From the IMG/VR virus record IMGVR_UViG_3300046449_000348, positions 1-42,441 of that record: a DNA stretch of 42,441 nucleotides; one strand, given 5' to 3'. The DNA comes from a virus. Both the position numbers and the translations under genes were made by a program. Position 1 is the first letter of the stretch. The number at the start of each line of letters is the position of its first letter. Positions 1 to 42,441 of this stretch are shown here, piece by piece. The notes beneath the pieces were generated by a model. It was not told where the DNA came from. It searched no databases and worked only from the letters and a program-made list of their open reading frames with translations.

Positions 1-655
1 GTTTCATGCCTTCGGGGCGCATGATCGTTTCCAGCAGGTCGAATTCCCCGTCCAACGGCGCCATCGTGGGCAGGCCCGCCATCTCGCGCATGATCTGCCC
101 CCAGATCAGGGGGGCGTCTTCGTTGCACCATACGGTCACGGGAATCTCGGGCGCAGAATCACGTAGCAGCGCCAGCGTGTCGGACCAACGCACATCCAGC
201 GGATCCTTGTCGCCCCAGAACTGTGGCGGAGATTTGTCGGCCGACACATCATAGAGCACCGGCAGCAGGGTCGCGGGATTGCGGATGCCCATGAAAATCT
301 GCAGTTCATCCTCGGGGAAAAGCTGCGCCATGCGCATCATCCGCACAGGGGCGGCGGGATAAAGCATCCCTTCAACAACCGCCGTCGCAGGGGTGCGAAA
401 GAAGTTCGCGTCGGAAAAGATCACCCGATCCGCGTCAGAATCTCCCATGACCGCGTCCAGCAAGACATCCCGCGCCCCGTCCGAGGCGGATGTTTTATAC
501 ATCGCATTCAACGTATCGCGAAACAAACCACGATAGGTTGCGGGGCTCGGCACATGGGTGCCCGCCTGCGTCAAAAGATCGTGGTTCGACTGGAGGCTTT
601 TCAGCAGCCTGTCTTCTTCGGTGTAATGGGCACCTGTGTGCAAAATCAACTGCAT
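1..655 (-). CDS. Sulfotransferase-like host protein, 3' part missing (runs off left edge)
   Basis: The minus strand reads without a stop from an ATG at 655 to the window edge (218 codons). The protein begins MQLILHTGAHYTEEDRLLK and continues with a spacing of N, L, G and P residues resembling the start of bacterial sulfotransferase-family proteins, which normally open with a PAPS-binding loop of the form GxxKTGTT. Here that loop is replaced by GAHYTEEDR, so PAPS binding is doubtful. A later segment, IFMGIRNPATL, looks like the second conserved RxP strand of the family. The function is therefore inferred from overall pattern only; it may be a non-catalytic relative or a glycan-modifying enzyme. 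It is a host gene transcribed away from the tRNA and prophage. The coding frame is convincing; the product name is not. Confidence 0.6.
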   Translation of the reverse strand, partial: MQLILHTGAHYTEEDRLLKSLQSNHDLLTQAGTHVPSPATYRGLFRDTLNAMYKTSASDGARDVLLDAVMGDSDADRVIFSDANFFRTPATAVVEGMLYPAAPVRMMRMAQLFPEDELQIFMGIRNPATLLPVLYDVSADKSPPQFWGDKDPLDVRWSDTLALLRDSAPEIPVTVWCNEDAPLIWGQIMREMAGLPTMAPLDGEFDLLETIMRPEGMK

Positions 656-743
656 GAACGTCTTCTCACCCTTACTGATACCGGCTTTCCAATAGCCTTT
701 CCTGCGACTTGTGTAAAACTGCAAAAAATTGACATTTCCCCTC

Positions 744-771
744 TTGCACGGCCCGCAGCAATCTCTTAAAC
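744..771 (+). promoter_or_regulatory. Candidate promoter of tRNA-Thr
   Basis: TTGCAC (744-749), a 16-bp spacer and TTAAAC (766-771) lie about 12 bp upstream of the tRNA 5' end. Spacing and position suit a sigma-70 type promoter; the match is imperfect and was judged by eye. Confidence 0.4.
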
Positions 772-782
772 GCTCCCTCAGT

Positions 783-858
783 GCCCCTATAGCTCAGCTG
801 GTAGAGCAACTGATTTGTAATCAGTAGGTCCGCGGTTCGAGTCCGTGTGGGGGCACCA
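783..858 (+). tRNA. tRNA-Thr (anticodon UGU)
   Basis: A complete cloverleaf is visible. The acceptor stem GCCCCTA (783-789) pairs with TGGGGGC (848-854), the discriminator is A and CCA is encoded at 856-858. The anticodon stem ACTGA/TCAGT closes the loop TTTGTAA, giving anticodon TGT. The T arm carries the usual GGTTCGAGTCC. The gene is intact although the prophage starts inside it: from position 811 onward the sequence is also present at the far end of the prophage, so the 3' half now here was supplied by the phage att site and keeps the tRNA functional. Confidence 0.97.
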
Positions 859-861
859 CTT
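811..861. repeat. attL: 51-bp direct repeat within tRNA-Thr
   Basis: Bases 811-861 are identical to 38332-38382. The repeat runs from the 5' side of the anticodon arm through the CCA end plus three further bases. Identity stops one base outside on both sides (C/A before, T/C after). Integration within the anticodon arm of a tRNA is the classic target of tyrosine recombinases, and the integrase gene lies about 550 bp away. Confidence 0.95.
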
Positions 862-903
862 TTTCCTTAAAATTCAGTCGATTGTAAGTTTGGCTAATTT
901 AGT

Positions 904-938
904 CCGTCCGACTGTCCGACAGCGTCCAATTCGGACGG
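904..938. other. Inverted repeat and GTCCG repeats in the attL phage arm
   Basis: CCGTCCGA (904-911) and TCGGACGG (931-938) form a perfect 8-bp stem, with a smaller CTGT/ACAG hairpin in the loop. The motif GTCCG occurs several times here and again at 38233-38237 near attR. It lies just past the end of the integrase operon. It could be a transcription terminator for that operon (no clear T-run follows on the minus strand), integrase arm-binding sites, or both. Confidence 0.4.
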
Positions 939-948
939 TGCGCTTCCT

Positions 949-1188
949 TCAAAATCGCCACACAAATTCTCGACGGCATTTTCCACACATTCGGTTGTGA
1001 GGTCCTTCAGAAATAAATGCGTTTTGACAAGTCATGCAGTTTCGTTTCTGCAGCTGCTCTTCGCGTTGCGCACGCGTGATCAGCTGCTCGGCTTGTTCAG
1101 GATTGCGGTAAGATCTTCCGAATGGCTGTCCATTCTTCCTAGCCTGCCAGCTCTGCCCGGACCCTACCACATCGAAGCGTACTGTCAT
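949..1188 (-). CDS. Small phage protein with two CxxC pairs (zinc-finger-like)
   Basis: This 79-aa protein is the last gene of the leftward operon. Its start codon overlaps the stop of the preceding gene by four bases, so it is translationally coupled. The C-terminal half contains CMTC and, 15 residues later, CGKC, a spacing that could bind one zinc ion. The N-terminal half has a basic, repeat-like stretch with several Gln and Arg residues. A role in DNA binding or in integrase assistance is possible but unproven. I do not recognise a named family. Confidence 0.7.
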   Translation of the reverse strand: MTVRFDVVGSGQSWQARKNGQPFGRSYRNPEQAEQLITRAQREEQLQKRNCMTCQNAFISEGPHNRMCGKCRREFVWRF

Positions 1189-1415
1189 CTTGGTACCTCA
1201 TTCAATATCTGCCGTTGAAAGCGGTCGAGTTCGGGCACTAGCTTTGGGTCGCCTTGTTCAAAGTGTCGCGCATCTAAACCGCCGCTTGATGCAAACTGTT
1301 CTGCACTGGTGCGTGTGCCGGCGCGCTGGCCATACGTTGCAACCGCGACCGGTGATCCATCGTTATCGTAGCCGATGAATGTGCCGCTCGAATGGCTCAT
1401 GAACTTGTTGGTCAT
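1185..1415 (-). CDS. Small unknown phage protein downstream of integrase
   Basis: This 76-aa protein starts MTNKFMSHSSGTFIGYD. Its ATG (1415-1413) overlaps the integrase TGA in an ATGA arrangement, and its own stop overlaps the next gene in the same way, so it sits in a tightly coupled operon. Longer upstream starts in this frame would lie deep inside the integrase and are less likely. The protein is polar with no membrane segment. No family recognised. Confidence 0.65.
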   Translation of the reverse strand: MTNKFMSHSSGTFIGYDNDGSPVAVATYGQRAGTRTSAEQFASSGGLDARHFEQGDPKLVPELDRFQRQILNEVPR

Positions 1416-2578
1416 GCTTTCTTCCTTGATTGCTCTGTCGGCCGCTGGATCGATGCCACCGCGCGCGCGGCCGTGTGAAAGGATGGTGGCATGTAGGTTT
1501 CGCCAAGCTGCGGATCCATCGCGGCCGAGTTGCCCAGGACATCGCCCACGTCTTCGCGTGAGCCACCGCCAGCGCGCGCCCACACACCGAAAGTACGGCG
1601 CAGATCGCGAAACTGCAGCGAAGTGATAGCTGGCGTTGTTTTGGCCGCTCGAGCCCGGATCGCGGCCCAACGTTTGCGAAACAGATCGCCGGAGTAGGGC
1701 GCACCAGTGGCTTCATCTACCAGCAGGCGGATTTGGCCCTCCCGGGCGTCGGCCAACTGCATCTTCAGGTAAGGCTGCGCTTCTGGATGGATCGGCATGA
1801 CGCCGTAATTGTCCCGTTTGGATCTAATCAGTTCCCAGACAAGAACAGGCTGATCGCTGTCCGGCAATTGGACGGTGCGAAAGCTTTCGATCGCCGCGGT
1901 AATAAGATCGGTCTGTCGCTGGGCCTGAAGGGTAGCAAGTGCGATCGCGCAGGCCATTGCGTTGAACCCCAGCTCTTTCGCTGCATTCATCAGGGCGTCG
2001 TATTCTGCCCAAGTCGCCGAACGGTGACGCTTGCGAACCGATTTCATCTTAAGCTTGAAGCAGGGGTTGGCATTTTCTTGGCGCCAGCCGCGCACTTCAG
2101 CGTGGCTCATGAGGATGGAGAACATTCTGATTAGGGCTTGCGCCTGTGCCGGCCCAGATCCCTTGTACAAGCTTTCGTACCAGGTGCGCATGATCGGCTT
2201 GGTGAAGTCTCCCACATTGTGTTCACCCCACTTTAAGTCGATCGCGTTGAGATTGATGTTATAGCTGCGCTTCGTGCTGATGGTCATTTCTGTGAAGGCG
2301 ACGGACTTCCGGTAATCGTGGATCAGAGCCGATACCGTTCGTCCCCCTGTGCTTCGCGGCGGCGACGTGTCACCGCGGCGCTTGCGATCGACATCATCGT
2401 TCATCCGCTTGGCCTCGCGCACGGACCAGGTCGCGCGATCGGCATTGAGCTCGATCGCCTCGAAACCTAAATTTCGGGCGGAGTTATTGGGCTCCCACCA
2501 CACCCGCCAAGATCCATCGGCGCGACGGCGTTGTCGCAAGCCTGTGATCTTATCCGATATAGGGGGGCGATTGGTCAT
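1412..2578 (-). CDS. int: Tyrosine recombinase integrase
   Basis: This 388-aa protein catalyses site-specific integration and, with the excisionase, excision at the tRNA-Thr att site. The N-terminal 60 residues are basic and likely bind arm sites. A SAM-like core-binding domain spans roughly residues 80-175, followed by the catalytic domain. The box II region reads FRDLRRTFGVW, with Arg327 in the expected place, and the nucleophile is Tyr362 in GETYMPP. Two usual histidines are replaced: Arg324 sits where HxLR has His, and Asn350 (LGNSAA) where LGH has His. It is coupled to xis upstream (4-bp overlap) and lies next to attL, as expected for a functional integration module. Confidence 0.93.
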   Translation of the reverse strand: MTNRPPISDKITGLRQRRRADGSWRVWWEPNNSARNLGFEAIELNADRATWSVREAKRMNDDVDRKRRGDTSPPRSTGGRTVSALIHDYRKSVAFTEMTISTKRSYNINLNAIDLKWGEHNVGDFTKPIMRTWYESLYKGSGPAQAQALIRMFSILMSHAEVRGWRQENANPCFKLKMKSVRKRHRSATWAEYDALMNAAKELGFNAMACAIALATLQAQRQTDLITAAIESFRTVQLPDSDQPVLVWELIRSKRDNYGVMPIHPEAQPYLKMQLADAREGQIRLLVDEATGAPYSGDLFRKRWAAIRARAAKTTPAITSLQFRDLRRTFGVWARAGGGSREDVGDVLGNSAAMDPQLGETYMPPSFHTAARAVASIQRPTEQSRKKA

Positions 2579-2826
2579 ACGCTTCGCGCCATTTCAAGCA
2601 TGATAACGTTCGATCCAGTTGGTGCTGGGGTTGTCACAGCTGCGCGCCCTTGCAGTTCCACCCAAGCATTCACGGCGTCTGCGCGCCATTTCAGCGGGCG
2701 AAGGCACGTCGGCATGGGAAGCGGAAAATCGTTGTCATCCTCCAGACGTGACCTTGCGGCTAGAAAGGCGGTCGCATTGCTGAAACCGGTCAGTTCAGCG
2801 ACCTTATCTGCGGTTATAAAACTCAC
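2575..2826 (-). CDS. xis: AlpA-like excisionase / directionality factor
   Basis: This 83-aa protein starts at GTG (2826-2824) behind a good GAAAGGA ribosome site. Residues 4-30 (TADKVAELTGFSNATAFL) form a MerR/AlpA-type winged helix-turn-helix, and a later WRADAVNAWV matches the typical end of AlpA-type domains. Its stop overlaps the integrase start (ATGA), so both are made together. Small DNA-binding proteins immediately upstream of int are usually recombination directionality factors; that role is inferred from family and position. It could also regulate the operon. Confidence 0.78.
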   Translation of the reverse strand: MSFITADKVAELTGFSNATAFLAARSRLEDDNDFPLPMPTCLRPLKWRADAVNAWVELQGRAAVTTPAPTGSNVIMLEMARSV

Positions 2827-2840
2827 TGGTCGATCCTTTC
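2822..2840 (-). repeat. Duplicated 19-bp translation start cassette, copy 1 (xis)
   Basis: On the minus strand this reads GAAAGGATCGACCAGTGAG: a Shine-Dalgarno sequence, spacer, GTG start and two bases of codon 2. An identical 19-bp copy lies at 3307-3325 in front of another gene of the same operon. Confidence 0.85.
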
Positions 2841-3054
2841 AATTTTTTTTGGAGGGCGCTAGCTGGACCGCTCCGCGGCCAGCAATGGCGATGCGGTCTT
2901 CAGCAATCTTGTCTAGCATTGCAGCAGCGCGGCGCAGTCGGTCTGCTGCTGTACTGGGTGCGCCGTCTTCGATATAGGTTCCGGCTAACTGCACCATGTC
3001 AAAAACCTCATCCACAGTTGGGCGGGCTCTTTCTTCGTGTGGTTGACTGGTCAT
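2839..3054 (-). CDS. Small unknown phage protein
   Basis: This 71-aa protein begins MTSQPHEERARPTVDEVFDM and is preceded by a GAAAGGA ribosome site. Residues 15-60 should form two or three helices rich in Ala and Arg, with no membrane segment. The gene ends in a run of eight A residues just before its stop (Lys-Lys-Asn end), and that stop lies inside the ribosome-binding site of xis, so translation of the two is probably coupled. No family recognised. Confidence 0.65.
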   Translation of the reverse strand: MTSQPHEERARPTVDEVFDMVQLAGTYIEDGAPSTAADRLRRAAAMLDKIAEDRIAIAGRGAVQLAPSKKN

Positions 3055-3074
3055 CGGTTTTCCTTTCGGGGGAG

Positions 3075-3311
3075 CTACGCAGTCTTAGAAGCGAAAAGCA
3101 TGATGCGCTCTTCGACGTGCGGGACAGTGCCTTCGTTGAACATCTGCACTGCCTTCTTTGGGTCTCGATCCATGGCAACCAACAGCAAGGTGGCGATAGT
3201 GTGATCAAGCGTAATTAAAACCTGTGCTCTATCCTTAACCGGGTCGCGCCCGTCGAGGATCAGTTTCGCGGCCTCAGTCGCTAGCTTGGTGTCGCGTGAT
3301 AGTTTTCTCAC
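3075..3311 (-). CDS. Small unknown phage protein
   Basis: This 78-aa protein uses a GTG start (3311-3309) that overlaps the stop of the upstream gene (GTGA) and has a GAAAGGA ribosome site. It is predicted helical, with a moderately hydrophobic stretch near residues 35-47 (ITLDHTIATLLLVAMD) too charged at the edges to be a sure membrane segment. It belongs to the leftward operon that ends with xis and int. No family recognised. Confidence 0.62.
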   Translation of the reverse strand: MRKLSRDTKLATEAAKLILDGRDPVKDRAQVLITLDHTIATLLLVAMDRDPKKAVQMFNEGTVPHVEERIMLFASKTA

Positions 3312-3325
3312 TGGTCGATCCTTTC
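3307..3325 (-). repeat. Duplicated 19-bp translation start cassette, copy 2
   Basis: Exact copy of the sequence at 2822-2840, again supplying ribosome site and GTG start, here for the gene at 3075-3311. Confidence 0.85.
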
Positions 3326-3496
3326 CTGAACCTTGCCCCAGCGGGCGATCGAAACGGTGAAGTCATCTTGTGTCTCGGGCTGATCGAACGCCTTAGCGTT
3401 GCGTAAGGCAGCAATTTGCGCGACGATCACAGACGCTAGAACGACAGCGATCGGCACAATGATTGCTATGACCACCGCAGTGACGAGAAAGCTCAT
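3308..3496 (-). CDS. Small single-pass membrane protein
   Basis: This 62-aa protein starts MSFLVTAVVIAIIVPIAVVL; residues 3-28 form one long hydrophobic helix with almost no N-terminal tail, followed by a polar C-terminal half (QPETQDDFTVSIARWGK). A longer reading from 3778 would overlap two other genes and a hairpin and is unlikely. The stop overlaps the next gene. It lies in the leftward early operon, so it may act on the envelope early in infection or in the lysogen, but no function can be assigned. Confidence 0.6.
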   Translation of the reverse strand: MSFLVTAVVIAIIVPIAVVLASVIVAQIAALRNAKAFDQPETQDDFTVSIARWGKVQERIDQ

Positions 3497-3515
3497 GATG
3501 ATGCCTGTTTGATTG

Positions 3516-3541
3516 CCCGACAGTGTCGCCTGCCTGTCGGG
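3516..3541 (-). terminator. Hairpin in the leftward operon
   Basis: CCCGACAG (3516-3523) and CTGTCGGG (3534-3541) give a perfect 8-bp stem with a 10-base loop in the only sizeable gap of the leftward operon (3497-3596). No T-run follows on the minus strand, so it may be an attenuator, RNA-processing or protein-binding site rather than a full terminator. Confidence 0.4.
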
Positions 3542-3596
3542 TGTTGATGTGACGGGGGCGGTCGAGCAGACCCGCGGGCGACCCCCGGCAGCAAAC

Positions 3597-3830
3597 TTAT
3601 TCGGTGGCCTGACGCCGGACCGCGTCAGCAAGGCCGACGGCGAAGCGTGCAGAGTTCGACATCTGCAGGCTGAGGGGAATTTCGATGTCCGCGCCACGAA
3701 GTGTCGGCGCTTTCTCTTCGATCTGGCGGGCCCAAGTGCCGATGACTTCGCACGCAAACAAGAAGCCGCGGCGTTCATCGGGATCCAGTGACTGGATGGC
3801 CATGTCGCGTAGATTGAGTTGATCAGCCAT
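3597..3830 (-). CDS. Small unknown phage protein
   Basis: The protein reads MADQLNLRDMAIQSLDPDERRGF and is 77 aa from the ATG at 3830; a GTG six bases earlier (3836) would add two residues. The start region overlaps the end of the preceding gene (stop at 3823). It has two conserved-looking cores (LDPDERRGFLFACEVIGTW and LSLQMSNSARFAVGLADAV), both helical and soluble. It is the second gene from the leftward promoter. No family recognised. Confidence 0.6.
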   Translation of the reverse strand: MADQLNLRDMAIQSLDPDERRGFLFACEVIGTWARQIEEKAPTLRGADIEIPLSLQMSNSARFAVGLADAVRRQATE

Positions 3831-4086
3831 TGTCACGTGCCGAATTCAGGAACGTAACGTTTTCCAAGTCGGCCATGTCGGCAATGACGCCCATGGCGCG
3901 GCGGCGATGCAGCAGCTCGGCAGCGATCTGGGGAATGGTGAGCAGGATAAGCGCCGCATCTGCGTCCGTCAGGCATTCATTCTGCTGCGCTGAACGACTG
4001 GCGCGTTCAACCTTCTCAAGGATGTCGTCGGTGATCGGGCCACCGGTTGCGAGGGGAATGGACGGTAGGGGGACAGCTTGTGCCAT
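3823..4086 (-). CDS. Small unknown phage protein, first gene of leftward operon
   Basis: This 87-aa protein (MAQAVPLPSIPLATGGPITDD) is the first gene behind a strong leftward promoter, with GGAG seven to eight bases before the ATG. The N-terminal 18 residues are Pro-rich; the remainder is helical, with an acidic middle and a basic LLHRRRAM patch. As the promoter-proximal early gene it might be a regulator, but no helix-turn-helix is evident. No family recognised. Confidence 0.62.
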   Translation of the reverse strand: MAQAVPLPSIPLATGGPITDDILEKVERASRSAQQNECLTDADAALILLTIPQIAAELLHRRRAMGVIADMADLENVTFLNSARDNG

Positions 4087-4120
4087 GGGGGTGTTCTCCA
4101 GTGTGTTGCGTTACACTAGA

Positions 4121-4148
4121 GTTATGGGTTTCAACCTGTGACTGTCAA
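4121..4148 (-). promoter_or_regulatory. Leftward early promoter (PL-like)
   Basis: On the minus strand a perfect TTGACA -35 (4148-4143) is followed by a 16-bp spacer and CATAAC (4126-4121), about 35 bp before the first leftward gene. The -35 directly abuts the TGCA operator array at 4149-4170. Confidence 0.65.
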
Positions 4149-4170
4149 TGCAAATTGTGCAAAAAATGCA
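4149..4170. promoter_or_regulatory. Operator array OL: three TGCA blocks at 9-bp spacing
   Basis: TGCA occurs at 4149, 4158 and 4167, each separated by five mainly A/T bases. The array touches the -35 of the leftward promoter. The same arrangement occurs at 5261-5282 beside cro, so one phage regulator probably binds both. Confidence 0.6.
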
Positions 4171-4172
4171 AA

Positions 4173-4607
4173 CTATGAGGTATCGCCGTCCGCAATGCGG
4201 CATAGTTTGAAGGCTTCCCGCAGCAACATCCCGTACAAGACGATCGGTGGGCTTGAGATAATAAGGGCGAATAGGAAGGGATCTGCATCGTCGTAGCTGC
4301 GAACGAAAACATCGCGGTACAGGCTGCTGCTAAAGCCGATGGAGATGAAGTAGCTGCACAGTGTGGTCGCTATGCAAAATATGATTAAAAAGCCAATGGG
4401 CTTTAGTGGAATAGGTCCGCGATGCTCCTCTATTCCGGCCCATTTGAAGTGCTCAATATTTGATCGAACAATGAAAATTGCTGCGCAAAAGCTGGAAATC
4501 GTAGCGCTTATTGCGGCAAAGGAGAGTGTTGCCGTCGTATCGAAAAGCAAAACTGGCATTGTTTTGAAGTAGATAAAGCAGACCGTCCAGTAGATTGCGA
4601 TTAACAT
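4173..4607 (-). CDS. Repressor-linked membrane protein, possible superinfection exclusion factor
   Basis: This 144-aa protein has four likely membrane segments (about residues 3-19, 26-48, 69-92 and 112-130) with a short polar loop between the second and third. Its ATG begins two bases before the repressor stop region ends downstream (start 4607, repressor stop 4609-4611), so both would be expressed from the lysogenic transcript. The gene is visibly more AT-rich than its neighbours (roughly 45 percent GC in sampled lines), typical of acquired accessory genes. Membrane proteins co-expressed with a prophage repressor often exclude superinfecting phage; this role is inference from position, not homology. 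Confidence 0.72.
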   Translation of the reverse strand: MLIAIYWTVCFIYFKTMPVLLFDTTATLSFAAISATISSFCAAIFIVRSNIEHFKWAGIEEHRGPIPLKPIGFLIIFCIATTLCSYFISIGFSSSLYRDVFVRSYDDADPFLFALIISSPPIVLYGMLLREAFKLCRIADGDTS

Positions 4608-4608
4608 A

Positions 4609-5223
4609 CTACGTTCTCCAAGAGGCGATTACTTTACCTTTGATCACTACGTTTTTGCCGTCAACCACGTGCACGCGTTGTTCCGATGGGGTGGTGCTGC
4701 CTGATACTAAAACTGGCGGTTCAAATCGTCGTAGCAATGTGGAAGCTATTCCTGTTTGCCAGTCGTAAATCTGTGCAAGCACAATGTCACCGGTCTTACA
4801 TGTTTCGGATTTATTTGTGTCGACTAGAAGCTTGTCGCCGATGGAGTATCCGTTCATCACCATAGATCCAGTGCGTACCCTCCAAACATCTATGCCAGGC
4901 GTTCCGCCGCCTAGCCCGGTTACGATGCCGTGCATAGCAACTTGCTCATGAGCTGACCCTTCCCACAGTGCAGCGTCACCATTCGATTGGCTTGGTTCAA
5001 GTTTCTTTGCTTCTTGAACCTCTAGTGCGCCGGCGTGTTTGAGGACCTGGTCTAGTGGAACCTTTAGCACCTCGGCGAAAGCTTTCGCCCACTCAAGGCT
5101 CATTTTTTGATGGCCATTGTATATGCGCGAGACGATTGAGCGATCACGTCCCATTTTTTGCGCAATATCTTCGGCCGTAACGCCCGCAGCTTTTTGCTTA
5201 GTTTTAAACCACTTGTCATCCAT
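4609..5223 (-). CDS. CI-like repressor: helix-turn-helix plus S24 peptidase-like domain
   Basis: This 204-aa protein is the likely lysogeny repressor. Residues 13-65 form an HTH of the XRE type (AEDIAQKMGRDRSIVSRIYNG). The C-terminal domain matches LexA/S24 folds: TGSM with Ser120, GDKLLVD, then GDIVLAQIYD. The position of the catalytic lysine (usually TVKR) reads STLLRRF at 161-167, so no lysine is present, and self-cleavage may not occur. It is divergent from the Cro-like gene with a shared 96-bp control region containing the TGCA array. The start ATG at 5223 gives a complete HTH. Confidence in the repressor role is high; the mode of induction is open. Confidence 0.9.
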   Translation of the reverse strand: MDDKWFKTKQKAAGVTAEDIAQKMGRDRSIVSRIYNGHQKMSLEWAKAFAEVLKVPLDQVLKHAGALEVQEAKKLEPSQSNGDAALWEGSAHEQVAMHGIVTGLGGGTPGIDVWRVRTGSMVMNGYSIGDKLLVDTNKSETCKTGDIVLAQIYDWQTGIASTLLRRFEPPVLVSGSTTPSEQRVHVVDGKNVVIKGKVIASWRT

Positions 5224-5251
5224 GTGTCGCTAAGTAGTAACTGGAAACTCA

Positions 5252-5285
5252 CAATGCATGTGCAATTTATGCAAAATGTGCATTG
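5252..5285. promoter_or_regulatory. Operator array OR: TGCA blocks and CAATGCA/TGCATTG inverted repeat
   Basis: TGCA occurs at 5255, 5261, 5270 and 5279; the last three are 9 bp apart as in the array at 4149-4170. The outer parts CAATGCA (5252-5258) and TGCATTG (5279-5285) are an inverted repeat. It lies in the middle of the repressor-cro intergenic region and touches a TTGCCA hexamer at 5283. Confidence 0.65.
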
Positions 5286-5311
5286 CCAAGATGTATGTTT
5301 GCGATCTACAT
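5283..5311 (+). promoter_or_regulatory. Possible rightward early promoter (PR-like)
   Basis: TTGCCA (5283-5288) sits directly after the operator, as TTGACA does at the leftward promoter. The region 16 to 18 bp on (5305-5312, TCTACATC) is only a poor -10. If used, transcription would begin very close to the cro ATG at 5320, giving a leaderless or nearly leaderless message; no ribosome site is seen before that ATG. Confidence 0.35.
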
Positions 5312-5319
5312 CTAGCGTC

Positions 5320-5607
5320 ATGAGTAGCAACCTAACACCACTTGAAGTATGCGAACGCCTCGTTGCGCCCTTGTCTCAACTTGGCAATATCGCCGGGTTG
5401 AAGGAAAAAGCCGCATATGGCTGGCGCAACGGCTCACAATGGCGCGAAGCCGGTGATTTGCCACCGCGCGTCAACCGCACCCTTCTCAAATACGCGAAGC
5501 GGCACGGGATCCCGTTGACCCCGGCCCATTTGATCTGGGGCGCAAGCCGTTCAGAGATCGATGCGCTTTTGCAAGGCATGGCGCGCCGTTCGGTGGCCGC
5601 AGAATGA
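5320..5607 (+). CDS. Cro-like DNA-binding protein
   Basis: This 95-aa protein (MSSNLTPLEVCERLVAPLSQL) is divergent from the repressor and is the first gene of the rightward early transcript, the standard position of Cro. It is predicted all-helical; residues 8-40 resemble a short helix-turn-helix that includes AGLKEKAAYGWRNG, a pattern common in YdaS/Cro-type phage regulators. It contains a cluster of basic residues (RVNRTLLKYAKRHG). The ATG at 5320 was chosen because upstream sequence is operator DNA. A hairpin follows immediately after the stop. Confidence 0.75.
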   Translation: MSSNLTPLEVCERLVAPLSQLGNIAGLKEKAAYGWRNGSQWREAGDLPPRVNRTLLKYAKRHGIPLTPAHLIWGASRSEIDALLQGMARRSVAAE

Positions 5608-5635
5608 TCCGGTCAGGCTCCTCCCTGACCCGGAT
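5607..5635 (+). terminator. Hairpin just after cro
   Basis: GGTCAGG (5611-5617) pairs with CCTGACC (5624-5630), and outer ATCC/GGAT extends the stem with one bulge. It begins at the last base of the cro stop codon. There is no strong T-run, so it may act as an early attenuator comparable in position to lambda tR1. Confidence 0.5.
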
Positions 5636-5704
5636 CTTCCGGACCGTTAGCTGCAGTTGGCCTCTGCTAGGGCTCAGTCTGTCTCAGGCGCGGTTCGTAC
5701 TGGT

Positions 5705-5749
5705 GCGTGTGCCGTCCGAGTTTATCGGCTTCGGCGCACGCATCTCTTT
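5705..5749 (+). terminator. Candidate intrinsic terminator upstream of the early operon
   Basis: GCGTGTGCCG (5705-5714) pairs with CGGCGCACGC (5732-5741) over 10 positions including one G-U, with an inner CCGA/TCGG stem, followed by ATCTCTTTT. This has the form of a rho-independent terminator, located just before the ribosome site of the gene at 5764, so downstream early genes may need read-through or antitermination. Confidence 0.55.
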
Positions 5750-5763
5750 TGGGAGAGATGCCC

Positions 5764-6057
5764 ATGGCCTTTAATCCCATACTCGCAATCCGTTTCAGCG
5801 CGTTCGCCGTCGGCATGATGGCACAAACCAATCAGCTATCAAAAAGCGACGTAGACGAGTTGCTGGCGAAGGCTTCCAAACAATTAGATGCCGACAATCA
5901 GTTCTTGCAGGCTATCGCTGGCTTCGCGCTGTTGTTTCAAGCCAATCGTTTTGACGCTACCTATCTTGCGTCGATCGGCGCGGACCTCGTCCGAGCTGTC
6001 CAGGTTGAAATGCTTCCTACCGCTCCGGATGCGCATCGGGTCGATATCCATGGCTAG
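5764..6057 (+). CDS. Small unknown early phage protein
   Basis: This 97-aa protein starts MAFNPILAIRFSAFAVGMMAQ. The ATG at 5764 is preferred over 5758 because GGGAG (5751-5755) lies at proper distance. Residues 1-17 are hydrophobic but mixed with Arg and Asn, so a membrane anchor is uncertain. The middle contains SDVDELLAKASKQLDADNQF, helical and acidic. The stop overlaps the next start by eight bases. No family recognised. Confidence 0.62.
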   Translation: MAFNPILAIRFSAFAVGMMAQTNQLSKSDVDELLAKASKQLDADNQFLQAIAGFALLFQANRFDATYLASIGADLVRAVQVEMLPTAPDAHRVDIHG

Positions 6058-6379
6058 CAACATCGAAGCAAAATTGACCGCTGCCGACCAGACCCTGGCA
6101 TTTACGCTCAGCTGGTTCGTGGCCGAGCGGATGCCTAACCGGGCAGATCAGAAACTGTTTGCCGGCATCATGAACGATGTTCTGCCTTTCGTAAGCGAGG
6201 ACCACCCGATCATGCGCCCGATGATTGCCCCTGCACATGGGCTGATCCAGTCGATCGGGGCGGGCGAGCTTGGATCCGGCTGGGCCCACTATGACGCGTC
6301 AGCTGCGATCGCAAAGTTCGCACGTTGGCGGGCAGGGCGGTCCAATGAAGTTTTCCAAAATGAAAGAGGTTCGGAATGA
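6050..6379 (+). CDS. Small unknown early phage protein
   Basis: This 109-aa protein begins MASNIEAKLTAADQTLAFTL at an ATG (6050) overlapping the end of the previous gene, and its stop overlaps the next start (ATGA at 6376). It is soluble with a conserved-looking PNRADQKLFAGIMNDVLPFV core. It belongs to the early rightward operon feeding into primase and helicase genes. No family recognised; longer starts in this frame lie inside the previous gene. Confidence 0.62.
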   Translation: MASNIEAKLTAADQTLAFTLSWFVAERMPNRADQKLFAGIMNDVLPFVSEDHPIMRPMIAPAHGLIQSIGAGELGSGWAHYDASAAIAKFARWRAGRSNEVFQNERGSE

Positions 6380-7242
6380 TTGAAATTATCCAAACGTTGG
6401 ACGCCAAGGAAAAAGAACTGAAAGATTGCGCGGGCGATATCAACACGCTTCGGTATTCGTTCGAAGTATTTCTGAACAATCTTAAAAGCATCGGCATCGA
6501 TGCGAACGTGACAGCTGATTTCAGCACAGCCATCGGTGTCGAGCTGGTTCTTCCTGCACGTCTTAAGGCATTGCTGCAAGAAGGCGCGGTCAGCGATGAC
6601 AGCGTGATCCATGACGTTTCTACAGCGGTCCTCTTCCGCCATCAAAATGATGTTGCCGCACCGGTGACTGACGTCGCGCCGGCGGCGACGGATCAACAGC
6701 CCGCGATCAACGGGCTCCAGGAGGCTTCGGGCCGGTCCGAGGCACCTTTGCCGCCAACGGCTGCACGTGAGACTGTGACGGGGCCATTTTCTAAAGATGA
6801 GTTTGCTACATTGATCGACCTATCGTCGCGCGGCGCGTCGGTTAAGGACATTGCACTGGCACTGCATCGCGACACACAAAGTGTGCAGAACAAATTGTAC
6901 CGTCACCGCGCCAAGATGCAGGCGGTGAAAAAAGCGCCCCGTGCATCTGCCAAAACATCGGAAACCCAGCAGTCTAAAATAGCGGTTCAAAATGATACCC
7001 CAGTGGATCTCACCATCACCGCGACATGGACGCCAAAGCTCGACCTAAAGCTGGCGCAACTTATGGCAAAGGGCACCGGTGCAGCCGGCGCAGCTGCAGT
7101 GCTGAGATTGCAGAAAGAACACGTTCATGCGCGCTGGCGTGAGATCAAGGATTGGGTAGGTGAGCCAATCCAAAGCAACGATGACATCGTAGCGGCGTTG
7201 CAAGATCGGCTCGCCAGCCTCGATCATACTCCGTCGACCTGA
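6376..7242 (+). CDS. Putative DNA-binding protein with two SANT/Myb-like helix-turn-helix segments
   Basis: This 288-aa protein has an N-terminal helical domain (1-80) that includes a coiled-coil-like start, a flexible Ala/Pro-rich linker (90-135), then two segments of about 40 residues. The first, 138-180, starts GPFSKDEFATLIDLSSRG and ends VQNKLYRHRAK. The second, 218-260, starts WTPKLDLKLAQLM and ends VHARWREIKDW. Both have the initial aromatic residue, three helices and the basic third helix typical of SANT/Myb or GcrA-like domains. Directly upstream of the primase gene, it could bind the replication origin or regulate early transcription. No named phage family is recognised. Confidence 0.7.
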   Translation: MIEIIQTLDAKEKELKDCAGDINTLRYSFEVFLNNLKSIGIDANVTADFSTAIGVELVLPARLKALLQEGAVSDDSVIHDVSTAVLFRHQNDVAAPVTDVAPAATDQQPAINGLQEASGRSEAPLPPTAARETVTGPFSKDEFATLIDLSSRGASVKDIALALHRDTQSVQNKLYRHRAKMQAVKKAPRASAKTSETQQSKIAVQNDTPVDLTITATWTPKLDLKLAQLMAKGTGAAGAAAVLRLQKEHVHARWREIKDWVGEPIQSNDDIVAALQDRLASLDHTPST

Positions 7243-7257
7243 TCGGCAGTTGCTCCC

Positions 7258-8421
7258 ATGTCCCCCCGTCCCACATACTCCCTTGACGAAATCAAGGGCA
7301 TGCTGATCGACCAGCTCGACAGTGTGTTGGCGCAATACGCGCCGCCGGCAAACGGATCACACACAACGTTTGGCAAATACTACACGTTGAACCCGGGTCG
7401 CGCCGATCGATCCGTTGGCAGCTTCTGTGTGACTGTGTCGGGGCCCGACGCCGGCCGCTGGAATGACTATGCTGTCGGCAGCGTCCCAGGGCAGGGGTAT
7501 GGCGACGTTCTGGATCTGATCGCGCTGTCACTGGGCTGCGACATGCAGGGGGCATTGCGCGAAGCACGTGGCTTTCTTGGCTTGCAGTCTGACAGCCCCG
7601 ACGACATTCGCCGGCGCAAACAGGCGGCAGAAGCCTCAGCTGCGCGGCGCAAGCAGGCCGAAGCGTCTGCCAGAGATAAAAAGATCAAGCGCATGAAGGC
7701 CGCGCAGGCGATATTCCTGGGTGGACAGGAACGTATCGCCAATACGCCGGTCGAGTTCTATCTGCGCGACCAGCGTGGCATCGATCTCCGTAGCCTGGGC
7801 CGCCAGCCTGGCGTGCTGCGATATGTCCCGCAACTGAACTATTACCACGAGGACGAGAAGACCGGCGAGGTGTTCGACGGCGCATACCCGGCCATGGTTG
7901 CTATGATCACCAATCATCGGGGCGAAAACGTTGCGGTGCATCGCACATGGCTGGCCCAGAAGGCGGACGGTACTTGGGATAAGGCTCCCGTGCCCAAAGC
8001 CAAAAAGGTGCTCGGAGACTATTGGACCAGCAGCATTCACATCTGGAAGGGCATCGGTCCGCGCGGCGGCAAGCCGGGTAGCCTGCGTGAAGTCAAACCC
8101 GGTGCGCACGTGTTCATCGCTGAAGGCATCGAGGATGCGCTTTCCGCGGTGGTCCTAAAGCCGGAGGTCCGCGTGTTGGCCGCCATATCCCTGAGCAACC
8201 TTGGTCACGTCGTACTGCCAGAGGCCGTCGAGCACGTCACATTGATCGCTGACCTAGATGACAACGATACGGCGCGCGCCGAGCTAGACCGCGCAATCGC
8301 CAGCCACCAATCCGCCGGCCGCACGGTCCGGGTCTTTCAAAACCGCTGGGGCGGCAAAGATCTGAACGACGCTTTGCGCGCAGCATCTACCCAAACTGAG
8401 AACGGAAAGGGCTCCGCATGA
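7258..8421 (+). CDS. TOPRIM-domain DNA primase-like protein
   Basis: This 387-aa protein likely makes primers for phage replication. Residues 1-110 resemble the DNA-binding module of phage primases (WNDYAVGSVPGQGYGDVLDL), but lack the four cysteines of a CHC2 zinc finger. A charged helical linker (118-150) follows. The C-terminal part is a TOPRIM domain: the acidic residue Glu289 in IAEGIEDALSA and the DxD pair Asp332/Asp334 in IADLDDND. The family is common in phages that pair a separate TOPRIM protein with a P-loop helicase, here the gene at 9370. The stop overlaps the next start by four bases. Confidence 0.82.
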   Translation: MSPRPTYSLDEIKGMLIDQLDSVLAQYAPPANGSHTTFGKYYTLNPGRADRSVGSFCVTVSGPDAGRWNDYAVGSVPGQGYGDVLDLIALSLGCDMQGALREARGFLGLQSDSPDDIRRRKQAAEASAARRKQAEASARDKKIKRMKAAQAIFLGGQERIANTPVEFYLRDQRGIDLRSLGRQPGVLRYVPQLNYYHEDEKTGEVFDGAYPAMVAMITNHRGENVAVHRTWLAQKADGTWDKAPVPKAKKVLGDYWTSSIHIWKGIGPRGGKPGSLREVKPGAHVFIAEGIEDALSAVVLKPEVRVLAAISLSNLGHVVLPEAVEHVTLIADLDDNDTARAELDRAIASHQSAGRTVRVFQNRWGGKDLNDALRAASTQTENGKGSA

Positions 8422-9092
8422 TCTTTGAACATACGTGCCGCGAAAAGGACCTGTGGCGAGGCTGGCTTCGGAATGGTCAGTCGGTGGAATTGTCGCGCAG
8501 TCGGCATGGCTGGGATTTTGGCTTCGGGGTTCACGTCCACAGCAATGAGTATGACCAGGGCGACCGGATGCTGTTCTTAAAATTCTTCCGTTATACGGCT
8601 GTGATCCCGCTGGGGTTTATGCGGCGGTACGTCAGCATCGATGACGAGCCGCAGTGGTCGATCTATGCGTCGAAGGATTTCGGTTTTTCACTTCACTGGG
8701 GTCAGCGCCGTCGCAGTTGGGATTGGCCTTGGGATTTGCACACGCTGGCCTATGAGAAGCAGTTGCCTGACGGCTCTTGGATCGATGTTTGTAATTGGGA
8801 CGCCGAGCCATTTTCGAAAAGCTATCCGTACACCTACGTTTTGAAATCTGGCGAAGTTCAACAGCGTTCGGCAACGGTTTCGACGCGCCGGCATATTTTG
8901 TGCCGCCGAGCGTTCAAGGCGTTTGGTTGGCCCCGTTGGTCCAAGGAAAGCATCGAGGTCCAATTCTCCGACGAGGTTGGCGAGCGCAGCGGATCTTGGA
9001 AGGGCGGCACCATTGGATGCGGCTACGATCTTCGGCCAAATGAGACCCCTCTGAATGCGTTGCGCCGCATGGAAGCTGAGAGGAAGTTTTGA
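8418..9092 (+). CDS. Unknown phage protein rich in aromatic residues
   Basis: This 224-aa protein overlaps the primase stop (ATGA) and lies between primase and helicase genes. It is strikingly rich in Trp, Tyr, Phe and His, with motifs such as DFGFSLHWGQRRRSWDWPWD and a C-terminal GCGYDLRPNETPLNALRRME. It looks like a compact beta-rich soluble protein, with no transmembrane segment. Its conserved location suggests a replication-linked role, but I do not recognise the family. Confidence 0.7.
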   Translation: MIFEHTCREKDLWRGWLRNGQSVELSRSRHGWDFGFGVHVHSNEYDQGDRMLFLKFFRYTAVIPLGFMRRYVSIDDEPQWSIYASKDFGFSLHWGQRRRSWDWPWDLHTLAYEKQLPDGSWIDVCNWDAEPFSKSYPYTYVLKSGEVQQRSATVSTRRHILCRRAFKAFGWPRWSKESIEVQFSDEVGERSGSWKGGTIGCGYDLRPNETPLNALRRMEAERKF

Positions 9093-9370
9093 ACTTCCGG
9101 GCCGAAAACCGCAATCATTCCTATGGGGTGGCGTTTGGTGCCGGCAGCTGGGTCGGCATCGATCAATTCGGATTGGTAGTCCCAAACTCCGATTTGAAGG
9201 ATCCGCTTGATCGTCAGTTTTTCCATTCAGGTCAAGCTATTGTCGACAAGGCTTGCAGGCTGGCACGCGACGTTCTGCCCGGACCATACGGTTTGAAGGG
9301 AAGCGCGCGCAGACGTAAATTTTGTGATCGCGTTGCCTCGATCGCCACCGATATGGAGGCAAACCTATAA
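9089..9370 (+). CDS. Small unknown phage protein
   Basis: This 93-aa protein uses a TTG start (9089) that overlaps the preceding TGA, with AGGAAG just upstream. It begins MNFRAENRNHSYGVAFGAG and ends in a basic, cysteine-containing helix (GSARRRKFCDRVASIAT). Its last base overlaps the helicase ATG (TAATG). Position between primase and helicase suggests a small replication accessory protein; no homology recognised. Confidence 0.62.
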   Translation: MNFRAENRNHSYGVAFGAGSWVGIDQFGLVVPNSDLKDPLDRQFFHSGQAIVDKACRLARDVLPGPYGLKGSARRRKFCDRVASIATDMEANL

Positions 9371-11400
9371 TGAGTGAAACTCAGGCACATTCAAACGACG
9401 ACTGGCTGCCAGACTACAGCCAAAAAAGCGCGGACAACCCGACCCGTGAAGATTTGCGAGAGGCACTGGATAACGCGCCGGAGGCCCCGAGAAAGGTAAG
9501 CGATGACACCGACGCACCAAAGCCAAAATCGAGAAAAGCTCCTAGCCGCCCTAGCGGAGATACGAAAGGTTCATCCGGATCTTCAGGCGGCAGCAGAGCG
9601 GGCGGGCGTGGCCGCAAGCGCATGGAAATCTTTGATGACTGTCCGGTCACGCCTTTGGGGATCCGCGGTGGGCACGCCTATTACCTTGATGTTAATGGGC
9701 AGCTAAGGGCGATCACAAAGCACGATCGCGAAACTGTGCTGTCGCTGTTCGGTCACATGAACGAGCGGCTCTCTTATAATTTCCCTCAGTGGAAAGAGAG
9801 CAAGGACGGTGGATTTATCCGGAAACCGCGCGCCTTTGACCAGGCTGCAGCCGCTTGGGAAATGTACGCGGCCGCGTCAGAATGCGGGGTGTTCAATCCG
9901 GACAATGCTGTGCGTGGCGTCGGAGCTTGGACTGATGACGACGGCCAGCTGATTTATCACATGGGCGACAGTGTACTGGTCGGCGGAGAACCACAGCGGC
10001 CGGGGAGGATCGGTAAGAAAATCTATCCGGCATATCCGCCGATCCCGCACCCTGATGACAGCACCACACCCACTGATCCCGTGCCAGAGATCCTGCGTAC
10101 GATCGAGACCTGGAATTGGGCGGCACCAGATGTTCACCCGTTCATCACGCTTGGCATGGTCGGTGTACAGATGATGGGAGGGGCGCTGGACTGGCGACCT
10201 ACCTTCTGGCTTGTCGCACCAGCTGGATCGGGCAAGTCCGAGCTGCAAAAGATGATGAAACTCCTGCACGGTGACGACGGCATCGTTCAAACCACGGACG
10301 TCACCAAATCTGGTATCACCAGCAAGCTTGGCCAATCCAGCTTGCCCGTCGCTGTCGATGAGCTCGAACCCGGCGATGAACGCTCGACAAAGGAACGAGA
10401 CATTATTGCCCTGGCGAGGGTCGCGGCATCAGGCGGCGAATGGTTCCGGGGATCTGCAGACCAAACCGGTGTTGGTGGCAAGGTATACTCAGCGTTCTTC
10501 TTCAGCTCGATCCTGATACCCGGCGTGATGAAAACGCAGGACGTCCAGCGCCTGATCCGTCTTGAGTTGCGTCCGCTAAAGGCTGGAACAGCCAAGCTCA
10601 ATATGCAGCCCCGCACATGGCGGGCACGTGGTGCCCGTCTAAAGCGGATGCTGATCGAGCGCTGGCCGACATGGGCGGAGCGTATGGCGGCATGGCGTCA
10701 TGCGCTCGAGCTTGCCAGTGTCACGGGTCGAGATGCGGATAACTGGGGCACGGTGCTCGCGATGGCTGACATGTGCAGCCAAGAGGATATCGCAACCAAG
10801 GATGTAATGGCCAGTTGGGCGGCCAAGATTGCTTTCATGGCCAACGCTGATCGTGAAGAAACTGTTAACGATGCAGATGCGATGCTGCTGCACCTCATGG
10901 GCCAGCAATATGATCCGTTCCGGCGGGGTCAGCAGTACAACATTGCCCAGTGGGTGATGACCGCCGCCAAACTACCCGGCGCACCCGACGGACTGCGCAA
11001 TACCATGGGCGAAGACGACGGCGAAGTTGCCATGACGCGCGCCAGCGAGAAGGCCAACAGCATGTTGGCCAACGTCGGTCTTCGAGTTCAGGGGTCAGGT
11101 GAAAATGCCAACGTGTTCATCGCGAACCAGCAGATCCAGCAGCTGAAGGAACTGTTCAGAAACTCTGACTGGGCGGGAGGCGTCTGGAAGCAGTCAGCAT
11201 CGCGCGTTCCTGGAGCCACACCGACCCCCAACCCCCTGACCTTGGCCGGGATACGCTCGCGAGGCTACCTGATGCCCGTAAAGTCGATCCCCGGTCTCAC
11301 CGGCTTTCCGATGGACCGCGACCGCAACGCCACTGTTGTGGACGGTGCACAAGCGCCCCACGGCAAACCTCTCCCCAATGATGTAGACGATTTTGGCTGA
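9370..11400 (+). CDS. P-loop replicative helicase-like ATPase
   Basis: This 676-aa protein begins with about 90 disordered charged residues rich in Pro, Ser and Gly. It then has a domain of unknown type and an ATPase core: Walker A APAGSGKS (Lys289), Walker B VAVDELE (Asp330/Glu331), and an SF3/DUF927-like region with ALARVAASGGEW and VQRLIRLELRPL. Such proteins act as the DNA helicase in phages with a separate TOPRIM primase; here that is the gene at 7258. The C-terminal 150 residues are variable and may bind DNA. A GGAGG ribosome site precedes the ATG. The iteron-like cluster begins 116 bp after its stop. Confidence 0.78.
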   Translation: MSETQAHSNDDWLPDYSQKSADNPTREDLREALDNAPEAPRKVSDDTDAPKPKSRKAPSRPSGDTKGSSGSSGGSRAGGRGRKRMEIFDDCPVTPLGIRGGHAYYLDVNGQLRAITKHDRETVLSLFGHMNERLSYNFPQWKESKDGGFIRKPRAFDQAAAAWEMYAAASECGVFNPDNAVRGVGAWTDDDGQLIYHMGDSVLVGGEPQRPGRIGKKIYPAYPPIPHPDDSTTPTDPVPEILRTIETWNWAAPDVHPFITLGMVGVQMMGGALDWRPTFWLVAPAGSGKSELQKMMKLLHGDDGIVQTTDVTKSGITSKLGQSSLPVAVDELEPGDERSTKERDIIALARVAASGGEWFRGSADQTGVGGKVYSAFFFSSILIPGVMKTQDVQRLIRLELRPLKAGTAKLNMQPRTWRARGARLKRMLIERWPTWAERMAAWRHALELASVTGRDADNWGTVLAMADMCSQEDIATKDVMASWAAKIAFMANADREETVNDADAMLLHLMGQQYDPFRRGQQYNIAQWVMTAAKLPGAPDGLRNTMGEDDGEVAMTRASEKANSMLANVGLRVQGSGENANVFIANQQIQQLKELFRNSDWAGGVWKQSASRVPGATPTPNPLTLAGIRSRGYLMPVKSIPGLTGFPMDRDRNATVVDGAQAPHGKPLPNDVDDFG

Positions 11401-11515
11401 TATGATAAGAGCGACATTCAACCCATTGATATGCGGCGATTGTTTCCGCTTCACCCCGACCCGTTTGGATGCCATTATTACCACGCGAGGGGTGCCTGCG
11501 GCCATGGGTCAGGGG

Positions 11516-11799
11516 CACAACGGCGCACAAAACGGTATTGCCAGTGTTGTGCCCTCTGTTGTGGGCAAAATATCAGCAATAACAGGGTGTTACCCGCCGC
11601 CCACAACGCTACAACGGAAAATCGAGACATACACACATGTGTGCACATGCGCATGCGCGCGCGTGAGGGCATGCCGTTTTTTCCGTTGTACCGTTGTGTC
11701 TCTATCTTATGTCATTGAAAGATATAAAGAAAAGGCCACAACACCCCCCACAACGCTAGGCCTAAAGTGCCAAAAAGCGTTGTGCCTACCGTTGTGGGC
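11516..11799. repeat. Cluster of CACAAC/GTTGTG repeats: candidate origin or packaging site
   Basis: The 443 bases between the helicase stop and the terminase start hold at least twelve copies of a short motif in both orientations, core CACAACG. Positions are near 11516, 11526 (variant), 11546, 11558, 11600, 11610, 11683, 11691, 11736, 11747, 11776 and 11789. CCCACAACGCT occurs exactly twice (11600-11610, 11747-11757), and its reverse partner AGCGTTGTG once. An A/T-rich stretch lies at 11700-11735 and another at 11810-11830. Iterons, AT-rich DNA and the helicase gene alongside suggest a replication origin; the adjoining small terminase gene makes a pac site equally plausible. Long reading frames cross the region but look like repeat translations. 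Confidence 0.7.
11627..11665. other. 39-bp perfect alternating purine-pyrimidine tract
   Basis: Every step from 11627 to 11665 alternates purine and pyrimidine (CA/TG then CG steps). It sits in the centre of the CACAAC repeat cluster. Such DNA can adopt the Z form under negative supercoiling. Confidence 0.85.
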
Positions 11800-11843
11800 T
11801 GTATCTAACCCCTTGGAAATCAATAAAAAAGGGGGTTTTGAGC

Positions 11844-12512
11844 GTGGCTAAGCCCAAGAATTCCTTTGAAGAGATGGCCAAGGTAGCGGCTGCGCGGCTC
11901 GAAGAGGTTCGCGCGGCTGGCCAGCAGCTGACCTTCCTGCCCGATGAGGCAGGCAGCGCTGTGGATCTGGTCCAGGACAATCCTGTCGGTCGCCCGAAGG
12001 GTGCCAAGGGCAAGGTCAACAACCAGATGCGCGACTGGCTGGCCGCCAAGGGCTTTCAGATGCCCGAAGAGGTGCTGGCGCAGATGGCTGGGCTGGCCAG
12101 CAATGGCGATGCGGTCCTGACTGCCATGCAGAACGCGGAGATGGTTCTTGCCTGGGCATACGACGGCGCGACGCGGAAAAAGAAGGATGCGCCCGACGAG
12201 TTGGTGACACCAAGCCCCAGTGCGCGCCTGAACACGTTCATCCAGCTCTACACGATCCAGCTGCGGGCAGCGGATGCCTTGCTGCCGTACGGCGCGCCGA
12301 AGGCGACACCGGACGTCAGCGTGCAGCAGACGGTCTGCGTCAACGTGCCATCGGCTCCAGCGGCTGGCCAGCCGGGCGACAATGCCCGTGTCGTGAGCGG
12401 GTCGCGCAGCGGTCGGATGATGCCTGCGGATGTCGCCTATGAAAACCAGCAAAATCAAGACGTTAGCGATGCGGGAAAATCCAAGTCGGACAAAGGAAGT
12501 CGGACGGAATGA
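11844..12512 (+). CDS. Putative terminase small subunit
   Basis: This 222-aa protein lies one gene before the large terminase and begins MAKPKNSFEEMAKVAAARLEE from a GTG at 11844, eight bases after AAGGGGG; a TTG at 11838 is less well spaced. A GRPKGAKGKVNNQMRDWLAAKG segment (about residues 50-72) is typical of small terminases and other DNA-binding phage proteins. Charged helices follow, and the C terminus is disordered and Ser/Gly-rich. The assignment rests on position, size and the GRPKGAKG motif. It would recognise the packaging site, possibly the repeat cluster directly upstream. Confidence 0.68.
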   Translation: MAKPKNSFEEMAKVAAARLEEVRAAGQQLTFLPDEAGSAVDLVQDNPVGRPKGAKGKVNNQMRDWLAAKGFQMPEEVLAQMAGLASNGDAVLTAMQNAEMVLAWAYDGATRKKKDAPDELVTPSPSARLNTFIQLYTIQLRAADALLPYGAPKATPDVSVQQTVCVNVPSAPAAGQPGDNARVVSGSRSGRMMPADVAYENQQNQDVSDAGKSKSDKGSRTE

Positions 12513-12552
12513 CTAAGAGTTTGAAAAACATAGGCAAAATGCACACCGTCAC

Positions 12553-12632
12553 ACTGATTGGAAATCAGTCGTGTTCGACAGTTTTTGTCTGGTCCCCGCG
12601 CATCGCTCGATCGGCCTCGACCCCCCGGGGGG
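12553..12632 (+). other. Intergenic inverted repeats between terminase genes
   Basis: In the 193-bp gap between the terminase genes, ACTGATT-GGA-AATCAGT (12553-12569) is a perfect 7-bp hairpin, matching 15 of 17 bases of the tRNA-Thr anticodon arm at the att site. CCCCCCGGGGGG (12621-12632) is a 12-bp perfect palindrome. Neither is followed by a T-run. They may regulate large-subunit translation or mark a packaging cut site. Confidence 0.5.
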
Positions 12633-12705
12633 CCTGCGTGCGCGGTTTCTCTATCCCCGTCCTTCCGACCCCATTCTGCCTTTTGGCCATGCCGGAGGGT
12701 TCAGA

Positions 12706-14496
12706 ATGATCGCGAAATTTGGAGATGACCAATGGGGTGGGGGGGTAGTGCTCTCTCCAGCCCATGAAGGGTCAGGGGGGAAAGGACCTCAATCGGGCGC
12801 AAAGCGTGAACTTACAGATGAAGAATTTACTGCCCTGACAGGGCAAGCGGCGAAAGAGGCAATTGACAGCCTAGAGGGCGATTTCGCCACTGGCAACCTG
12901 CCAGATGTCGACGCGGTTACTTTTCCGGGGCCTATAGCCGAAGCCTTTTATTGGTCCAACGCTGACGTCTGCGGCATCCAGGGGCCTGTCGGATCTGGTA
13001 AGACCACGACACTGATGAAATCGCGGCTGCGTCGGGCAATCGAGATGCCACGTTCCTCCGTCGATGGTGTGCGACGCTACAAGGTGCTGTTCATCCGCGA
13101 AACCTACCGTCAACTGTGGTCGACCTCGATCCCGTCGTATCTTGAGACCTTCCCTAAAGAAATGGGCAAATGGTCTGGCGGCCGCGGGGATCCCGTGACG
13201 CACATCATCCACTTCGAAGACGACCACGGACCGATCGAGTTCGTCGCTGAGTTCATGGCGTTTGGTGATGACATCGTAGCATCGATGCGCGGCGTTCAGA
13301 CCACGGACATCGTGTTGAACGAAAGCGATACGATGCCGGTCGAAATCCTGACGGTGGGCATCGGGCGGATCGATCGCTGGCCTGCGCGCCAGCATTTTGA
13401 AGGTCTGCCCGTCCATCTGCGCGGGTATGGCCAGATTGTCGGCGACTTCAACGCCCCCGACGAAGACAACTGGACGTTCGAGGTTTTCCACGACGAAGAA
13501 AAACGCAAGCTGCTGCTGGATGCGCTCGCCAGCGATCTGCCCGAGGGCGCAAAGCAGATCCAGATCCTGTTCTTCAACCAGCCCGGCTACGGTCAGGACG
13601 GCTGCGAGAACATGCAGAACCTGTCACCAACCTACTACCAGCGGCAGATCGCGACCCAGCGGCTTGCCGGGCGCGGCGATATGGTCGATCGGCTGGTTTA
13701 CAACAAGGTCACCTATCTGCGCGTCGGCGATCCGGTCTGGAAGCGTGAGTTCAATCAGCGCGTCCATGTCAGCGATACGCCGCTGTCGCTAATCCATGGT
13801 CTGCCACTGCGTATCGGCCTCGATCAGGGCTTTAAGGGGGCGGCCGTCATCGCGCAGTGCGACGAAGCGTTTCGCTGGCGCATCTATGCCGAAATGCACT
13901 TTCCCGAAGAACGGCTGATGGCGGCCGTGTTCGGGGGCCGGCTGGCAGATCTATTGGAAGGCACCCGGTTCAATGGTTACCGCGTCGAAGCGGGCTGGGG
14001 CGACATGGCCGGTGAGCACGGCGCGTCCCAGGCGGCGGATGAAAACGCGACCTGGAACCTCATGGTCGGCAAAGCAGCCGGTTTTTTCATCCGGCCCCAG
14101 CGGATTGGGACCAACCGCATCCAGCCTCGTCTGGAAGCCGTGCGCGCTGCCTTGGAAGCACCACTAACCCGAGGCGAACCCGGCCTGTTGATCGACCCGA
14201 GCTGTCGTTTCCTGATCCGTGGCTTTGCTGCCCGCTACGTCTGGACTGAAGAAATCAACAAGAGCGGCGACAAGCGCAAGGTGCCTGACAAGTCCTACAC
14301 CGAAGCCAACTTGCACGATGCGCTGCAGTACCTGCTGCTGAGCGAACACAAGGCGGATGGCACAAGCCCCTACGCCCACAAAATGCCCGACACCGATAAG
14401 CGCGGCCGCATTGGCCATAACGGAGGACCGCCCCTGTCGGGGAATGATGGTGGTCTGAAAACAGGTTGGGACATCACCGACCCCTACGGAGCCTAA
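12706..14496 (+). CDS. Terminase large subunit
   Basis: This 596-aa protein is the packaging motor that drives DNA into the prohead and cuts concatemers. Walker A is GPVGSGKTT (Lys99); the Walker B strand is DIVLNESD, with Asn in place of the usual Asp before the catalytic Glu. The C-terminal RNase H-like nuclease begins at RIGLDQGFKG and ends near NLHDALQYLLL. The ATG at 12706 has GGAGGG at proper spacing; an upstream start at 12571 would add 45 residues encoded by a palindrome-rich region and is unlikely. Size and position fit T7-type terminases. Confidence 0.92.
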   Translation: MIAKFGDDQWGGGVVLSPAHEGSGGKGPQSGAKRELTDEEFTALTGQAAKEAIDSLEGDFATGNLPDVDAVTFPGPIAEAFYWSNADVCGIQGPVGSGKTTTLMKSRLRRAIEMPRSSVDGVRRYKVLFIRETYRQLWSTSIPSYLETFPKEMGKWSGGRGDPVTHIIHFEDDHGPIEFVAEFMAFGDDIVASMRGVQTTDIVLNESDTMPVEILTVGIGRIDRWPARQHFEGLPVHLRGYGQIVGDFNAPDEDNWTFEVFHDEEKRKLLLDALASDLPEGAKQIQILFFNQPGYGQDGCENMQNLSPTYYQRQIATQRLAGRGDMVDRLVYNKVTYLRVGDPVWKREFNQRVHVSDTPLSLIHGLPLRIGLDQGFKGAAVIAQCDEAFRWRIYAEMHFPEERLMAAVFGGRLADLLEGTRFNGYRVEAGWGDMAGEHGASQAADENATWNLMVGKAAGFFIRPQRIGTNRIQPRLEAVRAALEAPLTRGEPGLLIDPSCRFLIRGFAARYVWTEEINKSGDKRKVPDKSYTEANLHDALQYLLLSEHKADGTSPYAHKMPDTDKRGRIGHNGGPPLSGNDGGLKTGWDITDPYGA

Positions 14497-14499
14497 AAC

Positions 14500-15003
14500 A
14501 TGACGCAGATCCATTACGGAACGAAACAGATCCTCGCCACGGCAATGACCCGTCAAGCCTACAACGATTACCGCGGGTGGGCTTTGCCTGCCGATGAGAA
14601 CGGGGCGGATGAGGGATACCTGGTCGAGTACGTCGACGGCGGCGCATCGAACCATCCCGATCACGCAGGCTACATCAGCTGGTCACCCAATGACGTGTTT
14701 GAACGCGCCTACAAGGCCTCAGGTCAGATGAACTTTGGCCACGCCATAGAGGCGCTTAAGGGAGGCGCAAATGTTGCCCGTGCCGGCTGGAATGGCAAAG
14801 GCATGTATCTGTGGCTTTTGCCGGCAGCGACAATCAAGGCCGAGTGGTGTCGCGAACCACACCTCAAGGCCGTCGCCGAAGCCAACGGCGGTGAGATTGA
14901 GGCTCTTGGATCAATCCGAATGATGACCGCTGACCAAAAAGTTTTGACAGGCTGGCTCGCCTCGCAAACCGACATGCTCGCAGACGACTGGCTGATCGTC
15001 TGA
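14500..15003 (+). CDS. DUF2829/Tad2-like protein, candidate anti-Thoeris factor
   Basis: This 167-aa protein has two parts. Residues 1-73 form a domain seen in other phage proteins (MTRQAYNDYRGW, DEGYLVEYVDGG, GYISWSPNDVFERAY). From residue 77 comes a DUF2829 domain: MNFGHAIEALKGGANVARAGW, then NGKGMYLWLLP, and the ending GWLASQTDMLADDW. DUF2829 proteins are known as Tad2, which bind and sequester the cyclic ADP-ribose signal of Thoeris immunity. That activity here is inferred from the family; some relatives may have other roles. The gene lies between terminase and head genes, so it would be made late unless carried into the virion or expressed from another promoter. Confidence 0.82.
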   Translation: MTQIHYGTKQILATAMTRQAYNDYRGWALPADENGADEGYLVEYVDGGASNHPDHAGYISWSPNDVFERAYKASGQMNFGHAIEALKGGANVARAGWNGKGMYLWLLPAATIKAEWCREPHLKAVAEANGGEIEALGSIRMMTADQKVLTGWLASQTDMLADDWLIV

Positions 15004-15045
15004 CATCCCAACCACATCCCTGAACCCAACTGAAAGGAAACTACT

Positions 15046-15507
15046 TTGACTGATAAAACCAAATCGAGCGTCAAGGATGACGCGAACAAAGATACCCCGA
15101 AGCCAAAGGAAGCTGCTGGAACAGACCAGGCTAATGTCCAAGCAGCGGGCGATAACAAAACATCGCAGCCTGCCAAAGACGTCGATGAAAAAGGAGCGAT
15201 CGAGACCGGTACCGGCGAAAACACCCCAACTGAAGAAGGTGACACCGTAGACGCTTCCCCTGTGACAGCCCTCGACGCCGTTAAGGTCAAGGAACTGATC
15301 GATCAGATCGAAAACGCGGGTGGGCAATCGACCATGGATCTCGCACATCGCCTTATGCAGGAGGAAGGCCTGAAACCCGTCGAAGGTGAAGCGGATGCCA
15401 AGCTAGTCACGATGGCGGGCGTTCGGTGTCGTGCCACGGATAATCCCGGCGTTACGTTGCAAAACTGGTGCAATGCCGCCCGCCGCGCTTTGCTGAAAGC
15501 TGCCTAG
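15046..15507 (+). CDS. Unknown phage protein with acidic disordered N terminus
   Basis: This 153-aa protein uses a TTG start (15046) behind AAAGGAA. Residues 1-75 are low-complexity and rich in Lys, Asp, Thr and Ala (SSVKDDANKDTPKPKEAAG), almost certainly disordered. The C-terminal 75 residues form a small domain with KVKELIDQIENAGGQSTMD and VTLQNWCNAARRALLKAA. Its site between terminase and portal genes suggests a packaging, head or host-interaction function, but none can be assigned. Confidence 0.62.
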   Translation: MTDKTKSSVKDDANKDTPKPKEAAGTDQANVQAAGDNKTSQPAKDVDEKGAIETGTGENTPTEEGDTVDASPVTALDAVKVKELIDQIENAGGQSTMDLAHRLMQEEGLKPVEGEADAKLVTMAGVRCRATDNPGVTLQNWCNAARRALLKAA

Positions 15508-15509
15508 CA

Positions 15510-16055
15510 ATGGCGCAACTACCACCCGTGCTGGCCAAACCATACAGCGATCACGCAGCGATGGCTGTGCTCTCACGGCTTGATCCTAGCGATCAGGCTG
15601 AAGCCGATCACGCGCGGGGTGAACGATCGTCACATCTGCAGCTATTTGCGGACTGGCGTGCTGTGGAGCCCGCACGGGTGGTATCGCTGGTGCTCTGTGC
15701 CGGCTCTGAAGCAGCTCCGATCCCGTTCGCGGTTCTGGGGCTGTCGAATACCGGTCAGGCAGGTGTGGCATCTGCGGCGTTGCTTGCCCGTGATCATTTC
15801 AAATTCAAGCGCCACCTGATGGCGACTTGCCTTCTGATCCGCGACCGCATGCCGCCGTTCTGCGTCGAGCACGGGATCCATCGCATCGAGGCGCGAACAT
15901 GGGGGGGGCACCCCCGCGCCAGCCTGTTTTTGCGGAGCTGCGGTTTTGCCTTTGAAACTGATTTGCACGGCCACGGCCGTGAGGGTCGCACCGTCTTTCG
16001 TCAATTCGCCTGGATCAATCCAAATATAGAACAGGACAACAGCCATGTGCATTAG
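15510..16055 (+). CDS. GNAT-like N-acetyltransferase
   Basis: This 181-aa protein has the C-terminal signature of GNAT acyltransferases: RIEARTWGGHPRASLFLRSCGF near residues 125-150, comparable with the family ending in which a GH pair precedes an LxxxGF turn. The acetyl-CoA pyrophosphate loop (Q/RxxGxG/A) is not obvious, so activity is uncertain. Similar proteins occur beside portal genes in several podoviruses. It begins at ATG 15510 after the previous stop and overlaps the next gene by 11 bases. Confidence 0.65.
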   Translation: MAQLPPVLAKPYSDHAAMAVLSRLDPSDQAEADHARGERSSHLQLFADWRAVEPARVVSLVLCAGSEAAPIPFAVLGLSNTGQAGVASAALLARDHFKFKRHLMATCLLIRDRMPPFCVEHGIHRIEARTWGGHPRASLFLRSCGFAFETDLHGHGREGRTVFRQFAWINPNIEQDNSHVH

Positions 16056-16233
16056 CCAACCTAAAATGCCTTCGATCGCGGCGCCTAAGATCGCTGCATC
16101 AGATAATCGCGAGGCCAATCAGCAAGGTGACATAGAGGCACGCTTGCGCAAACGTCGGGCCGGTGCAGCTGCCAACGTACTGACCAGTGCGATCGGGATC
16201 CCGTCCACGGGTAAACTGGGGCAATCAGCATGA
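16045..16233 (+). CDS. Small conserved phage protein upstream of portal
   Basis: This 62-aa protein (MCISQPKMPSIAAPKIAASDN) has a polar helical middle (NREANQQGDIEARLRKRRAG) and the end NVLTSAIGIPSTG. Short proteins of this shape, starting MC-P and ending ILTxxxG, are common directly before connector genes in podoviruses. An AGGA ribosome site precedes it, and the stop overlaps the portal start (ATGA at 16230). Function unknown; a minor head component is plausible. Confidence 0.6.
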   Translation: MCISQPKMPSIAAPKIAASDNREANQQGDIEARLRKRRAGAAANVLTSAIGIPSTGKLGQSA

Positions 16234-17870
16234 AACAGGATGCCGTTATAGAGAACGATCCGCGTGCGATCGAGGCAATGCGCCGCTGGGATGAGCTCAA
16301 AACCCGGCGGACGTCATTTGAGCAAGACTGGGAGGATATCGCTGCCCTTATGCGACCGCAGCGTGGTGGGTTTGGGCTTTATGATCACAAACGCCGCGAT
16401 CAAGTGAAGCCGCTGTCCAGCGACCCGAGCCTCGCACTCGGCAGCTTTGCCGCGGGCATATATTCCAGCCTGACGAACCCGGCCAATCGCTGGGGCGGGT
16501 TCGAAACGCCAGACGAAGATCTGAACAAGTGGCGTCCGATGGCAGAGTGGAACGACCATGTCACCAACCGGGTGCTTGCCAGCTTCAGTCCGGCAGTTTC
16601 TGGGTTCTACGGTGCCACATTCCAGGCCTACTCGGACCTGGCAGGCTTCGGTAATGCAGCTGGCTACGATCAGATCGACACAAAGAACCGCAAGTTCATC
16701 GATGTGACCATGTCACTGGCGGAAGTTGTCGTTGATATCGATGCGCACGGGCGTGTGGTCGAAATGGTGCGCAAGTTCACCTTAAAACCTCGCGCCGCTG
16801 TCCGCGAATATGGCGAGACGTCCTTGCCAAAAAAGATCGTAGATCTGGCCATTGATGGCAAAAGCGATGACCTGGTGTTTTTCTATCACGTCGTCGCCAA
16901 TGATCAGTTCGTTAAGGGCAAGCTCGGGCCGCGTGGTAAGCCTTGGCTGGCAGTTACAGCGTGTCAGCTTGAACGTGCGCTGGTCAAAATGGGCGGGCAT
17001 GATGACATGCCAGTTTACTATCCCCGTTGGGATGTCGACAGCGGTATGACCTATGGTACCGGGCCGGGGGTGATCGCCCTGCCGTCAGCACGTACCCATA
17101 ACCTGATGGACGCGGCGACGATCCGCGCGGCCCAACATGCGGCGGATCCCACGAAGCTGGCACCAGACCGGCAGGCCGTTCCCCTTAATGGCACCTTCCG
17201 CCCAGGTTCCGTGGTCTACGGCGGCGTCGATATGCGTGGCAATACCATGATCCGGAACATGGAACATGCCACCAATATCGGGCTCACGATGGAAGAAAAG
17301 CGCGCCAAAAGCGAAGCGGTCAAAGAGGCGTTTCACTATTCGGTCATGTCACTGGCAGGCCGGACGGGTGTCACCGAGGAAGAAACCCGCATTCAGGAAG
17401 AAGCGCGTTTGCGCAACTGGGCCCCGCATGCTGATCGGATCATGGAAGAGTACGCGGCGCGCAAGTTTGAACGCCGGTTCCGCCTGCTGTGGCGCGCAGG
17501 CCAGTTGCGGCCACCGCCCCCCGAGGCTGCAGGCCAGCCCCTGCGCGTCCGGTACCAGTCGTCGGCCGCGATGGCGATGCGTGCGCGTGAAGGTGCTGCC
17601 GTGCGCCAGTTCATCACCGACATGGGTCCACTGGCCCAGATGAACCCGCGCTATCTGGACCGTCTGGACCCTGATGCGATCAGCGAGGCGCTGCACGATG
17701 CCAGCCCATCGCTGCCCGCGCGTATCCTGCGGTCGCGGGACGATGCCGATGCGATCGCACAGGCACGTGCCGACCAGCAGGCGCAGGCGCAGCAGATGGA
17801 GATGGTGCAGCAGGCCGGGGGTGTCGCCAAGGATCTTGGCATCACGCTCGACGCAGGGGGTGCGCAATGA
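16230..17870 (+). CDS. T7-type head-tail connector (portal protein)
   Basis: This 546-aa protein matches T7 gp8 in length (536 aa) and character. It starts with a helical, Arg-rich domain (MRRWDELKTRRTSFEQDWEDI) typical of the head-tail connector family. It contains SLALGSFAAGIYSSLTNPANRW, a hallmark of podoviral portals, and ends in a Gln-rich tail (ADQQAQAQQMEMVQQAGG). It forms the dodecameric ring at one capsid vertex through which DNA is packaged and ejected and to which tail proteins attach. Overlap with the following gene (ATGA) indicates coupled translation. Confidence 0.92.
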   Translation: MKQDAVIENDPRAIEAMRRWDELKTRRTSFEQDWEDIAALMRPQRGGFGLYDHKRRDQVKPLSSDPSLALGSFAAGIYSSLTNPANRWGGFETPDEDLNKWRPMAEWNDHVTNRVLASFSPAVSGFYGATFQAYSDLAGFGNAAGYDQIDTKNRKFIDVTMSLAEVVVDIDAHGRVVEMVRKFTLKPRAAVREYGETSLPKKIVDLAIDGKSDDLVFFYHVVANDQFVKGKLGPRGKPWLAVTACQLERALVKMGGHDDMPVYYPRWDVDSGMTYGTGPGVIALPSARTHNLMDAATIRAAQHAADPTKLAPDRQAVPLNGTFRPGSVVYGGVDMRGNTMIRNMEHATNIGLTMEEKRAKSEAVKEAFHYSVMSLAGRTGVTEEETRIQEEARLRNWAPHADRIMEEYAARKFERRFRLLWRAGQLRPPPPEAAGQPLRVRYQSSAAMAMRAREGAAVRQFITDMGPLAQMNPRYLDRLDPDAISEALHDASPSLPARILRSRDDADAIAQARADQQAQAQQMEMVQQAGGVAKDLGITLDAGGAQ

Positions 17871-18211
17871 TCTGGGATCGCCTTTCCATCATCCGCAGCT
17901 TCTTCGGCCACGGCGAACCGGGCACACGGCAAGCCATCGCCCAAGACGCAGCAGCTGCAGAAGTCGCTGCCCGCTGGCGGAAGGCGTTCAGCCGCGATCC
18001 ACAGCTGGCCGAAGATCTGATCCGGCAATCGGGGCTGCTGAACCTGCAGCCCGTCGATATGGCCGATGGCTATCCCCAGCCAGCCCGGATCGACCCGCAG
18101 CGACTGGCCTATGAAGCCGGCCGCCGCGACCTAGCCCTGCTGATCCTGTCACAGGGGCATATTTCCCACCTTGAACTGAACCAACTTATGGAGAGCTTGG
18201 ATGTACGTTAA
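17867..18211 (+). CDS. Bbp19-like phage protein
   Basis: This 114-aa protein overlaps the portal stop and scaffold start. The C-terminal part (RIDPQRLAYEAGRRDLALLIL) fits the Bbp19 family of phage head-region proteins, where RxxLxxxxGxRxLxLxIL is conserved. It is helical with several Arg residues. Role unknown; its position between portal and scaffold suggests involvement in head assembly. Family assignment is by motif, made by eye. Confidence 0.62.
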   Translation: MIWDRLSIIRSFFGHGEPGTRQAIAQDAAAAEVAARWRKAFSRDPQLAEDLIRQSGLLNLQPVDMADGYPQPARIDPQRLAYEAGRRDLALLILSQGHISHLELNQLMESLDVR

Positions 18212-19217
18212 ATTTTTTCTCAAACCGCTGGTCTGTTTCGCACCAACAGATGAAGGCGCTGGCGGTGCTACTGCGGCCGGAGCTGAAGGAGCTAATACCG
18301 TAACGGGCAACGCCGGAGCCGACACGATTGAAGGCGGTGCCGGTGCAGACACGGTTGCCACTGGTGGTGGGGCCGATACGGTTACAACAGGGGCTGCCAA
18401 GTGGTGGGAAGATGCCAAATTCAATGACCATCGCGACCTGTTAGTTTCCAAAGGCCTGACCCTCGACGATAAGGACGAGGTAATCGCCCGCCTTGCCAAA
18501 GGTGAGAAGGCCGCACAAATGAAGCTGGGCAAACCGGCTGACCAGCTGCTGTCCAAGCCCGGCAAGGGGGAAAGCGTTGCTGAGTGGCTGAAGGCGAACG
18601 GATCGACCTTCGGTATCCCCGAGAGCGCCGACAAATACGACGTCCAGCGCCCGGAAAGCTGGCCGAAAGACGCGCCCTGGAATGATGCCCTCGAAGGCAA
18701 GGTGCGTGAAATCGGGCTTGCCAGCGGTATGTCAAACGATGCGGTCAACGCTATGGTCGGGCTATATGCCGAGAACATCATGGCCTTGGATAAGCAGGCG
18801 GCAGACGACTTTGAAAAGGGCAGCGCTGAAATGATGGCCGCGCTGGAAAAGGACTGGGGCGATCAGACCCAAGCCAAGCTGACCCTTGCCAGTCAGGCGG
18901 CGTCGGTCATCGCTGAGAAGGCGGGACTGGACGCGACAGCGATGGAAAACCTTGCCGCATCCCTCAAGCCCAAGATCGGCGACGCGGGCACCATGCGTGT
19001 CTTCGCTGCGATCGGCGAGATGATGGGCGATGACCAGATGGTCATGGGCGATGGTGGTGTCAGCTTAAACATGACCCCTGCAGAAGCCCGCGCAAAACTG
19101 AGCCAGCTTCAGGGCAAAGGCGGCGAATGGTACGAAGCGACGTCCAAAAAAGATCAGCAGGCCATTGCGCGTCTGAAGCCTGAGGTCGAGCGGCTGACCA
19201 AGATCGCGGCTGGCTGA
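18201..19217 (+). CDS. Capsid scaffolding protein with RTX-like repeats
   Basis: This 338-aa protein has the composition of a podoviral scaffold: acidic, helical, Met- and Lys-rich, ending in coiled-coil-like LKPEVERLTKIAAG. It sits between portal and capsid genes. It would guide capsid assembly and leave the prohead. Unusually, residues 36-62 form three consecutive nonapeptides, GNAGADTIE, GGAGADTVA and TGGGADTVT, matching the calcium-binding RTX pattern GGxGxDxUx. The core of the protein begins near residue 67 (KWWEDAKFNDHRDLLVSKG). The ATG at 18201 overlaps the previous gene by 11 bases and has GGAGAG upstream. Confidence 0.8.
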   Translation: MYVKFFLKPLVCFAPTDEGAGGATAAGAEGANTVTGNAGADTIEGGAGADTVATGGGADTVTTGAAKWWEDAKFNDHRDLLVSKGLTLDDKDEVIARLAKGEKAAQMKLGKPADQLLSKPGKGESVAEWLKANGSTFGIPESADKYDVQRPESWPKDAPWNDALEGKVREIGLASGMSNDAVNAMVGLYAENIMALDKQAADDFEKGSAEMMAALEKDWGDQTQAKLTLASQAASVIAEKAGLDATAMENLAASLKPKIGDAGTMRVFAAIGEMMGDDQMVMGDGGVSLNMTPAEARAKLSQLQGKGGEWYEATSKKDQQAIARLKPEVERLTKIAAG

Positions 19218-19234
19218 ATAAGCCAATCTAAAAT

Positions 19235-19258
19235 GGGCGGGGCGCGTGGGCCCCGTCC
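19235..19258 (+). terminator. GC-rich hairpin after scaffold gene
   Basis: Bases 19235-19243 pair with 19250-19258 (9 bp, one G-U) around a 6-base loop, core CGGGGC...GCCCCG. No T-run follows. Similar hairpins follow the capsid and head-associated genes. Confidence 0.5.
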
Positions 19259-19324
19259 GATCCCACAGGATATCAATATGACACGAACGGTCGCATGATA
19301 TCCGATCCATAAAGGCGATTAGGC

Positions 19325-19576
19325 ATGACGAAAACGATTGATATGAATATCCCCAAAGACGCGGAGGTTCGCGCCATGTGCCAAGATTTGCACAAGGTGC
19401 GCGAAGGATTGGCAGCTTTGGGTCTACAGGCCCATATTTTAGATCGCGTGTGCGACAAGCTCAAAGATTTAGCTAACGAGGTGGAGCGTGTCCGCTCTGA
19501 TCGTCAGTATACCGTCGGCCACAATGATGGCTGGGACGCAGCAATGGCAACTGGTTTGCCCGATGAACCTGAATAA
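19325..19576 (+). CDS. Small unknown protein, first of inserted cassette
   Basis: This 83-aa protein begins MTKTIDMNIPKDAEVRAMCQ and is largely helical (LHKVREGLAALGLQAHILDRV), ending in acidic DEPE. It is the first of five small genes lying between scaffold and capsid genes, a location normally empty in T7-like genomes. It overlaps nothing upstream; a gap of 107 bp containing a hairpin separates it from the scaffold. No family recognised. Confidence 0.6.
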   Translation: MTKTIDMNIPKDAEVRAMCQDLHKVREGLAALGLQAHILDRVCDKLKDLANEVERVRSDRQYTVGHNDGWDAAMATGLPDEPE

Positions 19577-19586
19577 GGAGATGCGC

Positions 19587-19820
19587 ATGCAGCCCTTAAG
19601 GATAAGCAATGCGACGCGTGTACTCGCAGAGACGCAAGATGAATACTACGCGCTGGCGATCCTCGACGAGGAAGTCGATGGCGTGCCACAAATGACATCG
19701 GTTTGGGAACCAACTCCCAAGGAGATTGAACATCTCGCCTCGGGCGGTGCAGTCCGGTTGACCATTGTCGGAACCGGTCACCCCCCAGTAAAGATCACCA
19801 CCCAACCAGCGCCGGAGTGA
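19587..19820 (+). CDS. Small unknown protein of inserted cassette
   Basis: This 77-aa protein starts MQPLRISNATRVLAETQDEY at ATG 19587, chosen because AAGGAG ends seven bases upstream; the ATG at 19581 is too close. It appears beta-rich and ends VRLTIVGTGHPPVKITTQ. The form resembles small phage proteins of unknown role. It may be translationally coupled to the next gene, six bases later. Confidence 0.58.
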   Translation: MQPLRISNATRVLAETQDEYYALAILDEEVDGVPQMTSVWEPTPKEIEHLASGGAVRLTIVGTGHPPVKITTQPAPE

Positions 19821-19826
19821 GAAAAA

Positions 19827-20111
19827 ATGACCGAAATAGCATTCAAACTTGACTGCGCCACAGTGTATCACGTTCGCCGCGACAAAGATCGGCAATCCCC
19901 CATGCAATTTCACTACAGCCTAGAACAAGGCATCGTTGCAGAGATTGAGCCAAATAAGGTTTTCGATGTCCGCGACCTACCGCAGTACACACGTGAAGCC
20001 GACCTCCCCTCAGCAATCTTAGCGGCACTAGCGGATGGCACTGTAAACTCAGTGACCGGCGAAAAAATCAATCCAGCTAACCTCGAAGGTAACGACCATG
20101 AATGGAATTGA
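19827..20111 (+). CDS. Small unknown protein of inserted cassette
   Basis: This 94-aa protein begins MTEIAFKLDCATVYHVRRDKD and is polar with two acidic patches. Codon use and base composition are more AT-rich than in the capsid genes around it, consistent with recent acquisition. The end overlaps the start of the next gene by 14 bases. No family recognised. Confidence 0.58.
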   Translation: MTEIAFKLDCATVYHVRRDKDRQSPMQFHYSLEQGIVAEIEPNKVFDVRDLPQYTREADLPSAILAALADGTVNSVTGEKINPANLEGNDHEWN

Positions 20112-20397
20112 AAGTATCACCACAGAGCGAAAGCGGCAGGTTGAAGGGGAGGGTTGGACAACCGAACATGACGACACTCACACCGACGGCGAAATGTCAG
20201 CGGCTGCGGCTGCCTACGCCTTCAGCGCTTTTATTGGCATGAGCTACCGTGCTTTTGCCGCTGAGCCTATTGGATTTTGGCCTTGGGATGTGGAATGGTG
20301 GAAACCCAAGACACCGCGCGAAGACCTTGTTCGTGCTGGTGCACTAATCGCTGCCGAAATCGACCGTCTGGACCGCATGGCAGCAAAGTCCAGCTAA
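20098..20397 (+). CDS. Conserved-looking phage protein with WPWDVEWWKP signature
   Basis: This 99-aa protein begins with ERKRQVEGEGWTTEHDDTH (from about residue 10), then an Ala-rich helix, the motif WPWDVEWWKPKTPREDL and a C-terminal helix ending EIDRLDRM. Proteins with this pattern recur in tailed phages; I recall no proven activity for them. The acidic EHDDTHTDGE cluster could bind a metal, as in MazG-type nucleotide hydrolases, but that is a guess. It is the most recognisable member of the five-gene cassette. Confidence 0.66.
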   Translation: MNGIESITTERKRQVEGEGWTTEHDDTHTDGEMSAAAAAYAFSAFIGMSYRAFAAEPIGFWPWDVEWWKPKTPREDLVRAGALIAAEIDRLDRMAAKSS

Positions 20398-20412
20398 TAC
20401 CGGAGTGATGCG

Positions 20413-20658
20413 ATGGTCGGCGGACAAATCATAGAAATAATGCCCAAAGGCGCCACGTCGGATGGCCGCGCTATTTCTCGGCTTTGGTGCGTAGACACCA
20501 ACGGTGATGAATGCGCGGTTCATGTTGTGGATGAGCCTACGATGCCAATGTTGGGCGACGCAATTTGGTGGCAGTCAGGCAAGGTCTACTGGGACAAAGA
20601 TCGGCGGGAGTTGTCGAAGATTGGATATAGCTACGACCCGCGCGCGACAGCTAAATAA
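20413..20658 (+). CDS. Small unknown protein, last of inserted cassette
   Basis: This 81-aa protein (MVGGQIIEIMPKGATSDGRA) appears to be a small beta-rich domain with several Trp (LWCVDTNGDECAVHV, AIWWQSGKVYWDKDRREL). It is followed by 219 bp of non-coding sequence that leads to the capsid gene. No family recognised. Confidence 0.58.
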   Translation: MVGGQIIEIMPKGATSDGRAISRLWCVDTNGDECAVHVVDEPTMPMLGDAIWWQSGKVYWDKDRRELSKIGYSYDPRATAK

Positions 20659-20691
20659 AAGAGACAGCTGCACCATATCTGGCGTTTTTTC

Positions 20692-20759
20692 TTGACACGC
20701 ATCCAAATATCGCGATGACATCTTTGCACGACGGGTGCCATCGCGATGCGATGTCCGTC
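20692..20759 (+). promoter_or_regulatory. Candidate capsid-gene promoter and leader hairpin
   Basis: A consensus TTGACA (20692-20697) follows a run of six T; 17 bp later only a weak -10 (ATGACA, 20715-20720) is seen. A hairpin then lies at 20730-20759, with inner stem CATCGC/GCGATG and outer GACGG/CCGTC. This could give extra transcripts and a stable 5' end for the capsid message. The promoter part is uncertain. Confidence 0.4.
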
Positions 20760-20877
20760 TGATCAGGGACAAGCCCCTGCGCCCATGCAGCGATAAGCAC
20801 AGGTCTGGTCCGGCTCCGCCCGGGTGCCCACTCCGAAATCTCACCAAGTAACGTTGATTTTTCGCAGGAGAGGGCAC

Positions 20878-21825
20878 ATGTCCTACGCGCAGCTGGTGGA
20901 AGCCCACCACAAACTTTCATACTCGAATAACGTCAAGATGGTCGCTCAGCAGGTTCAGAACCCGTTGCGCAATGCCGTGACGATGGTCCCAGCCACAGGC
21001 GAGGCGCAAGACGCCGCGGACCTGCTGGGCAAGAAGGACTACATCGAGGGTGAGGATTATTCTCGCCGTAACCCAGACAATCCGACGCTCCGCAGCCGCC
21101 GTTGGTTGGTCCGCCCGAACGTGATCGAAGATGGCGAATACGTTGACAAGGAAACCAAGTTCGATGCGGCGATGGACCCGACATCCGCGCTGGTGCGCAA
21201 CTCGGTCATGGCCGTTGAGCGTGGTGTCTTTGATCGCATTCTGGGCATTCGCAAAACCAGCTCGGGCTTTGTCGCGTCGGGCGGCGGCATCATGGGCCGT
21301 GCGATCGAAGGCAAGCGCCCTGGTGGTGCGCCGATCCCGTTGCCCGGCGCAAACTACATCGCCGCTGACCTGGACACACCCGGCACGGCTTATGGCTTGG
21401 GACTGTCCAAGATCCGCGCAGCTTGCGAAGCGATGGAGCTGGAAGACTTCGGCCTTGAGACTGACGACGAGATCTACGGTCTGATCACACCCAAGCAAAA
21501 GACCGACCTGATCAATCTGGCGGTCGAGACAGGCAAGAACCTCAACCCCTTCGAGGTGGACAATATCCGCAACGGTAAACCCGGCATGTTGCTGGGTGTG
21601 AACTGGCTGTTCTCCAACCGTGTGCCCAAAAACAGCAGCGGTCAGCGCCTGATCCCCATCTGGTCCAAGGCGAACGTTGCCGCCGGCGTCTGGCAGGATG
21701 TTGAAGGCGACATGTGGAATGATACTTCGGCAAAAAACATGCCGTACATCTACACCGACGCCTACATCGATGCCGTCCGCATCGAAGACGTTGGCGTGCG
21801 CATCATCCCCTGCGCCGAAGACTGA
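20878..21825 (+). CDS. Major capsid protein
   Basis: This 315-aa protein starts MSYAQLVEAHHKLSYSNNVK at an ATG with a strong GCAGGAG site, and has the size of podoviral capsid proteins with the HK97-type fold. It follows the scaffold (after the inserted cassette) and precedes head-tail genes. It contains DAAMDPTSALVRNSVMAVER and ends YTDAYIDAVRIEDVGVRIIP, a pattern typical of capsid C-terminal strands in this group. Assignment is by position, size and overall character. Strong translation signals and hairpins on both sides suit a highly expressed product. Confidence 0.82.
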   Translation: MSYAQLVEAHHKLSYSNNVKMVAQQVQNPLRNAVTMVPATGEAQDAADLLGKKDYIEGEDYSRRNPDNPTLRSRRWLVRPNVIEDGEYVDKETKFDAAMDPTSALVRNSVMAVERGVFDRILGIRKTSSGFVASGGGIMGRAIEGKRPGGAPIPLPGANYIAADLDTPGTAYGLGLSKIRAACEAMELEDFGLETDDEIYGLITPKQKTDLINLAVETGKNLNPFEVDNIRNGKPGMLLGVNWLFSNRVPKNSSGQRLIPIWSKANVAAGVWQDVEGDMWNDTSAKNMPYIYTDAYIDAVRIEDVGVRIIPCAED

Positions 21826-21837
21826 TCCCGATCCTAT

Positions 21838-21860
21838 ACGGGGCAGGCTCGCTGCCCCGT
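21838..21860 (+). terminator. GC-rich hairpin after capsid gene
   Basis: ACGGGGCAG (21838-21846) pairs perfectly with CTGCCCCGT (21852-21860) around loop GCTCG, 13 bp after the capsid stop. No T-run follows, so it more likely stabilises or partly attenuates the capsid message than ends transcription. Confidence 0.55.
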
Positions 21861-21893
21861 TGATCCCCGAAATTTGAAATAAGGAAATGAGAC

Positions 21894-22352
21894 ATGCCCT
21901 TGAAAAATGGCTCCTCTGATCTGATCCATGATTTCTATGACATGGATGACTATCCCGCAGATCCCGCCCAGGCACGCGGGCGGCTGATCATCGCAACGGG
22001 TACACTCACCAACGCGGCAGATGACAGCACCGGGTCGAAATATCATCTGGTTGATCTGCCATCGAGCTGCATCCTGCACTTCGACACATTCTTCGATGTC
22101 GCAGCTGATGGCTTTGCGCAAATCGTGATTGGCACCGAAACCGACACCGATGCACTGGTCGATGTCTTGAAGTCCGCCGGCAATCTGCACAGCCCGATCG
22201 CGAAAGGTGACGCGAACCATGGCAAGCGTCTTTGGGAAGTTCTCGGGCTGGCAAAAGACCCAGGCGGCAACATCGGCCTTTGGAAGCACGCCGAAGCTGA
22301 CGCCGTCGCAGCCGGCAGTATGCCGTTCCAAATTCACTACATCACCGCCTGA
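21894..22352 (+). CDS. Head-associated protein, possible decoration protein
   Basis: This 152-aa protein begins MPLKNGSSDLIHDFYDMDDY and lies directly after the capsid gene with its own ribosome site (AAGGAAA). It is beta-rich with no long helices. Podoviruses of this kind often have a capsid cement or decoration protein here, and hairpins on both sides suggest high expression. Alternative: a minor head-completion protein. Homology not recognised. Confidence 0.62.
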   Translation: MPLKNGSSDLIHDFYDMDDYPADPAQARGRLIIATGTLTNAADDSTGSKYHLVDLPSSCILHFDTFFDVAADGFAQIVIGTETDTDALVDVLKSAGNLHSPIAKGDANHGKRLWEVLGLAKDPGGNIGLWKHAEADAVAAGSMPFQIHYITA

Positions 22353-22372
22353 TCCAGACTGTGTGACATTCG

Positions 22373-22396
22373 GCGGGGCAGTGATGATTGCCCCGC
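22373..22396 (+). terminator. GC-rich hairpin after head-associated gene
   Basis: GCGGGGCA (22373-22380) pairs with TGCCCCGC (22389-22396) around an 8-base loop, 20 bp after the stop. It is the third intercistronic hairpin with the CGGGGC...GCCCCG core, followed by TCGTTTCC. Confidence 0.55.
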
Positions 22397-22417
22397 TCGT
22401 TTCCTAAAGAGGCACTC

Positions 22418-23014
22418 ATGGCCACACCCACCGCAACAGCAAGCATTGTTCGGCAAGCCTTTCGTTTTATGGAAGTGACGCCACCGAGTTCGGTAGCGGA
22501 CAGCTCGGATGCAGCCAGCGATGCAAATGAGCAATATCCCATCGCCCTGAATATGTGCCTGGAACAGGAAGACTTCAGCTTTGCCCGCCGTTTTGCCAAG
22601 CTTCAACTGGCGAACACGCCGGAAGGTGAACGTGCCGATCCCGAGATGCCGTTTTTTTACCCGCTGCCGGATGATCTGCTGAAACTGCGAAGTGTTACGC
22701 CCAAAGATACTAACTGGCGCATCGATGGACGGTATCTGCTGGCTGACAGCAACGGTGGTATCAGCATCCGCTACACGAAGGTGATCGACCAAGAAGCGCG
22801 ACTGCCTGCAACGTTTCAAACTGCCGTCAGCTATCAGCTGGCTAATCTTTTGGCCCCCACATACGTCGGATCCCGTACCAAACGCGCGGATCTCGTCACA
22901 GACGGTGCGAATGCCCTGCGCATGGTGATCGACAATGACGCAGTGTCAGCAAGCGCTTTCCGCTGGGATGGCCAGCCTCATCAAGGTGATTGGGCTAGCG
23001 AGGCCACCCGGTGA
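22418..23014 (+). CDS. T7 gp11-like tail tubular protein A
   Basis: This 198-aa protein has the length of T7 gp11 (196 aa) and its features: a helical N terminus (ASIVRQAFRFMEVTPPSS), NEQYPIALNMCLEQEDFSFA, and FFYPLPDDLLKLRSVTP, a characteristic stretch of this family. It forms the gatekeeper ring between portal and nozzle. The start at 22418 has AAAGAGG upstream. Its stop overlaps the next gene's start (GTGA). Confidence 0.85.
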   Translation: MATPTATASIVRQAFRFMEVTPPSSVADSSDAASDANEQYPIALNMCLEQEDFSFARRFAKLQLANTPEGERADPEMPFFYPLPDDLLKLRSVTPKDTNWRIDGRYLLADSNGGISIRYTKVIDQEARLPATFQTAVSYQLANLLAPTYVGSRTKRADLVTDGANALRMVIDNDAVSASAFRWDGQPHQGDWASEATR

Positions 23015-25458
23015 CCATGTCTCGCACCCCACAGTATTCATTTTCGAGCGGCGAAATCTCACCGCTACTGTGGTCGCGTCCCGACTATCAGCGCAACCAG
23101 ACCGGCCTGCGTAAACTGAATGGATATATCCCGCTGCGCCAAGGCGGTTTCACGCGCGCACCCGGAACGATTTTCCGAGGCTATACCTGTAACAATGCCA
23201 AAGCGCGGCTTATCGACTTTGAATTTGCCGAAAACGATGCGCTGACACTGGAGTTCACCGCTCTGCGCATGCGCGTTTGGCGCTATGGCGTCTTGGTCAA
23301 AAGTGGTGGGGTCCCATACGAGCTCAACACGCCCTACGACGAGGCTGCCTTAGATAAACTCCAATGGGTACAGTCGGCGGACGTCATCTATATTTGCGAT
23401 GGCACGCAGCCTATTCAGAAGCTGTCACGCTTTGCATTGGATAATTGGACGATCTCAGCGCTGCAATTGGATGCTGGTCCGTTTCGTATCCAAAATCTTG
23501 ATGAAGAAAAGACCATCCAGTGCTCAGATATTTACGGGGCAATCACTGTATGGACTGCAAATGAAAGTCTTGCCGTCGGCGACGTGCGCAAGCGTGGACC
23601 CCGGGTCTATGAGTTCAAGGGTAACGGGCTATTCAATAGCCCAGGCTCATGTGGTCCCAATCCTCCGATCCATGATGACGGAGAGCAAGGTTATTCGTGG
23701 GAGGCCGGTCCAGATGAAACGGTAACGTCTTATTGGCTGTATCTCTATACGACCCCCGCCACCGGCACGATCGACCTCAGCTCGAACGTTGAGTTGTTTA
23801 CGACTAATCATGTCGGAACACTTTTTCGACTGGAGCCGACAGATCTGCAAAATATCCCGTTGTGGACTGGCAATACCGATATCGGGATTGGCGATCAGAT
23901 GCGGTACGGTGGTAACATTTACGAGCTGACAGCCGGGGACAACACAGGTGTAAACCCACCAGTTCACGAGGAAGGGGAACAGCTCCTCAACAAGTCCGAA
24001 GGCACTAAATGGCGCTTTGTGAGCGATTTGGTCGGCGTCGTGCGTATCAAAACGGTGACAGACGGGTATTCTGCGACAGCTGATGTGCTGAGCGAAATAC
24101 CAAGCCCGGTGATCGACGAGCCAACCTATCGGTGGTCCGAGGGCGCATGGTCTGAAATCTACGGCTATCCCAAAAGCATCGAGATCTATGACCAGAGCCT
24201 GTTCGCCGCGTTTACCCCAACTGACCCGCGCGGAGTTTGGGCGTCTACGCTTGGAGACTTTCAGGATTTTGAACCAAGCGTAGAGGCCGATGGATCGTTC
24301 TCCTACACGATCTCAGGCAGCGATAGTCAAAACTCTGGAACTTGGCTGCGCCGCGCGCGCCGCGGCATCTTTATTGGTGCCTTGGGCGAGGTCATCCGGG
24401 GCTTTTCCAACGCGAGCGGTCAGCGCATCGGACCAACAACATTTGACACGTCCGTTGAGGCAACCGACGGATCGCGCCCGATCCGTCCGATCAACCCTTA
24501 TGGCTATCCTGTGTTCGTCACGAAAGACGGCACGCGCATTGAGGAAATCCGTTACAGTTTTGAAGAGGACGGGGGTAAACCGGTCGAGCTCTCTTTGCCG
24601 TCTCAGCATCTTGGTGCCCCGGGGTTTGAAGAATTGGCGTGGCAGTCAGCACCGCAGCGCCTCGCATGGATCCGTCGAGGCAACGGTGATCTGGCCGTCA
24701 TGCTGTACGATCCTGAAGAACAGGTTCTTGGTTGGGCGCGCTGTTCAGTGGCGGGCGGTTTCGTCGAAGCCGTGTCGGTTTCAACAAGCGCTGATAGCAA
24801 AAGCGATATTCTGACTATGGTCGTACGCCGCGTGATTGATGGCGCGACTGTACGGATGATCGAAGAGCAGGCGGTGGTGTTTGGAATTATCGCAGGTGAC
24901 CAGCCTATCAGTGATGCGATCCATTTCTTTTCTGTCAGCCAGTTCCAGCCGGAAACCCCCAGCAAGACGTTTTCTGTTCCGCATCTGGTCGGCCAGAAGG
25001 TCTATGCTTGGACAGAAGCGGGACAGTTCGGCCCCTTTGTCGTTCCTTCTTCAGGCGAAGTGACATTGGATAGTGCTGTATCCAAGGCGTCGATCGGTCT
25101 GTTTGACACTGAGCATGAAGCAGAATTGCTGGATATTCCCGCACCGGCACGGGATGGATCCTCTATCGGCCGCAAAAAAAAGCTGCATGCCGGATCAGGC
25201 ATTGTCCTTTTGAAGACCGCAGCCGGCCACGTCCAGTCAGTTGAGCGTAATTTTAAACAGCAACCTCGATACGGCCGGTTTCAAGAATTGGTCCCGCAGC
25301 AAATCGCATCGGAAATCGTGACAGCATACGATGGCACCGCGCGCCTAGATACAACGTCTGGGTTTGCCGACGAAGTGTCCCTGAGGTTCACCCCTGATGG
25401 GGGTGCCCCCATGACGATCGGCGCGATCATTCCGAACATTGAGGAGGCGAACGCCTGA
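23011..25458 (+). CDS. T7 gp12-like tail tubular protein B (nozzle)
   Basis: This 815-aa protein compares with T7 gp12 (794 aa). The start SRTPQYSFSSGEISPLLWSR followed by DYQRNQTGLRKLNGYIPLRQGGF is the hallmark of this family, which builds the tail nozzle. The middle has Trp-rich segments (WSEIYGYPKSIEIYDQSLF) and the C-terminal part repeats beta motifs. GTG 23011 overlaps the previous stop; ATG 23017 is an equally plausible start. It completes the T7-like neck and tail. Confidence 0.88.
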   Translation: MTMSRTPQYSFSSGEISPLLWSRPDYQRNQTGLRKLNGYIPLRQGGFTRAPGTIFRGYTCNNAKARLIDFEFAENDALTLEFTALRMRVWRYGVLVKSGGVPYELNTPYDEAALDKLQWVQSADVIYICDGTQPIQKLSRFALDNWTISALQLDAGPFRIQNLDEEKTIQCSDIYGAITVWTANESLAVGDVRKRGPRVYEFKGNGLFNSPGSCGPNPPIHDDGEQGYSWEAGPDETVTSYWLYLYTTPATGTIDLSSNVELFTTNHVGTLFRLEPTDLQNIPLWTGNTDIGIGDQMRYGGNIYELTAGDNTGVNPPVHEEGEQLLNKSEGTKWRFVSDLVGVVRIKTVTDGYSATADVLSEIPSPVIDEPTYRWSEGAWSEIYGYPKSIEIYDQSLFAAFTPTDPRGVWASTLGDFQDFEPSVEADGSFSYTISGSDSQNSGTWLRRARRGIFIGALGEVIRGFSNASGQRIGPTTFDTSVEATDGSRPIRPINPYGYPVFVTKDGTRIEEIRYSFEEDGGKPVELSLPSQHLGAPGFEELAWQSAPQRLAWIRRGNGDLAVMLYDPEEQVLGWARCSVAGGFVEAVSVSTSADSKSDILTMVVRRVIDGATVRMIEEQAVVFGIIAGDQPISDAIHFFSVSQFQPETPSKTFSVPHLVGQKVYAWTEAGQFGPFVVPSSGEVTLDSAVSKASIGLFDTEHEAELLDIPAPARDGSSIGRKKKLHAGSGIVLLKTAAGHVQSVERNFKQQPRYGRFQELVPQQIASEIVTAYDGTARLDTTSGFADEVSLRFTPDGGAPMTIGAIIPNIEEANA

Positions 25459-25991
25459 TGTGTGAGGTGATTACCACGGCACTGTTTGCGGCTTTATCTG
25501 GTGGTGGTGCAACAGCTGCTGGCGCGACAGCAACTGCTGCCACAGCTGGCGCGGGACTTGCAAATTTGGGTACCCTCTTGGCAATCGGTGGAAGCCTTTA
25601 TCAAGGGGTGTCGGCCAACCGGGCGGCAAAACAGAACGTTGCCTTGATCGAGCAGCAGAAACGCACCGAAGCCCAATTGACCGCTGTGAAGGATCAGCGA
25701 GAACGGATGCGCTTTGCCTCCGCGATATCTCAGCAATCAGCGGAACTTGCGGGACGTGGGGTGAACGTCAATAGCCCCACTGCGGTCCTATTAGGCCAGA
25801 CTGCTGCAAGAGAAATGTCTTTCAACTCTCAGTCCATTCGTAGCGGGGGGCAAGCGCAGCAAGCCGAATTGACCGGCGAACAGCTCATAACATCGTCGCG
25901 CGGTCGTAGTGCTTTGCTGAAAGGCGGCATGTCAGCGGCAGGTAGTTTTCTCACGAAAGCGCCCGACATGTGGCCGGCGCTAGGCTCATGA
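25458..25991 (+). CDS. T7 gp14-like internal virion protein
   Basis: This 177-aa protein starts with an Ala/Gly-rich hydrophobic stretch (GGGATAAGATATAATAGAG, residues 16-34) leading to a helix, then a charged helical region (LIEQQKRTEAQLTAVKDQRE) and GRGVNVNSPTAVLLGQTAAR. Size and layout fit T7 gp14, the small ejection protein that forms a pore in the outer membrane. It overlaps both neighbouring genes by one to four bases, as expected for stoichiometric ejection proteins. Confidence 0.75.
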   Translation: MCEVITTALFAALSGGGATAAGATATAATAGAGLANLGTLLAIGGSLYQGVSANRAAKQNVALIEQQKRTEAQLTAVKDQRERMRFASAISQQSAELAGRGVNVNSPTAVLLGQTAAREMSFNSQSIRSGGQAQQAELTGEQLITSSRGRSALLKGGMSAAGSFLTKAPDMWPALGS

Positions 25992-28057
25992 CCTTAACTG
26001 TCCCCAAAGCTGGCAGTGATGCCGGCCGCGCCCCCCGTGTTCGGGTTGAAGCGCCTCAGACCGGTGACGTAGTGGCCCGTTTTGGTGAAGTCGCCAAGCA
26101 GATCGGTACCGCCATGGAAACCGACTATCTGTCACGCGAAGCGCAACGGTTCCAAACCGATCTGACGGCAGACATGAATGATCTGCGCCTGCAGGTTTCG
26201 CAAATCGGAGATCCTGACGCTGCTGACTATGCTTGGCAGACAGGCGTCGAGGGTCTGAAAGATGCCTATATCACCGGAAAAACCGACGATGGCAGGCCGC
26301 GCGTCAGCGAGAAAAACGTAGAGCGGTTCGGCCTTACGTTTGATGAGCTGAATAGTCGCAACACGTTTTCATTGGGCAAGCAAACTTTAGCGGCGCGCCA
26401 ATCGCAGCGCGAAGCTGATTTTATCAAATACTCGCAAATCGCGACACAGCAGGGTGCTGTCAGCGATCCAGAAATGCGCGCAACGCTGCTGGGGCAGGGC
26501 TACGATAAAATCGACGACATGGTCGCCCAAGGTGTGATTGATGCAGCTGAAGGTGAACGTCGGAAAATCGGGTTGACCGAAAACGTCGACAATGCACGCG
26601 CGATCGACATGGTGTCGACCAATCCCGAAGCATTTCTCACAGCTAGCGAAAGCGGTGATTTTGGTGGATTGCCTGCAGATGTTCAGGCCCGGTACCGCGT
26701 CCAGGCGCAGGGCAACATCGATCGTGCTGCAGCAGCTGCCCAAACGGCTGCCGAAAAGGCCGCAAAAGAACAGGCCGCGATCGTTGCAGACCGGCTGGAG
26801 GCCATCCGAGATGTGCGCGCTGGCGATATGAAGTCCGTCGACGAAGCCTGGCTGGCAAGCGACGAAGCCAAGGCATCCCCCGATTATCCGGAAACCATGG
26901 CGGCGCTGTCGCTGTCGAACGAAGAACCGATGCTTGCGCAGAAGACGCCTGCGCAGCTCGAAGCGATGATCGCAGGCGAAGAGGCACGGCCGGTCAAGCA
27001 CAAGTATCAGACCGAGCGGGTCAAGGTTCTGCGTGATCTGAAGGAAACGGCGCAACAGGCCTGGGAAAAGGACCAGGTCGCATATGCGCAGGAGGTCGGT
27101 CTTTATGTGCCGGATCTGCCCGACTTCGATCCAGCAGATCCTGCTGCCTACGGCAAGGCTTTGCGCGGCCGGCAAGCAGCTGCGCAATCTCGTGTCGAAG
27201 AGGGCTACGTCAAGCGTCCGGTTGCCTTGTCCGACGCAGAGCGCGCCGAGATTGAGGCGCGTGCAAAGTCTGATCAGCCAGTGGCCGACCGTCTTGCCCT
27301 GGCGAAATCGCTGTCGATCGGATTTGGCGGGGAAGCACGGACAGAAGCGCAGCGGCTGAACGAAGATCCGGTCTTTGGCTGGGTTACATCGCTGGTGTCG
27401 AAAGGTCTGCCGGACAAGACGGCCCGCGAGATCCTTGCTGGTCAGACGAAGCTGGATCAGAAAACGGTTGCGGCGCCATCCCGCGCCCAGGCGATTGAGG
27501 AGTTTCATACCCAAACGGAAAATAACTTCCGTGATCTGCCGGGTATGACCGAAGCGGTGATCGGTGCTGCCATCGCTCACTATGCAGAAACCAACCCGAT
27601 CGCTGATCCGTCCGAAATGGACGGGGAGGCGTTCCAGCGATCTGTGAACCTTGTGCTGGGCGCAACCCAAGGGCGTAACAACGATCTGTCCGTCGGCGGT
27701 ATCCAGCGGATCGATACGGACTGGCTGGGCAAAGGGTATCTGCTGCCCTTGCCGCCCGGGATCGCAGCAGAGGACGTCGAAACAGTCATCGGCACTGTTG
27801 AAACGGATCTGCGCAATTCCGACATGACCCGGCTTCAGGCAGCATCGATCGCGGGCATTCTGCCCGACTTCGAAGGCAGTGATCCTGCAGACATCTGGCA
27901 AGATACCGAGCTGGTACCGTTCTGGCCCGAAGGCGACCACGCGCCGATCTATGTTCTTCAGCGCACCCGCAACGGACGGCCGACGTATCTGGCGGGTGAA
28001 GACGGCAGCGTCTTCAAACTGGATCTGCAAAAACTGATCAGCGGGGTGTCGCAATGA
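25988..28057 (+). CDS. T7 gp15-like internal virion (ejection) protein
   Basis: This 689-aa protein starts MTLTVPKAGSDAGRAPRVRV at an ATG overlapping the previous stop. It is mostly helical and Gln/Ala/Glu-rich, with segments such as RVQAQGNIDRAAAAAQTAAE, consistent with proteins of the inner core that unfold through the tail tube. The position matches T7 gp15 (747 aa). No catalytic motif is visible. The stop overlaps the start of the next gene (ATGA). Confidence 0.68.
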   Translation: MTLTVPKAGSDAGRAPRVRVEAPQTGDVVARFGEVAKQIGTAMETDYLSREAQRFQTDLTADMNDLRLQVSQIGDPDAADYAWQTGVEGLKDAYITGKTDDGRPRVSEKNVERFGLTFDELNSRNTFSLGKQTLAARQSQREADFIKYSQIATQQGAVSDPEMRATLLGQGYDKIDDMVAQGVIDAAEGERRKIGLTENVDNARAIDMVSTNPEAFLTASESGDFGGLPADVQARYRVQAQGNIDRAAAAAQTAAEKAAKEQAAIVADRLEAIRDVRAGDMKSVDEAWLASDEAKASPDYPETMAALSLSNEEPMLAQKTPAQLEAMIAGEEARPVKHKYQTERVKVLRDLKETAQQAWEKDQVAYAQEVGLYVPDLPDFDPADPAAYGKALRGRQAAAQSRVEEGYVKRPVALSDAERAEIEARAKSDQPVADRLALAKSLSIGFGGEARTEAQRLNEDPVFGWVTSLVSKGLPDKTAREILAGQTKLDQKTVAAPSRAQAIEEFHTQTENNFRDLPGMTEAVIGAAIAHYAETNPIADPSEMDGEAFQRSVNLVLGATQGRNNDLSVGGIQRIDTDWLGKGYLLPLPPGIAAEDVETVIGTVETDLRNSDMTRLQAASIAGILPDFEGSDPADIWQDTELVPFWPEGDHAPIYVLQRTRNGRPTYLAGEDGSVFKLDLQKLISGVSQ

Positions 28058-30810
28058 CAATCCTGGTTGAAGAACCGCAGAACCCCGAGGGCGTGACGGC
28101 CGCAACACCCGAGCTTTCGTTTGGCGAGAAGTTTTCGGCCGCCTGGAAGGAACAGACGGTGCGCCCGGATGTCTGGTCCTACTCCAGCCGTGTCAAGCTG
28201 GGCTACAAGCGCGAGATCTTCGATAGCCTGCCTTCAGAGGCAAAGCAAAGGTTGGCTGCCGGTGAGCAGCCATTTGCGATTGATACCGACGCGGCGGATA
28301 GCGCTCTGTTTGAAGAGGCGAAAAAGGCCCGCAAAGAAACGCCCAACGACTGGATCAATCTGCCCACCAGCGCAGACGAGCTTGAGGAAAAAACCCTGAA
28401 GCGCCGCCAGGATGAATTGAAGGAAGCGCAGGATCTTCTGGCAATTGACGGCGGCGGGTTCGCAGGTTTCGTCGGCGGCAGTGCGCGCGCGATGACAGAT
28501 CCGCTGAGCCTTGCAATGCTGCCCCTTGGCCTTGGTTCGGGCAGCCTGATGCGCCTGACCTTATCCGAAGCTGTTCTAGGTGGCGCAAGCGAAGCGCTGC
28601 TGCTGCCGCGCGAATATAGGGTTGCTGGAGAACTTGGCATCGAAGATCCAAACCCGGTCGAACGCATAGCTCTTGGGGCTGGCCTGGGCGGCGGCTTTGC
28701 TCTCGGCATCGGCGGAGCGGCCCGCATGCTGTCCTACGGCGCATTGCGTCGTGAAGCTGCCAAACAGGCGGGCAGGGCAGGTCAAGCCACAGACGTCGAT
28801 GCGGTCAATCAGGCCTATGAACAGTTGAGCACCCTTCAGGATGTGGATGCTGATGTGCCTGCGTCCCCAGCCGCACCCTGGGCAAGACCTGCGCCACCGA
28901 ATTGGGAAGCGATCAAGAACGGGATTTTTGCTGGTGAAAGCGGTGGCGATTACAACGCGCTGTTTGGCTATCAGAACCGGACCGGCGGTCGCTATGCGAA
29001 TGTGAAACTGACCGAGATGACGGTTGATGATGCGATCGCGTTTTCCAACGTCAACGGCGACTATGGGCAATGGGTCAAAGGGCAGATCGGGCGGGTCGCC
29101 ACTCCAATGGGTGCCTACCAGATTGTCGGCACCACGCTGAAGGCGGCCAAGAAGGGCTTGGGTCTGACTGGCAAAGAGGTCATGAGCGAAGATCTTCAGG
29201 ATCAGCTGGGGATGTGGATCTATCGCCGTCAGGGCACCGGCGCTTGGGAAGGCTACCGGGGGCCGCGGAGCCAGCCGCCACGCATGGCAAGCGGGGACGC
29301 ACCGGCGCCTGAATTCAGCGGCTACACCAGTCGGGGCTACACTGGCACCGGGCAGGTCGCCGTCGGAGACAATCTTCGCATTGATGTCGAATATCAGGTT
29401 GTTGACCTGTCCAGCTTGCGCCAGGCGGCGGGCGATCTGCAGCCGCGTGACCGTGCGCGGGCGGCATCCGATGCCTGGGTGGCTGACACGGCCGCGCGGC
29501 TTGATCCAGCGCTTTTGATGCCCAGCCCGACGGCCGACCGTGGCGCGCCAATCGTGGGCCCCGACAACATGATCGAAAGCGGCAACGGCCGAGCGCGTGC
29601 AATTGGGCGCGCCTATTCTGAAAACCCCGATCGCGCGGCAGCCTATCGAGAGCAGATCGAGTTGACCACGGGCCAGCCCATCCCTGAAGGTATCACGGAA
29701 CCTGTCCTAATCGCACGCCGCCAGACAGCGCTTTCCAGCGGCGACCGTCGCCAAATGGTGGTCGAGGCACAGGATAGCGGTGTTGCGCGTATGAACGCCA
29801 CGGAGCGGGCGCAAGTAGGCCAGCGTGCACTGACGGCCGATTTGATGTCGCGCTATGTGCCCGGCCGCAAATTCAGCGCCGCAGAAAACCGCGATTTCGC
29901 TCGGGCGTTTTCAGGATCCTTTCCCAGATCCGAACGCAATGCCTTTTTCGACAAGGATGGTGCGCTGTCGATCGACGGCGTGCGTCAGCTGAACGACGCG
30001 GTATTCGCCCGCGCCTATGACGCCCCCGACATTCTGGCCCGCTATGTCGAAACTGAAGCTGGTGAACTGCGCAGCCTGCTGGACGCGCTGTCGGAGGCCG
30101 CGCCAGACATCGCGCTGCTGCGCGCCGAGGTCGAGGCAGGCAACGTCCGTCCCGAAATGGACATCACGCCGTTTATCCTCGACGCGGCACGCCTGATCAT
30201 GTCGGCCCGTGACTTGGCAGCACGCGAGGGCAGCACGGCCGCGAAAGTCGTTGAGGAAATGCTTGACGACATTGACTTGCTTGATGGCGCTGTAGCCCCG
30301 CTGACGCAGGCGCTGGTGCGTCATCTGGTGCCCGGCGGCAAGCAGGCCCCGGCAGCCAAGATCAGTGCCTTCCTGAAGCGCTACGTGGACGAGGCGCGCA
30401 AAGCCGGCCGCACGGGCGATGCCCTGTTTGAGCAGCCCGGACCGTTGGACGTTCTAAAGGCGATCGACAGCCGAGCGTTTGGGGATCTGGTGGAAACCGG
30501 CGCGGCGCGGATGGCAGACCCGGTGCCGGCACAGATCGATGCTGAAGTGATCCCGGCCGAGGCGTTTGCCAAAGGTGCTGCATCGCCGGAAGCGCAGGCA
30601 GCTGATGCGCTGGCTTTCGACCAGCTGGTCGAAGCGCAGCGGGCGGCCATACACGCCAACGCATCGGCCCTGGCTGACGTGGCCGACGATCTGGAATTCA
30701 AGGTCGAAGGCGGCGAGGTCATCTCGCTGCGCGATTTCATGGAAGATTTGGACGCGGACGAAACGGCTCAGGCCGTCATCGACGCGTGCACACTTGGGGG
30801 GGCACGCTAA
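28054..30810 (+). CDS. Ejection protein with muralytic domain fused to DdrB/ParB-like domain
   Basis: This 918-aa protein combines several regions. Residues 1-130 are charged; 140-230 are Ala/Gly-rich and hydrophobic (FVGGSARAMTDPLSLAMLPLG), a possible membrane-insertion part. A lytic domain at about 286-400 has GESGGDYNALFGYQ (Glu295) and GAYQIVGTTLKAAK, as in phage transglycosylase/lysozyme folds. A DdrB/ParB-like segment (about 440-610) includes AAIVGPDNM-type IVGPDNMIESGNGRARAIGRA, a motif of ParB/ddrB domains. The rest is helical. It likely cuts peptidoglycan during DNA ejection; the ParB-like part may bind DNA or nucleotides. It is the counterpart of T7 gp16 by position. Confidence 0.78.
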   Translation: MTILVEEPQNPEGVTAATPELSFGEKFSAAWKEQTVRPDVWSYSSRVKLGYKREIFDSLPSEAKQRLAAGEQPFAIDTDAADSALFEEAKKARKETPNDWINLPTSADELEEKTLKRRQDELKEAQDLLAIDGGGFAGFVGGSARAMTDPLSLAMLPLGLGSGSLMRLTLSEAVLGGASEALLLPREYRVAGELGIEDPNPVERIALGAGLGGGFALGIGGAARMLSYGALRREAAKQAGRAGQATDVDAVNQAYEQLSTLQDVDADVPASPAAPWARPAPPNWEAIKNGIFAGESGGDYNALFGYQNRTGGRYANVKLTEMTVDDAIAFSNVNGDYGQWVKGQIGRVATPMGAYQIVGTTLKAAKKGLGLTGKEVMSEDLQDQLGMWIYRRQGTGAWEGYRGPRSQPPRMASGDAPAPEFSGYTSRGYTGTGQVAVGDNLRIDVEYQVVDLSSLRQAAGDLQPRDRARAASDAWVADTAARLDPALLMPSPTADRGAPIVGPDNMIESGNGRARAIGRAYSENPDRAAAYREQIELTTGQPIPEGITEPVLIARRQTALSSGDRRQMVVEAQDSGVARMNATERAQVGQRALTADLMSRYVPGRKFSAAENRDFARAFSGSFPRSERNAFFDKDGALSIDGVRQLNDAVFARAYDAPDILARYVETEAGELRSLLDALSEAAPDIALLRAEVEAGNVRPEMDITPFILDAARLIMSARDLAAREGSTAAKVVEEMLDDIDLLDGAVAPLTQALVRHLVPGGKQAPAAKISAFLKRYVDEARKAGRTGDALFEQPGPLDVLKAIDSRAFGDLVETGAARMADPVPAQIDAEVIPAEAFAKGAASPEAQAADALAFDQLVEAQRAAIHANASALADVADDLEFKVEGGEVISLRDFMEDLDADETAQAVIDACTLGGAR

Positions 30811-33302
30811 TGGCGAACCTGCACGACTGCATCCAACGGGCGATGGATGCCAAAGAATTGGACACGACGCGCGGCCGCGCGATCTTGTCCGAATACGATC
30901 AGCTGGTGGCGCGGTACGAACAGGCGATGCCACGTCACCAAGCTGAAGCGACAGCCGCGGCCAATTTGAAAGAGGCAACTTCAAAGGCCCGGCTGTCGCG
31001 CAGACACAAAGTACTGAACCAGCTGCAATCGATGCAACGGATCCGCAACCTGGTCGAAACTTCCGATGACCCGCTGCGGGCCGTGCGCGCGCTACTGGCG
31101 CATCAGGAAGGTTTCGACTTCAAGGGCGAGAACGTCCAGGCGCTGAGCGACGCGATGATGCGATCTGTCAATGCCGGTCTGAACGACGTCATGCGCACCA
31201 CAGGCCGTAACATCTTTGGCAACAGCCGCGAAAAGGTCATGCTGCGCGACTTGATGCGCGAGCTGCACTTGCAGGACAGTGGCAACGCCAAGGCCAAGGT
31301 GATGGCTGATGCCGTGCGCCACCAGCAGCGCCGAATGCGGCAGATGTTCAATGCCCATGGCGGCGACATCGGCGCGCTGGACGATTTCGGCGTATCCCAC
31401 AGCCATGATACCGCACAGATCCGCAAGGCTGGCTTTGACGCCTGGTCGCAAACCGTCGCACCCAAGCTTGACTGGTCACGGATTACGGATTTCAGAACCG
31501 GCAAGCCTTTTGCGTCAGCAGCTGGCGCAATGCCCCGGAAGGGCGATGCCGATGCGTTTTTAAAGGATGTCTATGATGGGATCACGACGCGCGGCTGGGA
31601 CACGCGTGAGCCATCGCTGACCGTTGGCGGCAAGGCGCTTTACAATCGCCACGCCGAACACCGGGTGCTGCACTTCAAGGATGGCGATGCCTGGTTGGAA
31701 TACAACAAGGAATTTGGCACGTCCGACCCGTTCAGTGCGATGATCGGCGGCTTGCACGGCATGGCCCGGGAAGTGGCGCAGATGCGCGTGCTGGGGCCAA
31801 ACCCGCGCATGGGGCTGGAATATGCCAGCCAAGTGGCACGCAAGAAGCTTGAGATTGCGGGTGACACAAAGATGCTTGCCAAGGCGGACCAATCGGCAAA
31901 GCGTGCCCGCACCTTGCTGGCCCATGTCGATGGCTCTGTGAGCGCGGCAGAGAGTGAAGGCTGGGCCCGCTTTTTCGGCGGTGTGCGAAACACGCTGACA
32001 GCAACCCAGCTCGGGGCCGCAATCCTTTCGACGCCAACGGATATGGTGACGATCAGCCATGCGGCCGCTGCAGTCGGCATGCGCCCGACTAACGTTCTGT
32101 CAAGGTCGGTCCAGCTGATGTCGAGCAGCGCGACACGCGAAACCGCTGCGCGCATGGGCTATGTTGCGGACACATTGGCTTCTACTGGCCAGGCGGCTGC
32201 GCGTTTTACTGGCGATGTCATCTCGGGCGAGTTCACCGGCCGGCTGTCGGATTTTGTCATGCGGGCGTCAGGTCTTTCGTTCTGGACCGACATGAACCGC
32301 ACCGCGTTCAAAATGGAGTTCTCTGGCTTTCTGGCTGACAATGCCGATCGCGCCCTTGACGACATCGATGCGCCACTGCGCAAGCTGTTCGAGCAGCGAG
32401 GCATCACGCACCAGGACTGGGATCTGTTGCGCGATGTCCAGACTCAGTTCGTAGCACCTAATGGTGCCAATTTCATCACGCCCCAACACTGGCTTGAGCA
32501 TCAGACGATTTTGCCCCGGGTCGAAGCCGAAGGGTTGGCCATGCGTCTCCAGATGGCGATTGAAGAGCAGATGGAATTTGCCGTTCCCACCGCGAACGTT
32601 GAGATGCGCGCCGTAACAATTCAGAACAACGCACCCGGTTCCTTTATGGGCGAGCTGGCCAGATCGGTCACAATGTACAAATCCTTTGGGCTGTCGCTGT
32701 TCATCAATCAGTATCGCCGCTTCATGTCCCTGCCGTCGCCGCTGGATAGGGCAAAATACGCTGCCACAATGGCATCTGGTCTGCTGCTTATGGGCGGGCT
32801 GGCCATCCAGCTGAAGGAAATGTCCAAGGGGAACGATCCTCGGCCGATGAATACGCTAAAGTTCTGGGGTGCAGCACAGATGCAGGGCGGTGGCTTCAGC
32901 ATCTTCGGCGATTTTCTTGCATCAGAGACAAACCGTTTTGGCGGTGGCTTGGCGGAAACGATCGCGGGGCCAGTCGTGAGCTTAGGCAGCAGTATCATCA
33001 AACCCGTTGCGTCAAACGCACGCCGTCTGGCGGAAGGCAAAGACAGCCTGCTGGGACGCGATGCTGCTAACTTCCTGCGCTACAACACGCCAGTCGCGTC
33101 GAGCCTTTGGTATCAGCGGCTCGCCTTCGATCGGCTGGTTGCTGATCAGATCCAGTCCTTTCTGGATCCCGAGGCCGAAACCCTCTGGAAAAAGCAGATG
33201 CGCAAAAAGGCCAAGGACTACGGCACGTCGACGTTCTGGGATCGCGGCGCGCTTGCCCCATCCCGCCTTCCCAACTTTTCCAACGTAGTAGGTGGATCAT
33301 GA
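30810..33302 (+). CDS. Large internal virion / ejection protein
   Basis: This 830-aa protein starts MANLHDCIQRAMDAKELDTT at 30810, after a G-run ribosome site, overlapping the previous stop by one base. It is predominantly helical. The N-terminal half has GRAILSEYDQLVARYEQAM and repeated Arg/Gln helices; the C-terminal half is amphipathic with hydrophobic parts (YAATMASGLLLMGGLAIQLK) that could insert into membrane. Together with the two preceding proteins it likely forms the ejectosome. No enzymatic motif recognised. Confidence 0.68.
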   Translation: MANLHDCIQRAMDAKELDTTRGRAILSEYDQLVARYEQAMPRHQAEATAAANLKEATSKARLSRRHKVLNQLQSMQRIRNLVETSDDPLRAVRALLAHQEGFDFKGENVQALSDAMMRSVNAGLNDVMRTTGRNIFGNSREKVMLRDLMRELHLQDSGNAKAKVMADAVRHQQRRMRQMFNAHGGDIGALDDFGVSHSHDTAQIRKAGFDAWSQTVAPKLDWSRITDFRTGKPFASAAGAMPRKGDADAFLKDVYDGITTRGWDTREPSLTVGGKALYNRHAEHRVLHFKDGDAWLEYNKEFGTSDPFSAMIGGLHGMAREVAQMRVLGPNPRMGLEYASQVARKKLEIAGDTKMLAKADQSAKRARTLLAHVDGSVSAAESEGWARFFGGVRNTLTATQLGAAILSTPTDMVTISHAAAAVGMRPTNVLSRSVQLMSSSATRETAARMGYVADTLASTGQAAARFTGDVISGEFTGRLSDFVMRASGLSFWTDMNRTAFKMEFSGFLADNADRALDDIDAPLRKLFEQRGITHQDWDLLRDVQTQFVAPNGANFITPQHWLEHQTILPRVEAEGLAMRLQMAIEEQMEFAVPTANVEMRAVTIQNNAPGSFMGELARSVTMYKSFGLSLFINQYRRFMSLPSPLDRAKYAATMASGLLLMGGLAIQLKEMSKGNDPRPMNTLKFWGAAQMQGGGFSIFGDFLASETNRFGGGLAETIAGPVVSLGSSIIKPVASNARRLAEGKDSLLGRDAANFLRYNTPVASSLWYQRLAFDRLVADQIQSFLDPEAETLWKKQMRKKAKDYGTSTFWDRGALAPSRLPNFSNVVGGS

Positions 33303-33976
33303 CCCGCGATGTCCTTTCGTCAGACCCGAGCTACCCCATCAACGGAGCGGGGCCTTACGAGTACCTGAACCCGTACCGAGAAGGTGCTTTGCTTGTCCGC
33401 ATCGAGCGCGACGGGATATTGGTCACGCTAGATGTCAGCGCCTATACGGTCGATCCGGTTTCGAGCGACGTAAGCGGTGGCATCATCTTATCGGATGCGG
33501 CCGCCGCCCTGTACGATGGTGGGGATCTCTTTATTTCCAGGCGCACTGCCGTTGAGCAAGGTTGGAGCGGCATGTCGGCGCGCGAGGTAGGCCTGACGGC
33601 CCAGCTCGATTGGATGGTCGAAACGATCCAGGACAACGCCCGCGAAGTCAGTCGTTCGCTGAGGTCGACCACTGCGATCGATCCCGGTGTGTTTGCGCCC
33701 CGGCGTGCCCTTATCTTTGATGAAGTCGGCAGGTTGGTTCCCGGGCCCTTGGCCGATGAGATCGAGGAGGCTGGCAAGAACGCAGGCATCGCGCTCGACC
33801 AAGCGCGTATCGCCACCGAACAAGCCGAAATTGCCACAACTGCCGCGCTGCCTGACACGATGCTGTTTTTCGTATCGCAAGATGAAACGTCGGCAACCTT
33901 TGTCACGGCGCAGCGGGCCATCATTTCCGACCCCGGCCCCAGCCCATACCCATCAATCATCATAGAGGTGCCTTAA
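33299..33976 (+). CDS. T7 gp17-like tail-fibre N-terminal adaptor
   Basis: This 225-aa protein resembles the N-terminal virion-attachment domain of T7 tail fibre: GPYEYLNPYREGALLVRIERDG, LDVSAYTVDPVS, then LFISRRTAVEQGW and DWMVETIQDNAREVSRSLRS, a helix typical of that family. It ends with a coiled-coil-like GIALDQARIATEQAEIATTA and lacks a receptor-binding part. A separate adaptor followed by a larger fibre gene is common in podoviruses. It overlaps the preceding stop. Confidence 0.78.
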   Translation: MTRDVLSSDPSYPINGAGPYEYLNPYREGALLVRIERDGILVTLDVSAYTVDPVSSDVSGGIILSDAAAALYDGGDLFISRRTAVEQGWSGMSAREVGLTAQLDWMVETIQDNAREVSRSLRSTTAIDPGVFAPRRALIFDEVGRLVPGPLADEIEEAGKNAGIALDQARIATEQAEIATTAALPDTMLFFVSQDETSATFVTAQRAIISDPGPSPYPSIIIEVP

Positions 33977-33978
33977 TC

Positions 33979-36456
33979 ATGGCCGAAACACTTGAACTTT
34001 TGAAGGCTGAGGCCATCGACCAAATCCGCGCTGATCTGGAAGCGACCGTGGCGGAAGACGCGCAAACGGCGTCGGATGCGGTCAGTCAAACTGGGGCGGA
34101 TCGAGCGGCAGCGGAAGCGGCTGCACTAAACGCAGCTACTTATCGTGACGCGGCAGAGGACGCCGTGCAATACGATTACCTTGTGGCCGACGATGCGGCG
34201 CGCGGCGCGATCACGGGCATGGTATCGGGTGAACGTGCTTATATTCGTTCGACCGAACACGTCTGGCTCTACAACGGTTCCGCGTGGGTGGATCAGGGGT
34301 TGTCCGTCACTTCGGTTAAAGCCGACAAAGCATATGTCGATGCCAGTCAAGCTGACATTCGAGCCGAGCTTTCAACCACGTCGGTTATTGGGCATACAGC
34401 GGACCCTATTCCAGATGGCAATGGAGCAACATCGCCTAATGTTTTTGTAATCGCTAAAGCAGTTGAGCAATCCGGCGTAGTGGATACGGTGCGGGTAAAT
34501 TCTGCAAATAGCGGGACACTCAGTCTGTCATCGTGGAGCAAGTCTGGTAACGACTTCACGCGGCAAGACGAGGTTTCAGTCTCAGTAGTCGCGGGTATGC
34601 AAACCATAACTGATGTTGGCCTTGCTGTTAATGCGGGTGAATACTTAGGTTTCTATGGCTCTAATTTAGTTGAGACACAGACAGGCATCCCCGCAGATGA
34701 TGGCGGATGGTATGTTGGCGGCGCTGGGGTTTCTAGCTTTAACGACGCCGAACCTACTACGTCAACACGCCTTTCCATCAGTTTTGACACCATGGCTATA
34801 GGGCGCGTCACTGAGAACGCGGCGCAGATAGCATTGAAAGCTGATAAGTCTGAAATTACAAAAATTCAGGATGATTTATATACAGTGGATACTGTGCCTA
34901 TTGGGTCGGTAGGTACTATCCCTGCTGGCACAAACACGCTCGCTGCGGGGTTGTATGCGCTAGAACAGAATGCCCCGAAAACTGGGACGATCACGTCATT
35001 CCGTTGCAACATGCAAACCGACGCGACCGTTAGAATTATGGTTTTCGATAAAACTGGTGATACGTTTATCGTCGCAGCTGAAACCACAGTCTCGGCGGTG
35101 GCTGGCTATCAAGCAATTTCAGTAGACTTGCCTATTGAGGCAGGGCAGCACGTTGGCGTTCAATCCTCGGGGCTTGGCGTCCTCCAAGGCGTTTCGGACA
35201 CTCTTGGCTGGTACGGCGGCAGTGGCACTTCCAGCTTTACAGATGCTACAGTTTCAAGATCGTCGAGAATACTATTTGGCGTTGACGTTGAATACCTAGC
35301 CCCGCTTGTGGGTGGCGACACGTATCGCCCGAACTCTGTTGATCTGCCGTGGGAAAATATGCTGGTGGTCGGCATGGGGCAGTCCTTGTGGGAAGGCTCT
35401 AACGGCGACGTTACCACTGCGGTTGAGTACGACAACAAGGGTTTCCCTGCCTATCCGACGACACCGAATGCGATTGCCGACGCTACAGTTGCAAACACCG
35501 AGCGTTCAGGCACGCGCGGGGAGTGGCCCGGCCTTGGTGCAGCGTCGTTTATTCGGGCGTCCTTGCTTCGGGAAAACAACCTTTCCTTTGAAGACTTAAA
35601 GAACACTGTCGTCGTAGCAAATAACGCTGTCAGCGGTCAGCGTATTGACCAGATAAACAAAGGCACTGCGCCCTTTGCATCCGCAGTCGCACAGGCTGGG
35701 GCATTGGCAGGTGTTACGGGCGAGAGCGGCGGGGTACTGGCCGTAACGTTTGGGCAGGGGGAAAGCGACAGCCAAGCGGGTACGGACCCCGCAACTTATC
35801 TCGCGGCGCTGATCCAACTCGCCAAAGATGCCGACGCCGATTTGCGGTCCGCGTCGGGTCAGACTAAACGCATCCCGACCGTGGTCTACCAGATGAACGG
35901 CACAGGTCGCGCTATCGGGCTTGCACATTTGCAAGCGTCTATTGACAGCCCTCTGATTTACTGCGCGGGTCCGATGTATCCATACGAATACTACGACACG
36001 CTGCATATCAACGCGGCGTCCTCTCGTTTGGTCGGTGCAAAGCACGGCGAAGTTATCAAGAAAGTTGCAATCGACGGGGATGAGTGGGAGCCACTTCGCC
36101 CGATTGATGCAAAGGTTTTGGGCAATGCAATCACACTGACGTTCAGCAAGTCGGGTCTGGTTCTGGATACGACGCTATTGCCTGCCCAAACTAACAGCGG
36201 CTTTGTCGTAAAGAACGCTGCCGGAACAGCACAGACGGTTTCAGCGGTTGAGGTTCTGAACGGCAATCAGGTTCGGCTTACATGCGGCACGGCTCCTGCA
36301 AGCGATTGGACAGTTGAATACGGCGTGGCCGCCACGGGACGCGCTGACCCGTTCGTCGGAAAGATGGGCAACCTGCGAGATAACGCGGGTTCCGAAGTCT
36401 CCTTTGACGGGGTGCCTCTCCATAACTGGTGCGTTGTTTTTGACTGGATGCTCTAG
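33979..36456 (+). CDS. Tail fibre/spike with duplicated beta domains and SGNH esterase domain
   Basis: This 825-aa protein carries host recognition. Residues 1-60 are helical coiled coil (ADRAAAEAAALNAATYRDAA) that may bind the adaptor. Two related domains of about 130 residues follow (142-270 and 306-439); both have an SVVAGMQ/SAVAGYQ-like turn, VNAGEYLGFYG/IEAGQHVGVQS, and GGWYVGGAGVSSFNDA/LGWYGGSGTSSFTDA. An SGNH hydrolase domain spans about 460-690: GMGQS (Ser469), GQGESD (592-597) and DTLH (Asp673/His676). It probably removes acetyl groups from a surface glycan. The C terminus (700-825) is a small beta domain. Sequence from about 34380 to 35300 is more AT-rich than its flanks, suggesting domain exchange. 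Confidence 0.84.
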   Translation: MAETLELLKAEAIDQIRADLEATVAEDAQTASDAVSQTGADRAAAEAAALNAATYRDAAEDAVQYDYLVADDAARGAITGMVSGERAYIRSTEHVWLYNGSAWVDQGLSVTSVKADKAYVDASQADIRAELSTTSVIGHTADPIPDGNGATSPNVFVIAKAVEQSGVVDTVRVNSANSGTLSLSSWSKSGNDFTRQDEVSVSVVAGMQTITDVGLAVNAGEYLGFYGSNLVETQTGIPADDGGWYVGGAGVSSFNDAEPTTSTRLSISFDTMAIGRVTENAAQIALKADKSEITKIQDDLYTVDTVPIGSVGTIPAGTNTLAAGLYALEQNAPKTGTITSFRCNMQTDATVRIMVFDKTGDTFIVAAETTVSAVAGYQAISVDLPIEAGQHVGVQSSGLGVLQGVSDTLGWYGGSGTSSFTDATVSRSSRILFGVDVEYLAPLVGGDTYRPNSVDLPWENMLVVGMGQSLWEGSNGDVTTAVEYDNKGFPAYPTTPNAIADATVANTERSGTRGEWPGLGAASFIRASLLRENNLSFEDLKNTVVVANNAVSGQRIDQINKGTAPFASAVAQAGALAGVTGESGGVLAVTFGQGESDSQAGTDPATYLAALIQLAKDADADLRSASGQTKRIPTVVYQMNGTGRAIGLAHLQASIDSPLIYCAGPMYPYEYYDTLHINAASSRLVGAKHGEVIKKVAIDGDEWEPLRPIDAKVLGNAITLTFSKSGLVLDTTLLPAQTNSGFVVKNAAGTAQTVSAVEVLNGNQVRLTCGTAPASDWTVEYGVAATGRADPFVGKMGNLRDNAGSEVSFDGVPLHNWCVVFDWML

Positions 36457-36674
36457 TGAACGGCTTTGACCTTCCCAGCTTCCTAGAAGCCTATGGCCTG
36501 CCCGGTCTGATTATCGTCGGGCTGGCTATCGTCGTGAAGGCGTTGTGGGCGCGGCTTAACGAGCAAGTCGACGCCCGCTTTGACGATCATAAAGCGCACA
36601 CCTCCCAGATGGCCGACAACACCAAAACGCTGGATGCTGCGCTGCGCTACATCGAAGGGAAAGGCCGTGATTAA
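36456..36674 (+). CDS. Putative holin (single membrane segment)
   Basis: This 72-aa protein (MNGFDLPSFLEAYGLPGLII) uses a GTG start overlapping the previous stop. One membrane helix at about residues 14-33 (LPGLIIVGLAIVVKALW) is followed by a polar, charged tail with DARFDDHKAHTSQMADNTKT. Location in front of the endolysin and this layout fit a small holin or antiholin. The end overlaps the next gene by eight bases. Confidence 0.6.
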   Translation: MNGFDLPSFLEAYGLPGLIIVGLAIVVKALWARLNEQVDARFDDHKAHTSQMADNTKTLDAALRYIEGKGRD

Positions 36675-36855
36675 GAATTTGTTCAAGGCTTTGAAATCAC
36701 CCAAGCGCCCGACCCGAGAACAGGTTGACGCAGTACAGGCCCGCGAGGTTGCCGAGGCATCCAGACAGCGCCTTGCCAATGCCATCGAAGAACGCACCGG
36801 ACAGGTCAACAGTCTGGTGATCGGAGTTTTACCAAAGCGAGGCCAAGAGCAATGA
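36667..36855 (+). CDS. Small unknown protein of lysis region
   Basis: This 62-aa protein starts at GTG 36667 (MIKNLFKALKSPKRPTREQV), with GAAGGGAAAGG upstream. It is basic at the N terminus, then helical and polar; no membrane segment. Overlaps on both sides (eight and four bases) place it firmly within the lysis operon. It may regulate the holins or be an accessory late protein. Confidence 0.55.
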   Translation: MIKNLFKALKSPKRPTREQVDAVQAREVAEASRQRLANAIEERTGQVNSLVIGVLPKRGQEQ

Positions 36856-37253
36856 CGATCCTTATTTTTATTCATAGTGCCTTGGCCGTTGCTGCGGTGG
36901 TGCTGATGCTGTTGGTGACTATCGGCTTTGCGCCGCACCTACGGTTTCGCGGTCATGACGCCAATAGCCTTATGAGCGCCTTTGTCGCGCTGACCAGCGG
37001 GCTTGTCTGGGTGCGCCTTCTCTGGTGGTCGATCCTGCGGCCGTTGCTTGGCAGCGCGGGCATCATGAACCCCGGCGTATTCACCCTGTCAGGCCAGACC
37101 GTCAACGCGGTCTTTGCCTTTTGGTCCGTCGTCGCAGCTCTGGCTGCGCTCGGGGCACTGCATCGCAGCCTGCCGCTTGATCAACAACATCACTACAACT
37201 GGCTTACCGCGCCATTCTTCCCGCGCCGTGGGCCCTGCCTTTGGAGGGTATGA
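36852..37253 (+). CDS. Multi-pass membrane protein, second holin candidate
   Basis: This 133-aa protein has three likely membrane helices (about residues 3-24, 42-63 and 84-106), with short polar loops, and a C-terminal tail containing PRRGPCLWRV. Class I holins have three helices; at 133 aa this is somewhat longer than usual. It starts in an ATGA overlap with the preceding gene and runs into the endolysin start. Together with the single-pass protein at 36456 it makes a two-membrane-protein lysis cassette. Confidence 0.62.
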   Translation: MTILIFIHSALAVAAVVLMLLVTIGFAPHLRFRGHDANSLMSAFVALTSGLVWVRLLWWSILRPLLGSAGIMNPGVFTLSGQTVNAVFAFWSVVAALAALGALHRSLPLDQQHHYNWLTAPFFPRRGPCLWRV

Positions 37254-37255
37254 AG

Positions 37256-37642
37256 ATGGGAAACCTGAGCAAGAACTTTAGCCTGCACGAATTTCGCTGC
37301 AACTGTCACTGGAAGGCACCGCACCTGCCACGGTGCGAACAGATCCCGCCGCCGAAGGAGCTGGTCGATGCGCTTCAGGACGTGCGGGATCACTTCGGTA
37401 AGCCGGTCACGGTCCATTCCGGCCATCGCTGCCCGCCATATAACGCCTATGTTGGCGGGGCATCGGCTTCGCAACACATGAAGGCAACCGCGGGGGATTT
37501 CACCGTCGAGGGTGTATCGCCCAACACGGTCCAGGAATACCTGCTCAAGCGGTATGCCGACACCAAGGGGATCGGCCGGTACAACACCTTCACCCACATC
37601 GATGTGCGTAAGGGTAAGGCTCGTTGGGATTACCGCCGATGA
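37256..37642 (+). CDS. Endolysin, M15 family peptidase
   Basis: This 128-aa protein is a peptidase M15 (D-Ala-D-Ala carboxypeptidase or L-Ala-D-Glu endopeptidase type) that degrades peptidoglycan cross-bridges. Zinc ligands are His74 and Asp81 in SQHMKATAGDF and His114 in FTHIDVR; SGHRCPPYNAYVGGA precedes them. Three cysteines near the N terminus (CNCHWKAPHLPRC) are unusual and might bind metal. The ATG at 37256 is eight bases from GGAGG; 37250 is an alternative. There is no signal peptide, so export relies on the holins. Confidence 0.88.
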   Translation: MGNLSKNFSLHEFRCNCHWKAPHLPRCEQIPPPKELVDALQDVRDHFGKPVTVHSGHRCPPYNAYVGGASASQHMKATAGDFTVEGVSPNTVQEYLLKRYADTKGIGRYNTFTHIDVRKGKARWDYRR

Positions 37643-37701
37643 TCTGGCTGGCCCTCACACTGGCCGCTCTGGCTGCCCTGTTGATCTGGTGGCTGACGTG
37701 A
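37639..37701 (+). CDS. 20-aa hydrophobic membrane microprotein
   Basis: The frame reads MIWLALTLAALAALLIWWLT then TGA. Its ATG overlaps the endolysin TGA (ATGATC), and its stop overlaps the Rz-like start (TGATG), so both ends are in the tight coupling seen across the cassette. The whole peptide is one hydrophobic segment flanked by Trp residues. It could be a mini-holin, antiholin or pinholin-like peptide, or merely a translational bridge. Coding status is supported by context only. Confidence 0.5.
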   Translation: MIWLALTLAALAALLIWWLT

Positions 37702-38024
37702 TGACCAAGGCAACGCTTATCGCTCTGTGCGCCGCTCTGCTGGCGTGTCTCGGGCTGGCAGGGGCCTTGTGGTGGCAGTCAGGCACCGTCGATGACCTGA
37801 CCGTCGAGAACGCCCGCCTGAGCCGGTCCCTCACAGCTCTGTCCGAACAGGCAGAACAATCGGCCCTGGCGCGTGAGGTGGAGCGTGCCCGTGCCGACCG
37901 CTTCGCCGCCCGCAACGTCACCCTTACCGAAGCCGTTGAACAGATCCTGATAGGAGGGATACCCGATGCGATGCTTGATCCTGATCTTGCCGCTCTCATT
38001 AATGGGCTGCGAACCGAAGATTGA
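37701..38024 (+). CDS. Rz: Rz-like inner-membrane spanin
   Basis: This 107-aa protein has an N-terminal membrane anchor (residues 4-24, LIALCAALLACLGLAGALWW) and a periplasmic coiled coil (VDDLTVENARLSRSLTALSE onwards), the standard plan of Rz-type spanins, which fuse the inner and outer membranes after the wall is cut. The start overlaps the microprotein stop. The Rz1-like gene begins inside it in another frame, which is the typical lambda-like nesting. Confidence 0.82.
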   Translation: MTKATLIALCAALLACLGLAGALWWQSGTVDDLTVENARLSRSLTALSEQAEQSALAREVERARADRFAARNVTLTEAVEQILIGGIPDAMLDPDLAALINGLRTED

Positions 38025-38199
38025 ATACGTCCCGATCAAACCGGACATCCCGTCAGAAACCCTGACCCCGTGCCCCATCAGCAAGCGCAAGGTCCAGACG
38101 GTAAACGAGCTGGCCGCGTTGGCGACTGAGCACCTTCTGTCAGCCGAATGCGCCAACGGTAAGATCAAGGTCATCGCCAAGGTTCTCGGCCCACAATAA
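37966..38199 (+). CDS. Rz1: Rz1-like outer-membrane lipoprotein spanin
   Basis: This 77-aa protein has a signal peptide with lipobox LMGC (Cys15) and then a Pro-containing polar region (EYVPIKPDIPSETLTPCP). It overlaps the Rz-like gene by 59 bases in a different frame. Lipidated at Cys15, it would be anchored in the outer membrane and meet Rz. The long C-terminal part (to 77 aa, with a predicted helix) is larger than lambda Rz1. It is the last gene of the late operon. Confidence 0.8.
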   Translation: MRCLILILPLSLMGCEPKIEYVPIKPDIPSETLTPCPISKRKVQTVNELAALATEHLLSAECANGKIKVIAKVLGPQ

Positions 38200-38223
38200 G
38201 CAAAGTCCCGGTTCTCATTCGAA

Positions 38224-38279
38224 ATATCCAAGCGTCCGAACAAGAATTGGATATCTGGAAGACACTGAAAGTATTCAGT
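38224..38279. other. Inverted repeats in attR phage arm
   Basis: ATATCCAA (38224-38231) pairs with TTGGATAT (38247-38254) and ACTGAA (38264-38269) with TTCAGT (38274-38279), in the 132 bp between the last phage gene and attR. AGCGTCC within the first loop also occurs at 921-927 near attL. Likely roles: end of late transcription or integrase/accessory-factor sites. No T-run is seen. Confidence 0.4.
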
Positions 38280-38331
38280 AAAATTTATCACGTTGTGTTG
38301 CGCAAGTGACTGAATTTGCTGAGTTTATAGA

Positions 38332-38382
38332 TGATTTGTAATCAGTAGGTCCGCGGTTCGAGTCCGTGTGGGGGCACCACTT
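38332..38382. repeat. attR: 51-bp direct repeat of tRNA-Thr 3' half
   Basis: Exact copy of 811-861, representing the displaced original 3' half of tRNA-Thr. The 5' half is missing here, so no tRNA is made. It marks the right boundary of the prophage. Confidence 0.95.
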
Positions 38383-38457
38383 CTTCCCTGATTTCAATAC
38401 ATTGACAACTTTAGGCGTCGCCGCATCCGCGATGCATTTCCCACTTTTGTGCGTACC

Positions 38458-39024
38458 TCACTGCTTGGCGCGCGGTAGGGGGATGATGTTTGATTTTCGT
38501 TTCATCCGCGCAAACTCCACCTGGGCGGCGTCTTTGCAGGTGGGGCAGATAGAATAGCTTTTGGCGAAGTTATCCGCATCTGGCGGGGTGCGCAGATCGA
38601 TCCATTTGTCGCCGATCTGGAATGCGCAGCAGACCGAACATCGCGTGGTATCGTAGTATTCCTCAAAGGCGCTGACCGTAGGGTGAGGGGGGCTGGTGAT
38701 CGCATGGACAAGCATACTGCCGATGGTCAGGCTATCGTCGGGGGAGGGCCAGATCGTCAGCCGGTACAACCGCCGCACATCCGGCCCGTCACAGCGGTAA
38801 AGGATACTGAACAGTTGCTGTTCGATCCGGCAGGCCTGAAACACGCCGAACAGATAGGTACGCGTGTTGGCCCCTTCGACGAAATCCCAAATCTCCCGCC
38901 CCAGCACATGGGTAGAGGTCGCCCCCGGCGCGTCATTCTCTATGGCGAAGGCGTCCCATTCGGACCCGACAGAGATGATCCGATCCTTGCTGTCCACGAC
39001 ATAGCTGTTTGTCTTGAGGTCCAA
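38458..39024 (-). CDS. PAS-like protein with two CxxC pairs
   Basis: This 188-aa host protein starts MDLKTNSYVVDSKDRIISVG; the pattern VVDSKDRIISVGSEWDAFA and later GREIWDFVEG resembles a PAS sensory domain. The C-terminal half has RCSVCCAF and SICPTCKDAA, two CxxC pairs that may bind zinc. It lies 129 bp downstream of the histidine kinase on the same strand and could act with it. The gene is the first complete host gene after attR. Exact function unknown. Confidence 0.65.
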   Translation of the reverse strand: MDLKTNSYVVDSKDRIISVGSEWDAFAIENDAPGATSTHVLGREIWDFVEGANTRTYLFGVFQACRIEQQLFSILYRCDGPDVRRLYRLTIWPSPDDSLTIGSMLVHAITSPPHPTVSAFEEYYDTTRCSVCCAFQIGDKWIDLRTPPDADNFAKSYSICPTCKDAAQVEFARMKRKSNIIPLPRAKQ

Positions 39025-39153
39025 TGAAAATGCCCTTGGAAAAATTTCAGGTCATAAACAGGATCATCGTTACGCTAGGTCATCATAAGCGCGAAACCGG
39101 TGCTTGCCCAAATATTTATCGTTAGAATTTAAAGTACCGCGCCCCTCTGCGCC

Positions 39154-41247
39154 TCAAGCCGTCTTCTGGATATCGGTCGCGCCGGTGCAGGGCAGCGTCA
39201 GACTAAAGGTGCTACCGACGCCCAGTTTGCTTTCCAGTGACAGCGATCCGCCGTGCAGCTCTGCCAGCTGCTCGGAGATGGCCAGCCCCAGCCCCAAACC
39301 GCCGTTTTGCCGTGTCATGGACCCGTCAACCTGTTGGAAACGCTGGAACACACGGCTCGCGTCCTCCTCTGCGATGCCGTTGCCGGTGTCAGTGACGCTG
39401 AACACGATCTCGTCGGTGGAATGTAGCATCGACAGGTGGATTTTGCCTTCGCTGGTGAATTTGATCGCATTTGTAATCAGATTGTACAGGATTTGTTTGA
39501 CGCGCACCTTATCCGCTACGGTGGCAGCAGGGCCGTCGCCGGCATAGGTGAGGGTCAGCCCTTTTGCCTCTGCGGCGGGTCGCAGTTCTTGGGTGACGGT
39601 GCGGGCGATCTCGTCCAACTGGGTGGGGGCCATGTCCAGCTCTAGCTGGCCGCGGGATACTTTGGTCCAGTCCAGCAGATCTTCGACAAGGCGGATCATA
39701 TGCTGCGATGATTCCGCGATTCCGGCACCCTGATCGGTGATGAACTTCTGATACTCTATCGCGGCGGCAGCCGATTTCGGACAGCCACTGCCATCGGCGG
39801 TCAGCGCCGACATCAACCGCTGCGCCTGAGGCATCTTATCACTGTGCCGCATGAACGACGCACGGCCAAAGATCACGGTCAGCGGGGTGCGCAGCTCGTG
39901 CGATACGTTGTTCAGGAACTCGGTCTTCTCGCGGTCGGCGGCTTCAGCGGCTTCTTGCGCGCGCTTCTCGGCGGTCACATCCGTCCAGATGCCGACGGTA
40001 TAGCCGTGGGGGGTCTTTGCCTCTGTCACCTTGAGCCAGTTGTCGTTGCCGATGTCTTGCAAGAACGCCTGACCCGGATTGCGGAAACGTTGCAGCCGCT
40101 CGCGTACCCAGGCCTGTTTGCTTTTCGATCCGCTGAGGCTTTCGGTGCGGTTGGCCCAGTTGACCACAAGCTCTCCCATGGTGGCACCGGGGACGATCAG
40201 GTCGGCAATCTGGGGGTGATAGTCGCGGTACTTCTGGTTCACCACCATCACCCGTTCTTTGTCGTCAAACGCGATAAAGCCTTCGTCGATCGCGTCGATG
40301 GCCTCGGCCAGCAGGGCGTGGGCGTTGGTCTGGTTCAGCGCCAACCGGCGGAAAGCCAGCAGCACACCCAGCAGGAATATGGCGGAAATGAGGGCGAAAC
40401 CCACCAGGTTCCGGCTTTGTGGTGAATAGGCCGGCCATCCCGCGGCGGGGCGCACGGCGGCTTCCCATGTGGTGCCCAGAACGTTGAACGTGGTCACGAC
40501 GGGCTTGTCTTTGAGCGCGCTCAACCGGTGGTCGGGCAGGGCCTCTACCAGACCAGAGGCCTTAAGCGGGTGCAGCTCGAAACTATATTGCGCGGGGTCC
40601 GAGAAATCATGTTGCGGGGCTTGCAGCAGACCTTCCTGATCCATCACGACAGAGATGACGCCCCAGAATTGATCGGTGTTCAGCTCGGCGTTCGGCAGGA
40701 ACACAGGGTAGTGCATGATATAGCCGGTCCCGCCCTGCACAAGGTTCACACGGTCATCCACCACAGGCGCGCGGGTGCGGTAAGCTTGGGCCACGCTCGC
40801 CATCTGGGCGGGCAGTTGCCAGTATTTGACGCCGATCGTCTCGCGGTTATCCGTTTGTGGGAAACTGTGTGTAATCGACAGGTTAGGGGCCAAAGCGACG
40901 GCAATCACGTCAGGGTTGTGGCGCTGCAGGTCGCTCACGGTGCGCGCGATCTGACGCTCGTTGATCTCACCCGCCACGGCAAGCGTATTCTCGATGTTCT
41001 TGGCCACCAGCACGGCTTCGAAGAAACGCAGCTGGATCTGGTCGGCCACCGAATGCAGCGCCTGTTCCACCTCAAGGCGCAGCGCGGCGAGGTGATTGTC
41101 GCGGTCGAGCTTTACAATAGAATAGGCAATCCCGCCGATACTTGCGAGCAGGACAATCGTCAGAACGACGAATACCTTAGAGGCTAAATACCCCGTGAAC
41201 TTGTTGAGCAAAGTGCCACCCTCTTCCGTCCAGGTAGGCCGCCGCAC
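39154..41247 (-). CDS. Membrane sensor histidine kinase with PAS domain
   Basis: This 697-aa protein senses a signal and phosphorylates a response regulator not present in the window. A first membrane helix (about 24-46) is followed by a periplasmic CHASE-like domain, and a second helix lies at about 281-300. A PAS-type domain (DAIDEGFIAFDDKERVMVVN) is followed by HisKA with phospho-acceptor His in NNVSHELRTPLTV and an ATPase domain: N box NLITNAIKF, G1 DTGNGIAEED, G2 GGLGLGLAI. There is no receiver domain. GTG 41247 starts the longest frame; a TTG at 41211 behind GAGGGTGG is a plausible start giving a shorter N terminus. Confidence 0.9.
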   Translation of the reverse strand: MRRPTWTEEGGTLLNKFTGYLASKVFVVLTIVLLASIGGIAYSIVKLDRDNHLAALRLEVEQALHSVADQIQLRFFEAVLVAKNIENTLAVAGEINERQIARTVSDLQRHNPDVIAVALAPNLSITHSFPQTDNRETIGVKYWQLPAQMASVAQAYRTRAPVVDDRVNLVQGGTGYIMHYPVFLPNAELNTDQFWGVISVVMDQEGLLQAPQHDFSDPAQYSFELHPLKASGLVEALPDHRLSALKDKPVVTTFNVLGTTWEAAVRPAAGWPAYSPQSRNLVGFALISAIFLLGVLLAFRRLALNQTNAHALLAEAIDAIDEGFIAFDDKERVMVVNQKYRDYHPQIADLIVPGATMGELVVNWANRTESLSGSKSKQAWVRERLQRFRNPGQAFLQDIGNDNWLKVTEAKTPHGYTVGIWTDVTAEKRAQEAAEAADREKTEFLNNVSHELRTPLTVIFGRASFMRHSDKMPQAQRLMSALTADGSGCPKSAAAAIEYQKFITDQGAGIAESSQHMIRLVEDLLDWTKVSRGQLELDMAPTQLDEIARTVTQELRPAAEAKGLTLTYAGDGPAATVADKVRVKQILYNLITNAIKFTSEGKIHLSMLHSTDEIVFSVTDTGNGIAEEDASRVFQRFQQVDGSMTRQNGGLGLGLAISEQLAELHGGSLSLESKLGVGSTFSLTLPCTGATDIQKTA

Positions 41248-41381
41248 GACTTTCTGTCGTTGCTGGTTTGCCTGCCTTTGTCCCCTTTATTGACTGCATC
41301 ATTGTTTATCGAACGGACAAAATACGGGCGCAATCGAGGCATTTTGTAGACTTTTGCGCAAAGCGGTCATGCCGGTTACTT

Positions 41382-42176
41382 TCAGGCGTTTTCGGGGGTG
41401 ATCACGGGGGTGCGATGCTGTCGAAGCGCTAGGGCAAGCCCGTCGTTGGGGGCTGCATCGGTGATCAGATGGCCCAGATGCTCAAGCGGGGTTACCTGCG
41501 TCAGGTGACGTTTGCCGAACTTGCTGGCATCAATCAGGAAATGCGCGGCGCGGCTTTGGTCCAGCATGGCGCGTTTCACCTCGGCAAAGCCTGCGATGGC
41601 CTCGCTCACGCCTGTTTCATCCAGCGCGGAGGCCCCAAGAAAACACGCGTCGACATTGAAACCGCGCAGAAAGTCGCAGGTGGCAGTGCCGGTCAGCGCG
41701 GCCTCTGCATTCATATAGTCGCCGGGGGTCATGATCACCCGCACCCTGTCCGAGGCCCCCAAGATCATCGCCACCTGCAGGCTGTTGGTTAATACCGTCG
41801 CCGCCACGCCAGAAAGGGTCAGCGCCCGCGCGAATTCCATCATCGTGGCACCTGCGTCGATCATCAGCGTTTGCCCGTCTGTCACGCGTTTTGCGGCAAG
41901 CTGCGCCATCTGGCGACGTTCATCCACATGTTCGCGTTGACGTTCATCCAGCACGCTTTGCGCCCCCGGCGCGCGGGGGGAGGCCCCGCCGTAGGATTTT
42001 TGCAAAAGCCCCTGCGCGCTGAGCTCGGCAATATCGCGGCGGACGGTTTCGGTGGTCACATCAAAGCTGGCCGCAAGGTCCGATACACGCACATGCGGGG
42101 CAAGGCGCAGTTCCAGCAAAATCTGTGCGTGGCGCTCTGCTTTGCGCAGGTTTCGGCGTTCCGTTCCGGTATCCAT
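41382..42176 (-). CDS. DeoR/GlpR-family transcriptional repressor
   Basis: This 264-aa protein has an N-terminal winged helix-turn-helix (VRVSDLAASFDVTTETVRRD, then LLQKSYGGA) exactly of the DeoR signature, and a C-terminal sugar-phosphate-binding domain (IDAGATMMEFARAL, VLTNSLQVAMILG, SKFGKRHLTQV). Such proteins repress sugar or polyol catabolic operons until a phosphorylated metabolite binds. The ATG at 42176 is chosen for AAAGGAA seven bases upstream; a longer reading to 42221 would cross the operator region. It is divergent from the exported-protein gene at 42343, its likely target. Confidence 0.88.
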   Translation of the reverse strand: MDTGTERRNLRKAERHAQILLELRLAPHVRVSDLAASFDVTTETVRRDIAELSAQGLLQKSYGGASPRAPGAQSVLDERQREHVDERRQMAQLAAKRVTDGQTLMIDAGATMMEFARALTLSGVAATVLTNSLQVAMILGASDRVRVIMTPGDYMNAEAALTGTATCDFLRGFNVDACFLGASALDETGVSEAIAGFAEVKRAMLDQSRAAHFLIDASKFGKRHLTQVTPLEHLGHLITDAAPNDGLALALRQHRTPVITPENA

Positions 42177-42222
42177 TATGCGGTTCCTTTCGGCGGTCGA
42201 GGCGATGCAACCGACCGTCAAT

Positions 42223-42240
42223 ATTTGGCACTTGCCAAAT
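42223..42240. promoter_or_regulatory. Palindromic operator candidate for the DeoR-family repressor
   Basis: ATTTGGCA-CT-TGCCAAAT is an 18-bp palindrome with perfect 8-bp arms, centred in the 166-bp divergent intergenic region. Such symmetric sites suit dimeric or tetrameric DeoR-type repressors. Confidence 0.65.
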
Positions 42241-42342
42241 TACTAGGCGGAAAATGTTGCGAATCGAAAGCTTCAATGCTCGTATCGCGTAATTAATCGT
42301 GCAGCACACTCTGCGCGGGTATTCTCGGGGAGGAGAAACAAG

Positions 42343-42441
42343 ATGATCAAACGCAGCTTTATCACGGCGGGCCTGATGGCCGCTTTTGCCATGACCGGCA
42401 CCACCGCATTGGCCGAAGAATGCGCCGAGCGCGGCGCGCTG
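42343..42441 (+). CDS. Exported protein, 5' end only (probable transporter binding protein)
   Basis: Thirty-three codons are visible, starting MIKRSFITAGLMAAFAMTGT behind GGGAGGAG. Residues 1-24 are a typical Sec signal peptide with a cleavage site at about ALA-EE. The mature start EECAERGAL recalls periplasmic binding proteins of ABC transporters, and divergence from a DeoR-type regulator supports uptake of a metabolite. The substrate cannot be deduced from this fragment. Confidence 0.6.
   Translation, partial: MIKRSFITAGLMAAFAMTGTTALAEECAERGAL

Follow-up and report, generated by a model that had tools for sequence, protein, structure and literature searches.

The window analysed here is the entire virus record IMGVR_UViG_3300046449_000348, 42,441 nucleotides long, so that a motif found to be unique in it is unique record-wide. 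Its genes and control elements between positions 4119 and 5607 would form an immunity region in the order PL/OL, accessory gene, cI, PRM/OR/PR and cro-like gene, as follows.

4119-4124, minus strand: PL -10, TAACTC, 18-bp spacer; family consensus CCTAACT
4127-4136: GGTTTCAACC, a GT-N4-AC dyad in the PL spacer, candidate site of a second, presumably Cro-like, regulator
4143-4148, minus strand: PL -35, a perfect TTGACA, in the logo of 35 OL
4149-4170, minus strand: OL array, TGCA boxes at 4149-4152 (box 3, contacts the -35), 4158-4161 (box 2) and 4167-4170 (box 1)
4173-4607, minus strand: 144-aa ORF between OL and the repressor gene, no clear family match, in the position of lambda rexAB
4176-4179, minus strand: OL fourth half-site, CTCA on the minus strand (TGAG on the plus strand), 9 bp past box 1
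4609-5223, minus strand: repressor gene, 204 aa, XRE HTH and LexA/CI-like C-terminal domain, proposed ligand of both arrays
5231-5236, minus strand: PRM -10, TACTTA (logo TACTT), transcript probably leaderless with a putative start site
5234-5241: GTAGTAAC, GT-N4-AC over the PRM -10, candidate second-regulator site that overlaps promoter letters
5248-5251, plus strand: OR fourth half-site, CTCA (complement TGAG, letters as in OL), 13 bp from box 1
5255-5260, minus strand: PRM -35 position, CATGCA, adjoining box 1, from the PRM logo
5261-5282, plus strand: OR array, TGCA boxes at 5261-5264 (box 1), 5270-5273 (box 2) and 5279-5282 (box 3, contacts the PR -35)
5283-5288, plus strand: PR -35, TTGCCA; in most relatives the cro-like ATG follows 37 bp later
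5307-5312, plus strand: PR -10, TACATC, 18 bp after TTGCCA, transcript probably leaderless with a putative start site
5320-5607, plus strand: Cro-like gene, 95 aa, which opens the rightward operon; fold predicted to be helical

The 144-aa ORF is apparently of a membrane type, and relatives have other ORFs at the same place. Further along the window (12571-25458), the terminase and tail proteins have only distant, podovirus-like matches; BcepC6B, which we take to be a podovirus, is among the best-covering ones at 24-32% identity.

An earlier note, made from the letters alone, had placed TGCA at 4149/4158/4167 and at 5261/5270/5279 in steps of 9 bp and had each array adjoin a -35 hexamer with zero spacing. 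Both observations are correct: the left array runs on the minus strand directly into TTGACA (4148-4143) and the right array on the plus strand into TTGCCA (5283-5288). The pattern TGCA-N5-TGCA-N5-TGCA is present twice in the 42,441 bases and in none of 100 dinucleotide shuffles, and the scan of the whole record that the note had proposed found no copy beyond these two sites. The two-box pattern TGCA-N5-TGCA has 5 matches, 4 of them within the arrays, where 1.46 are expected. One additional TGCA, at 5255-5258, is out of the 9-bp register and lies within the presumed PRM -35. Since TGCA is its own complement, each neighbouring pair of boxes is already a dyad, and a direct repeat looks the same as an inverted one in this phage alone.

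In the closest relatives, L003 and L004, the repressor is 98-100% identical to that of the window, all TGCA are in register and the letters between the boxes vary. More distant relatives, with repressors about 41-62% identical to the window's, were drawn from viral contigs and from genomes in the same family and order as a Rhodobacteraceae genome. Left out before anchoring were L016, which has no switch region alongside, the duplicates L021, L030, L042 and L046, and the truncated L050; L001, L002, L007-L011, L015, L018, L019 and L051 were also left out, because they duplicate loci in the set, are fragments of them or are matches without a repressor. This gave 36 distinct phages with 35 OL and 35 OR, L038 lacking OL and L017 lacking OR. 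OL was anchored by the PL -35, by hand in L045, L013 and L017; for OR the anchor was the TTG that precedes the cro-like start by 37 bp. In the permutation statistics and all later analyses L003, L004 and the window count as one phage. L025, whose OR was wrongly anchored, was excluded from the covariation and from the helix-based box prediction, and only the OR and PRM logos omit the six ORs of L017, L025, L034, L036, L040 and L054; the box-matching permutation tests still include wrongly anchored ORs. Some phages (L036, L044, L054 and L006) fit the ladder described below poorly in OL or OR, partly because the automatic anchor is off.

In OL and OR alike, the boxes of the 36 phages lie at -22, -13 and -4 relative to the -35. 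Their letters vary by phage (TGCC/GGCA, TCAG/CTGA, TTCG/CGAA) and their orientation alternates, as in the OR of L033, TGCC-gaatt-GGCA-aaata-TGCC|TTGCGC, and in the OL of L023, CTGA-tattt-TCAG-tctgg-CTGA-aattt-TCAG|TTGACA. Thus, of the conservation that the earlier note had asked about, the 9-bp geometry is kept in relatives and the TGCA letters are not. Its view that the arrays are regulatory and belong to the two early promoters gains support from this conservation and from their uniqueness in the record. As a control, the boxes of each phage were paired with the boxes of other phages, which preserves composition and position. Inverted matching between the boxes at -22 and -13 was 3.09 of 4 letters within phages and 1.83 between phages in OL, and 2.69 and 1.50 in OR; between -13 and -4 it was 2.83 against 1.77 in OL and 2.51 against 1.53 in OR (0/20000 permutations in each of these tests). 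An open register scan over offsets also ranked the combination of -22 and 9 bp at the top. Direct matching of adjacent boxes, the expectation for a direct-repeat operator, was close to the between-phage control in all but one of six tests; only the OL boxes at -13 and -4 came out slightly above it (1.14 against 0.85, 165/20000), and the direct-repeat operator was rejected. The claim that the arrays differ from classic dyad operators is thus mistaken, because the relatives carry inverted half-sites. The boxes of OL and OR in the same phage match at 2.6-2.8 of 4 letters and those of different phages at 1.5-1.8 (0/20000); the two operators share one repressor specificity, as in a lambda-type switch.

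A scan with each phage's own half-site profile over offsets -42 to +37 outside the three boxes, in 34 phages, revealed one additional outward-facing half-site per operator, at -31 in OL (z 5.7) and at -34 in OR (z 5.6), with the runner-up at 2.9. In the permutation test the OL half-site gave 1/20000, and the 13-bp version of the OR half-site was weaker at 408/20000. The family ladder is therefore < > < > at 9-9-9 bp in OL and < > < > at 12-9-9 bp in OR. In the window the fourth half-sites lie on the far side of the arrays and are weaker than the TGCA boxes (TGAG against TGCA), and that of OR stands at 13 bp from box 1, where the family position is 12 bp. The PRM -35 fits between box 1 and the fourth half-site of OR, which stand 3-4 bp further apart than in OL.

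The repressor matches Pfam HTH_31/HTH_3 above the cut-off and, over residues 10-203, phrog_4 (transcriptional repressor); tblastn against 50,697 phage records gave no match. Its HTH folds like those of the 434 and lambda repressors and its C-domain like LexA, lambda CI and UmuD, so that it has the HTH and LexA/S24-like C-domain of the CI-like repressor of a lambda-type lysogeny switch. In the AlphaFold model, helix 3 spans residues 28-35 and the N-domain superposes on the 434 repressor (model 1-63 on chain 1-62, Z 8.4). In 33 phages the box letters track repressor residues 26-39 (partial Mantel 0.46, 0/2000), and their association with the repressor C-domain is marginal, at most weak (0.15, 82/2000). 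Residues 27 and 30 go with box column 2 and less with column 3, residue 33 with columns 2-4 and residue 36 with column 4. Repressors with Asp27/Val30/Arg33 go mostly with TGTG or TGTA, those with Asp27/Val30/Lys33 with TGCC and those with Ala27/Asn30/His33 with TCAG; the repressor of the window has Asp27/Ile30/Arg33 and its boxes are TGCA. When the boxes of each phage were predicted from residues 27, 29, 30, 33 and 36 of the others, 2.57 of 4 letters were correct against 1.65, and the prediction was above average in 31 of 33 phages; restricted to neighbours less than 60% identical, it was 2.47 against 1.61, again in 31 of 33. A promoter-pattern scan blind to the repressor gave 18 stretches, four of them on contigs outside the earlier locus set. 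Among these, L062 (TCAG) and L068 (TGCG/TGCC) have new repressors and the boxes that their helix class predicts, L077 has the boxes and repressor type of L054, and L075 has no readable repressor and a ladder apparently shifted by one base. These results show that the box letters depend on helix 3 of the repressor, and the arrays are very probably docking sites of the phage's own lysogeny repressor.

Which pair of half-sites forms the dyad is a matter of polarity. In the 434 and lambda repressors the N-terminal part of helix 3 reads the outer bases of a half-site and the C-terminal part reads the inner ones. Combined with the residue-column association above, this geometry would put column 4 inside and make the central pair (> N5 <) the canonical dyad and the outer boxes extra half-sites. 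The outward pairs (< N5 >) had been our first choice, given the conserved A/T letters, near AAATT, between boxes 2 and 3, until the residue-column association reversed it. Boxes 0/1 and 2/3 would then be two tandem 13-bp operators 18 bp apart, reminiscent of lambda OL1/OL2, with the central pair only the gap between them, and boxes 2 and 3 are indeed well matched (2.83 in OL, 2.51 in OR). We consider this arrangement unlikely, though a serious rival, because the best-matched pair is the central one, the helix geometry favours the central pair and OR boxes 0/1 are separated by 12 bp and not by 9.

The promoter logos were built from 35 OL and from 30 of the 35 OR. That of PL is TTGACAGT...CCTAACT; that of PR is TTGC followed about 18 bp on by CTAnATcT, with the ATG 37 bp past the -35; and that of PRM has a weak CATTtA-like -35 beside box 1, an 18-bp spacer, TACTT and the repressor ATG a few bases later. 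Judging from this pattern, which is kept in relatives, both divergent transcripts, cI and cro-like, are probably leaderless and start at or beside the ATG. In several phages of the Lys33 class (L032, L033, L043, L048 and L049) an extra pair like CGCA-N5-TGCG was seen by eye between the PR -35 and -10.

We have good confidence that the arrays serve as OL and OR in a lysogeny switch of the lambda kind, each a ladder of four half-sites that the phage's own S24/LexA-type repressor would bind. In each operator the 4-bp half-sites, four in all, would alternate in orientation; the inner two (> N5 <, 13 bp) would form the canonical HTH dyad, and the outer two would be filled by further repressor subunits. 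Adjacent HTH units at 9-bp steps may clash, so that the four half-sites may not all be filled at once. As the promoter-proximal box contacts the -35, bound repressor would exclude sigma from PL and PR and keep the lytic genes silent. The putative PRM start is about 43 bp downstream of the central OR dyad (centre 5267), which lies beside the weak -35, and lambda CI activates PRM from OR2 at a comparable distance from the start; autoactivation is therefore expected. The absence of a strong -35 from PRM could also point to weak basal expression or to an establishment promoter. The fourth OR half-site, just past the PRM -35, would close PRM at a high repressor level, giving autorepression. A more specific version of this switch, which we put forward tentatively as possible rather than probable, is that the repressor acts as one tetramer whose heads, on flexible linkers, read the four alternating half-sites, with pairings that compete through shared half-sites. 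The 3-bp shift in OR that makes room for the PRM -35 would give autoactivation and then shut-off with both lytic promoters closed, and the code in residues 27, 30, 33 and 36 would generate numerous immunity groups while the promoter framework stays constant.

A loop of about 1.1 kb between OL and OR, held by a repressor octamer, could instead be the main purpose of the twin arrays. The gene order is lambda-like and the C-domain matches the octamer-forming domain of lambda CI (1kca, Z 12.0). The distance between OL and OR ranges from 750 to 1626 bp with no common helical phase (Rayleigh R 0.14-0.27, n=34), which at such lengths is compatible with either outcome, and looping as the main purpose seems rather doubtful to us.

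The Cro-like protein is a far weaker candidate for the ligand. The first rightward protein is homologous across relatives and would have the Cro function; it has no match in Pfam or PHROG and only weak fold matches to solved HTH structures (best E 0.53). Lambda Cro and CI share operators, and the earlier note had held the two regulators equally eligible. The covariation with helix 3 bears out the S24 repressor as the probable ligand but not the Cro-like protein as its equal, because in the same 33 phages, with the repressor helix taken into account, the box letters do not track the similarity of the Cro-like proteins (partial Mantel -0.10, 1856/2000). A better candidate site for the Cro-like protein is GT-N4-AC, a dyad that lies within the PL spacer and again across the PRM -10. 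GT-N4-AC is found in 28 of 34 PL spacers and in 24 of 34 repressor-start regions, against a background of 3.6% of random 24-nt windows, and in a listing of the PL spacers its letters are common to phages whose repressors belong to different classes. The copy at PRM shares letters with the -10 and is therefore weaker evidence. GT-N4-AC may thus be the site of the Cro-like protein (5320-5607), which is most improbable as the main ligand of the boxes; that it shares the TGCA boxes at a lower affinity is another alternative.

Least credible of all is that the arrays activate the early promoters through the repressor or another protein contacting sigma at the -35. In favour of this, the centre of the pair beside PR falls about 44 bp before the presumed start, where class II activators bind, and the PR -10 departs widely from consensus. 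Against it, the same array stands at PL, whose -35 is a perfect TTGACA, the form of the PR -10 is normal for the family, and a lysogeny repressor that turned on both lytic promoters would defeat lysogeny. The earlier note had called the rightward -10 poor, and TACATC is indeed far from consensus, but it is not special among the CTAnATcT of relatives and loses its force as a sign of activation.

How the switch is induced may differ from lambda. At the positions that we take to be the S24 active-site columns, Ser120 is Ser in 6 of 31 repressors, that of the window included, and position 165, that of the catalytic lysine, is Arg in 31 of 31. By residues alone, the Ser and Lys pair of SOS self-cleavage is incomplete. 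With Arg at the Lys position and Ser mostly absent, this repressor family is probably not SOS-cleavable, and induction may need another route.

The likeness to the lambda and 434 immunity regions extends to the leftward promoter and operator, the accessory gene, the repressor, the divergent PRM and PR around an operator and the cro-like gene. As in a lambda-type switch, the repressor and cro-like genes diverge from an operator between them and a second operator lies at the leftward promoter; one repressor with a 434/lambda-like HTH and a LexA/CI-like C-domain would serve both, and the central OR dyad stands at an OR2-like distance from PRM. In lambda, each operator site is a 17-bp dyad of its own, set off from the next by a short gap and sharing no half-site with it. 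Here, in place of separate full dyads, 4-bp half-sites alternate uniformly every 9 bp and one half-site can serve two dyads. Rhizobium phage 16-3, a temperate phage of an alphaproteobacterium, reportedly also has a 434-like repressor, C, which is said to tolerate operators of different spacing; its operators are reportedly ACAA/TTGT dyads with 4- or 6-bp spacers, unlike the 9-bp ladder here, and we know of no alternating ladder in it. In eukaryotes, p53 response elements are four short elements of alternating orientation read by a tetramer, a similar arrangement with an unrelated fold, the tetramer being only proposed here. Shared half-sites in overlapping operators are also a feature of CodY; overlapping CodY sites share a central half-site to which two dimers bind cooperatively, the protein is a winged-HTH/GAF protein with both recognition helices of the dimer in one major groove, and the site is 24 nt long with little base specificity (PMC10415144). 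The fold is unrelated, the repressor here being an XRE HTH with a LexA-like domain and not a winged-HTH/GAF protein. The portions consulted of papers on 933W, GIL01, Acinetobacter UmuDAb and a Sulfitobacter prophage give other operator layouts or none, and no description of the alternating 9-bp half-site layout was found in the open-licence papers searched.

Alternating half-sites that are shared between dyads are an operator layout absent from the classic switch models. In this family of Rhodobacteraceae-type phages the promoters and their spacing are constant and the operator letters and the repressor helix co-vary, which makes the family a natural experiment on how an HTH reads DNA and on how new immunity groups arise. 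On the sequence comparisons made here, the family very probably displays a natural protein-to-DNA recognition code in an unusual layout of four half-sites.

Follow-up and report, generated by a model that had tools for sequence, protein, structure and literature searches.

The window, a virus record of 42,441 bases, carries the genes of a podovirus-like phage, including a primase, a helicase, a terminase and a head-tail connector. Its replication module comprises a separate Toprim primase (7258-8421, plus strand) and a putative initiator helicase of 676 residues (9370-11400, plus strand; Walker A motif near residue 288), and directly downstream of the array described below lies a small-terminase-like gene (terS; 11844-12512, plus strand), named for its position and a GRPKG-type motif. 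An Acb3-like CBASS inhibitor (8418-9092; PF25187, E 1e-51) is encoded between the primase and the helicase; its relative in one related phage (L015) is found after the terminase instead, indicating that this anti-defence gene uses different slots. A Tad2-like anti-Thoeris protein (14500-15003; PF11195, E 1e-21) follows the large terminase, and its relative precedes the primase in three further phages (L019, L023, L025). In the structural region, one protein (18201-19217) matches RTX-type calcium-binding repeats (PF00353). Towards the left end, a minus-strand protein of 388 residues (1412-2578), 47-99% identical in many relatives and matching no Pfam or NCBIfam family, is encoded near a tRNA-Thr gene (783-858) and is possibly a divergent integrase. 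The divergent region beside the gene for a CI-like repressor (5223-5380) has its own ATGCA/TGCAT-rich repeats (TGCATGTGCAATTTATGCAAAATGTGCAT), which are likely repressor operators and vary among relatives independently of the word that makes up the array.

The array itself (11516-11796, both strands) is iteron-like and consists of CACAAC words. Nine of the 18 CACAAC/GTTGTG copies in the window fall within it, against a mean of 0.56 and a maximum of 3 in dinucleotide-model shuffles of the region, and a 6-mer of this frequency occurs in no other 306-bp segment of the window. With three one-mismatch copies (CACAAA at 11528, TACAAC at 11610 and GTTGTA at 11685) the total is 12 sites, with six on either strand. 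The initial annotation had reported a dense cluster of about twelve copies in both orientations between the helicase and terminase genes, with exact repeats and an A/T-rich neighbour; this description holds in each of its parts, including the repeats (CCCACAACGCTA occurs twice). The sites are ordered rather than scattered, forming three '>> <<' units of fixed spacing, each with two words pointing one way followed by two pointing the other (plus-strand starts at 11516, 11528, 11602, 11610, 11737 and 11749; minus-strand starts at 11546, 11558, 11685, 11693, 11779 and 11791). Partner words are spaced by 12 bp in units 1 and 3 and by 8 bp in unit 2.

Inside the middle unit lies a 39-bp alternating purine-pyrimidine tract (11627-11665), which is Z-DNA-prone; the alternating run exceeds composition shuffles in the window and in all 35 phages measured. 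Units 2 and 3 are separated by an A+T-rich 38-bp segment (11699-11736; 29% GC vs 58% overall), a candidate melting site with eight sites on one side and four on the other. The first site is abutted by a GGGTCAGGGG block (11506-11515, plus strand) that is kept in relatives, and GGGTCAGGG in front of the array is likewise part of their common layout. Further upstream, a conserved block (11440-11479, plus strand) with the form CTTYCCCCGCACCC..GTGCCATTATT in relatives is, judging from its conservation, possibly a promoter of the terminase operon; a scan for a sigma-70 consensus promoter found none. GC skew does not switch at the array and was uninformative as a test for an origin. Between the array and terS, an inverted repeat (AACCCCTTG...AAGGGGGTTTT, 11808-11840) immediately precedes the start codon of terS and is kept in many relatives; it overlaps the probable site of ribosome binding.

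Relatives were gathered from viral contigs, bacterial genomes and phage records with the helicase protein as query; a direct DNA search of the 9-13 kb portion of the window against the phage collection gave no match. They are mostly Rhodobacterales prophages and metagenomic contigs, the named genome matches being Rhodobacterales, e.g., Seohaeicola, Salipiger, Mameliella, Puniceibacterium, and Cribrihabitans. Their arrays retain the layout nearly base for base, with word pairs 8 or 12 bp apart, the alternating purine-pyrimidine tract and the A+T-rich 38-mer: the sites lie at offsets of about 0, 8 or 12, 30, 42, 86, 94, 169, 177, 221, 233, 263 and 275, the modal count is six plus-strand and six minus-strand sites, and same-strand neighbours are spaced by 8 (113 times), 12 (77) or 11 bp (26). 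The word itself varies among phages, and within any one phage nearly all copies are identical, i.e., they change in concert. The 72 representative phages of our discovery and held-out sets display 27 words (e.g., CACAAC, TACAAC, CGCAAC, TGCAAC, CACGAC, CACTAC, TACGAC, CGCGAC, CAAAAC, TGCTAC, CGGTAC, and TGAAAC), in a frame of four variable bases followed by AC that we chose and whose placement in distant phages is uncertain. For 39 phages placed on the helicase-core tree, at least 21 changes of the word are required. The system extends beyond Rhodobacterales: in a scaffold of a human-faecal phage (MT835930; L082, 8140-8500), GGTAAC words follow the same plan, an alternating GC tract is included, and a TerS-like gene comes next. 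No array was seen in the stretch examined near the genes of very distant helicases (L077, L078, L080, L088 and that of Bordetella PY223); loci L047-L050, L086, L087 and L089-L092 (short loci, opposite strand) are counted neither as having nor as lacking an array.

Left and right words being complementary, concerted change would preserve pairing between them, and the inverted words might accordingly be read not as protein sites but as stem-loops of RNA or DNA that base pairing maintains. The probability of this is practically negligible, however, because the complementarity across the arms of the 6-nt spacers between paired words does not exceed that of shuffled spacers (31/60 vs a mean of 30), and because pairing leaves unexplained the prediction of the word by a helicase residue that is described below.

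By fold, the helicase model is closest to SF3-type primase-helicases, the AF2 prediction matching poxvirus D5/E5, AsfvPrimPol, SaPI5 Rep, and NrS-1 in Foldseek comparisons (E about 1e-5). DUF927 is matched weakly by 6 of 20 group members and not by the helicase of the window. Its C-terminal domain (residues 500-650; 10867-11319, plus strand), the putative word-binding domain, gave no fold match in the PDB at E <= 0.001 (best E 0.5) and nothing significant in a sequence search against the PDB; hence, we assign it no winged-helix origin-binding fold.

The part played by this domain emerges from a pair of sister phages with different words (L033, CACGAC; L034, CACTAC), whose primases are 98%, TerS proteins 96% and TerL proteins 99% identical. 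Along their replication-terminase stretch, DNA identity drops mainly from about helicase codon 511 through the array and rises again at terS, and most of the differences between the helicase proteins lie within the last 190 residues, a second, smaller cluster occurring at the extreme N-terminus. The same association is seen across 19 representatives, where, at matched helicase-core identity, sharing a word goes with greater similarity of the C-terminal domains (residual +0.071, about 7 points), an effect reached by 0 of 5000 label permutations; among the same representatives TerS, TerL and the primase show none (p 0.94, 0.52 and 0.76, respectively). Plain linkage fails as an explanation, since TerS is as near the array as the helicase C-terminus and yet lacks the effect. 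This covariation suggests that the helicase encoded by the phage itself most probably binds the word through its C-terminal domain, i.e., that this domain of the initiator would determine iteron recognition.

The same comparisons bear on other candidate binders. The initial annotation had also offered a pac site right before the small terminase, bound by that protein, and the array does end about 50 bp before terS and consists of repeated hexamers, a feature of P1-type pac sites. Against this, the TerS proteins of the sister phages remain 96% identical despite the different words, TerS similarity is independent of the word and TerS columns reach a z of 4.9 at most, so that TerS was rejected as the reader of the word and a pac site is very unlikely. 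It had further named a SANT-like protein (6376-7242) as a possible binder; this protein and the CI-like repressor (4609-5223) both possess HTH-type regions and both diverge between L033 and L034, as might be expected if the words were operators of either. Nevertheless, we regard such an assignment as extremely improbable: the C-terminal HTH region of the SANT-like protein is nearly unchanged between the sister phages, and three phages whose arrays are intact (L014, L017, L037) lack a counterpart of its gene at the corresponding position, while the divergent region adjacent to the CI-like repressor gene holds no copy of the word. The CI-like repressor was also rejected as binder on the ground that repressors 48-60% identical to that of the window accompany the same word.

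Within the helicase, the covariation extends down to residue 624 (codon 11239-11241, plus strand), which AlphaFold models place in a beta-hairpin of the C-terminal domain. For base 2 of the word, it scores highest of the helicase columns among 39 phages (z 11.7, vs 4.9 for the best TerS column) and stands far above every other column in the combined set (z 19.5 vs 12.5), though these mutual-information z-scores ignore relatedness, and the tests with independent pairs and held-out phages provide the safer figures. In the discovery set, A at base 2 goes with T/S at residue 624 in 28/28 phages and G with R/K/H in 9/9, the rule thus covering all 37 phages that have A or G at this base. Six of six independent pairs were concordant on a core-only tree built without the C-terminal domain (sign test, p 0.031). 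With the rule fixed beforehand, and words called from DNA alone in 33 further non-redundant phages, which are partly related among themselves, a basic residue was found at 624 in 19 of 21 phages with G-words vs 1 of 12 others (Fisher p 4.4e-6); in this held-out set alone, residue 624 ranks second among columns. Basic residues facing G are a common recognition pattern. For one phage (L063), a G was expected at base 2 or 4, a weaker expectation, before its array was located, and the word found was CGCGAC. Suggestive associations with exceptions occur among close relatives (NR at 626/627 with T at base 1; R at 629 with A at base 4), and with distant phages included, no residue code is robust for bases 1, 3 and 4; for base 4, helicase core columns rank above those of the C-terminal domain.

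Given that the helicase C-terminal domain and the word covary, down to residue 624 tracking base 2, the array is very probably the replication origin, an iteron cluster, of a temperate podovirus-like prophage of a marine bacterium, with the helicase encoded directly upstream as its initiator. The origin 'right after the replication genes' that the initial annotation had considered is thus supported by the fixed layout kept across relatives under a variable word and by the joint change of word and domain. In the proposed mechanism, the helicase C-terminal domain would bind each word, and two hexamers facing opposite ways would be loaded, each orientation contributing about six words. Melting would then take place in the A+T-rich segment, either alone or together with the alternating purine-pyrimidine tract. 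The helicase would unwind outward, and priming would fall to the Toprim primase, a separate protein of this module.

The position of the array raises the question of a transcriptional role. The window and most relatives have it directly 3' of the helicase gene, several relatives having genes between the two; its contact with terS is kept more strictly. In the Rhodobacterales phages it lies in the terS leader, and it stays there where extra sequence, mostly inserted genes, separates it from the helicase (L016/L027/L028, L032, L062, L063, L072), suggesting a possible extra role in transcription of the terminase operon or in packaging. It could then be mainly an operator, bound by the helicase C-terminal domain so as to regulate how far the terminase and structural operon is transcribed, with replication starting elsewhere, and the conserved promoter-like block preceding it would fit such a function. 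We nevertheless consider this improbable, as twelve words in two orientations together with alternating and A+T-rich tracts exceed the needs of an operator, and the scan mentioned above recovered no sigma-70 consensus promoter. Moreover, Serratia phage MQ-4 has a similar GGTAAC cluster away from both the helicase and terS (three genes from the latter, on the assumption of a circular or terminally redundant record), so that contact with terS is not universal. A dual role of the array, as origin and operator, is possible.

Under the origin reading, a fast-evolving word on a fixed layout would provide related phages with different origin specificities. We tentatively propose, with somewhat less than even confidence, that in this large group of temperate phages a rigid 12-site origin scaffold has been repeatedly re-specified by joint change of the word and a few helicase-hairpin residues, constituting a natural recognition code that makes related origins mutually exclusive and was plausibly selected by cross-firing between resident prophages, by satellites or by origin-directed nucleases. 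Escape from each of these is a hypothesis for the frequent change of the word. The fixed scaffold, 27 interchangeable words and a base-predicting residue together form a natural data set on how initiator-origin specificity changes without loss of function. Should replication compatibility be set by the words, the ability of prophages and satellites to use one another's replication proteins could be predicted from them in a simple way.

Among known systems, the alpha/ori/crr replicon of satellite phage P4 has an origin recognised by the C-terminal part of the helicase and a second iteron cluster near the alpha gene. It resembles the present system in its iterons and in the use of the helicase C-terminal part for origin recognition; it differs in that primase and helicase are fused, whereas here they are separate, and no shared origin-binding fold was found for the C-terminal domain at the PDB threshold given above. 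The PLEs of Vibrio cholerae likewise comprise replicon types with different iterons, which function only with the cognate initiator RepA (PMC7145576, PMC8263062), and their origin diversification has been discussed as an escape from an origin-directed nuclease (PMC8263062). Their proteins are nonetheless unrelated to those described here, the initiator being a RepA_N protein without helicase activity and the iterons semi-palindromes of about 30 bp.

The pri-rep-ori replicon of SaPIs and other PICIs (PMC7581432, PMC6092414) is alike in several respects. It, too, pairs a primase with an initiator helicase of the SF3 type (D5/DUF927-like), and its iterons usually lie right behind the helicase gene, differ in sequence between members and provide about two hexamers' worth of sites along with an A+T-rich segment; terS can even follow. 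In SaPI Rep helicases, the C-terminal domain binds the iterons that closely follow the rep gene, with two hexamers apparently involved (PMC7581432), and is the specificity determinant, as covariation suggests for the present domain. There are also differences: the primase is of the AEP type there and of the Toprim type here, and two iteron sets around one A+T-rich region contrast with the three inverted double pairs and conserved alternating purine-pyrimidine tract of the present array. Furthermore, the array occurs in temperate phages that are complete and encode their own heads and tails (TerL and the head-tail connector lie downstream in the window) and not in satellites devoid of structural genes; as the carrier is a phage, the comparison with SaPIs/PICIs concerns the type of replicon only. 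With this qualification, the sequence features are best explained by an iteron origin similar in kind to that of SaPIs/PICIs and carried by complete temperate phages.
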